A stretch of DNA of 36,664 nucleotides, from IMG/VR virus record IMGVR_UViG_3300023171_000029, positions 1 to 36,664 of that record. One strand, 5' to 3'. The first letter of the stretch is position 1. Each line of letters begins with the position of its first letter. The translations under genes and the position numbers were made by a program. Under the pieces are notes generated by a model that worked only from the letters and a program-made list of their open reading frames with translations, made no database searches and was not told where the DNA came from. This document shows, piece by piece, positions 1 through 36,664 of the stretch. Source of the DNA: a virus.

Positions 1-79
1 GTTCATATACATCACAAGGATAAAAAGTAGCTCCTTCAGTAAAGTTATCTATAACCCATTGTTTTTGTTCATTATTCAT
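1..79 (-). CDS. Partial small protein of the NFTEG-body type, cut by the window edge
   Basis: Only the first 26 codons are inside the window; it begins MNNEQKQWVIDNFTEG. The start resembles that of the gene at 394-717 (KKWIIENFTEGTQF), so the two are paralogues. It overlaps the end of the gene at 72-407 by 8 bases, the spacing used all along this leftward array of tiny genes. No function can be assigned. The missing C-terminus would show whether it carries the IIYED-type tail of its neighbours. Confidence 0.7.
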   Translation of the reverse strand, partial: MNNEQKQWVIDNFTEGATFYPCDVYE

Positions 80-407
80 CATACAGCCAATTTCTTATAT
101 CTTGAAGATCTTTATCTCTATTTTGTTTATTTTGGTCAGTAGGATAAATTAGTTTCATATCATGAATATTATGTATTTTATAATGCATATAAGATTTTTT
201 CCTACTTATCTCATTACTGGTATATATATTATTTGTATGATTATAATTTACCATTATATAATCAGTAACGTTTTGATATACATGTGATAATTTACCATTT
301 TCATTCTCATTTACCCATACATAACCATGGTCATATAAATAATCTATAATATCATTAAAATTATCTTTAGTAGCAGGTATTAATATTTTCTGATCATTGT
401 TTATCAT
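72..407 (-). CDS. Small array protein, alpha/beta body with C-terminal IRNWLYDE tail
   Basis: 111 residues, unrecognised. The body fits a pattern shared with the genes at 710, 1005, 1285, 6037, 6329 and 6615: a short strand, a helix ending in a GY motif (YLYDHGYVW), then a strand of the YIMVNY type. The last residues LQDIRNWLYDE are a variant of the array's C-terminal helix. The start overlaps the upstream gene's end by 14 bases, suggesting coupled translation. Length and position suggest an accessory host-interaction protein, but this is inference. Confidence 0.8.
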   Translation of the reverse strand: MINNDQKILIPATKDNFNDIIDYLYDHGYVWVNENENGKLSHVYQNVTDYIMVNYNHTNNIYTSNEISRKKSYMHYKIHNIHDMKLIYPTDQNKQNRDKDLQDIRNWLYDE

Positions 408-717
408 ATAACCATTTTCTAATATTATTTAACTCAATACTTCCTCCAGGGGTAATTATAGTTGCCATTACACCTCTATGTTTAATTCTTCCATACCAAC
501 CATACTCACTAGCTAATTCATCCCAACCATCTGATAAAATACTTCTAACTATAGTAACATTACCATCTTCGTTAAAATAAATTACTGGATCTTTAGGTAC
601 AGTATATATATATTCTTTTAGATTATAATGTTCATTGCGACTAATAATATGAGCTGGAATAAATTGTGTACCCTCTGTAAAATTCTCTATAATCCACTTT
701 TTATCTTCATCAGTCAT
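394..717 (-). CDS. Small array protein, NFTEG body with C-terminal IRKWLYDKQ tail
   Basis: 107 residues, function unknown. The N-terminus (KKWIIENFTEGTQFIPA) pairs it with the partial gene at 1-79. The C-terminus LNNIRKWLYDKQ is the tryptophan variant of the shared tail, also seen at 72-407 and 1005-1292. It overlaps both neighbours (14 and 8 bases). There are no membrane segments or cysteine clusters. Confidence 0.8.
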   Translation of the reverse strand: MTDEDKKWIIENFTEGTQFIPAHIISRNEHYNLKEYIYTVPKDPVIYFNEDGNVTIVRSILSDGWDELASEYGWYGRIKHRGVMATIITPGGSIELNNIRKWLYDKQ

Positions 718-1012
718 TGTATATTATTTTTAAAGCTTCTTCTAACTCAGCATTAAGACCGTATTCTGATATAAACTGAGATATGGTATATATTTGTTCA
801 TCGTCTTTTAAATCATTAGTCCTTAATCTTATTAATATATATCCCTTTCCTGCATAATTTATAACTAAATAAGGAAAAGATTCAACATAGGCGGGTATAA
901 ATGGTTCTACACCTGGTGATCCGTTCTTCCAATAATAACCTAAAGACTTTAAAAATTCATTTATTTCTTCCCATCTTTCTGGATTATGACAATAAATTAG
1001 TTTTCTAGTCAT
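710..1012 (-). CDS. Small array protein, GY-type alpha/beta body with ALKIIYND tail
   Basis: 100 residues. The body runs strand, helix, then KSLGYYW and YLVINYAGKGY, the same plan as the genes at 6329 and 6615. It ends LEEALKIIYND, close to the array consensus LxxARKIIYED. Overlaps of 8 bases at both ends imply coupled translation. No known family is recognised. Confidence 0.8.
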   Translation of the reverse strand: MTRKLIYCHNPERWEEINEFLKSLGYYWKNGSPGVEPFIPAYVESFPYLVINYAGKGYILIRLRTNDLKDDEQIYTISQFISEYGLNAELEEALKIIYND

Positions 1013-1292
1013 ATAACCATTTTCTTATTTCATATAAATCATCATTACAATCTCCGTCTATAAAAGAATCTATACTTATAACTTTTCCAATAGAAGTACT
1101 AGATCCTATTATATAATTATTTTTAGCTGCATGAGGACTAAAATTAATAATCATGAATTTATCATGAGTAATATATGCTCTTTCAGCAGGATCTTTACCA
1201 AAATAAGTATATCCCTGTTTTAATAACTCTTTAGTTAATCTATTATATTCATTTTCAGATAGAACTTCTATTGATAATTGTTTTTCAGTCAT
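1005..1292 (-). CDS. Small array protein, GY-type body with IRKWLYD tail
   Basis: 95 residues from an internal ATG at 1292 (MTEKQLSIEVL). I prefer this start to the longer frame opening at 1325 because it gives an 8-base overlap with the upstream gene, as at other junctions; the longer version would overlap by 41 bases. The body has KQGYTYFGK and MIINFSP strands, and the end is LYEIRKWLYD. Function unknown. Confidence 0.75.
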   Translation of the reverse strand: MTEKQLSIEVLSENEYNRLTKELLKQGYTYFGKDPAERAYITHDKFMIINFSPHAAKNNYIIGSSTSIGKVISIDSFIDGDCNDDLYEIRKWLYD

Positions 1293-1593
1293 AATAAATA
1301 ATTTTAAGTGCTTTTTGTAATCCAAAATAATCAGGATCAGATATTGTCATATAATCATCTAAAGAAATAGCAGTATATCCCTTATCAGTTTTATAATGAT
1401 AAACTCTTTTAGTTGCACCAGCATATATTCCACATACATATAAATATAGACGACTAGAATCATATGGTACTAATTTAGTATCTACAGGAGAGTCAACATC
1501 TCCTGTCCATTTATATCCTTGTGATGCTAATACACCACAAGCTTTTTCGTATTCATTTATATCTTTTGTTTTAATTACGTATGTAATATGCAT
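1285..1593 (-). CDS. Small array protein, GY-type body with ALKIIYYD tail
   Basis: 102 residues. The helix ends ASQGYKW and is followed by strand RLYLYVCG; the C-terminus is LQKALKIIYYD. It is the first gene after a hairpin terminator at 1607-1636, so it may head the sub-operon 1-1593 or be reached by read-through. Function unknown. Confidence 0.8.
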   Translation of the reverse strand: MHITYVIKTKDINEYEKACGVLASQGYKWTGDVDSPVDTKLVPYDSSRLYLYVCGIYAGATKRVYHYKTDKGYTAISLDDYMTISDPDYFGLQKALKIIYYD

Positions 1594-1606
1594 AATTTTA
1601 AATTTA

Positions 1607-1636
1607 AAATAGTGGCTACTAATTTCACCACTATTT
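1607..1636 (-). terminator. Hairpin terminator between leftward sub-operons
   Basis: Perfect 9-bp inverted repeat, AAATAGTGG/CCACTATTT, with a 12-base loop, followed on the minus strand by an A/T run. It lies just after the gene at 1648-1974 and before the one ending at 1593. It probably ends or attenuates the leftward transcript. Confidence 0.6.
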
Positions 1637-1647
1637 AACGGGACGTA

Positions 1648-1974
1648 TTAATGATAGTAATGTTTTCCTTGATCCATTATATTATGATCATAGTATTTGT
1701 AATCAAATAAATGTTCTATAAGATGATCGCAATTACATAATAAAGAAACACTAGTATCTTCTACCATGTAAGGTGTAGCATCATCAGTCTCTACAATAAT
1801 ATCTCCTTTAGAAAGACCTCTATTACATGATTCAATAAACATATCATGTGCTTTCTGTAAAAGACAATTAATGCTGGTAGCTTCTACTTCAGCTACTTTC
1901 TCATATGAATGAGAATTAAGAGTACCTAATAAATTAAGTTCTCCATTTAATGGAAATAAGATTAAGTATTTCAT
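1648..1974 (-). CDS. Hypothetical small protein without the array tail
   Basis: 108 residues beginning MKYLILFPLNGELNLLG. It lacks the IIYED tail and ends in a His/Tyr-rich segment (GKHYYH). Its middle holds a VEATSINCLLQKAHDMF helix that resembles small phage proteins recognising amide-rich substrates only by general look; no family is claimed. It overlaps the gene at 1971 by 4 bases and precedes the 1607-1636 terminator, so it is the last gene of its transcript. Confidence 0.75.
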   Translation of the reverse strand: MKYLILFPLNGELNLLGTLNSHSYEKVAEVEATSINCLLQKAHDMFIESCNRGLSKGDIIVETDDATPYMVEDTSVSLLCNCDHLIEHLFDYKYYDHNIMDQGKHYYH

Positions 1975-2264
1975 ATTGAGTTGGTTTTAAGTTTTTGTTC
2001 AAGTTTATCTAGGTAGTATTCACATACAAATAATGATGCTGGTATTATTCTATCCGTATTAGCTAAGCCATTTTTGATATCATAATACTGAGTATAATAA
2101 TGTCTATTATCAGCATACATAAAGATTTTATATCTTTCATCTTGATCAACACGATCGTAAATTGTTATTTCTCTTGTATCAACAAAAGGAAGTTTACCTA
2201 GTTTCCTATAGATAAGACAAACCTTTCTGAATTGTTCTAAATTATCTATAGTTATATATTCCAT
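1971..2264 (-). CDS. Hypothetical small protein, possible diverged array member
   Basis: 97 residues. The start MEYITIDNLEQFRKVC and strand RYKIFMYADNRHYY resemble the GY-type bodies, but the C-terminus (LDKLEQKLKTNSI) lacks the IIYED motif. The stop and start of adjacent genes share bases at 2264 (TAATG-type junction). Likely a diverged member of the small-protein array. Confidence 0.75.
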   Translation of the reverse strand: MEYITIDNLEQFRKVCLIYRKLGKLPFVDTREITIYDRVDQDERYKIFMYADNRHYYTQYYDIKNGLANTDRIIPASLFVCEYYLDKLEQKLKTNSI

Positions 2265-2590
2265 CAGTCTTTATATATTATCTTTCTAGCCTCTATCAAT
2301 TCTATATTAATACCTTGTTTTATAATAGGTGCAAATTTATTCTCTTTCTCAACATATATTATAGCACTATAACATTGGGACCCATAACAACTAACTATTG
2401 ATTTATTACTCTTATCATAAAGCATTATAAGATCTCTATATATATCTAAATAGTGATCATCAGTTATTTCACAATGATAAGACGTATCAGTTAATGAGTC
2501 TTCCTTATGAGATAAATGAGCAAATATAAATACAGTACCAGTAACATATATTTGTCTAGCTTTTTCCAATACTTGTTGTATATCTTCCAT
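2264..2590 (-). CDS. Small array protein with ARKIIYKD tail
   Basis: 108 residues. The N-terminal helix plus TGTVF turn (LEKARQIYVTGTVFIFA) matches the YPIGT-type bodies of genes at 5525-7680 and 2592. It ends LIEARKIIYKD, close to the array consensus. It is separated by one base from the upstream gene. Function unknown. Confidence 0.8.
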   Translation of the reverse strand: MEDIQQVLEKARQIYVTGTVFIFAHLSHKEDSLTDTSYHCEITDDHYLDIYRDLIMLYDKSNKSIVSCYGSQCYSAIIYVEKENKFAPIIKQGINIELIEARKIIYKD

Positions 2591-2591
2591 A

Positions 2592-2873
2592 TTATTCTGA
2601 ATATATTATTTGTCTGGCTTTATCAAGATCTGTAACTACCTTTTCAGTAATATCTGCCCATATACCTTGTCTATATAAACTATATGAGCCTCCCATGTCA
2701 ACACTATTACTACTAATTGATATCACATTAGAACTGGTAATATATATTTCACTACCAGTAACAGTGAAATCTCCACCCCTACCATCGTAATTAAATAAAT
2801 TTTTATTATTTACTTTAGTACCAATTGGATATTTCTCTTGAGCTTGTAATAATAGTTTTTGTATTTGTTTCAT
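2592..2873 (-). CDS. Small array protein, YPIGT body with ARQIIYSE tail
   Basis: 93 residues. The plan is that of the second array: helix, YPIGTK turn, beta strands, then RQGIWADITEK (the G-x-WA-E/D-I segment) and LDKARQIIYSE at the end. It is the first gene downstream of the 2889-2962 hairpin and so opens the left array. A short all-beta domain flanked by helices is likely; the role is unknown. Confidence 0.8.
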   Translation of the reverse strand: MKQIQKLLLQAQEKYPIGTKVNNKNLFNYDGRGGDFTVTGSEIYITSSNVISISSNSVDMGGSYSLYRQGIWADITEKVVTDLDKARQIIYSE

Positions 2874-2888
2874 AGTATTAGATTAATA

Positions 2889-2962
2889 AATAAACTCTCC
2901 CTACCTTTCCTATATAATGACTTTCATACATTACGGGACAGGCTCCAGTAGGGAGGTTTATT
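2889..2962 (-). terminator. Long-stem hairpin, probable terminator
   Basis: Positions 2889-2904 pair with 2948-2962 in a 15-bp stem with one bulged base (core CTCCCTAC/GTAGGGAG), enclosing a 43-base loop that itself contains short complementary pieces. A/T-rich arms flank the G+C core in both directions, so it could terminate either strand; it sits right after the leftward lipoprotein gene. The large loop is unusual for a simple terminator and may be a processing or regulatory structure. Confidence 0.6.
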
Positions 2963-2967
2963 ATATT

Positions 2968-3288
2968 TTAATATACTGACTTAACAAATGCTCCAGATAC
3001 TACTTTACCCTTCACATATTCTGGTTTCCAGTAATATTCATAGATATTCCTAACAGTAACTTTAGAATTACCTGATTGAAGTATCCAATAAGGTTCTTCT
3101 GCTTTACCAAAGGGTTTTGTCTCAATAATTTTCCATGATGATGCATCTTGGATCTGAGACTTATCAGTAATTATAATGTATGTTTCTTTACCATCCTTAT
3201 TACCTCCTTCAGGACAGTAATATACTCTCTTACAGCTCGATCCAAATAGGAGAACTAGTACTACTAAACTTAATATTAAATTTTTCAT
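2968..3288 (-). CDS. Small secreted lipoprotein
   Basis: 106 residues from the ATG at 3288 (MKNLILSLVVLVLLFGSSC). The N-terminus is a textbook lipoprotein signal: basic start, hydrophobic core and lipobox FGSSC with lipidated Cys at residue 19. The longer frame from 3312 would spoil the signal and run into the upstream gene, so it is rejected. The mature part (about 88 residues) has KRVYYCPEGG with a second cysteine, then a Lys/Tyr/Val-rich beta-type domain. Phage lipoproteins often act in the envelope to block superinfection; that role here is inference. Confidence 0.8.
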   Translation of the reverse strand: MKNLILSLVVLVLLFGSSCKRVYYCPEGGNKDGKETYIIITDKSQIQDASSWKIIETKPFGKAEEPYWILQSGNSKVTVRNIYEYYWKPEYVKGKVVSGAFVKSVY

Positions 3289-3298
3289 AGATTTATTT

Positions 3299-4060
3299 TT
3301 AATTATTTGCAAATATCATATTAATTAATGATTGTTCACCAGATGAAAAAGATAAAATTGATTTATCCGTTACTTTAGAATTTGAGTATAATATATCTGG
3401 TTTAGTATAATCTATACTAATACTAGTTATCTCAAAGTCCTCATCAAATTTCTGCATATCTAAATTAAATCTTTCAAAGTCTTCTTTTGATGCCTTACTG
3501 AACTTATTTAATTGCCCCTCTATAAAAAGTATATCATAAAGTCTATACATAGTAAGTAACTTCTGCATATCTGATTCAATTGTTGGTGGACCAGATGATA
3601 ATCCTAATAGATTTTTAGTCTTTATATAAGTAACAAAACTAGTTAGTAATCTAGTTACAGTACTCATATATACAGGCATACCACTAGATTCAACTTCATC
3701 CTCAATCTTAAAATCAGCTTTAAGTACTTTACCTTCTTCTAATTCAAATGATACATGATTACCAAATTGATATGCTGGAATAATAGTACCAGTAAAATCA
3801 TTATCTGTAAATGTTCCATCAAAAAGATATTGAGCCAAATGAATCTGATCACCTGGTAACTTTTGTTCTCTAGCTACCAATACTCCATTAGTAAACATAG
3901 CAGATAACCATACTAATTTATTGATCAATGATTTACCTGCACCATTCATACCTGTCATCAGTGTTAATTCTCTGAGACCCATATTATGTTCCATTTTCAT
4001 AGGCTTAGTAATGTTGATATCAATATCAATCATTTGACCCAATTCTTTCTTTTTACTCAT
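3299..4060 (-). CDS. P-loop (ABC/SMC-like) ATPase truncated after the signature motif
   Basis: 253 residues. Walker A is GMNGAGKS at about residues 37-44 and an ABC-type signature is FSSGEQSL near the end (about 238-245). The frame stops eight residues later (INMIFANN), before any Walker B, D-loop or switch His could occur. Full members of this AAA/SMC-like family continue to a hydrophobic-DEPE segment, which I do not find downstream in any frame; the next gene is the lipoprotein. It is thus probably a non-hydrolysing or decayed ATPase. It overlaps the gene at 4053 by 8 bases. Confidence 0.8.
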   Translation of the reverse strand: MSKKKELGQMIDIDINITKPMKMEHNMGLRELTLMTGMNGAGKSLINKLVWLSAMFTNGVLVAREQKLPGDQIHLAQYLFDGTFTDNDFTGTIIPAYQFGNHVSFELEEGKVLKADFKIEDEVESSGMPVYMSTVTRLLTSFVTYIKTKNLLGLSSGPPTIESDMQKLLTMYRLYDILFIEGQLNKFSKASKEDFERFNLDMQKFDEDFEITSISIDYTKPDILYSNSKVTDKSILSFSSGEQSLINMIFANN

Positions 4061-4280
4061 CTCTTAATATATTTTCTATTTCTTTATATATAACTTGTTC
4101 TCTTACTCCCATATTTTCCATACCATCATTCTCAAATTGTAGTTTAATCCACATTAGAGTTTCTTTGTATTTATCTTCAGGAATAAGCTTGTCATTTTGA
4201 CTCTTATAATATTCTACTTCATCTTTATATCTTTCTTCATCTGATCTTTGATCAGTAAACCAATCATTAGGATTTAGCAT
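4053..4280 (-). CDS. Hypothetical acidic helical protein
   Basis: 75 residues, rich in Asp, Glu and Lys, probably all helical (DEERYKDEVEYYKSQNDKL). The last helix ending EIENILRDE loosely recalls the array tail but lacks IIY. It starts three bases after the stop of the membrane protein at 4284 and overlaps the ATPase start. Function unknown; it could be a partner of the ATPase. Confidence 0.7.
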   Translation of the reverse strand: MLNPNDWFTDQRSDEERYKDEVEYYKSQNDKLIPEDKYKETLMWIKLQFENDGMENMGVREQVIYKEIENILRDE

Positions 4281-4283
4281 AAT

Positions 4284-4565
4284 TTATAGTTTTATAGTTA
4301 TTGTTTCATTAAAATCATAATTTACACCATTGGAAGATTTAATTACAATCTGTGGGTAAGCATATGATTGTTTTTTACTATAATGTTTACCATTTACTTT
4401 AACTCCTTCAATTGCATCTTTAAGAGCCAATAATATGAATATTGATACTATTAATACAGCTGAACCGATAGCTACAGGTGTATAATCTTCAACTATTAAT
4501 CCTATTACATAAGCAATCAATGAGATTATTGTTGCTATTATACATATTATCATTAATGCTTCCAT
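4284..4565 (-). CDS. Small membrane protein, two helices
   Basis: 93 residues. Two hydrophobic helices span roughly residues 3-25 and 30-50, followed by a polar tail with strand YPQIVIKSS. It belongs to a run of small membrane proteins (4284-5521) that may act together in the host envelope, for instance in superinfection exclusion or lysis control; this is inference. Confidence 0.75.
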   Translation of the reverse strand: MEALMIICIIATIISLIAYVIGLIVEDYTPVAIGSAVLIVSIFILLALKDAIEGVKVNGKHYSKKQSYAYPQIVIKSSNGVNYDFNETITIKL

Positions 4566-4568
4566 AAT

Positions 4569-4862
4569 TTATAATTTAATTCGTTTATAAATAATTGTAG
4601 GATACACAGTATCCTTTTTATTAAGTATCTTGATTTCTGTTATGGTAGTATCATTGTAATTTTTATCACTTTTAATCCATTCACTATCTGATGACTTTTC
4701 TATAGTAATATACTTAGGCATCATTGTGCCATACATTACAGCAAAACTCATTGCTCCTACTATTAATCCAACCATATAAGAATTTGTCTTTAGATCCCAC
4801 ATACTTACTGTAAGTATACTAAATAGTATAAGTAGTATTACTGTTATTATTAATTCCATCAT
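4569..4862 (-). CDS. Small membrane protein, two helices
   Basis: 97 residues. Hydrophobic helices at about 3-21 and 30-50, then a soluble tail ending TIIYKRIKL. The ordering (two helices, then a short beta tail) is like its neighbour at 4284-4565, suggesting an old duplication. Start could be either of two adjacent ATG codons at 4862 or 4859. Confidence 0.75.
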   Translation of the reverse strand: MMELIITVILLILFSILTVSMWDLKTNSYMVGLIVGAMSFAVMYGTMMPKYITIEKSSDSEWIKSDKNYNDTTITEIKILNKKDTVYPTIIYKRIKL

Positions 4863-5164
4863 GACATATCGTATTCTAATATCTGTTTACAAATCTGTTC
4901 AAGTTCATCAGTCATTGGTACTTCATAGAATAATGGAGTAATATGCTGAAGAGCTCTCATATGAAACTTATCATATGGTCTTTTATTAAGGAATATTAAT
5001 AACCTATCTTTTTCATCTTCATCAGAGAGCTTATTAGTCTGTTCTCTAATACTTTTTAAAAATCTTCTATCTGCATCAGTTAATACAGGTGTCTTTAATG
5101 CATAAAATAGCTTATATATTACATAACATATAAATACTATAAATAATACAATTAATAAGTTCAT
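4859..5164 (-). CDS. Single-pass membrane protein with cytoplasmic helical domain
   Basis: 101 residues from ATG 5164 (MNLLIVLFIVFICYVIYKLF). A TTG six bases upstream is possible but less likely. One N-terminal membrane helix is followed by a basic/acidic helical domain (DRRFLKSIREQTNKLSDEDE). Function unknown. Confidence 0.75.
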   Translation of the reverse strand: MNLLIVLFIVFICYVIYKLFYALKTPVLTDADRRFLKSIREQTNKLSDEDEKDRLLIFLNKRPYDKFHMRALQHITPLFYEVPMTDELEQICKQILEYDMS

Positions 5165-5166
5165 AA

Positions 5167-5259
5167 TCAATCCTCCTCTTTTAGTTTGTTATACACTTCA
5201 TCATGGATCTCATATGCTTTATCTAGCATATCTTTCCATTGTTCATCAGTTAATTCCAT
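5167..5259 (-). CDS. 30-residue acidic helical microprotein
   Basis: Starts at 5259 as MELTDEQWKDMLDKAYEIHD and ends KLKEED at 5167. It overlaps the gene upstream (5246-5521) by 14 bases and ends three bases before the ATG of the next gene, so it fills an otherwise empty gap exactly. It is predicted to be one amphipathic acidic helix. Real but of unknown role. Confidence 0.6.
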   Translation of the reverse strand: MELTDEQWKDMLDKAYEIHDEVYNKLKEED

Positions 5260-5521
5260 ATTTCTTTCTAAATTGTTTACTAAACCACACTTCTTCTGAA
5301 GGAACTATAATACACATAAAAAATAATACTATAATTACGCATCTTGTAACCATATAATTTGTGGTAGTATAGTGTATTATATCAGCTCCTACCCATTTGT
5401 AATCACGATCTTGATTAATATACCAATTTGCTGGATTTAATTCCCATGTAAGGAATGCTGCTAATATATATAGTGTAAGTATACTTGATACAAACACTAT
5501 AACTCTTAATAAATACTTCAT
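5246..5521 (-). CDS. Small membrane protein, two helices
   Basis: 91 residues: hydrophobic helix at about 5-27, a polar Trp/Tyr-rich loop (NPANWYINQDRDYKW), then a second helix CVIIVLFFMCIIV. Likely inner-membrane. It lies directly after the second IIYED array (5525-7680). Function unknown. Confidence 0.75.
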   Translation of the reverse strand: MKYLLRVIVFVSSILTLYILAAFLTWELNPANWYINQDRDYKWVGADIIHYTTTNYMVTRCVIIVLFFMCIIVPSEEVWFSKQFRKKYGIN

Positions 5522-5524
5522 AAT

Positions 5525-5803
5525 TTAATCTTTATATATAATATTCAAAGCTTCTTCCAAATCAGTAAGAGGTGGTACAAATCCAGCAGGATATTGTACT
5601 ATCTTAGACCATCCTTTATCACTATAATATACAGCTCCTCCATTTCCATCAGTTATCCAATCTTGAGTGTTATCATGACTAGAATAATATTTAAATCTAC
5701 TAGTTCCTACGTATATATTACTCTTGTAATTTGGATCTTTGTATAGAGTATTTGGAGGATAATATTTATTAGCATACTCTAATAATTCTTTTTCAGTCTT
5801 CAT
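5525..5803 (-). CDS. Small array protein, YPPNT body with ALNIIYKD tail
   Basis: 92 residues. Helix KELLEYANKYYPPNTLYKDP, central beta strands, GGAVYYSDKGWSKIVQYP, then LEEALNIIYKD. It is closely related to the neighbour at 5793-6047, sharing nearly the whole plan. Its start overlaps that gene's stop by 11 bases: the ATG lies inside the tyrosine-acidic codons of the conserved tail. Confidence 0.85.
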   Translation of the reverse strand: MKTEKELLEYANKYYPPNTLYKDPNYKSNIYVGTSRFKYYSSHDNTQDWITDGNGGAVYYSDKGWSKIVQYPAGFVPPLTDLEEALNIIYKD

Positions 5804-6047
5804 AGATGATTTTTAAAGCTTTATCTAATTCAATGAAATTATAAGATATAATATCAGACCATTTACCTTTATAATAAACAAATCCACCATATCCATCAGT
5901 TATATAATCATCATTAGAATAATATGTAAATCTACCTTGGACAGTACAGTTTGACAAAGATAAGTTAGTATATTCAGCACTTTTATATACTGTACCAATA
6001 GGATAGTGTTTATTAGCATATTCTAGGAATTCCTCTTTAGTCTTCAT
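5793..6047 (-). CDS. Small array protein, YPIGT body with ALKIIYED tail
   Basis: 84 residues. Helix EEFLEYANKHYPIGTVYKSA, strands, GGFVYYKGKWSDIISY, then LDKALKIIYED. Paralogue of 5525-5803. It has 11-base overlaps at both ends, the standard cassette junction of this array. The soluble single-domain body may be a small beta barrel; role unknown. Confidence 0.85.
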   Translation of the reverse strand: MKTKEEFLEYANKHYPIGTVYKSAEYTNLSLSNCTVQGRFTYYSNDDYITDGYGGFVYYKGKWSDIISYNFIELDKALKIIYED

Positions 6048-6339
6048 AAATAATCTTTCTTGCTTTCTCTAAATCTGTTAATTCATCAATCATATTAAAG
6101 AATTCAAATACTGATATAGGATCATTATATTTTCCTTTTCTAACTCTTAATGCCATATTAGGATATTTTAAGGATCCATGTAATTCTAGTATTGGAAATA
6201 CTGATTCTACAGATGAATTTACATGTAATTTAGCAAAACCATGTCCTAAAGTATAACCATTCTTATCTAAGTAATCATAAAACTTATATCGTTCTTCAAA
6301 ATCAATAAACTTTATATATAATGTTTTTTTAGTCTTCAT
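6037..6339 (-). CDS. Small array protein, GY-type body with ARKIIYED tail
   Basis: 100 residues. Strand TLYIKFIDF, helix ending DKNGYTLGHG, strand FPILELHG, then LEKARKIIYED, the exact consensus tail. The body is unrelated in appearance to its immediate YPIGT neighbour, yet the tail and junction are nearly identical, showing that tail and body vary independently. Confidence 0.85.
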   Translation of the reverse strand: MKTKKTLYIKFIDFEERYKFYDYLDKNGYTLGHGFAKLHVNSSVESVFPILELHGSLKYPNMALRVRKGKYNDPISVFEFFNMIDELTDLEKARKIIYED

Positions 6340-6625
6340 ATAATAGTTTTCTAATTCTATTTAAATCAGTATTATGATCTCTCATTTCTATAAATTCTGA
6401 ATATGATATACCTCTATAAGAAGATTCTAATTCATTATCTCTATATATTCTAAATGGATCATCACTATAATTAAATATTAAATAAGGTGTACTCTCATCA
6501 AATTGAATATGTTGTATGTTATCTGCTCCATAAAAATTATATCCCCACTTTACAATTATATTTAATAATGATTTCCATTGAGTTTTATTAGAACATTTAA
6601 CAGATAATTTTTCTTCAATCTTCAT
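6329..6625 (-). CDS. Small array protein, GY-type body with IRKLLYED tail
   Basis: 98 residues. Start MKIEEKLSVKC, helix to VKWGYNFYGA, strand YLIFNYSDDPFRIYR, and tail LNRIRKLLYED. Strongly similar in plan to 710-1012 in the left array, so the two arrays share both bodies and tails. 11-base overlaps on both sides. Confidence 0.85.
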   Translation of the reverse strand: MKIEEKLSVKCSNKTQWKSLLNIIVKWGYNFYGADNIQHIQFDESTPYLIFNYSDDPFRIYRDNELESSYRGISYSEFIEMRDHNTDLNRIRKLLYED

Positions 6626-6911
6626 ATATTATCTTTCTAATTATATCTAATTCAGTAGATAATATTCCTCCATTATTAAGGAAAGTATCAACACTTATAA
6701 ATTTATTTCTATCTGATGTTCTATATACTCTTTTAGGTTCATTAAGATCAAGATGTAATTTTATTAAAGGGTGACTAATATCAGGTTCTTGTCTAAGTAC
6801 TAAAGGTTCTAAACGTTCTCTAAATCCATAACCGTTTTGATTTAAATAATGATATAATCTTAGTCTTTCTTTATTATTCTTTACATCTATAACAATTATT
6901 TCAGTCTTCAT
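6615..6911 (-). CDS. Small array protein, GY-type body with IRKIIYED tail
   Basis: 98 residues. Helix to HYLNQNGYGFRERL, strand LIKLHLDLNEPKRVYR, tail LDIIRKIIYED. Paralogue of 6037-6339 (both have the HL/EL-HG/LD strand and RVYR/RVRK turn). 11-base overlaps on both sides. Confidence 0.85.
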   Translation of the reverse strand: MKTEIIVIDVKNNKERLRLYHYLNQNGYGFRERLEPLVLRQEPDISHPLIKLHLDLNEPKRVYRTSDRNKFISVDTFLNNGGILSTELDIIRKIIYED

Positions 6912-7197
6912 ATATAATATCTCTAGCTTTGTCTAAATCACTTTTATAACCTTCAGGAAGTGATACTATTTCTGCCCACTTTCCATTCCAATATAATGAA
7001 GAACCACTATGTATAACAGTTATAAAAGTATTACTACTAATAGTATGTTCTATAATTATTTTACCATTAACTATATGTTCTATAGCTTTTTCTGTTTTAC
7101 CAGCTGAAGCAGATATATATACAGTACCTTGAGGATATTTCATTATAGCTGTTTCTAATAATAATGCATCTAATAGTTCTTCTTTAGTCCTCTTCAT
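6901..7197 (-). CDS. Small array protein, YPQGT body with ARDIIYED tail
   Basis: 98 residues. The N-terminal helix is longer than in its relatives (KEELLDALLLETAIMKYPQG), followed by TVYISA, strands, SSLYWNGKWAEIVSLPEG and LDKARDIIYED. The WNGKWAEIVS segment is the clearest example of the body signature. Overlaps of 11 and 14 bases. Confidence 0.85.
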   Translation of the reverse strand: MKRTKEELLDALLLETAIMKYPQGTVYISASAGKTEKAIEHIVNGKIIIEHTISSNTFITVIHSGSSLYWNGKWAEIVSLPEGYKSDLDKARDIIYED

Positions 7198-7426
7198 ATA
7201 TAATTCTTCTAGCTTCTTCTAGTTCAGTAGTATGTGTGCTAACATGTTTACCATCAGCCCATTTTCCATCCCAGTATACATAACCTATACCTACTTCAAT
7301 ACCTAATCCAGTAATAGATGGTACATACCTAACTATACAATTTTTATATAAACCTGCAACATCATTATATATACTTCCTATAGGATAATCTCTAGCTGCT
7401 CTTTCTAACATTTCTTCTGTTATCAT
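7184..7426 (-). CDS. Small array protein, YPIGS body with ARRIIYEED tail
   Basis: 80 residues, compact. Helix EEMLERAARDYPIGSIYNDV, strands, GYVYWDGKWADG, tail LEEARRIIYEED. It shares one base with the upstream gene at 7426 (stop/start overlap). Function unknown. Confidence 0.85.
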   Translation of the reverse strand: MITEEMLERAARDYPIGSIYNDVAGLYKNCIVRYVPSITGLGIEVGIGYVYWDGKWADGKHVSTHTTELEEARRIIYEED

Positions 7427-7680
7427 TAGTCTTTATATATAATTTCTAGAGCTTCATTTAATTCATTATTTGGTTTTGATACTATCTCAGCCCAACCATC
7501 CCATCCAGTATAAATATATCCATATCCAGCCTCTATAGAAAGACCTCCTACAATTTTAGGACGAAAATCTACTTCTCTTATTGATTTTTTATCCTCTGCA
7601 TCATAACCAACTGGATGATACTTAGTTCCAATAGGATATTCTTTTATAGCTTTCTCTAATAATTCATGTATATTAGGCAT
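7426..7680 (-). CDS. Small array protein, YPIGT body with ALEIIYKD tail
   Basis: 84 residues. Helix HELLEKAIKEYPIGTKYHPV, strands, YTGWDGWAEIVSKP, tail LNEALEIIYKD. It is the first member of the second array in transcription order; its ATG shares a base with the stop of the 23-codon membrane ORF at 7680-7751. Confidence 0.85.
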   Translation of the reverse strand: MPNIHELLEKAIKEYPIGTKYHPVGYDAEDKKSIREVDFRPKIVGGLSIEAGYGYIYTGWDGWAEIVSKPNNELNEALEIIYKD

Positions 7681-7751
7681 TATATAATTACTGTTAAATC
7701 AATTAATAATATTAATAATACAATTATTGTCAATAATCTTTTATCTGTCAT
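7680..7751 (-). CDS. 23-residue membrane microprotein
   Basis: Reads MTDKRLLTIIVLLILLIDL and ends TVII: a short charged start followed by one hydrophobic helix. Its ATG overlaps the end of the gene at 7741-8049 by 11 bases and its stop shares a base with the start of 7426-7680, so it fits between two genes with coupled junctions. Small membrane peptides of this type can modulate membrane complexes; no role is claimed. Confidence 0.55.
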   Translation of the reverse strand: MTDKRLLTIIVLLILLIDLTVII

Positions 7752-8049
7752 ATAAGAATTCATCAAGTCCTGATTTATATATTGAATCTTCATGACTATG
7801 ATCCTCAATATACCTATAATATAAATACCCAATAGATTTAGCTGAAAATACTATTAAAAATATACCAATACATATACCTATAATACATAAACATACTATG
7901 AATGCTCCTCCAGTAATAACAGATATAACATCTAGTATAGTTAAAACTTTAGTATTTGTAACAATTATATTTACACCATTAATAATAAAACCTAATAGTA
8001 TTAATATTATTGTAATCCAAAATGCTTTTACTTTATATTCTTTTTTCAT
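7741..8049 (-). CDS. Small membrane protein, two helices
   Basis: 102 residues. Hydrophobic segments at about 9-30 and 40-72 (the second may be two closely spaced helices), then a polar tail ending LDEFLYDR, which loosely recalls the IRKWLYD tail. It follows the similar small membrane gene at 8052-8222. Role unknown. Confidence 0.75.
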   Translation of the reverse strand: MKKEYKVKAFWITIILILLGFIINGVNIIVTNTKVLTILDVISVITGGAFIVCLCIIGICIGIFLIVFSAKSIGYLYYRYIEDHSHEDSIYKSGLDEFLYDR

Positions 8050-8051
8050 TG

Positions 8052-8222
8052 TTATCTATCTAAAAAGTCCACCATTAATTTAATACCTATTATTGTAAAA
8101 GTAGACACTGATGTCCAAAATTTAACATCTGTAGACCAGAGTCTTGGATTAATACCATTAAATAATATTGCTATTATCCAAACTAGTATTATTAATGCTA
8201 TTACATTATTATATTTTTTCAT
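8052..8222 (-). CDS. 56-residue membrane protein
   Basis: Starts at 8222 as MKKYNNVIALIILVWIIAIL; a first membrane helix is followed by INPRLWSTDVKFW and a second moderately hydrophobic segment ending MVDFLDR. The stop is two bases before the ATG at 8049. The ending VDFLDR resembles DEFLYDR of its neighbour, so they may be duplicates. Confidence 0.65.
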   Translation of the reverse strand: MKKYNNVIALIILVWIIAILFNGINPRLWSTDVKFWTSVSTFTIIGIKLMVDFLDR

Positions 8223-8234
8223 ATTTAAGTTTGT

Positions 8235-8591
8235 TTAAAAGAAGTCATCAGGATTCTCAGTTAAATCATAATCTAATGCTTCAAAATAGTCTTTTATAAT
8301 ATAATATAGTTTCCTTATTTTATTATCTTTAGTACCAGTAATACCATCTCCTGATTGATCATATAGATATAAATGAGTTATATTAGTTAACCAAGTTTCA
8401 GCCACATCTTCTTCATCATTAAATGCCCCTAATACTAAAAATTGTCTTTCACCAATCATATCTAAAGGAATTATTATTTCATCTGTCCAATGACCTCCTT
8501 GACCTCTATTTATAATAGGTTTTTGATTTGTATAAGGTTGTATAAGTTTTTCTATAATAGATAACATTATAGTTGTATTCCAATGTTTCAT
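8235..8591 (-). CDS. Hypothetical acidic protein
   Basis: 118 residues, soluble, acidic towards the C-terminus (DYDLTENPDDFF). Helix NTTIMLSIIEKLIQPY is followed by strands with WTDEIIIPLDMIG and a DQSGDGITGTKDNKIRKL loop that looks metal-binding-like but lacks a full EF-hand. It is just downstream of a hairpin terminator. Unknown function. Confidence 0.75.
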   Translation of the reverse strand: MKHWNTTIMLSIIEKLIQPYTNQKPIINRGQGGHWTDEIIIPLDMIGERQFLVLGAFNDEEDVAETWLTNITHLYLYDQSGDGITGTKDNKIRKLYYIIKDYFEALDYDLTENPDDFF

Positions 8592-8600
8592 AATTTCTTT

Positions 8601-8637
8601 AAATAAAAAGAGTAGACAGCATTACACCATCTACTCT
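8601..8637 (-). terminator. Intrinsic terminator of the upstream leftward gene
   Basis: On the minus strand, an 8-bp perfect stem AGAGTAGA/TCTACTCT (plus coordinates 8609-8616 and 8630-8637) with a 13-base loop is followed directly by TTTTTATTTA. This is a classical rho-independent terminator ending the transcript that includes 8662-8871. Confidence 0.75.
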
Positions 8638-8661
8638 CACATCAACCATAGTCTACGACAA

Positions 8662-8871
8662 CTAATCTCTATGTTCTACTACACCCATTTTGTTATTGTA
8701 ATCACCAAAACATCCTTCACAATCTTTTTTAGGAAATAAGGGTTCTTTATCATGACAATCATTACAAAGTGCTACTAGAATAATTTTATCTTTTTGATGA
8801 ACATGTCCACCAATTACTTTCTGGTTATATAATGTTTTATAACATATAACACAATTTGCTGTTACTAACAT
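8662..8871 (-). CDS. Small zinc-ribbon / HNH-like protein
   Basis: 69 residues with three cysteine knuckles: CVIC at 7-10, CNDCHD at about 36-41 and CEGC at about 51-54, plus GGHVHQKDKIILVALC. The spacing of His, hydrophobic LVALC and CxxCH looks like the core of an HNH endonuclease or a zinc ribbon, but the domain is short and the expected asparagine is not obvious. Nucleic-acid binding is likely; nuclease activity is doubtful. Confidence 0.7.
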   Translation of the reverse strand: MLVTANCVICYKTLYNQKVIGGHVHQKDKIILVALCNDCHDKEPLFPKKDCEGCFGDYNNKMGVVEHRD

Positions 8872-8883
8872 AATTAATCTTTT

Positions 8884-9138
8884 TCATCTTTTGTCATAAT
8901 CTTTCAGATGTTCTTGTTTAAATTCTTCATATGCTGATACTATACCTTTATCAGGATTTTTTTGTCCAGCCAACATACCTGATGCAAATGCTAATTTTAC
9001 TGTAATCTCAGCATATTTAATAACCCTTTCATTATATGTGGGATCATTTTCTTCTTCTTTTTTATTAAATATAGCTAGTAGTCCAATTATAAATATTATT
9101 ACTCCTAACACTATTAGTATTAATCCTAAATCTGTCAT
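8884..9138 (-). CDS. Single-pass membrane protein
   Basis: 84 residues. A strong N-terminal membrane helix (LGLILIVLGVIIFIIGLLAI) followed by NKKEEEND and a helical cytoplasmic tail with the segment AFASGMLAGQKNPDKG. Similar anchored helical tails occur in several small phage proteins of unknown role. It starts downstream of the hairpin at 9153-9189. Confidence 0.75.
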   Translation of the reverse strand: MTDLGLILIVLGVIIFIIGLLAIFNKKEEENDPTYNERVIKYAEITVKLAFASGMLAGQKNPDKGIVSAYEEFKQEHLKDYDKR

Positions 9139-9152
9139 GTCTTTTGTTTTAA

Positions 9153-9189
9153 ATATGGTTATTATCTCCTATAGAAACAATAACCATAT
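9153..9189 (-). terminator. Hairpin, probable terminator of the 30-codon ORF
   Basis: Perfect 11-bp stem ATATGGTTATT/AATAACCATAT with a 15-base loop, seven bases after the stop of the ORF at 9196-9288. The following T run on the minus strand is weak (ATTTAAAAC), so it may act as an mRNA-stabilising or processing hairpin rather than a strong terminator. Confidence 0.55.
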
Positions 9190-9195
9190 AGTTAA

Positions 9196-9288
9196 TTACT
9201 TAAGTTTGTTAGTATATACAACCTTGTTGTTAAATCTAACTAGTGACTTTTTAAGTCTTTTTAATTGTACTTTGTCTTGAGTTGTCAT
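9196..9288 (-). CDS. 30-residue basic microprotein
   Basis: Reads MTTQDKVQLKRLKKSLVRFN and ends YTNKLK. It is highly basic, suggesting nucleic-acid or ribosome binding. It has its own downstream hairpin and lies just after the structured stretch 9330-9811. Supported by composition and position only. Confidence 0.45.
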   Translation of the reverse strand: MTTQDKVQLKRLKKSLVRFNNKVVYTNKLK

Positions 9289-9811
9289 AATATGTGGTTT
9301 TAAGTTGTTTACTATTTATTTATAAATCATATAAGACGTGAATTAATTATTACTCCCTCTCGTTTAAGCTTTTGACGGACCTCCCTTTACAGCTCTTCCT
9401 ATGATTAATATACCCTCTGTATTCTATTGTACGCTGTACTGTTAACTTATTGTTATTTCTAACCGTTTAGTAAGTCTTAGCCTCTGTTCAGTGATATCTC
9501 ACGATATATACAATAGCTCACCCTTGGGAAGCTGATACAAATCTAGCTTATCTTGGATATAATCCTCGTCACCGTTTTGAATATCAGGAGGATTTTAACC
9601 CTTTAATTAATCTACAATTACTTAATCGTGCTTTAATGCTTAAGACCTACTTTTATTTGGTCACCTTGATTGTATTTAATAATTAATTAGAAGAATTAAA
9701 ACCCTCTGAGAATGATACATTACTTACAGACTATAACTGCTATAAAGGAGGTCACCCCAATGTGGTTTTACCTTTATAATTTGAATTTCACATATCCGCC
9801 AAGACATATCT
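9289..9811 (-). ncRNA. Candidate large structured RNA in a 520-base gene-free stretch
   Basis: No supported gene lies here. Positions 9740-9753 pair with 9378-9392 in a 14-bp helix with one bulge (GACCTCC...GGAGGTC core), closing a domain of about 375 bases. Inside are AATCCTC/GAGGATT (7 bp), an AGCT...AGCT hairpin with GG/CC core, GTGA/TCAC, GTAC/GTAC and GACC/GGTC hairpins. Two of the helices need a G-U pair that exists only if the RNA is read from the minus strand, matching the flanking genes. The family is unknown; ornate phage RNAs such as GOLLD or ROOL are comparison candidates, not identifications. Confidence 0.5.
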
Positions 9812-10009
9812 TTATTTATCCTTTAACATTAATGGTCTCCATCTTCTTTTAGGATGTTTTTCAAATTGTATTGGATTACCAGTATTATGTTCATAATATG
9901 CATCAATAAGACCTGTATCTTTAGTACTGGCCCAACCTTCTTCATCTACAAACTCTGATACAAACTGCCAATATGCACCATATGCTTCTATAATTTCTTC
10001 TTTAGCCAT
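9812..10009 (-). CDS. Hypothetical small protein
   Basis: 65 residues, Trp/Tyr-rich (EAYGAYWQFVSEFVDEEGW), with a basic C-terminus KHPKRRWRPLMLKDK. No family recognised. It lies one base after the gene at 10011 and just before the structured RNA stretch. Confidence 0.7.
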   Translation of the reverse strand: MAKEEIIEAYGAYWQFVSEFVDEEGWASTKDTGLIDAYYEHNTGNPIQFEKHPKRRWRPLMLKDK

Positions 10010-10010
10010 A

Positions 10011-10346
10011 TTATTTATATTTATCTTCTAATTTATCCAGATTAGATATTATATCATCTATATTAATATCTATATAACCAATTTGCCATTTTATATGAGA
10101 CCAAGTAAATACACTATCAGTGTTATCTAACTCTTCGTATTCATAAGTATAATGTATTCTATATAATATTTTATATCCTGAAAGATATATATAAGAATTA
10201 TATTGTTTCTCAAGTTCTTCAGGATGAGGATCTTCTGGTGTATAATATTTTATCCCAATAGAATTTAAATAATCATTAGCTTGTTTAAACTCATAATCGT
10301 TTTGACATTGAATATATATTCCTCCTTGAAATATTGGATCTATCAT
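10011..10346 (-). CDS. Hypothetical protein, distant relative of the GY-type array bodies
   Basis: 111 residues. The beginning (GGIYIQCQNDYEFKQANDYL then NSIGIKYYTPED and SYIYLSGYK) follows the strand, helix, G-I/Y, strand plan of the array members, but the C-terminus (ISNLDKLEDKYK) lacks the IIYED tail. Probably a diverged array relative; function unknown. Confidence 0.75.
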   Translation of the reverse strand: MIDPIFQGGIYIQCQNDYEFKQANDYLNSIGIKYYTPEDPHPEELEKQYNSYIYLSGYKILYRIHYTYEYEELDNTDSVFTWSHIKWQIGYIDINIDDIISNLDKLEDKYK

Positions 10347-10351
10347 ATTAT

Positions 10352-10537
10352 CTAACTATATAAACCATATTCTATTCTACCAAGTATATTATCTACTTCT
10401 ATCATTCCTCCAGGAAGCTTCATATATTGAGTTGGTGTCTTACCATTTAATGCTAAAATATTACTATTAAACCATTTCTTAGCTTTCTCTTTACCAAATA
10501 CATCTATAGCATGTTTATATAGTTGTATCTTATTCAT
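10352..10537 (-). CDS. Orphan antitoxin toxin-binding domain (MbcA/ParS/Xre type, DUF2384-like)
   Basis: 61 residues from ATG 10537 (MNKIQLYKHAIDVFG). The sequence follows the toxin-binding domain of RES-Xre and MbcTA antitoxins: helix ending VFG, KEKAKKWFNS, N-x-L-NGKTP, then GG-x-x-EVDNILGRIEYGLY. The longer frame from 10579 would overlap the upstream gene by 50 bases and is not needed. Only the domain that caps the toxin is present; there is no helix-turn-helix and no RES-type toxin nearby. In known systems the domain binds a NAD-degrading RES or MbcT toxin. A phage copy could neutralise a host toxin; this is inference. Confidence 0.75.
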   Translation of the reverse strand: MNKIQLYKHAIDVFGKEKAKKWFNSNILALNGKTPTQYMKLPGGMIEVDNILGRIEYGLYS

Positions 10538-10949
10538 GTCTTTTAGATTTAAAATAGTCACATATTTGTTGAGCATCATCAGCTGATAACCATAACCAAT
10601 TAATATTAGCTATATAGAATGGATATATATACCAAGGACTAAATATAAATAGTAATATACATCCAATTGCTGGTGCTATAGTAATGAGTATATTAGCAAA
10701 TATAGACAAGGAAGTAGTATAATAATGATTAGTTACACTAGCACACCAATTATATGCTGTAAAATTACAATCATCTTTATATTCCAATCTAAACCATCTA
10801 GTTATTTGCATAGTAGGAAAACTAGGTGCTAATCCTAAACACCATATAATTACAGCTACTATATAATGACATAATTCATGAAATATAATACATGGTAAAT
10901 CTATTATATAAGCTTTAATATAATGAGGTAATAATTTATCTAATTTCAT
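10530..10949 (-). CDS. Membrane HExxH protein, possible zincin peptidase
   Basis: 139 residues. HELCHY at about residues 24-29 is an HExxH zinc-protease motif placed at the start of a membrane helix (IIFHELCHYIVAVIIW), as in site-2-protease-like and DUF3267-type putative zincin peptidases. Further hydrophobic helices lie at about 78-97 and 98-118, and LWLSADDAQQ near 120-130 could give the third, aspartate ligand. Overlaps the ParS-like gene start by 8 bases. Catalysis is inferred from the motif alone. Confidence 0.65.
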   Translation of the reverse strand: MKLDKLLPHYIKAYIIDLPCIIFHELCHYIVAVIIWCLGLAPSFPTMQITRWFRLEYKDDCNFTAYNWCASVTNHYYTTSLSIFANILITIAPAIGCILLFIFSPWYIYPFYIANINWLWLSADDAQQICDYFKSKRHE

Positions 10950-11100
10950 AATCTACTTGTTTTATGATTTCATTAAATATATCACGTGTCTTTTCATATA
11001 GAAATCCATGATTCTTAATATCAACTAAATCTAATTTAATAGATATAAGATCATCATGTGTTGCTTTCTGAAGAATATTATTAATCTCTGTAGTATCCAT
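10936..11100 (-). CDS. Hypothetical 54-residue helical protein
   Basis: Starts at 11100 as MDTTEINNILQKATHDDLIS and ends IKQVDYEIR. Overlaps the start of the HExxH gene by 14 bases and the stop of the gene upstream by one base (TAATG). The tight fit on both sides supports a real gene. Likely two helices; unknown role. Confidence 0.65.
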   Translation of the reverse strand: MDTTEINNILQKATHDDLISIKLDLVDIKNHGFLYEKTRDIFNEIIKQVDYEIR

Positions 11101-11246
11101 TAGTTGAATAATTTATGAGATCCTATTGGATGATGTTTATAAAATAGTCTTCTACTAATTTCAAATCTTATTTCAGCTAGAGTATTACTTCTATTAGTAT
11201 AACCATTACTTTTATTTTGTCTATATCTCTTTTTATTTGATTCCAT
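11100..11246 (-). CDS. Hypothetical 48-residue basic protein
   Basis: Starts at 11246 as MESNKKRYRQNKSNGYTNRS; very basic N-terminal half, then helix LAEIRFEISRRLFYKHH. It shares one base with the next gene. Nucleic-acid binding is plausible by composition only. Confidence 0.6.
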   Translation of the reverse strand: MESNKKRYRQNKSNGYTNRSNTLAEIRFEISRRLFYKHHPIGSHKLFN

Positions 11247-11258
11247 ATTATAGCTATT

Positions 11259-11292
11259 AAATTAGTCTCCAGAATTATCCAGAGACTAATTT
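11259..11292 (-). terminator. Strong hairpin overlapping the end of a microprotein gene
   Basis: Perfect 11-bp inverted repeat, AAATTAGTCTC/GAGACTAATTT, with a 12-base loop. The stop codon of the gene at 11275-11373 lies in the loop, so translation to the stop would disrupt the stem. The 3' side runs into AATAG, without a long T run. Confidence 0.6.
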
Positions 11293-11373
11293 GTTTAATT
11301 TATCATAGTAAGGAATCACACCTCTTTCACATCCTTTATTGAAACCTCCTTTTAAAGGACATCCATTACACAT
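11275..11373 (-). CDS. 32-residue cysteine-containing microprotein
   Basis: Starts at 11373 as MCNGCPLKGGFNKGCERG and ends KLNKLVSG. Cysteines at 2, 5 and 14 suggest a small metal or disulfide site. The same frame stays open upstream for another 16 codons with protein-like sequence (VYEQQHKILK), but no ATG, GTG or TTG occurs there, so either the start is as given or a rarer start is used. Confidence 0.45.
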   Translation of the reverse strand: MCNGCPLKGGFNKGCERGVIPYYDKLNKLVSG

Positions 11374-11422
11374 TTTCAGGATTTTGTGTTGCTGTTCATA
11401 AACTAGCTTAATTAGTATCTTA

Positions 11423-11872
11423 TTATTCTGCTATTTCAACTAAACTTAATGTAGTATGTGATACCCATTTCTCTAGTTGTTCAGATTCTCCTCTTCTATT
11501 AAGTGCAGAGTATTTAATTTGTACTTTACTATCTTTAATAGTATTGATATCTGTGATAACACAATTACCTATAACTACATATTCTTGATCATATGTAACT
11601 GGAACACCTAATTCTTTAGTTGTTTTAGGTACATATCCATATATCTTATCTGAACATACTACTTCTTGACCTATTTTAAAGTCAATATCATTAGTAAATC
11701 CACAAAGATTATTATAGATAAGACTAATTGTATCCTTCTCTATTCCTATAGCAATAATAGTCTCAGTCAACATCTCAGCATGAGGAAATGACTTATCAAA
11801 TGATGCTAATAGATTGTTAGCAATAGTGTCTACTTGTACTGTAACTTTAATTTCTTGATTGAACTTTTTCAT
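11423..11872 (-). CDS. Hypothetical beta-rich protein
   Basis: 149 residues. Predicted mostly strands, with segments IGQEVVCSDKIYGYVP and VIGNCVITDINTIKDSKVQIKY that look like small beta-barrel domains. Its start codon is preceded by the leader motif TACGACAAT shared with the genes at 12778 and 13982. Function unknown. Confidence 0.75.
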   Translation of the reverse strand: MKKFNQEIKVTVQVDTIANNLLASFDKSFPHAEMLTETIIAIGIEKDTISLIYNNLCGFTNDIDFKIGQEVVCSDKIYGYVPKTTKELGVPVTYDQEYVVIGNCVITDINTIKDSKVQIKYSALNRRGESEQLEKWVSHTTLSLVEIAE

Positions 11873-11911
11873 ATTGTCGTATTTTAAATTGTGATTGATT
11901 GGTTAAATAAT

Positions 11912-11944
11912 GGGAGCTGATTCCTTATATATCAGCTTTATCCC
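11912..11944 (-). terminator. Hairpin terminator
   Basis: GGGAGCTGAT pairs with ATCAGCT and TCCC (with a small asymmetric loop) just after the stop of the gene at 11948. The minus-strand 3' side continues ATTATTT. It probably separates the transcript of 11948-12163 from 11423-11872. Confidence 0.6.
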
Positions 11945-11947
11945 ATC

Positions 11948-12163
11948 TTATGAGTTATTCCACTCATCTTTTTCTTCTTGTGTGTCTACTATTCTAAAGT
12001 TATAACCATAATATGGTTTATCTGCATCGTCTCCAATATCTAGATTATACATCATATCTTCTAATTCTTGAGTAGATAGTGATTCTAATTCATCTGGTTG
12101 ACACTGTCTAATAGCTTGAGCAGCTTCTGCTTTAGTTAAACATAATGATGATTTCCATCCCAT
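11948..12163 (-). CDS. Hypothetical acidic protein
   Basis: 71 residues starting MGWKSSLCLTKAEAAQAIRQ, then acidic helix ELESLSTQELEDMMYNLD. Unknown. The leader AAACTATAATATTATG is almost the same as that of the gene at 15579-15854. Confidence 0.7.
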   Translation of the reverse strand: MGWKSSLCLTKAEAAQAIRQCQPDELESLSTQELEDMMYNLDIGDDADKPYYGYNFRIVDTQEEKDEWNNS

Positions 12164-12167
12164 AATA

Positions 12168-12566
12168 TTATAGTTTAATTATGTGTATTAATTTAATTAG
12201 ATCATCTACATATAACATATTTCTAGTTATAGTAATAACCTCATCTTCATGTCTTTGACCTGTTGATCCTTCCCTAATAAATACATAGTATTCACCTTTA
12301 CCTTTATCATTACACTCAGTTAATGAGATAGATTTATATGTAATTGATCTTGCTCCAGGAATAAATGGATCCTCTTCATCAGTATTAATGAGTATTAACT
12401 CATAACTATGTTGAATTAGACTTGGTCTTTCTATAAATCCCTTCTGTAGAAGAATATCAGGTGTAATCTTAATTCTAACTACATTAGGATGAGTTATAAT
12501 ATAATATAGAACTGCTCCACATAATACTATAACTCCTATAAATGCTATTATAAGTTCTGTTGGCAT
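12168..12566 (-). CDS. Membrane-anchored hypothetical protein
   Basis: 132 residues. N-terminal membrane helix (ELIIAFIGVIVLCGAVLYYI) followed by a soluble alpha/beta domain of about 105 residues with strands RIKITPDI, YELILINTDEED and EYYVFIREGS. Probably periplasmic or cytoplasmic face protein of the inner membrane; no family recognised. Confidence 0.7.
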   Translation of the reverse strand: MPTELIIAFIGVIVLCGAVLYYIITHPNVVRIKITPDILLQKGFIERPSLIQHSYELILINTDEEDPFIPGARSITYKSISLTECNDKGKGEYYVFIREGSTGQRHEDEVITITRNMLYVDDLIKLIHIIKL

Positions 12567-12568
12567 AA

Positions 12569-12766
12569 CTAGTTAATTAAATACATATACCAAATAGACC
12601 ATAATAGACATATTATTATTAATATAAATAACATGATTTTTGAAGGTTTATCCCAATCCCTAAAAGGGTTAGTCTCACTTCTAAATGCACATATAATACC
12701 TATTATAAATAATATTGTAAATACTAATGTAAATGCTAAGTATAGCATTATAAAAAATGTTATCAT
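12569..12766 (-). CDS. Small membrane protein, two helices
   Basis: 65 residues, nearly all membrane: helices at about 2-27 and 43-63 joined by a short polar loop (RSETNPFRDWDKPSK). Holin-like topology, but holin function is not supported by position. It lies next to the anchored protein at 12168, which may be its partner. Confidence 0.7.
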   Translation of the reverse strand: MITFFIMLYLAFTLVFTILFIIGIICAFRSETNPFRDWDKPSKIMLFILIIICLLWSIWYMYLIN

Positions 12767-12777
12767 AATCTTATAAT

Positions 12778-13023
12778 TTAAATACCAGCATTATTACATG
12801 CTTCATTAAAAGTTAAATTTCTTTGATTTACATCTGTCCATATAACAGCAGACTGAGTTAATGTAGTCTCCATACTATATTGTAATAGTATTGCTGTTTG
12901 TAATTTAGTATTAGTACGAATAATATTTGTCATAGTATCATTCATTAAATTACCTTTTAATTTAGATCTTTTATTAGCTAATTCTTCTTCAGCTAATTTA
13001 ATAATATCTTTGATTGCTCCCAT
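12778..13023 (-). CDS. Hypothetical helical protein
   Basis: 81 residues, helical, with basic stretch ANKRSKLKGNLMND. Its leader carries TTAAAACTTACGACAATG, the motif shared with 11872 and 14182. Function unknown. Confidence 0.7.
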   Translation of the reverse strand: MGAIKDIIKLAEEELANKRSKLKGNLMNDTMTNIIRTNTKLQTAILLQYSMETTLTQSAVIWTDVNQRNLTFNEACNNAGI

Positions 13024-13059
13024 TGTCGTAAGTTTTAAGAGTGTTATTTATTTAGTTAA

Positions 13060-13257
13060 TTATAAAGGTATATTGTACTTAATAGACAACCATGATATGA
13101 GATAAATAGCTTGTTCTTTATTAATAGATGATGCTAGTTCCATACCATTGTGACCATATACATAAATCTGAGTTAGTTCTGGTTCAAGTATATTATCTTG
13201 AACTAATATACTTCTATTAGATTTATGAGCTGTGGATTTAAATTCTAATTGATCCAT
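13060..13257 (-). CDS. Hypothetical small beta protein
   Basis: 65 residues with strands SILVQDNILEPELTQIYVYG and a final helix EQAIYLISWLSIKYNIPL. The pattern of short strands followed by an amphipathic helix recalls small phage proteins annotated as uncharacterised; no name is justified. The leader CTAAATTAAATAAC matches that of the upstream gene at 13268. Confidence 0.65.
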   Translation of the reverse strand: MDQLEFKSTAHKSNRSILVQDNILEPELTQIYVYGHNGMELASSINKEQAIYLISWLSIKYNIPL

Positions 13258-13267
13258 GTTATTTAAT

Positions 13268-13588
13268 TTAGTTATATATTACATACATTTTTGGTAATAA
13301 TTGAGTTGAGTCATCAATATCAGTTATTATAACATATTCCCAATGATAATCACCATCTGTTCCAACTACTATAGGAAGGACATCTGTTACTTTAATTGAT
13401 TTTAATTTAGATATCTTAATAGCTTCATTAGCAGTAAACAATGAATAATCTCTTATATGTATAGAATCACCTATTTTAGGCTCATTTATAATATTTTTAA
13501 CTATCAGTGCTCTAGGATTAGCTAATGCTTTTCTATCCATATTACTATATATATCAAAGCCAAATTGATTTGTTAGAAAGTCATTCAT
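13268..13588 (-). CDS. Hypothetical beta-rich protein
   Basis: 106 residues. Contains EPKIGDSIHIRDYSLF and WEYVIITDIDDS, typical of a small beta barrel. Lies just downstream of the tRNA-Cys gene at 13614-13696, from whose transcript it is probably read. Function unknown. Confidence 0.7.
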   Translation of the reverse strand: MNDFLTNQFGFDIYSNMDRKALANPRALIVKNIINEPKIGDSIHIRDYSLFTANEAIKISKLKSIKVTDVLPIVVGTDGDYHWEYVIITDIDDSTQLLPKMYVIYN

Positions 13589-13613
13589 GATTATTTAATT
13601 TAGTTAATATTTG

Positions 13614-13696
13614 AGGTCATAGTTGGATTCGAACCAACGTTCCTTTCGGTTTTAATGGTGTTGCAGACCATCTCATTACCACTCTGACATATGACC
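13614..13696 (-). tRNA. tRNA-Cys (GCA) with a long, class II-type variable arm
   Basis: Acceptor GGTCATA/TATGACC, D stem TCA/TGA, anticodon stem ATGGT/ACCAT with loop CTGCAAC (anticodon GCA), T arm GTTGG-TTCGAAT-CCAAC. The variable region is 16 bases and contains a CC-GAAA-GG mini-hairpin, as in tRNA-Ser or -Leu, whereas tRNA-Cys normally has 4-5. The discriminator base is T, a cysteine identity element. It looks like a serine-type body with cysteine anticodon and discriminator. Confidence 0.85.
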
Positions 13697-13742
13697 TTAT
13701 TATTTGATTAAAAGCCTCCGTCTCTATTTCCTGAAGAAAGAA

Positions 13743-13982
13743 CTATTCAGGTAAAGTAATACATATAATAGAATAAGCTTTAGTATTATCTTTAGTAAAT
13801 CCTGTTAAACAGTAATCACTACTAATATCACTAAACTTTTGAGCTTCTCTACTTCCACCTATGTTATTAAAACCACCTAAGTGATCATTAATAACAGGTA
13901 TAGTTTCAGCAGCTGTATTTTTAGTATAATCTCTTCTACTTCCTGTAGATAGATCTATAATTGTAATATAATATCTTTTCAT
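13743..13982 (-). CDS. Hypothetical small protein
   Basis: 79 residues starting MKRYYITIIDLSTGSRRDYT, with strand, polar loop and closing strand KAYSIICITLPE. The stop/start of neighbours overlaps by one base at 13982. Function unknown. Confidence 0.7.
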   Translation of the reverse strand: MKRYYITIIDLSTGSRRDYTKNTAAETIPVINDHLGGFNNIGGSREAQKFSDISSDYCLTGFTKDNTKAYSIICITLPE

Positions 13983-14182
13983 TATCTAGTTCCCCAAGCT
14001 TTAGTTAATTCATGTAAGTTATCTACATATACTAAACCACTCCAATCTTTCCACTTATCTTGGATCTCCTCTAGAGTATATATTTCATTTAAATATACAT
14101 CACCACTAATACTAGAAGCAACGTATTTGTTTGTGTCTATTATTGGTAAGTAGACACAATTTCCTATTAATATCTTTTTCAT
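13982..14182 (-). CDS. Hypothetical small protein
   Basis: 66 residues starting MKKILIGNCVYLPII, with Trp-rich helix EEIQDKWKDWSGLVYV. The leader shows AAATACGACAATG, the motif shared by three genes of this arm. Function unknown. Confidence 0.7.
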   Translation of the reverse strand: MKKILIGNCVYLPIIDTNKYVASSISGDVYLNEIYTLEEIQDKWKDWSGLVYVDNLHELTKAWGTR

Positions 14183-14234
14183 TGTCGTATTTGTTAAAAG
14201 GTTGATATTCAGTTAGTTGTGAAGGATATTGTAG

Positions 14235-14408
14235 TTATTATACTAGTTCAACCATATGTACATGATAACAAGCTAATAACAGATGTTTATTTCTATTAGT
14301 TAAATCTATACTATTAACTATATGCTCTCTTATAAACTGTAACTGCTTTATATTCTTATTATCAGCATTATTCTTGTAATAGTTGTTTATAAGTAGAATA
14401 CAATTCAT
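14235..14408 (-). CDS. Hypothetical 57-residue protein, possibly the second half of a frameshifted gene
   Basis: Starts at 14408 (MNCILLINNYYKNN) and continues IKQLQFIREHIVNSIDL to a stop at 14235. It overlaps the 26-codon frame at 14368-14448 by 41 bases. The first third of this frame looks less protein-like than the rest, so the true product may join the upstream frame to this one through a shift near 14370-14385. Confidence 0.45.
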
Positions 14409-14448
14409 CTTGTTCTTCTACTTGCTGTGTTGTTTGAGTTAAGCTCAT
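14368..14448 (-). CDS. 26-residue frame, possible first half of a frameshifted gene
   Basis: Reads MSLTQTTQQVEEQDELYSTY and then KQLLQE before a stop. It has a good start position three bases after the stop of 14451-14723. Either a real microprotein or the beginning of a protein that continues in the 14235-14408 frame. Confidence 0.4.
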   Translation of the reverse strand: MSLTQTTQQVEEQDELYSTYKQLLQE

Positions 14449-14450
14449 GA

Positions 14451-14723
14451 TTATATATCTTGATTAATAATAATACATTTAGCAATTAGATCATTATTGA
14501 ATACTTCATTATCAAGTCTTTCTATAACAATCATATGAGTTATAATACAATCACCATACACTTCATATGCTTTATTTACTAGTCTTGAATCCATATTTGT
14601 ATCAATCCAATTAGTAATAGTATATATATCATTTACTTGATAAGGTATTATAATACCCATTTCATATTCTTCACAATCTACTATATTAGAATGTATTGGA
14701 CATATTAGTTTTGGTGTTCTCAT
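14451..14723 (-). CDS. Hypothetical beta-rich protein
   Basis: 90 residues, with segments MGIIIPYQVNDIYTITNW and VYGDCIITHMIVIERLDN typical of a beta barrel like those at 11423 and 13268; these three may be distant relatives. Function unknown. Confidence 0.7.
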   Translation of the reverse strand: MRTPKLICPIHSNIVDCEEYEMGIIIPYQVNDIYTITNWIDTNMDSRLVNKAYEVYGDCIITHMIVIERLDNEVFNNDLIAKCIIINQDI

Positions 14724-14771
14724 TTGAGTTAGATTAGTTTATAGCTATTAGTTAGTTATCTCTAATTGGTA

Positions 14772-14791
14772 AAGTTAGACTCATCTAACTT
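14772..14791. terminator. Short perfect hairpin
   Basis: AAGTTAGA-CTCA-TCTAACTT, an 8-bp stem with a 4-base loop, in the 113-base gap between 14723 and 14837. There is no T run on either side, so termination is uncertain; it may stabilise or regulate the mRNA. The rest of the gap holds a G/T-rich element (minus strand GTGTGAGTGAGTGTGTGGGT) that recurs upstream of 15854. Confidence 0.4.
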
Positions 14792-14836
14792 GTTATGGAT
14801 TGTTCTTCTTGATAATACCCACACACTCACTCACAC

Positions 14837-15091
14837 CTAAACGTCCTCTAAACATGTTTTAACGTCGATTATATAGATATAACAACTATTAAAAGAGTAG
14901 ATAAGTGCAGAATATACAACGAATGTATTAGATAAACATTGTAAGAAAGTGTTTGGTGTTATATGTTCTGGAGTAATTAGATGATCAACAGTATATAACA
15001 ACAGAGCTAGTAGTATATATATAGACAGAGATAATAATAAACAATTAAATAACTCTGTTTTGTTTCTTTTTATAAGGGAAATCAGTTTCAT
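14837..15091 (-). CDS. Small membrane protein, two helices
   Basis: 84 residues. Basic start MKLISLIKRNKTELFN, hydrophobic helix CLLLSLSIYILLALLLYTV, polar loop with HITPNT, then a second helix. Likely inner-membrane. Unknown role. Confidence 0.7.
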   Translation of the reverse strand: MKLISLIKRNKTELFNCLLLSLSIYILLALLLYTVDHLITPEHITPNTFLQCLSNTFVVYSALIYSFNSCYIYIIDVKTCLEDV

Positions 15092-15578
15092 AGGTAGAAG
15101 TTTAGTTGTTATTAGTTAATTGATAGTTAATTATATTTCAGATGTTTATACTTTATCACAGGATGAGTATGAAACATATTATAGTTTAAAGAAAATAACT
15201 ACTATAGATGATGTATTATTGGCTTATTGATCATAGATCTTATAACTTAATCCAAATAACATGTCTATAGTAGTTAAATAATACTAGTACTCACTCTGCT
15301 ACTCCTGTTCATAAAAACACAGATGCGTTGATCTTATACTAGTATTAATATTGCTCACTTATCTTATATGTAGGTTAACGGAACGTTTCTTCAGCTCCAG
15401 TCACAATCATACATGCTATTACATACATAGGATAATCTTATTGCAATAGTTGACTATATTAATAAAGAACATAATATAGGTAATCAATTTGCTATGACAT
15501 AATCATAGTTTAAGTAACAAGCATGTCTATTATAACATGCTTGTGTACCCATAATTACTCCCGTAGGAGTGGTGTTGA
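15092..15578. other. Gene-poor stretch packed with inverted repeats
   Basis: No confident gene in about 490 bases. Inverted repeats: 13 bp at 15196-15208/15264-15276 (core ACTACTATAGA), 10 bp at 15280-15289/15337-15346 (AATACTAGTA), 6 bp at 15492-15497/15503-15508 (CTATGA), 10 bp at 15517-15526/15535-15544 (ACAAGCATGT), and ACTCC-CGTA-GGAGT at 15557-15570. The last two may terminate the 15579-15854 transcript. The cluster could be a structured RNA, a replication origin or a processing region. A plus-strand frame from TTG 15119 (36 codons, containing TLSQDEYETYYSLKK) is protein-like but too weak to call. Confidence 0.5.
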
Positions 15579-15854
15579 TTAAGCACCAATTAAATCACCA
15601 TCTTGTACTTGAGCATTCACCAACCACAATGTACCTTCTAAAGATACACCTTGTTTGGTTTCAACACCTGGACCAGCTACAGTAATGAATTTCTGTACAT
15701 CATCTTTGTTGAATTTGTCAGCCATAAAGACTACTCCAACAGGTGTAGAACAGAATTGTCTGCCTTTACCTTTTTTGAATTGAAGTCCATCCAATCCTGC
15801 TACTTTCATAAATCTGTCCAAAGGAATTAATCCTTGATTGCTTAATTCAGCCAT
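15579..15854 (-). CDS. Hypothetical small protein, first gene of the leftward arm
   Basis: 91 residues, with LQFKKGKGRQFCSTPVGVVF, a helix KFNKDDVQKFITVAGP, and strand TLWLVNAQVQDGDLIGA. It is the promoter-proximal gene of the leftward arm and is bounded by its own downstream hairpins, so it is probably strongly expressed. Codon choice is slightly less A/T-biased than in neighbours, consistent with high expression. Beta-rich, perhaps a small binding protein; no family recognised. Confidence 0.75.
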   Translation of the reverse strand: MAELSNQGLIPLDRFMKVAGLDGLQFKKGKGRQFCSTPVGVVFMADKFNKDDVQKFITVAGPGVETKQGVSLEGTLWLVNAQVQDGDLIGA

Positions 15855-15977
15855 AATAATATAGTTTAAAGTGGGGCACCATTGCCGCTAATAGTAAGAC
15901 GGGGAGCATTGAGTAGTACCCACATACACACTAAAACACACTATAAAAATTATGGGTAAAAAATTTTATATTTGTAC
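15855..15977. promoter_or_regulatory. Divergent intergenic region between the two arms
   Basis: This is where transcription diverges: 15854 starts leftward, 15978 starts rightward. Rightward, TATATTTG at 15967-15974 matches the Bacteroidetes -7 element TAnnTTTG; no TTTG -33 box is seen at the right distance. Leftward, a G/T-rich element (minus strand GTGTGTATGTGGGTACTA) resembles one at 14817-14840. AATTATGGGTA at 15948-15958 recurs inverted at 15546-15556, flanking the gene between. Confidence 0.6.
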
Positions 15978-16142
15978 ATGAAGAAACATGATAGAGTAAT
16001 ATGGAATAATAAGAAATGTATTATATGGAATGTATTAGAGGATGGATTTATAATAAAGATTATGTCAAATGATCCAATAGAATCTATGGATTTTATAGAT
16101 ATTAAAGTTAAAGTTGATGAGATAGAACTTTATTATAAATAA
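15978..16142 (+). CDS. Hypothetical 54-residue protein, first rightward gene
   Basis: Begins MKKHDRVIWNNKKCIIWNVL and ends VKVDEIELYYK. Beta-rich pattern. The -7 box TATATTTG ends only three bases before the ATG, so the transcript probably starts at or next to the start codon (leaderless). Function unknown; position suggests early expression. Confidence 0.65.
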   Translation: MKKHDRVIWNNKKCIIWNVLEDGFIIKIMSNDPIESMDFIDIKVKVDEIELYYK

Positions 16143-16146
16143 TTAG

Positions 16147-16154
16147 TATATTTG
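16147..16154 (+). promoter_or_regulatory. TATATTTG -7 promoter element
   Basis: Exact TAnnTTTG match five bases after the stop of the first rightward gene. A start near 16158 would give the next gene (ATG 16209) a leader of about 50 bases that contains the small AAGG/CCTT hairpin. No clear -33 TTTG. Confidence 0.5.
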
Positions 16155-16208
16155 ATTTATTAAGGTAGTCCTTTATAAGTTAGCGTCGACAACCAATAAT
16201 AATAATAT

Positions 16209-16388
16209 ATGGCTTGGGAGATAGATAATGATACAGGAGAAATATTAAATACTTATATTTATAATGGTATAAAAGTAACTACTGTATATAATCCTAAATT
16301 TGATATAATATCTCTTGGAGATGCTAAAGAAATAAATAGATTATTAGAATTGTATAATATTAGACAATATTTAAAAGAAGATATATGA
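16209..16388 (+). CDS. Hypothetical 59-residue protein
   Basis: Begins MAWEIDNDTGEILNTYIYNG and ends YNIRQYLKEDI. Its stop overlaps the next start (ATGA). The N-terminal WEIDNDTGE hairpin followed by strands and a helix is protein-like; no family known. Confidence 0.65.
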   Translation: MAWEIDNDTGEILNTYIYNGIKVTTVYNPKFDIISLGDAKEINRLLELYNIRQYLKEDI

Positions 16389-16783
16389 GTGCAACATTAG
16401 ATGAGACAGCAAAATTACAGGATTATTCAAGTAGAGCAATACCTACTCAAGAACAGAAACAAAAATATGTAGATCAAATAGCTCAATCAGCTAAAGAATA
16501 TATACAATCAGCTCATAATAACTCAGGTATAATGATGGGGAAAAATAGTTTAACTATACAAGGTACAACAGCATGGACTACAATAGCAGCACCAAGTACA
16601 GGCACAACATATACAGATCCAACATCTATTAAATTAGCAGTAGCTGAAGGAGAGATTAAAAGCCTTAAAGATGAAGTAAATAAACTTAAAGAAATGTCTA
16701 ATCAATTATTTGATATGATTAGTAAAATAACCACAGATAAACAAGATGAGTTGGAACGAATCAGAGAAATTATTAAAGCTTAA
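16385..16783 (+). CDS. Hypothetical protein with C-terminal coiled coil and tail-like helix
   Basis: 132 residues. Gln/Ala-rich helix, central Thr-rich loop, then a heptad-like coiled coil VAEGEIKSLKDEVNKLKEM, ending DELERIREIIKA, which resembles the IIYED tail of the left-arm array but lacks the tyrosine-acidic end. The next gene begins inside this tail (38-base overlap). Confidence 0.7.
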   Translation: MSATLDETAKLQDYSSRAIPTQEQKQKYVDQIAQSAKEYIQSAHNNSGIMMGKNSLTIQGTTAWTTIAAPSTGTTYTDPTSIKLAVAEGEIKSLKDEVNKLKEMSNQLFDMISKITTDKQDELERIREIIKA

Positions 16784-16919
16784 TGGTCCAGGTACAGGAC
16801 CCTTACAATCTTTTAGATTAGTATTTTTAGATTTTAATAATGAAGATATATTAATTACTCCTGAAGAAAGATTTAAGAAAGATCTAGAAGAAATACGTAT
16901 CTTTATATATGGAGAGTAA
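16746..16919 (+). CDS. 57-residue protein with EIRIFIYGE tail
   Basis: Starts at ATG 16746 (MSWNESEKLLKLNGPGTGPL) and contains SFRLVFLDFNNED before the tail DLEEIRIFIYGE. The tail is a variant of the array C-terminal helix, here on the opposite strand from the arrays. Its stop overlaps the next start (ATGGAGAGTAA). Confidence 0.7.
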   Translation: MSWNESEKLLKLNGPGTGPLQSFRLVFLDFNNEDILITPEERFKKDLEEIRIFIYGE

Positions 16920-17121
16920 AGATATAGAGCAATATTTAAAAGATATATTTACAAGTAATGGTCATTCAGTAAAATCTATTGCTGTACATACAGGTAGTGG
17001 AGGAAAAGCTATGATTGATAAGGCTGTTCAAGATGCATTTAAGTTAATGACTATTACTTTAGAAACTACTATTAAAGAAAAAGAACTCGAAGATGCTAGA
17101 AAAATTATATATGAAGACTAA
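16909..17121 (+). CDS. 70-residue protein with exact ARKIIYED tail
   Basis: Starts MESKDIEQYLKDIFTSNG, contains a Gly/Lys loop (HTGSGGKAMIDKAV), and ends LEDARKIIYED, identical in the last eight residues to 6037-6339 in the left arm. This shows the tail is spread over both arms and attached to yet another body type. Confidence 0.75.
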   Translation: MESKDIEQYLKDIFTSNGHSVKSIAVHTGSGGKAMIDKAVQDAFKLMTITLETTIKEKELEDARKIIYED

Positions 17122-17143
17122 CTGGGAAGGAATAGAAGATTAA
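17111..17143 (+). CDS. Ten-codon relay ORF, possible truncated array cassette
   Basis: Reads MKTNWEGIED. It starts inside the YED codons of the preceding gene with ATGAAGACT, the junction used in the left-arm arrays, and its stop shares a base with the ATG at 17143. It may only pass ribosomes to the next gene. Confidence 0.3.
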   Translation: MKTNWEGIED

Positions 17144-17307
17144 TGACAATAGAAGATCAAGATGAAATAACTAGATTAGGTTATTATCCAGTTAAAGAAG
17201 ATAGTAAAACATATACTAATGGTAAAGATTGGATAATGTTAAATGAGTTATTATATCTAATAAAATTAGATAGAGAGAATAAAAGAAAAATGTTTTGGGG
17301 ATATTAA
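17143..17307 (+). CDS. Hypothetical 54-residue protein
   Basis: Begins MTIEDQDEITRLGYYPVKED and ends NKRKMFWGY. Helical with a Tyr/Lys-rich loop. Its 3' end contains the -33 TTTG box of the next promoter. Function unknown. Confidence 0.65.
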   Translation: MTIEDQDEITRLGYYPVKEDSKTYTNGKDWIMLNELLYLIKLDRENKRKMFWGY

Positions 17308-17325
17308 TAATAATCACTATATTTA
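17294..17325 (+). promoter_or_regulatory. Promoter of the leader-peptide/tRNA operon
   Basis: TTTG at 17294-17297, 20 bases of spacer, then TATATTTA at 17318-17325: a good match in sequence and spacing to the Bacteroidetes sigma-ABfr promoter (TTTG / TAnnTTTG), with one mismatch in the last base. The predicted start lies at about 17329-17332, at the leader ATG, so the leader mRNA would have little or no 5' UTR. Confidence 0.65.
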
Positions 17326-17329
17326 CTAT

Positions 17330-17401
17330 ATGAAAGTACAACAAATCTTTATACAACAACAATGGCATCCGTTTTATTACGGGGGTTATATTTGTGTGTA
17401 A
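17330..17401 (+). CDS. Leader peptide of the tRNA operon (23 codons)
   Basis: Reads MKV, then QQIFIQQQWHPF (residues 4-15), then YYGGYICV. Residues 4-15 use only Gln, Ile, Phe, Trp, His and Pro, precisely the specificities of the six tRNAs downstream. The codons fit the phage anticodons: CAA (UUG), ATA (UAU), TTT (GAA), TGG (CCA), CAT (GUG), CCG (UGG); one Ile codon is ATC. The Gly-Gly codons supply GGGGGTT, complementary to the terminator's 5' arm. The ORF ends at the foot of hairpin 17400-17427. This is what a ribosome-sensing attenuator leader looks like. Confidence 0.75.
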   Translation: MKVQQIFIQQQWHPFYYGGYICV

Positions 17402-17472
17402 AGGTTTAATATAAAATATTACCCTTTCTCCCGAAGGTAAACCCCTGGTCTTAATTGATTAGGGGTTTTTTG
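17381..17472 (+). promoter_or_regulatory. Attenuator with alternative RNA pairings
   Basis: Element 1, GGGGGTT (17381-17387), lies in the leader ORF. Element 2 is hairpin 17400-17427 (AAAGG, TAATAT / ATATTA, CCTTT), beginning at the stop codon. Element 3, AACCCCT (17440-17446), and element 4, AGGGGTTT (17461-17468), form the terminator. Elements 1 and 3 can pair instead over 7 bp (one G-U), blocking termination. A ribosome stalled in codons 4-12 leaves element 1 free; one at the stop codon covers it. A smaller alternative hairpin, 17421-17438, also exists. Confidence 0.65.
17439..17472 (+). terminator. Intrinsic terminator before the tRNA cluster
   Basis: AAACCCCT/AGGGGTTT 8-bp stem, 14-base loop, followed by a T-rich run (TTTTTTGTTT). 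It lies between the leader ORF and the first tRNA (17489), so the tRNAs can only be reached by read-through of the upstream promoter unless another promoter exists in 17 bases, which I do not see. Confidence 0.8.
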
Positions 17473-17488
17473 TTTAAGGAGAATTTAT

Positions 17489-17564
17489 CTTGTGGTATAG
17501 GAGTCTGGTTTATCTAACCTCAATTGGACTGAGGAGTACGGGGGTTCAAATCCCTCCCACAAGA
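17489..17564 (+). tRNA. tRNA-Pro (UGG)
   Basis: Acceptor CTTGTGG/CCACAAG, D stem TAGG/TCTA, anticodon stem CCTCA/TGAGG with loop ATTGGAC (anticodon TGG), T arm GGGGG-TTCAAAT-CCCTC. First of six tightly packed tRNAs. Reads CCA and, by wobble, CCG, the Pro codon used in the leader peptide. Confidence 0.9.
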
Positions 17565-17578
17565 CTGATTATGGGTTC

Positions 17579-17611
17579 ACACTAAACATTCGAACGAGAA
17601 TGGAAGTGTAA
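17579..17611 (+). repeat. Hairpin between tRNA-Pro and tRNA-Phe
   Basis: ACACT/AGTGT and CATTC/GAATG form a two-part stem around loop GAACGA. It fills the only long spacer (49 bases) in the cluster. It may guide tRNA 3'/5' processing or be the remnant of another tRNA-like element. Confidence 0.45.
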
Positions 17612-17613
17612 TT

Positions 17614-17685
17614 GGAACTGTAACTCAGTGGTAGAGTGATTCCCTGAAGAGGAGTTGGTCATAGGTTCGAATCCTATTGGTTCCA
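17614..17685 (+). tRNA. tRNA-Phe (GAA)
   Basis: Acceptor GGAACTG/TGGTTCC, D stem ACTC/GAGT, anticodon stem ATTCC/GGAGT with loop CTGAAGA (anticodon GAA), T arm ATAGG-TTCGAAT-CCTAT. Reads TTT and TTC; TTT occurs twice in the leader peptide. Confidence 0.92.
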
Positions 17686-17690
17686 CATAT

Positions 17691-17764
17691 ATTCAGATAG
17701 CTCAGTTGGTGAGAGCAACAAGCTTATACCTTGTAGGTCACTGGTTCAAATCCAGTTCTGAATA
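17691..17764 (+). tRNA. tRNA-Ile (UAU)
   Basis: Acceptor ATTCAGA/TCTGAAT, D stem GCTC/GAGC, anticodon stem ACAAG/CTTGT with loop CTTATAC (anticodon TAT), T arm ACTGG-TTCAAAT-CCAGT. Reads ATA, common in this A/T-rich phage and normally served in bacteria by the lysidine-modified CAU tRNA, so the phage brings a lysidine-independent version. Confidence 0.9.
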
Positions 17765-17770
17765 CTATAT

Positions 17771-17841
17771 TGCTCTATAGTATATTGATAGTACAAGAAG
17801 TTTTGGTCTTCTTAGAAATGGTTTGATTCCATTTAGAGCAA
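17771..17841 (+). tRNA. tRNA-Gln (UUG)
   Basis: Acceptor TGCTCTA/TAGAGCA, D stem GTAT/GTAC, anticodon stem AGAAG/CTTCT with loop TTTTGGT (anticodon TTG), T arm AATGG-TTTGATT-CCATT. Reads CAA, which occurs five times in the leader peptide. The T loop lacks the usual TTC start (TTTGATT). Confidence 0.88.
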
Positions 17842-17843
17842 CT

Positions 17844-17915
17844 GTGTCTATAGTGTTAGTGATAGCACGACAAATTGTGGTTTTGTTAGGGTCAGTTTGA
17901 ATCTGACTAGACACC
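17844..17915 (+). tRNA. tRNA-His (GUG)
   Basis: Acceptor GTGTCTA/TAGACAC, D stem GTGT/GCAC, anticodon stem ACAAA/TTTGT with loop TTGTGGT (anticodon GTG), T arm GTCAG-TTTGAAT-CTGAC, discriminator C as expected for histidine. Exact 5' end may differ by one base because of the extra G of tRNA-His. Confidence 0.88.
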
Positions 17916-17918
17916 TTT

Positions 17919-17991
17919 GTCAGGGAAGCTTAATTGGTCAAGCATTGGATTCCAACCCCAAAGAAAGTAGGTTCGACTCCTACCTCTGGCG
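17919..17991 (+). tRNA. tRNA-Trp (CCA)
   Basis: Acceptor GTCAGGG/CTCTGGC, D stem GCTT/AAGC, anticodon stem TTGGA/CCCAA with one A-C mismatch next to loop TTCCAAC (anticodon CCA), T arm GTAGG-TTCGACT-CCTAC, discriminator G as in bacterial tRNA-Trp. Reads TGG, so it gives no evidence of TGA reassignment. Last of the cluster. Confidence 0.88.
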
Positions 17992-17997
17992 CATAGT

Positions 17998-18032
17998 AAA
18001 GCTAGTATATTAATTTATACTAGCTTTTATTG
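17998..18032 (+). terminator. Terminator at the end of the six-tRNA operon
   Basis: AAAGCTAGTATA/TATACTAGCTTT, a perfect 12-bp stem with a short loop, then TTTTATTG, seven bases after tRNA-Trp. Together with the promoter at 17294-17325 it delimits a self-contained tRNA operon. Confidence 0.8.
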
Positions 18033-18088
18033 TTTATAACTTAATATAAATTATAATAACTATTACTAGTTTATATCTATAATTAGAA

Positions 18089-18096
18089 TAAATTTG
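18089..18096 (+). promoter_or_regulatory. TAAATTTG -7 promoter element
   Basis: Exact TAnnTTTG match 31 bases before the ATG at 18128, following the operon terminator and about 55 bases of A/T-rich gap. Probably the promoter of the next block; no clear TTTG at -33. Confidence 0.5.
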
Positions 18097-18127
18097 TAAT
18101 GTTTAAACTTAATAAGTATATTATAAT

Positions 18128-18601
18128 ATGAAACCACAAAATAATACGGAAGAAAGAGTACCAACTCAAGCAGAACAAGTTAATGCATTAAAACAATTGA
18201 TGCCTTTAAAAAGACTTCAAGTTGAGTTACAGAATCTTAATACAACATTTGCAGAATTAAAAGTAAGAGAACATGAAGCTGTAAATAAATTACAACAATT
18301 TGAACAAGCTCAAATGGAAGCTCAAAGAGCTCAAGAGCAATTTCAAATGGAGAATATAGTTAAACATACTATTACACAAGAAGATATTGATCTTAATCCT
18401 GAGATTAAAGAAGCTGGTATTAAAGTAGGACAAGAAATTGGTATTCCTAAAGAAGTGTATACTAATTTAAACTTAGCTAATAAAGTATCCCTTGAAGATG
18501 ATGCTGTTAAAGATGAAATAGATCCACCTTCTGAAAAAGATTCAGAGTTAGATGAAGCTAGAGAAGATGTTAAATCTAATCTATCAGTAGTAAAAGATTA
18601 A
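18128..18601 (+). CDS. Coiled-coil protein, probably conserved in crAss-like phages
   Basis: 157 residues, highly helical: MPLKRLQVELQNLNTTFAEL then a Gln/Glu-rich coiled coil (KLQQFEQAQMEAQRAQEQF) and an acidic C-terminus (DPPSEKDSELDEAREDV). Followed by its own terminator. Its place ahead of the virion block suggests a minor structural or assembly role; not proven. Confidence 0.7.
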   Translation: MKPQNNTEERVPTQAEQVNALKQLMPLKRLQVELQNLNTTFAELKVREHEAVNKLQQFEQAQMEAQRAQEQFQMENIVKHTITQEDIDLNPEIKEAGIKVGQEIGIPKEVYTNLNLANKVSLEDDAVKDEIDPPSEKDSELDEAREDVKSNLSVVKD

Positions 18602-18605
18602 ACAT

Positions 18606-18625
18606 AGAGGGTTTAAATACCCTCT
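18606..18625 (+). terminator. Short terminator hairpin
   Basis: AGAGGG-TTTAAATA-CCCTCT followed by TATTG, five bases after the stop of 18128-18601 and four bases before tRNA-Met. It may terminate weakly or separate mRNA from tRNA during processing. Confidence 0.6.
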
Positions 18626-18628
18626 TAT

Positions 18629-18701
<73 letters not shown>

Positions 18702-18714
18702 CTAAACTAACAAT

Positions 18715-18951
18715 ATGAAAACAGTAACAATTGAAGATGTAAATAATGCTATTCTAAAGGAAGAATATGTTACATTAGGAGTTAAAACAGCGGCATGTAT
18801 ATTAACACTTAAAAACGGATTTGAAGTTATAGGAACATCAGCTGCTGTAGATCCAGCTAACTATAATTTAGAAGTAGGTAAGCCATATGCTAAACAAAGA
18901 GCTTTAGATAAAGTATGGGAACTAGAAGGTTATCTATTACAAAGTAAATAA
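18715..18951 (+). CDS. Phage N4 gp49 / Sf6 gp66-like small protein
   Basis: 78 residues. The sequence fits the small phage family known from N4 gp49 and Sf6 gene 66: VTLGVKTAACILTLKNGFEV, then GTSAAVDPANYNLEVGK and a final helix ALDKVWELEGYLL. Family members are widespread in phages, with unknown function. It sits between tRNA-Met and tRNA-Cys. Confidence 0.75.
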   Translation: MKTVTIEDVNNAILKEEYVTLGVKTAACILTLKNGFEVIGTSAAVDPANYNLEVGKPYAKQRALDKVWELEGYLLQSK

Positions 18952-18958
18952 TCAATAA

Positions 18959-19029
18959 GGCAAATTGGGTGAGTGGTTAACTGACAGTCTGCAAAACTGT
19001 TTACACTAGTTCGAATCTAGTATTTGCCT
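18959..19029 (+). tRNA. tRNA-Cys (GCA), standard class I form
   Basis: Acceptor GGCAAAT/ATTTGCC, anticodon stem ACAGT/ACTGT with loop CTGCAAA (anticodon GCA), T arm ACTAG-TTCGAAT-CTAGT, discriminator T, variable loop of normal length. Second cysteine tRNA of the window, with the same anticodon as the long-arm one at 13614-13696. Confidence 0.9.
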
Positions 19030-19052
19030 CATATATAAATAAACCAACACTT

Positions 19053-19256
19053 ATGAATAATACAGATATTGAAGCATTAATAACAGATCCAGTTAAAGTA
19101 ACACAAATTAATTTTACTCTATCAGAAGATAATAAGCTTGTTAATGGTATGTATAGAATTCCACAATGTGATTTAGTTCCTTCTAAATTATGGGGACACA
19201 CTGTAAGTACTCCTCTTTTTACATACTCAGGTAGTGATATCAAAGTTATAAAATAA
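19053..19256 (+). CDS. Hypothetical small protein
   Basis: 67 residues starting MNNTDIEALITDPVKVTQIN, beta-rich, with YRIPQCDLVPSKLWG. It shares one base with the next gene. Probably part of the conserved operon leading to the packaging genes. Function unknown. Confidence 0.65.
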   Translation: MNNTDIEALITDPVKVTQINFTLSEDNKLVNGMYRIPQCDLVPSKLWGHTVSTPLFTYSGSDIKVIK

Positions 19257-19618
19257 TGGCACGAGTAAATCAAATATTAAAGAAAGTACAGATGTCTAAA
19301 TGGGATATAGTTAAATATCAAATTCTTACATACTGTTACTTAAAGAAAATTACTGTTAGTGATTCTGATTTAGAATGTTTAACTCTACTATCTATCAATG
19401 GAGAACAAGAGCTTACTACCTTTTGTACAGAAGTACATAATAGAAATATATTTCAATCATCACAAACAGTAAGGAATGCTTTAAGTAAAGCTGAGAAGAA
19501 AGAACTTATAATTAAAGAAGGTAGAAGTAAGAAAAAGATTTCTATTCATCCTGAACTACAGATACAAGTATTAGGTAATATATTATTAGATTATAAATTT
19601 TTAGCAGTTGAATCCTAG
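19256..19618 (+). CDS. Winged-helix-like hypothetical protein
   Basis: 120 residues. Helices KWDIVKYQILTYCYL and SDLECLTLLSINGEQEL, then SSQTVRNALSKAEKKELIIK and strand KKKISIHPELQI, which looks like the recognition helix and wing of a helix-turn-helix fold. It directly precedes the IHF-like gene with an 11-base overlap, so a shared DNA-binding role is plausible. Confidence 0.65.
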   Translation: MARVNQILKKVQMSKWDIVKYQILTYCYLKKITVSDSDLECLTLLSINGEQELTTFCTEVHNRNIFQSSQTVRNALSKAEKKELIIKEGRSKKKISIHPELQIQVLGNILLDYKFLAVES

Positions 19619-20000
19619 GAAATCAAAAGATCTTATTGAAGAAGTTGCTGATGATTTATCAGTATCACAAAATCTAGTAGAAGCTGTAACTAAACTTTAC
19701 TGGAAAGAAGTATGGCAGAATCTTACATCTTTATCTTCTCCTAAAGTACATATAGAAAACTTAGGAGATTTTAATATAAAGCATTGGTTACTAGAAAAAG
19801 AAATACTTAAATGCACCAATCTTAAACTTAAAAATAAAGATCTAATTAAATCTAAATATGTATCAGGTATTACTATTGAGGAGCGTATGAGTATGATTAG
19901 TAATATTAAGTTACAAGTTGAAGAGGAGAAACAACGTAAAGATTTTATATATGAACATAAAAAAATTATTAAAGAATTTGATTCAGATATTCAAGAATAG
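19608..20000 (+). CDS. IHF/HU-like DNA-bending protein
   Basis: 130 residues from a TTG start at 19608 that lies inside the end of the upstream gene. The segment IEEVADDLSVSQNLVEAVTK, then HIENLGDFNIKHW, matches the HU/IHF fold: N-terminal helices, then the beta saddle beginning after GxF. The DNA-binding arm is shortened and followed by a helical C-terminal extension. crAss-like phages carry IHF-like genes in this region. Likely helps DNA condensation, replication or packaging. Confidence 0.7.
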   Translation: MNPRKSKDLIEEVADDLSVSQNLVEAVTKLYWKEVWQNLTSLSSPKVHIENLGDFNIKHWLLEKEILKCTNLKLKNKDLIKSKYVSGITIEERMSMISNIKLQVEEEKQRKDFIYEHKKIIKEFDSDIQE

Positions 20001-20268
20001 AAAAGCTATACTACAAGGATTATACTTTAAGTTTATTAAGTTTGATTCGTATGTAGAAGACGTAGCTTTAGCTAGATTATCTATTTGTGAGATGTGTCCT
20101 AAAATAGATTATGTAGGAGATAAATGTATGGTAACTGGATCTCAACCTTGTTGTGCTGAATGTGGTTGTTCTTTAGCATTTAAATTGAGAGCAATGTCTA
20201 CAGAATGTCCATTAGGGAAGTGGAAGGCTGTTATGAGTGAAGAACAAGAAGATAAATTAAGTCAATAA
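19951..20268 (+). CDS. Small zinc-binding protein
   Basis: 105 residues from ATG 19951 (MNIKKLLKNLIQIFK); an earlier frame start at 19918 would only lengthen the overlap. Cysteines CEMC, CMVTGSQPCCAECGC and a final CPL form a treble-clef or zinc-ribbon arrangement, with aromatic and basic residues before it (YFKFIKFDSY). Overlaps the IHF-like gene by 50 bases. Probably binds nucleic acid or a protein partner; conserved context, unknown role. Confidence 0.7.
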   Translation: MNIKKLLKNLIQIFKNRKAILQGLYFKFIKFDSYVEDVALARLSICEMCPKIDYVGDKCMVTGSQPCCAECGCSLAFKLRAMSTECPLGKWKAVMSEEQEDKLSQ

Positions 20269-20269
20269 T

Positions 20270-21094
20270 ATGAAATTACAATTCCACGAAGAAAAGCATG
20301 AGTACATATCTCCTGAAGAAGATATAGATTGGATTTCTGCAACTACATTAATAGGTGCTTTTAAACAACCATTTAGTCCAGATCAAGCTGCTAAATCTTC
20401 TAAGAATAAGAAAAGTAAATGGTATGGTTTATCTGAACCTGATATTTTATCTCTATGGAGTAAAGAAGCTAAAAGAGCTACAGATCTTGGTACATGGTAT
20501 CATAATCAACAAGAAAAATTACTATGTGAAGTATCTACTATAGAGAGGGAAGGTACAGAATTACCAATATTTATTCCAACATATAGTGAGGGTATTAAAT
20601 ATGCACCTGATCAAAAACTTACTACAGGGATATATCCTGAACATTTTATGTATCTACAATCAGCTGGAGTATGTGGTCAATCAGATAGAATAGAAGTTGT
20701 TTATGATGTAGTACATATTAGAGATTATAAGACTAATAAAGAAATCAAACATAGGGGTTATATAAATTGGGAGGGAATAGCTCAGAAGATGCAAGCTCCT
20801 TTACAACATCTTGAAGATTGTCATATGACTCATTATGCTTTACAACTAAGTTTGTATATGTATATGATTTTAAAGCATAATCCAAAATTAAAACCAGGAA
20901 CATTAGCTATTGAACATATCAAATTTAAAGAGGCAGGAAGAGATAAATATGATTACCCTATAACTTATCTAGATGAACAAGGAAACCCTGTTGTAGAGTC
21001 TGTAACAGTGCATGAATTACCATATATGAAGTCTGAGATTATAACACTATTAGCATATCTTAAAGATAATAGAGCTAAGATCAAAAAGAAATGA
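20270..21094 (+). CDS. PD-(D/E)XK family nuclease
   Basis: 274 residues. The core GQSDRIEVVYDVVHIRDYKT (about residues 134-153) gives the G-x-x-D ... D-Y-K signature of Cas4/RecB/YqaJ-type exonucleases: Asp in GQSDR and the DYK triad. A C-terminal helix with HYALQLSLYMYMI supplies the QxxxY motif typical of RecB-like nucleases. Upstream is a helical DNA-binding part. Related genes sit just before the packaging genes of crAss-like phages. Expected to process DNA ends. Confidence 0.8.
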   Translation: MKLQFHEEKHEYISPEEDIDWISATTLIGAFKQPFSPDQAAKSSKNKKSKWYGLSEPDILSLWSKEAKRATDLGTWYHNQQEKLLCEVSTIEREGTELPIFIPTYSEGIKYAPDQKLTTGIYPEHFMYLQSAGVCGQSDRIEVVYDVVHIRDYKTNKEIKHRGYINWEGIAQKMQAPLQHLEDCHMTHYALQLSLYMYMILKHNPKLKPGTLAIEHIKFKEAGRDKYDYPITYLDEQGNPVVESVTVHELPYMKSEIITLLAYLKDNRAKIKKK

Positions 21095-21129
21095 TTAAAT
21101 TATAGTATAGACATTTAAATTTTAAAAGT

Positions 21130-21330
21130 ATGGGATCAATGCTAATCAGTGCAGATTTTGAATTAGGTCAAACAATATATGTGAAAACTGATATGGAACA
21201 AAGACCATATATAGTAACAGCAATAACTGTTAGACCAGGACATTTAACATATCAAGTAACTAATAATGATGTACAATGCCACTTCTATGATTTTGAAATG
21301 ACAGTGGAAAAGAATATAAGAGCATTATGA
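21130..21330 (+). CDS. Hypothetical small beta protein
   Basis: 66 residues: MLISADFELGQTIYVKTDME, RPYIVTAITVRPGHLTYQV, FYDFEMTVEK. Looks like a small SH3-like barrel. Its stop overlaps the next start (ATGA). Unknown function. Confidence 0.7.
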   Translation: MGSMLISADFELGQTIYVKTDMEQRPYIVTAITVRPGHLTYQVTNNDVQCHFYDFEMTVEKNIRAL

Positions 21331-21482
21331 CAGATAATAAAGAACAATTGATTCATAGATTATATGAATCAGGATATATAACCTTTGAAGAAGTACTAAT
21401 CTTACAAAGAGATAGTATTGCTTTACCTAATACAAATTTACAATATAATCTAAATAGTATTTATACAGAACCAAATGATTAA
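21327..21482 (+). CDS. 51-residue helical protein
   Basis: Begins MTDNKEQLIHRLYESGYITF and ends NSIYTEPND. ATGA overlap with the upstream gene and an 8-base overlap with the next one fix the frame and support its reality. The two-helix pattern ending IALPNTN is of unknown role. Confidence 0.65.
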   Translation: MTDNKEQLIHRLYESGYITFEEVLILQRDSIALPNTNLQYNLNSIYTEPND

Positions 21483-21987
21483 ACTATTCGATGTTCAAAA
21501 TAAAGTATTAGTACCTACTGAACATTGTTATGCTTTATACTTTTTAAGAAGGATAATGGATAACTATCCAGATAATCATATAACTGTATACAAATATTTA
21601 TTCTATATGACTTGTCCTGATCCTGATCTTAATCCATTCTTTCATACTGTAGAAGAAGAAAGAGAAGATATAATTTTAGATGAAATAGAAGCAGACTTTT
21701 CTACAGAGGATGATGATGTAATACATGCACTGGATATGTGTAGAAAATTATATGAGACTGAAACATCAAGAGCATATAATGGTATTAAAAAAGCTTTGGA
21801 TAATATTGCAAAATATATGGCTAATACCTCTATAACAGATGGTAGAGATGGTAATATAACTCAGCTAACAAATGTTGCAAAAAGTTTTGATAGCATTAGG
21901 CAATCTTATAAAGGAGTCTTTAAAGATTTACAAGAAGAACAAGAATCTAAAGTTAGAGGTTCACAACGTTTAGCATATGACAGTTAA
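21475..21987 (+). CDS. Terminase-adjacent conserved protein, small-terminase candidate
   Basis: 170 residues, helical, acidic centre (EIEADFSTEDDDVIHALDMC), then ETETSRAYNGIKKALDNIAKYM and a charged C-terminal helix. It overlaps TerL by 11 bases, the position of a small terminase subunit in many phages. I see no helix-turn-helix, so the assignment rests on position and size only. Confidence 0.6.
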   Translation: MIKLFDVQNKVLVPTEHCYALYFLRRIMDNYPDNHITVYKYLFYMTCPDPDLNPFFHTVEEEREDIILDEIEADFSTEDDDVIHALDMCRKLYETETSRAYNGIKKALDNIAKYMANTSITDGRDGNITQLTNVAKSFDSIRQSYKGVFKDLQEEQESKVRGSQRLAYDS

Positions 21988-24274
21988 TACCCCTTTATGG
22001 GAAAATATACCATCATATAATTATAGTACTGGAGTTTGGAGTACACAAACATTCTCATCTAGAGATGTTTTTAAATTTAAGATTTTATCTTTATTTAAAG
22101 TTCCAGGAGAATATAATTTTGATGAAAGTTCAGAGATATTTAATCAACAAGGAAACCTATTCAATAAGAATGGGTTTTATTGTTCTGCACCATGGATGAC
22201 CAAAGACTTTATTAAGTATTGGGATGATCAGAAAATAAAGTGTAGAAAAGGAATATTTGTTACTAATGGAGATACTGAATACTACATCTCCAGAGATTAT
22301 TATATGTGGATAAATTTTCTTCCTATATATGATAAAGTAGATAAGAAATATAAGTTTCCTAATCTATGGGATTCTCAATATCATATGGCATTATACGAAC
22401 TCTTAGCTGAGTTACATTATAAACATGCTGCCATTGTAAAGAAAAGACAGTTTGGTTCATCATATTTTCATATGGCTAAACAACTTAATCTTTATTGGTT
22501 TGAAGAAGGTGCTGTATTAAAAATTGGTGCATCCATGAAAGATTATATCAACGAGAAAGGCTCATGGAGATTTCTTAATGAATATAGAAACTTTCTTAAT
22601 GAACATACAGCTTGGTATCGTCCTAATGAACCAGATAAAGTATTAACTTGGCAACAACAGATTAAAGTTCGTGTTGGAGGTAGAGATACATTTAAAGGAC
22701 TTAAATCAAGTTATTCAGGTATGTCCTTTGAAAAAGATCCAACAAATGGTGTTGGGGGACCAGTATCTATATTCTTCCATGAAGAAGCAGGTATTGCTCC
22801 TAAGATGGATGTTACATTTGAGTATATTAGACCAGCATTAAAATCAGGTAATATTACTACAGGATTATTTATAGCTGCTGGATCAGTAGGTGAATTAGAT
22901 CAATGTGAACCATTAAAAAACATGATCTTACAACCTAATAATAATGACATTTATGGTATAGATACAAATCTTTTAGATGATTCAGGTACTTTAGGTATAT
23001 CAGCTTTATTTATTCCAGAGCAGTGGAGTATGCCACCTTTTATAGATAGATATGGTAATTCAGTTGTATTCACTCCTACAGAAAGTCAAGCAAAAGATAT
23101 ATTGACTAAGTGGGTTGAGTTAGGTTTAGATATGGCTCAATATGATCCTAAAATGGGATCATTGGAATTTATTCAACGTCAAAGAATTCAAGAAAAGAAA
23201 GACCTTACTCCAGAGCAGTTTCAATTACGTAAATCTCAAGCACCTACTAATATAGCTGAAGCATTTGCTACACGTAAAGTATCTATATTTCCACCGCACT
23301 TAATAGCTCAACAAAAGCAGAGAATAGCTGATGGAGAATATCCTGTAGAATACTTAGATCTAGAAAGAACTAGTGAAGGTAAATTAAAAGCTATTAAATC
23401 TAATAAAGGTCCTATTAAAGAATTCCCTGTAAGTAAAAAAACAGAAGATAAAGAAGGTGTAATATGTGTATACGAAAGACCTATAGAGAATTCATCTTGG
23501 GGAACTTATTATGCATCTATTGACCCTGTTGGTGAAGGTAAAACAACTACAAGTGATTCATTATGTAGTATAATTGTATATAAAAATCCTATAGAAGTAG
23601 TTAAGAATGATGGTAATGGTAATCTTACTAACTATGTAGAAAGAGATAAAATTGTAGCTGTATGGTGTGGAAGGTTTGATGACTTAAAGAAAACACATCA
23701 AAGATTAGAAGCTATTATAGAGTGGTATAATGCATGGACAATTGTAGAGGTTAACGTATCACTATTTATTGAATACATGATAGCTCAAAGAAAACAGAAA
23801 TATCTTGTACCAAAAGATCAAATGATCTTTATGAAAGATCTTACTAACTCTAATACATATCAAGCATATGGTTGGAAGAATACAGGAACATTTTTTAAAG
23901 TCCATCTTATATCTTATGCCATACAGTTTTTCCAGGAGGAACTTGATGTAGAAACAACTATTGATGGTACTATAAGTAAACTAAGTTATGGAGTAGAAAG
24001 AATACCTGATCCCATGTTACTTGAAGAATGTTCACAATATCAACCAGGACTCAACGTGGATAGACTTGTATCATTTGCTGCATTAGTAGCTTTTGCTATA
24101 GTACAACAATCTAATAGAGGTATACAAAAAAGAATTGAAGTTAAAAATGATGATTTGTATAATTCATCAAAAATGAGTAAATTAAATATGAGTCCTTTTC
24201 GTCATTTAGGTGGTTCAAATTCTAATCCTAATAGTCATAAATCTTCACGAAGTGCTTTTAAAAATCTAAGATAA
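21977..24274 (+). CDS. terL: Terminase large subunit (TerL)
   Basis: 765 residues. N-terminal ATPase: a diverged Walker A around KKRQFGSS (about 155-162), Walker B VSIFFHEEAG (about 263-272) with Glu as catalytic base. C-terminal RNase H-like nuclease: YYASIDPVGEG (about 510-520) carries the first acidic residue, and VEVNVSLFIEYM and SFAALVAFA follow. Length is typical for crAss-like TerL. It packages DNA through the portal encoded next, with one base between the genes. Confidence 0.9.
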   Translation: MTVNTPLWENIPSYNYSTGVWSTQTFSSRDVFKFKILSLFKVPGEYNFDESSEIFNQQGNLFNKNGFYCSAPWMTKDFIKYWDDQKIKCRKGIFVTNGDTEYYISRDYYMWINFLPIYDKVDKKYKFPNLWDSQYHMALYELLAELHYKHAAIVKKRQFGSSYFHMAKQLNLYWFEEGAVLKIGASMKDYINEKGSWRFLNEYRNFLNEHTAWYRPNEPDKVLTWQQQIKVRVGGRDTFKGLKSSYSGMSFEKDPTNGVGGPVSIFFHEEAGIAPKMDVTFEYIRPALKSGNITTGLFIAAGSVGELDQCEPLKNMILQPNNNDIYGIDTNLLDDSGTLGISALFIPEQWSMPPFIDRYGNSVVFTPTESQAKDILTKWVELGLDMAQYDPKMGSLEFIQRQRIQEKKDLTPEQFQLRKSQAPTNIAEAFATRKVSIFPPHLIAQQKQRIADGEYPVEYLDLERTSEGKLKAIKSNKGPIKEFPVSKKTEDKEGVICVYERPIENSSWGTYYASIDPVGEGKTTTSDSLCSIIVYKNPIEVVKNDGNGNLTNYVERDKIVAVWCGRFDDLKKTHQRLEAIIEWYNAWTIVEVNVSLFIEYMIAQRKQKYLVPKDQMIFMKDLTNSNTYQAYGWKNTGTFFKVHLISYAIQFFQEELDVETTIDGTISKLSYGVERIPDPMLLEECSQYQPGLNVDRLVSFAALVAFAIVQQSNRGIQKRIEVKNDDLYNSSKMSKLNMSPFRHLGGSNSNPNSHKSSRSAFKNLR

Positions 24275-24275
24275 T

Positions 24276-27011
24276 ATGCAAATATTAAATGCCATGCAGT
24301 TAAAAGCTGGTGCAAAAGTAACTAAAAATACATTCTCTAACTTAACTCAACCTATTCAATTTCTCTCTGAAAAAGATAAGGATGATGATTGGAGAGCTAG
24401 TAATATGGATTTTATTGAACTCCAAGGTGTTAGACAATTAAAACATAATGCTAGAAGATTAATTAAAAATTATAAATTAGCTAAAGGCATAATAGAGAAA
24501 TCAGATTATATAGTTGAGGATGATAATGCTATGGCAGATATGATCGAAATCTTAACTAAAGAAGATGATTCAGCATTAGAACTCAAATTTTATCCTATTA
24601 TACCTAATGTAGTAAATGTTCTTACTACAGAATTTTCTAAGAGAGCATCTAAAATAATGTTTAGAGCAGTTGATGATACCTCATATAATGAGATGTTAGA
24701 AGCTAAAAAAGAGATGATAACTCAGAGATTGTTGCAAGATGCTATGATGAAGCAACAAGCTAAGTTAATTGAAATGGGTTTAGAACCTGATTCAGAAGAA
24801 GCTCAACAAATGACTTCTCAACAAACTCTTATGAGTTTACCTGAGATTGAAGATCACTTCAAAAAAACATATAGAAACGTTCCTGAAGAATGGGCAGCAC
24901 ATCAAATGGCTGTTGATAAAGAACGTTTTAAGATGGATGAATTAGAAGAAACTGGATTCAGAGATATGTTAATTACTGATAGAGAATTCTGGCATTTTAA
25001 AATGATGGAAGATGACTATGAAGTAGAAATATGGAATCCTGTATTAACTTTTTTTAATAAATCTCCTGAAAGTAAATACATATCAGCAGGTAATAGTGTT
25101 GGTATGATTGAAATGTTATCTATATCAGACGTTATAGATAAATATGGATATAGAATGAATCAAGCCCAACTTGAATCTTTAGAAAGTATTTATCCAACTT
25201 CTGGTGCTCCTTATGCAACAATGGGTGTGCAAAATGATGGATCATTTTATGATGCTAGTAAATCACATGAATGGAATACTAATATTCCTGATTCACTAGG
25301 GATGAAACAATATAACTCTGTATTTGGTGAAGGTGCAGTAAATGGTGATATTGTTGATTGGATAATGAATGATGATTCAGAAAATGATCACTTTAAGAAA
25401 GGATTACTACGTGTATCAACTATATACTGGAAAACTCAAAGGAAGTACGGACATCTTACTAAAATACTTGAATCTGGTGAAATGATCCAAGATATTATTG
25501 ATGAAAATTATCTAGTAACTGATAAACCAATTTATAATACTAATGTATACAAAACAAAAACAAAAGATAATTTAATTTTTGGTGAACATATAGATTGGAT
25601 ATGGTTAAATGAAACGTGGGGTGGTGTAAAAATTGGAGCTAATAGACCAACAAATTGGAATGGATCTAATAATTCAAATGCTTTTGATCCTATATATTTA
25701 GGTATAAGAAATAGTAAACCATCAAGAGTACCTTTCCAGTTTAAAGGAGATAATAGTTTATATGGATGTAAGCTTCCTGTAGAAGGTTGTGTCTTCAGTG
25801 ATAGAAATACAAAATCTGTTGCTATGGTAGATAGCATGAAACCATTTCAAATAGGTTATAATATAGTTAATAATCAAATAGCAGATATATTAGTAGATGA
25901 ATTAGGTACTGTAATTGTATTTGATCAGAATGGTTTACCTAGACATTCTATGGGAGAAGATTGGGGTAAAGGTAATTTAGCTAAAGCTTACGTTGCTATG
26001 AAAGATTTTCAAATGCTTCCTTTAGATACTACTATTACTAATACAGAGAATGCATTAAACTTTCAACATTACCAAGCTTTAGACCTTTCACAGACTAATA
26101 GATTACTTTCTAGGATACAGTTAGCAACATACTTTAAGGCTCAAGCATTTGAGGTCATTGGGATCAATCCTCAGAGACTTGGACAACAATTGGGTAATAC
26201 TACTGCTACTGGTGTAGAACAAGCTGTAACAGCTTCTTATGCACAAACAGAGGTATATTTTACTCAGCATTCTGATTACTTAATGCCAAGAGTACATCAA
26301 ATGAGAACTGACCTTGCTCAATACTATGTTTCTACCAAACCTTCTGTAAGATTACAATATATTACATCTGCTGATGAAAAGGTTAATTTCCAGATAAATG
26401 GTACAAAATTATTAATGAGAGATTTTAATATATATGCTGTAACTAATAATAACTCAAGAGCTATTATGGAACAACTTAGAAGTTTAGCTCTTAATAATAA
26501 TACTACTGGTGCATCTATATTTGATTTAGGTAATGTAATTAAAGCTGATTCTATAGCTGAATTAACTACTGTATTGAAATCTGCTGAAGAAAAAGCTCAA
26601 GCTGCTATTCAACAACAACAACAAGCTGAACAAGATAATGTTAATGCTCAGATTGAATCTCAAGAGAAACAAAAAATGATGGCTTTACAATTTGAAGCTG
26701 ATCAAAAAGAGAAAGATCGTCAAAAAGATATACTTGTTGCAGAAATTAGAGCAACTACTAGTATTGGTAGTAATAAATCTGATATGAATTCTAATAGTCA
26801 AAATGATCAAATTGATGCTGCTAAATTAATACAGCAACAAGATAACTATAGAGAACAAATGAATTTTGATCGTGAGAAAGAAGTTAATAAACAACTTACT
26901 GAACGTGAAAAGTTAAATATACAAAAAGAAGAATTACAAGCTAGAAAAGATATTGCTAATAAACAACTTCAAGTAGCTAAGGAAAACAAAAACAAATATG
27001 ATCGTAAATAA
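24276..27011 (+). CDS. Portal protein
   Basis: 911 residues, directly after TerL, as in crAss-like phages. Contains NWRxS-type N-terminus (DDWRASNMDFIELQGVRQL), central crown/stem region with EVIGINPQRLGQQLGNTTAT, and a long Gln/Lys/Glu-rich coiled C-terminal part (about 770-911). The INPQ...GxxxAT segment before a long helix is a portal hallmark. Forms the dodecameric DNA channel. The extended C-terminal coil is at the large end for portals. Confidence 0.85.
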   Translation: MQILNAMQLKAGAKVTKNTFSNLTQPIQFLSEKDKDDDWRASNMDFIELQGVRQLKHNARRLIKNYKLAKGIIEKSDYIVEDDNAMADMIEILTKEDDSALELKFYPIIPNVVNVLTTEFSKRASKIMFRAVDDTSYNEMLEAKKEMITQRLLQDAMMKQQAKLIEMGLEPDSEEAQQMTSQQTLMSLPEIEDHFKKTYRNVPEEWAAHQMAVDKERFKMDELEETGFRDMLITDREFWHFKMMEDDYEVEIWNPVLTFFNKSPESKYISAGNSVGMIEMLSISDVIDKYGYRMNQAQLESLESIYPTSGAPYATMGVQNDGSFYDASKSHEWNTNIPDSLGMKQYNSVFGEGAVNGDIVDWIMNDDSENDHFKKGLLRVSTIYWKTQRKYGHLTKILESGEMIQDIIDENYLVTDKPIYNTNVYKTKTKDNLIFGEHIDWIWLNETWGGVKIGANRPTNWNGSNNSNAFDPIYLGIRNSKPSRVPFQFKGDNSLYGCKLPVEGCVFSDRNTKSVAMVDSMKPFQIGYNIVNNQIADILVDELGTVIVFDQNGLPRHSMGEDWGKGNLAKAYVAMKDFQMLPLDTTITNTENALNFQHYQALDLSQTNRLLSRIQLATYFKAQAFEVIGINPQRLGQQLGNTTATGVEQAVTASYAQTEVYFTQHSDYLMPRVHQMRTDLAQYYVSTKPSVRLQYITSADEKVNFQINGTKLLMRDFNIYAVTNNNSRAIMEQLRSLALNNNTTGASIFDLGNVIKADSIAELTTVLKSAEEKAQAAIQQQQQAEQDNVNAQIESQEKQKMMALQFEADQKEKDRQKDILVAEIRATTSIGSNKSDMNSNSQNDQIDAAKLIQQQDNYREQMNFDREKEVNKQLTEREKLNIQKEELQARKDIANKQLQVAKENKNKYDRK

Positions 27012-27019
27012 TTAATTAT

Positions 27020-27250
27020 ATGACAAATTTAAAATATTATCCTACTATAGATAACATTAAAAAGCTTTGGTCTGCTTTAGGTAGTTTACAAAAATCTAAT
27101 AGTAATATACAAACAGGTCTTGATACTAAACTAACTGCAAATAAAGGTGCAGCTCAACCTAACTCTACAGCTGTTGATGTTGCTGGGTTAGTAAATGACT
27201 TTAATTCTTTATTAGCAAAATTGAGAGCTGCTGGAATTATAAATCCATAA
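27020..27250 (+). CDS. Short head-fibre-like protein
   Basis: 76 residues. The end AVDVAGLVNDFNSLLAKLRA then AGIINP matches the short C-terminal signature of phage head-fibre proteins (Phage_fiber_2-like), and the N-terminus has a Gln/Ser-rich coil. crAss-like phages have a head-fibre gene right after the portal. Predicted to trimerise on the capsid surface; could also be a capsid vertex adaptor. Confidence 0.6.
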   Translation: MTNLKYYPTIDNIKKLWSALGSLQKSNSNIQTGLDTKLTANKGAAQPNSTAVDVAGLVNDFNSLLAKLRAAGIINP

Positions 27251-27256
27251 GTATAG

Positions 27257-27295
27257 CTATATCATCCTACAACCGATATAGTAATATTATTGTAG
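27257..27295 (+). promoter_or_regulatory. Possible H-type pseudoknot upstream of the scaffold-like gene
   Basis: Stem 1 CTATATC (27257-27263)/GATATAG (27275-27281). The loop contains CTACAA (27267-27272), complementary to TTGTAG (27290-27295) downstream. The order 5' stem 1, 5' stem 2, 3' stem 1, 3' stem 2 with a 3-base first loop and an 8-base last loop fits an H-type pseudoknot. Lies in the 109-base gap between 27250 and 27360. Confidence 0.4.
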
Positions 27296-27359
27296 TTTAA
27301 AGTTTATAAGTTTAAAATCTTATATTATTAATGTAGAGATTATTTAAACCAACAATAAT

Positions 27360-28646
27360 ATGTCCACAGAAAATACAATTATAACTCAAGAAGTAGATCT
27401 AGATATAGATTCTTGGTTAGCTGCTCCAGGAGGTGATCAAATTACATTACCAAAAGATACTAAAGTAAAACCATCTAATATATTTGCTCCTAGAGAAAAA
27501 CTTAATTTAGACTTTATTGATGATGTTGATAAGGTTGATGAAATTATAGTTCAAAAAGAGGAACTAAATGAAGATGGTTCTGTTAAAACAGAAAAAATCA
27601 CTCAGAAGTCGGATGACTTTTTAAATGAACTAACAAATGAACCTACTGATGATTTAGAAACTGAACAACAAGTAGATAAATCTAAAGGTGGTAGACCTAA
27701 AACAGAAAAATCTGGACTAGTAGAGTTTTTAAAGAAACGTATTACAGAGAAAGAAATGGAAACATTTGATGACTTTGATGATGAGACTGGAGATTTAGAT
27801 GAGTATTTAGGTGCAATGTCTGAAAATGATATTGAAGAGCTATGGAAAGCTAATATGGATACTATTAAAACTAAGGTTGCAGTAGAAACTCCACAACAGT
27901 TTTATGATTCCCTACCAAAGGAATTACAATATGCTGCAAAGTATGTAATGGATGGTGGAGATGATCTTAAAGGTTTATTTAAAGCATTGGCTCATGTAGA
28001 AGAAACTAGATCATTAGATCCAGAAGCTGAAGATGATCAAGAACATATAGTTAGGAACTATCTATTAGCTACTAATTTTGGAGATGAATCTGAAATTGAT
28101 GAAGAAATAGATGAGTGGAAGAATCTAGGTAGTTTAGAAAAGAAAGCTAAACAATTTAAACCTAAGTTAGATGCTATGCAAGAACAACAAGTTGCTAACA
28201 GAATTGCAACTCAAGAACTTAATAAGAAAAAACAAGAGGAAGCTGCTACTACATATGTAAACAATACTTTTGAAGCTCTAAAAACTGGTGAATTAAATGG
28301 TATTAAACTAGATAAAAAAGTACAATCTCAATTATATACTGGTTTAGTTAAACCTCAATATACTTCAGTTAATGGTAATCCTACTAATTTACTAGGACAT
28401 TTACTTGAAAAGTATCAATTTGTTGAACCTAATCAAGCCCTTATAGCTGAAGCATTATGGTTACTTTCTAATCCAACTGAATATAGAGAGAATCTTGCAA
28501 AAGTTAGTAAGAATTCAGTTATAGAAGATGTAGCAAGAAAGTTAAAAACTGAAGAATCACGTAAAAAAGTTACAGGTTCTGGAGTTTTAGAAGATAAATC
28601 TAGAAGTTTAAAACCTACAAGACAAACAAATATTTTTAAAAGATAA
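27360..28646 (+). CDS. Probable scaffold-type protein upstream of the capsid gene
   Basis: 428 residues. Very acidic and helical (DFDDFDDETGDLDEYLG, QEHIVRNYLL), with KLDAMQEQQVANRIATQELN coiled coil and a basic C-terminal tail (LEDKSRSLKPTRQTNIFKR), the charge pattern of capsid scaffolds. Position directly before the major capsid gene supports this. No protease motif is visible. The exact role is inferred. Confidence 0.6.
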   Translation: MSTENTIITQEVDLDIDSWLAAPGGDQITLPKDTKVKPSNIFAPREKLNLDFIDDVDKVDEIIVQKEELNEDGSVKTEKITQKSDDFLNELTNEPTDDLETEQQVDKSKGGRPKTEKSGLVEFLKKRITEKEMETFDDFDDETGDLDEYLGAMSENDIEELWKANMDTIKTKVAVETPQQFYDSLPKELQYAAKYVMDGGDDLKGLFKALAHVEETRSLDPEAEDDQEHIVRNYLLATNFGDESEIDEEIDEWKNLGSLEKKAKQFKPKLDAMQEQQVANRIATQELNKKKQEEAATTYVNNTFEALKTGELNGIKLDKKVQSQLYTGLVKPQYTSVNGNPTNLLGHLLEKYQFVEPNQALIAEALWLLSNPTEYRENLAKVSKNSVIEDVARKLKTEESRKKVTGSGVLEDKSRSLKPTRQTNIFKR

Positions 28647-28687
28647 ACAATTAATTAATTAACTTAAAACAAAACAATAATTCAATT

Positions 28688-30301
28688 ATGGCAACACCAA
28701 CTTTGAATAACGGGATTTTCCTACGTGATACTCAATATGAAGTGAGCTCACATGTGGATTCCTATCACATGACTCAGATGCTAAAAAGCTCTGATCCTAT
28801 GGATTTAGGTCCAGTGGATTTATGGGCAATGGCTCAGAAAGTAGAAATGCCACTATATCAAATGAGTTCATTTGGTGGAAAGAACGTTATCGAAGTAGAT
28901 AATGCTCGTGGTGAATACAAATGGTCTGTACCAGTAGTTCAGGATCTTCCTTATATTCTGGAAGATGTAGAACCAGGAAATACTACAAAAGGTATTGATG
29001 GTAAACCATTTCAGATTAAATTAAATAAAAGGTTTGGACATGGTGATATTATCAGTTATGATAAATACAATGGTGCAGAGCTTTATATTACAGCTGAAGA
29101 TACTATCCCAACTGGTGATGGATGGATTCATACTGTAACCCTAGTTAACAATGACAGTCTTAAGTTCTTGGATAACAAGTATCTTAAAACTGGAACTCAA
29201 TTCTTCCGTAAAGGTTCTGCTAGGGGTGAATATGGAGAACGTTTCTCTGATATCCAAGTAGGTTCAGGATTCCGTGAATTCTATAACTATGTTGGTGGAT
29301 CAGAAGCACACGTTCATTATTCTATTTCTTCCAGAGCAGATCTAATGATCAAAGGTGGTATGACTGCTTCAGGTACTATTCCTGTAACAGAAGTATGGCG
29401 TAACTTTGATAAAGGTATTGATCCTTCAATTACTTCTATTGAAGATATGGCTAATAAAATGGGTAAAGACTATGTTAAAAATGCTTATGCAAAAGGAACA
29501 TTGTCACGTACCTTCTTAACCAACCTTGAATCAGCTCACTTAAGTAAAATATCTAATGATATTGAATCTTATTTAATGTGGGGACATGGTGGTAGGATTA
29601 AACAAGATGGTCCAGATGATATGAGATTATCTGTGGGTCTTTGGAAACAATTAGATAATGCTTATAAACGTATCTATAACAAAGGTTCATTTACTTTAGA
29701 TTTGTTCAAATCTGAATTATTTAATTTCTACAATGGTAAAGTTGAGTTTAAAGGACCAGATCCAAAACGTAAACTAGTTGTTCAAACTGGTATGGGTGGT
29801 ATGAAATTGATCAATGAAGCTATTAAACGTGAAGCAGTTAACTCTGGTTTAGTAATTAATGCTAGTGATATTGGTGCTATCTCAGGTCAAGGTATGGATC
29901 TAAACTTTGGTTACTCATACACTTCTTATATTATTCCATTCTTGGCTAACGTACAATTTGTATTGAATCCAGCATTTGATAATATTCATACAAGTGATAT
30001 TGAGAATCCAATTATAGATGGTTTCCCACTAAGTTCATATAACTTTATTATCTTTGATATCACTGATAATACTAATGACAACATCTTCTTGTTGAAACTT
30101 AAATGGGATAATCAATTGAAATGGTGGTATCAAAATGGTACGATGGATTATATGGGTCGTACTCAAGGGTTCCAATCATCAGGTCAATTCAATGGTTACC
30201 GTGTAATGATGAGTCAAACAATGCCAGCAGTATGGGTTAAAGATCCTACTAAAGTATTGAAAATTGTAATGAGAAACCCAATTACTGGTGGATCATTCTA
30301 A
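28688..30301 (+). CDS. Major capsid protein (HK97 fold expected)
   Basis: 537 residues. N-terminal arm, then E-loop-like region, G-rich strands (YSISSRADLMIKGGMTASG) and C-terminal domain with QGMDLNFGYSYTSYIIPFL and PITGGSF at the end. Codon choice is visibly less A/T-biased (many C- and G-ending codons) than in neighbours, as expected for the most highly expressed gene. Order portal, fibre, scaffold, capsid matches crAss-like phages. Confidence 0.85.
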   Translation: MATPTLNNGIFLRDTQYEVSSHVDSYHMTQMLKSSDPMDLGPVDLWAMAQKVEMPLYQMSSFGGKNVIEVDNARGEYKWSVPVVQDLPYILEDVEPGNTTKGIDGKPFQIKLNKRFGHGDIISYDKYNGAELYITAEDTIPTGDGWIHTVTLVNNDSLKFLDNKYLKTGTQFFRKGSARGEYGERFSDIQVGSGFREFYNYVGGSEAHVHYSISSRADLMIKGGMTASGTIPVTEVWRNFDKGIDPSITSIEDMANKMGKDYVKNAYAKGTLSRTFLTNLESAHLSKISNDIESYLMWGHGGRIKQDGPDDMRLSVGLWKQLDNAYKRIYNKGSFTLDLFKSELFNFYNGKVEFKGPDPKRKLVVQTGMGGMKLINEAIKREAVNSGLVINASDIGAISGQGMDLNFGYSYTSYIIPFLANVQFVLNPAFDNIHTSDIENPIIDGFPLSSYNFIIFDITDNTNDNIFLLKLKWDNQLKWWYQNGTMDYMGRTQGFQSSGQFNGYRVMMSQTMPAVWVKDPTKVLKIVMRNPITGGSF

Positions 30302-30311
30302 ATAATAATAA

Positions 30312-30376
30312 ATCCCCTGATTACGTATCTTGAAGAGCTCGTAACTCTTCAGGGGATCAATAAGACTAAAGTCTTA
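30312..30376 (+). terminator. Structured spacer after the capsid gene
   Basis: GAAGAG (30332-30337)/CTCTTC (30345-30350) stacks against ATCCCCT (30312-30318)/AGGGGAT (30351-30357), with a 13-base 5' bulge. A second 6-bp hairpin, TAAGAC-TAAA-GTCTTA, follows at 30361-30376. There is no T run after the main stem, so this may be an mRNA stabiliser or processing site that lets capsid mRNA outnumber downstream mRNA. Confidence 0.55.
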
Positions 30377-30400
30377 TATATTAAACCAAAAACCAACAAT

Positions 30401-31417
30401 ATGAGTGAATTTACATTAGTTGAGAAACATCAACATAATAAACGTTCTACAATAGCTATCAGACCATATTTTGATCCAAGTGTAGATAATATGGGACTTC
30501 AGAAATATGGTTTATCATTATTTGATGGAGCAATACATGAAGAACAATTAGCATGTTTAGAACAGAATGGTATTAAAAGATACTTAACAGGACTTAACGA
30601 ACATGCAATTGAAGTTAAGAAACTCCCAGAAGATGAAAGAGAAGCAAAAGGTAAGCAGATTAGATCTGTATTATCTTCTATAGAAGGTGAATTAGCAGGG
30701 AATGTAATTGATGTTAATGATAAAGATTTTTATAGTAAATTAAAAATAGTAAGAGCAGACAATCATGAGTTTTGGGATAAAATTAAGATTAGATGTGGTA
30801 ATCAACCCATCTTCTTAGAGCCTGATAAAGATCCATTTGATCTTATTAAATTATATGCAATTGAAGCTGGAGGATTCTCTATAGTAGCTAAATCATTAGA
30901 AGAAGCTAGAAGTATGGCAACTCCTCCTAAGTTCTATTTAGATAAACTAGAAAAAACAGCTAATACAAATACTGAAGTTAAAAAACTTAGAAATAAAGCA
31001 GCAGCAGAGTTACAAAAACTATTTGATAAAAATCAGAATAAGTTATTTTATGTTGCTAAGATTCTAGATCCAGATAGTGCTCAATATAAGAAATCTACTC
31101 CTAATGATATTATATATGATAATATGGATAGATATATTGCTGGAGAACTTATTGATAAAGATAAACGTAAAACAGCTACTAAGTTTTTAGAAACATCAGA
31201 GTTAGATATGGAAACATTGAAACTTAAAGCTTTAGCTAAAGATGCTTCATACTTTAAACAGATAGCTACTAAGTCAGATGGTTTTATATATCATATGCAG
31301 AGTTCAGCTTTAATGGGAAGAACATTAGCTGATGTAGTAGAATACTTAAAGAATCCTCTTAATGAAGAAATCTTAAAAGACATTACTGCTAAAACAGAAA
31401 AATATTGGAATGCATAA
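30401..31417 (+). CDS. Conserved virion-block protein
   Basis: 338 residues. N-terminus TLVEKHQHNKRSTIAIRPYF, acidic mid-part, long helices (KVKK-type: TEVKKLRNKAAAELQKLFD) and a C-terminal helix EYLKNPLNEEILKDITAKT. Position right after the major capsid gene suggests a capsid-associated or head-completion protein. No motif identifies it. Confidence 0.6.
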   Translation: MSEFTLVEKHQHNKRSTIAIRPYFDPSVDNMGLQKYGLSLFDGAIHEEQLACLEQNGIKRYLTGLNEHAIEVKKLPEDEREAKGKQIRSVLSSIEGELAGNVIDVNDKDFYSKLKIVRADNHEFWDKIKIRCGNQPIFLEPDKDPFDLIKLYAIEAGGFSIVAKSLEEARSMATPPKFYLDKLEKTANTNTEVKKLRNKAAAELQKLFDKNQNKLFYVAKILDPDSAQYKKSTPNDIIYDNMDRYIAGELIDKDKRKTATKFLETSELDMETLKLKALAKDASYFKQIATKSDGFIYHMQSSALMGRTLADVVEYLKNPLNEEILKDITAKTEKYWNA

Positions 31418-31425
31418 CATAAATT

Positions 31426-32124
31426 ATGACTAATAATAAAGTTCAGATAAAGGTTAAACAACGTTGTAATAAAATAGACAGTAATGACTATGATAACTTA
31501 GAAAGTTGGGTAATTCAGGAAGCTATGAATAAGGCTCAGACAGAGTTCTGTAGGAGACAATTACATGGTGGAAATCAATATCGTGAAGGAGCTGAACAAA
31601 GTATTAGGAGAATTGATGACTTACAACAATTATTAACACCATATAAACTTACTGGAGAATCTACTAGTATATATTTTGAATCTACCAATCTACCCAAAGA
31701 TTACTTTGAATTTAATAAAGTAATTATACAAGGTACTAAAGATAAATGTACTGTAGATGGATTTAAAGTATTTTTAACAGAGGAAGCTAATACAGAATTA
31801 TTATTATCTGATGAAAATTATAAACCAAGTTTTGATTGGAGAGAAACTTTTTGTACCTTAATTAATAACAAGGTTAGAATATATACTAATGGAGAATTTA
31901 TTTTAAAGGAACCAAAACTTATATATTATAGACAACCTAAAGAAATTAAATTTTTAGGAACTATAAATCTTGATACTGGTGAGAATAATACTATTGAACA
32001 GGAGTGTGAATTCAAAACAGATATAGTAGAATTAATAGTAGACGAGGCAGCAGCAATTATAACTGGTGACTTAGAAAGTATACAAACACAAAGATTATCA
32101 GCACAAGCTGAAAGAAACAATTAA
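31426..32124 (+). CDS. Head-to-tail connector/ring protein candidate
   Basis: 232 residues. Helical N-terminus (WVIQEAMNKAQTEFCRRQLH), a beta domain with DYFEFNKVIIQGTKDKC and KPKLIYYRQPKEI-like strands, and a C-terminal helix FKTDIVELIVDEAAAIITGD. The helix-beta-helix layout, with the closing DEAAxIIxGD helix, is that of head-to-tail adaptor rings. Ring proteins lie here in crAss-like phages. Confidence 0.6.
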   Translation: MTNNKVQIKVKQRCNKIDSNDYDNLESWVIQEAMNKAQTEFCRRQLHGGNQYREGAEQSIRRIDDLQQLLTPYKLTGESTSIYFESTNLPKDYFEFNKVIIQGTKDKCTVDGFKVFLTEEANTELLLSDENYKPSFDWRETFCTLINNKVRIYTNGEFILKEPKLIYYRQPKEIKFLGTINLDTGENNTIEQECEFKTDIVELIVDEAAAIITGDLESIQTQRLSAQAERNN

Positions 32125-32160
32125 AATTTTTTTATTTATAACCCTAAATTTTTATAACCT

Positions 32161-33549
32161 ATGTATTTTAATCATGCATTTAAAAAAGTATACGTATCAG
32201 CAGTAAATGCAGGTGCTATATCTTTAAGAACTACAGGATCAACTCAAGATCTAACTGCTGGACAGTTGGGATTGTTTGATGCTAAGACCTATGCTGCTAT
32301 TGCAGCTGCTGGTGCAGTTAATCAACCTTTTATCTTAGCTCAAGGTAGTTACCGTACTCAAGATAAAATTGGTAAGTTTCATGGTGGATATAAAGAATCT
32401 ATCAAATCAAAAACAATTAACCCTAAGTATGTTAGTCGTTTCTTTAAAGTAAATGCTGTTACACCATTAAGTCAAATTATTGATGTATCTGGTTTAGATA
32501 TTACTTGTGGAAATACTTATCAACTGAGGTTAGATATTAAAGGATCTCCTGCTTTAAGAACTCTAAAACGTAATGCTTATCATACACTAGATGCATTTGC
32601 AGGTTGCTGTGCTGATGGTTGTGATGCACCATGTAATGGTGATCCAGTAGATGAGAATGTAATTTTGTTACAATGGGCTGCTCAAATTAATGAAGACCCA
32701 ATTATATCTCTTTTTGTTAGAGCATATGTATTGAATAACTCATTGGCTACTACAGGTACTACTTCTGTAGCTGCTGCTCCTGCTAACGTAAGGATTACAG
32801 CATTAGCTTCTACAGCTGGTGTAGCTGTTGGTGATTATGTGACTGGTCCTGGTGTTGGAGCTGGTGCTAAAGTAGTAACTGTTGATTCAGGTACTCAAGT
32901 AACTGTTGATAAACCAAGCACTGCTGCTGGTACAGGAGTTGCAATTCAATTCTCTAAACCTCTCGTAGCTGGTACTTATGTTCCAGTAACTGGAGCTGGT
33001 GCTGCTGCTGTAGTTGGTCATCTAAGGATTGAAGCTGCTTATGAGGATACTAAATTTGGTGATTGTACTTTCTCAGTAACTGATCATTATGAATTAGCTC
33101 CATTACGTCTATATGTATCTGCTGTAGATGAAACAGGTGATCCATGTGCAGTTAAAAATATAATTAATAGTTCAACTGGTGTTGGTGTAACTGAGATTCA
33201 AGCTGCTCGTCAAGCATCTGGAACTGGTGAATCAGTATTAAGAGATCTTACTTTATTCATGCGTTATCTTCAAGATCCGTTCCCTGAAGGAGCATCTGTT
33301 GATAGTTTAAGGATGAGAGAAGTTCAACTTGATCCATCATTGGGTACTGTAGCTAGAACAGGTCTTTATGATCAAGTGTGTATTCTACACAGTGTTCCAA
33401 GGTTTAATAACCCATCAGGTACATTTGATGATGATCAATACCTATTAGTTGTTAATGTACCAACAGGTACTGTTACTACTACATTTACTACTTTAGTAAG
33501 TAACATTTTAACTGCTGGTGGTAATCCGACAGCATTAGAGCAATTCTAA
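32161..33549 (+). CDS. Large virion structural protein, Cys-containing
   Basis: 462 residues, beta-rich with many Ala, Gly, Thr and Val. A cysteine cluster (FAGCCADGCDAPCNGDP, about residues 147-163) and further single cysteines may form metal or disulfide sites. A Gly/Ala-rich repeat-like insertion lies at 197-280 (VGDYVTGPGVGAGAKVVTVD), reminiscent of surface Ig-like or knob domains. Codon use resembles the capsid gene, so it is abundant: auxiliary capsid or tail-barrel protein. Followed by a strong terminator. Confidence 0.6.
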   Translation: MYFNHAFKKVYVSAVNAGAISLRTTGSTQDLTAGQLGLFDAKTYAAIAAAGAVNQPFILAQGSYRTQDKIGKFHGGYKESIKSKTINPKYVSRFFKVNAVTPLSQIIDVSGLDITCGNTYQLRLDIKGSPALRTLKRNAYHTLDAFAGCCADGCDAPCNGDPVDENVILLQWAAQINEDPIISLFVRAYVLNNSLATTGTTSVAAAPANVRITALASTAGVAVGDYVTGPGVGAGAKVVTVDSGTQVTVDKPSTAAGTGVAIQFSKPLVAGTYVPVTGAGAAAVVGHLRIEAAYEDTKFGDCTFSVTDHYELAPLRLYVSAVDETGDPCAVKNIINSSTGVGVTEIQAARQASGTGESVLRDLTLFMRYLQDPFPEGASVDSLRMREVQLDPSLGTVARTGLYDQVCILHSVPRFNNPSGTFDDDQYLLVVNVPTGTVTTTFTTLVSNILTAGGNPTALEQF

Positions 33550-33570
33550 TACTAATATCAATAAATAATT

Positions 33571-33602
33571 AAAGGGGTGGACTTAGGTTCTCCCCTTTTT
33601 TG
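33571..33602 (+). terminator. Intrinsic terminator closing the capsid-connector operon
   Basis: AAAGGGG/CCCCTTT stem, 14-base loop (in which GGA/TTC can extend the stem), then a T run (TTTTTTG). 22 bases after the stop of 32161-33549. A clear rho-independent terminator. Confidence 0.8.
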
Positions 33603-33660
33603 TTTCATTTATTAGAATAATATATGTATATTATAATGAGTACTCCCTATAAAAATCCTT

Positions 33661-34203
33661 ATGAAACACCAATTAAGTCTTGAAGTTCCTGATACTTATA
33701 ATTGTAAAATATTAAGAGTTATTGATACTTCTACTTATGTAGAAGATCTTCAAGTTACTTGTGGTTATCTACAAATTACAGGACCAGGATTTATAAATCC
33801 TGTACAGATAGAGGTTAATCCTAATTTTTCTTTAGTATTAAATGCTTGTAGTCTAGGTTTTCAAAGTGAAGATTGTGGAGAAGTTCAATATACTATCCCT
33901 GATGGAGTATATAATATAAAATATTCTGTATCTCCTAATACTGAAGTAGTTGTAGAATATAATTATTTAAGAGTAACAAATACATTGAATTCTTATTTTA
34001 AAGAACTAGGATTACTAGAACTACAAGGTTGTCCAACTGATGATTGTTTAAAGAAAAGATTACATGATTTAAGAGAATTTAAATCATTTGTAGATGTAGC
34101 TAAAGCTAAAGTAGAATATTATAATCTATTATCAGATGGTATAGATCTATTCAAATATGCTAATAAAAAATTAACAGCTTATCAAAAAAGCTGCTGTAAA
34201 TAA
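33661..34203 (+). CDS. Virion protein, ring or tail component
   Basis: 180 residues. N-terminal beta domain (LSLEVPDTYNCKILRVIDTS, YLQITGPGFINPVQIEVNP) and a C-terminal helical part ending KLTAYQKSCCK. Several cysteines (14, 34, 63, 72, 124, 129, 178-179). Starts a new transcript after the terminator. Layout fits a small ring protein of the tail in crAss-like phages, unproven. Confidence 0.6.
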   Translation: MKHQLSLEVPDTYNCKILRVIDTSTYVEDLQVTCGYLQITGPGFINPVQIEVNPNFSLVLNACSLGFQSEDCGEVQYTIPDGVYNIKYSVSPNTEVVVEYNYLRVTNTLNSYFKELGLLELQGCPTDDCLKKRLHDLREFKSFVDVAKAKVEYYNLLSDGIDLFKYANKKLTAYQKSCCK

Positions 34204-34218
34204 TTAAAACCAATAATT

Positions 34219-34356
34219 ATGATCTGTAATAACTGTAAAGCAAATTTATCTTGTTCTTGTAAATTAAGAACAGCATCAAATGGAGTAAGTGTATGTTCTG
34301 CCTGTGTAGCAGCATATGAATTAAAACTACAACAAGAAAAAGTTAAAGAATCCTAA
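34219..34356 (+). CDS. 45-residue zinc-finger-like protein
   Basis: Starts MICNNCKANLSCSCK and has cysteines at 3, 6, 12, 14, 26 and 29 (CxxC, CxC, CxxC), then a helix AAYELKLQQEKVKES. A stop-start overlap (TAATG) couples it to 34356-35495. Short zinc-ribbon of unknown partner; perhaps an assembly chaperone for the following appendage protein. Confidence 0.6.
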   Translation: MICNNCKANLSCSCKLRTASNGVSVCSACVAAYELKLQQEKVKES

Positions 34357-35495
34357 TGAAGAATATATTAGATTTAGAATCTAAAATACTTAATGATTTT
34401 ACTGATGCTATATCTGATCGTTTCTATAAATTAAGATTCGGAATTAAAAGATGTTCTAGACCAGTATGTGATGACTTAGCTATTATTAGATATGAGTTAT
34501 TAGAATGGTGTAAAAATTTAGATGATATTTATAATCCTACACCTATACCAACTACATATAATTTATTATGGGGATATGTAGATACTGATCCATTTGAATC
34601 AGAAGAGAGTTTATTCTTTCAATTTCAATCTACATATGATAAAGGAAGTTTAGAAGTCGAATTAGATTTTACACAATCTTCTGCTGGAAAGTATTTATTT
34701 TGGAGAATTCCTTCTGATGAACCAATTTTTACAAATTGGTATAATAACGATAACAATAATGGAACTATACCAGATGTTATTTGGAGAAATAAAAAAACTA
34801 TAGGAAGCTATGATTATTATTTAACAAGAGATAAATATTATGTAGATGAGACTACAAAAATAAAATTCTTCTCTAGTGGTATATCTCCAGTAGATCCAAT
34901 AGTAAATGCAGGTACAGATCAAAATAAACAATATCCTATAGTTTCGGGTACATTATCGGGTACAGTAACACCAGGTACTTATCCTATCATAAATTATATA
35001 TGGTCTAAAATTTCAGGTCCTAGCATTACATTTAGTAATCCAACTAGCTTAACAACTAATTATACTGCAACTACAGAAGGTGTTTATTTATTAAAATTAA
35101 CAGTATTTGATTCTAATAGTAATTCTTATTCTGATAATGTTACTGTAAATATATTATCTGAAGAATATAGAGTATACTATGGATTTAAATCTGATGATAC
35201 AGTTCTTAATGAATCTCAAATATTAGCATCATCTTATATTGTAATAAATAATAATCAAAGTGCTTATACATTACCATTCCAGAATGCTACAGGTTTAGGA
35301 TATGTTTGGTTTGCAGAGAAATTAATGGAACCAATTAAAACAAAATGGCAGGATAGTATTGTACCAATTAATAATGGATTTATAGGTTCAACTGATGATT
35401 TGTTTGGACCTGCTATTACAGTGGGATCTCTAAGATTTTATGATACAGAATATGCTACCCAATTTGATAACCCTATTATTATAAAAACTATATAA
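34356..35495 (+). CDS. Virion appendage protein with PKD/Ig-like domain
   Basis: 379 residues. N-terminal helical docking part (about 1-60, DLESKILNDFTDAISDRFYK), a beta region, then at about 180-270 a PKD-like domain: NAGTDQNKQYPIVSGTLSG, YIWSKISGPSITFSNPTSLT, GVYLLKLTVFDSNSNSYSD. This type is typical of Bacteroidetes surface proteins. A further beta domain closes the protein. Ig/PKD domains on virions are thought to bind mucus or cell-surface glycans. Confidence 0.7.
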   Translation: MKNILDLESKILNDFTDAISDRFYKLRFGIKRCSRPVCDDLAIIRYELLEWCKNLDDIYNPTPIPTTYNLLWGYVDTDPFESEESLFFQFQSTYDKGSLEVELDFTQSSAGKYLFWRIPSDEPIFTNWYNNDNNNGTIPDVIWRNKKTIGSYDYYLTRDKYYVDETTKIKFFSSGISPVDPIVNAGTDQNKQYPIVSGTLSGTVTPGTYPIINYIWSKISGPSITFSNPTSLTTNYTATTEGVYLLKLTVFDSNSNSYSDNVTVNILSEEYRVYYGFKSDDTVLNESQILASSYIVINNNQSAYTLPFQNATGLGYVWFAEKLMEPIKTKWQDSIVPINNGFIGSTDDLFGPAITVGSLRFYDTEYATQFDNPIIIKTI

Positions 35496-36664
35496 TGCCA
35501 TATAATCCAACAGATCATTCAGCTCAAAATATACCTTTAGGTGCATATGATAAGCCTCTGGATGGTAAATTTATGTTTTATGATAAAGTTTATTTTAAAT
35601 ATAGACCATTTATATCTAATAATGAGGTATTAAATTACTTTATTGGAGATAATAGAAAAGGTAATTTTGATATATTAATTAATACAGGTGGTACTTTAAC
35701 AGAAGGTGTAGTTATTGGTGGATCAAACTCTGTTTGGTGGTTTAAGGATGGTATAGCAGATTCTGATTTAAACTCTAAATCTAGTGGTGGAGGAGATCTT
35801 ACTGATTATTATACAATAACACAGATAGATAATTTATTAGATACAAAAGTAAATCTTACTGGAGCAAATTTTACAGGTAATATATCAGCTCCTAATCTTT
35901 CAGGTAATAATACAGGTGATCAGAACTTAGATGAAGTACTGAAAGAAGGTAATAATTCTTTAGAGGAAATAAATCTATTAACAGATCCAACATATTCAAT
36001 TTACTCAGCTGTTAACAGGGTAATACCTATTTACAGTGATAGTAATGGAGCATCAGGAGTGGGTTCTCAATCATATCCATTTAATGCATGGCCTATTTTA
36101 CTTGCTAAAGACTTAAATGTTACTATAGGAGGATTTTCAATTCCAAATCAAAAGCTGATGCCAGCAACAATGCCTCCAGCTGGTAATGACAATTCTCTAT
36201 ATGCTAGGATGACACAAATGCTTCCTTACATAGACCCAATTGCTACACCAGTAATGATCATACAATTAGGGACTAACGATGCAGCATATAATCCTTTTGG
36301 TACTGCACGATTTACTAATTCTTATAATGAGATTATTGATTATGCTACAATAACATTAGGTTGGCCAGCCAATAGAATATATATTGTTAATGCTTTTTAC
36401 AGAGGGGAGTTTAGTGAATCAGGAGTAGGTAATATCTACACAAATCTTTTACTTATAAGAGATTTAATGACTGAAGTTGCTACTAATAAAGGTGTAAATC
36501 TTATTGATTTCTACACAGCATCTGTACCTCTTAGAGCTTACAATAATAAAGCTTATTTAAGAGGAGATAATATTCATCTTAGTCCCGATGTAGGTCATCC
36601 ATTCTTACGTGATTTAATAAAAAACTCTTTACCGTTAAATGAGTTCTATACCTATGGAGCAGAT
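35495..36664 (+). CDS. Tail appendage protein with SGNH/GDSL esterase domain (3' end outside window)
   Basis: 390 codons in view, start overlapping the previous stop. N-terminal docking part, LDTKVNLTGANFTGNISAPN repeat-like collar, then an SGNH hydrolase domain: block I IPIYSDSNGASG (Ser in SDS), block II Gly in VTIGGFSIPNQ, block III IIQLGTNDAA (Asn), block V GDNIHLSPDVGH (Asp and His). Such domains remove acetyl or other ester groups from polysaccharides. Likely a receptor-binding or depolymerising spike acting on host capsule. Confidence 0.8.
   Translation, partial: MPYNPTDHSAQNIPLGAYDKPLDGKFMFYDKVYFKYRPFISNNEVLNYFIGDNRKGNFDILINTGGTLTEGVVIGGSNSVWWFKDGIADSDLNSKSSGGGDLTDYYTITQIDNLLDTKVNLTGANFTGNISAPNLSGNNTGDQNLDEVLKEGNNSLEEINLLTDPTYSIYSAVNRVIPIYSDSNGASGVGSQSYPFNAWPILLAKDLNVTIGGFSIPNQKLMPATMPPAGNDNSLYARMTQMLPYIDPIATPVMIIQLGTNDAAYNPFGTARFTNSYNEIIDYATITLGWPANRIYIVNAFYRGEFSESGVGNIYTNLLLIRDLMTEVATNKGVNLIDFYTASVPLRAYNNKAYLRGDNIHLSPDVGHPFLRDLIKNSLPLNEFYTYGAD

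Follow-up and report, generated by a model that had tools for sequence, protein, structure and literature searches.

A candidate structured non-coding RNA in a gene-free gap of a crAss-like phage

In the densely packed left arm of a phage sequence, where small genes lie on the minus strand, a 523-base gap separates a 65-aa gene (9812-10009, upstream) from a 30-aa ORF (9196-9288, downstream), and the genes on both sides of it run in the same direction, on the minus strand. The window that we analysed is the entire virus record IMGVR_UViG_3300023171_000029 (36,664 bases), whose right arm carries most of the tRNAs and the structural genes on the plus strand. The nearest tRNA is 3.8 kb from the gap and the main tRNA cluster about 8 kb away. 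The terminase, portal and head proteins match the head-and-packaging families PHROGs 6681, 6547 and 11589, and the portal is 22-31% identical to those of crAss-like and related phages, Leptolyngbya phage Lbo-JY46 being the best-covered named match. We therefore call the phage crAss-like, on the basis of portal identity together with these family matches. The features of the gap are collected in Table 1.

Table 1. Features of the gap and of the RNA predicted from it (window coordinates).
Feature	Positions	Strand	Description
Non-coding gap	9289-9811	-	523 bases; conserved RNA probably about 9811-9323, ends placed by conservation
H1	9790-9809	-	5' hairpin 9809-9802 / 9797-9790, loop UGGC
H2	9741-9778	-	local hairpin 9778-9771 / 9748-9741; from the consensus fold of both sequences, alignment centred by hand
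5' arm of closing helix	9740-9753	-	partner 9378-9392; largely deleted in the relative; ordinary score
H3	9416-9730	-	UCUGUA 9730-9725 / UACAGA 9421-9416; consensus fold, both phages
H4	9588-9706	-	25-bp helix 9706-9681 / 9612-9588 with one bulge, closing an apical domain; best-supported single helix
H7	9424-9516	-	stem-loop differing between the phages, stem 9516-9508 / 9432-9424
3' domain	9323-9408	-	nearly identical in both phages (alignments and folds)

Several other elements deserve mention in their own right. A small minus-strand protein (10352-10579) contains an antitoxin Xre/MbcA/ParS toxin-binding domain (PF09722, E = 1e-11), for which no toxin partner was identified. The minus-strand gene 10530-10949 encodes a membrane-like protein of 139 aa in which an HExxH motif (FHELCH) was spotted by eye; a Pfam search gave no match to it, and the gene is absent from the close relative IMGVR_UViG_3300022932_000001. 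The motif ACGACA directly precedes the start codons of several genes (12778-13023, 13982-14182 and 11423-11872) and is possibly a common translation or promoter signal. An inverted repeat with 16-nt arms (9153-9189) lies immediately upstream of the gene 8884-9138. A second intergenic element, short and on the minus strand (2874-2967), harbours a long hairpin with interruptions (AAUAAACCUCCCUAC...GUAGGGAGAGUUUAUU; z -4.9) and has no match in Rfam; a bidirectional terminator and a small RNA are both possible readings of it. Finally, another crAss-like relative, IMGVR_UViG_3300009151_000001, carries a tmRNA gene at 11162-11609 (75.9 bits against a cut-off of 47), in which ARAGORN agrees and finds a tag peptide.

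The earlier note on this DNA had described a gene gap of about 520 bases, and this was borne out: with the standard code, the longest ORF overlapping 9289-9811 has 46 aa and is antisense. Reassigned stop codons are known in some crAss-like phages; nevertheless, reading TAG as glutamine or TGA as tryptophan opened nothing longer than 65 aa lying mainly within the gap, and we rejected the idea that such a reassignment hides a gene here. Stop-free fragments of the gap resembled nothing in related phages. Promoter-like sites were not commoner in the gap than in shuffled sequences, and no terminator-like site was found at its ends, the nearest such site further downstream being at 8638-8608 (minus strand).

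Among the helices that the gap can form, H4 stands out, and it is not the one stressed in the earlier note. On the minus strand it scores 45, whereas shuffled sequences give 26.8 ± 3.2 with a maximum of 38, so that none of 300 reach it. The same bases read on the plus strand score 29, a value reached by 70 of 300 shuffles, because the G-U pairs of the helix become C-A. Among all 523-nt stretches on both strands of the window, H4 is the top helix, although others reach 42 and 40. Both H4 and its strand bias exceed chance. The argument made earlier, that some U-G pairs are possible only in minus-strand RNA, is upheld by this difference between the strands. The folding energy was only mildly better than in shuffled sequences: z was -2.8 for the gap as a whole on the minus strand and -1.5 on the plus strand, and -2.2 for a 400-nt core. 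Several coding stretches of the window have lower folding-energy scores than the gap, and total folding energy is therefore not decisive as evidence for structure.

The relative named above was found through two neighbouring genes, searches based on the portal having yielded phages too distant to have this region. Its sequence of 134,893 bases ends in a 127-base repeat, and the genome is therefore probably complete and circular. Over most of its length the window matches this genome at about 99% identity, interrupted by divergent patches that look like local replacements. Within the gap, positions 9722-9523 differ at a single base, 9522-9425 agree at about half of their positions, and 9424-9328 are again nearly identical. 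This identity of the core cannot be taken as proof of selection, since the genomes are mostly about 99% identical and recent common ancestry may suffice. H4 is identical in both phages and hence offers no covariation test. The gene upstream of the gap is the same in both phages, and directly downstream of the RNA the relative has a 114-aa gene where the window has the 30-aa ORF. The alignment thus shows a core conserved in a second phage while the gene following it has been swapped. A leader serving one downstream gene is unlikely, because that gene changes while the RNA stays.

The divergent part of the gap holds the stem-loop H7. Its two versions were aligned without reference to structure, anchored on the unchanged bases on both outer sides. 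The stem reads CUAUUGUAU/GUACAAUAG in the window and CUAAUAUAA/UUAUAUUAG in the relative: nine of nine pairs form in both phages, three of them with changes on both sides and none broken, a pattern expected under independent change with a chance of about 0.0012 (about 1 in 800 trials). The domain is only about 40% identical between the phages, and still the stem is kept. Over the whole consensus structure, which was derived from the very pair of sequences on which it is tested and in which one hairpin was centred by hand, 100 pairs are unchanged, four have one-sided changes, six have double changes and none are broken. The consensus fold reaches -77.2 kcal/mol in the sense orientation versus -55.5 kcal/mol in the antisense. 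Diverged coding DNA treated alike gave 0-3 double changes; the antisense of the H7 domain gave nine, scattered over short helices. Covariation in two sequences is suggestive and not proof.

The 14-bp closing helix on which the earlier note had built its architecture can form and is part of the minimum-energy fold of the gap. Its score of 28, however, is matched by 110 of 300 shuffles, and a 26-nt stretch (9772-9747) missing in the relative takes away most of its 5' arm while leaving the 3' arm intact; on both grounds we rejected it as the core architecture. The local hairpin H2 is an alternative to this helix, with a shorter hairpin at the same place in the relative, although for the window sequence taken alone it is 8.8 kcal/mol less favourable than the closing helix. 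In the 5' hairpin H1, one pair has changed on both sides (C-G to U-A), two have changed on one side and still pair, and one at the base is broken. H3 appears in the minimum-energy fold of the relative and costs 9 kcal/mol in the window; in these models it is a possible, weakly indicated base of the core.

Searches for known families returned little. At gathering scores no Rfam family matched within the gap, and up to E = 10, in 761 bases searched, the single match was at chance level (Gut-1, 14.9 bits against a cut-off of 50). The models of GOLLD, ROOL and the group I and II introns gave no match up to this threshold. Neither ARAGORN nor Rfam up to E = 10 detected a tmRNA, with its tRNA-like domain and tag reading frame, in the window, and a diverged tmRNA was rejected on these grounds. 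The likeness to GOLLD and ROOL proposed earlier thus finds no support, since neither covariance model matches and the relative has lost the closing helix.

Further copies were equally scarce. Viral, phage, plasmid and genome collections yielded no third sequence. Covariance models built for the core helix and for the 3' domain, run over 1.38 Mb of mostly crAss-like phages, and a two-anchor pattern placed around the variable stem recovered the known relative only. Sixteen-base patterns from the core and the 3' domain retrieved, beyond this relative, isolated matches without wider similarity. One match, in a Chitinophagales MAG, was dismissed as chance, as it lies inside the gene of a 1327-aa protein and shares only 22 of 27 bases. 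These searches may have passed over records very close to the window, and more than two copies may be in existence.

Taken together, we consider it about an even bet (probability roughly 0.5) that the gap encodes, on its minus strand, a lineage-restricted structured non-coding RNA. A structured minus-strand RNA, as the earlier note had read the locus, is still the best reading, without the single closing helix around which that RNA had been drawn. The RNA would be about 400-490 nt long and transcribed as part of a leftward, probably early, transcript, with hairpin domains arranged in a row about a core that holds the 25-bp helix; one peripheral stem-loop would have been exchanged or have diverged with its stem kept. 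Such an RNA would be made, be stable and be released from the transcript. RNase III could plausibly cleave a near-perfect duplex of 25 bp, and H4 might be its substrate in this release. The released RNA would then act in trans, its variable stem-loop meeting a changing partner.

A cis-acting element in the leftward operon is an unlikely explanation, albeit one to be taken seriously. H4 would then be an RNase III processing or mRNA-stability site, or the gap a long 3' UTR of the 65-aa gene, with no separate functional RNA. The common direction of the flanking genes, the gap's want of its own promoter or terminator, and the upstream gene shared by both phages all fit this explanation; against it, the gap is far longer than a processing site needs and is made up of several domains, in one of which double changes have left the pairing intact. 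Less probable still is that there is no functional RNA, the gap being a non-coding leftover or a spacer where genes turn over, and its helices the product of chance and inverted repeats. Adjacent genes are indeed gained and lost, the folding energy is unremarkable for the window, and two copies only are known; yet H4 is strand-specific and unequalled in the shuffles, the H7 stem is kept in a domain that has otherwise largely changed, and the stop-free fragments match nothing in related phages. A diverged member of a known family (GOLLD, ROOL, tmRNA, group I or II intron) is very improbable, since the phage setting, the tRNA cluster and the tmRNA of another crAss-like phage speak for it but none of these models matches and ARAGORN finds no tmRNA.

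Should the structured RNA of the preferred reading be real, RNA-seq and deletion tests would have a defined locus to address, and the divergence of H7 between the two phages would amount to a natural experiment on the role of that domain. More tentatively, it may represent a previously undescribed class of phage non-coding RNA, confined to one environmental crAss-like lineage, in which the core stays constant and a stem-loop that can be swapped might determine the target or partner; we regard this as possible but doubtful. To our knowledge, crAss-like phages have not been reported to carry a large structured RNA, and a literature search joining the two subjects, with partial coverage of the literature, found no paper on the subject by title or abstract.

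Two known large RNAs and one processing system invite comparison. ROOL, whose function is unknown, is a large structured RNA encoded by phages and prophages, frequently close to tRNA islands (PMC12286853). The candidate shares with it a large predicted RNA in a phage, and differs in having no Rfam match and in being found in two closely related phages only; its distance from the tRNA cluster is about 8 kb. GOLLD, a large phage RNA also often near tRNA islands, combines one conserved and one variable region (PMC12286853). Many of its members exceed 800 nt, whereas the candidate has at most about 490-520; in GOLLD the 5' half varies, while in the candidate it is an internal stem-loop, and the GOLLD model does not match it. 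A homo-oligomeric cage is a further mark of GOLLD and ROOL. RNase III processing sites occur between early genes of phage T7. The candidate, whose processing is hypothetical, is much larger than these sites and has several domains, but like them it would place a long duplex between codirectional phage genes.
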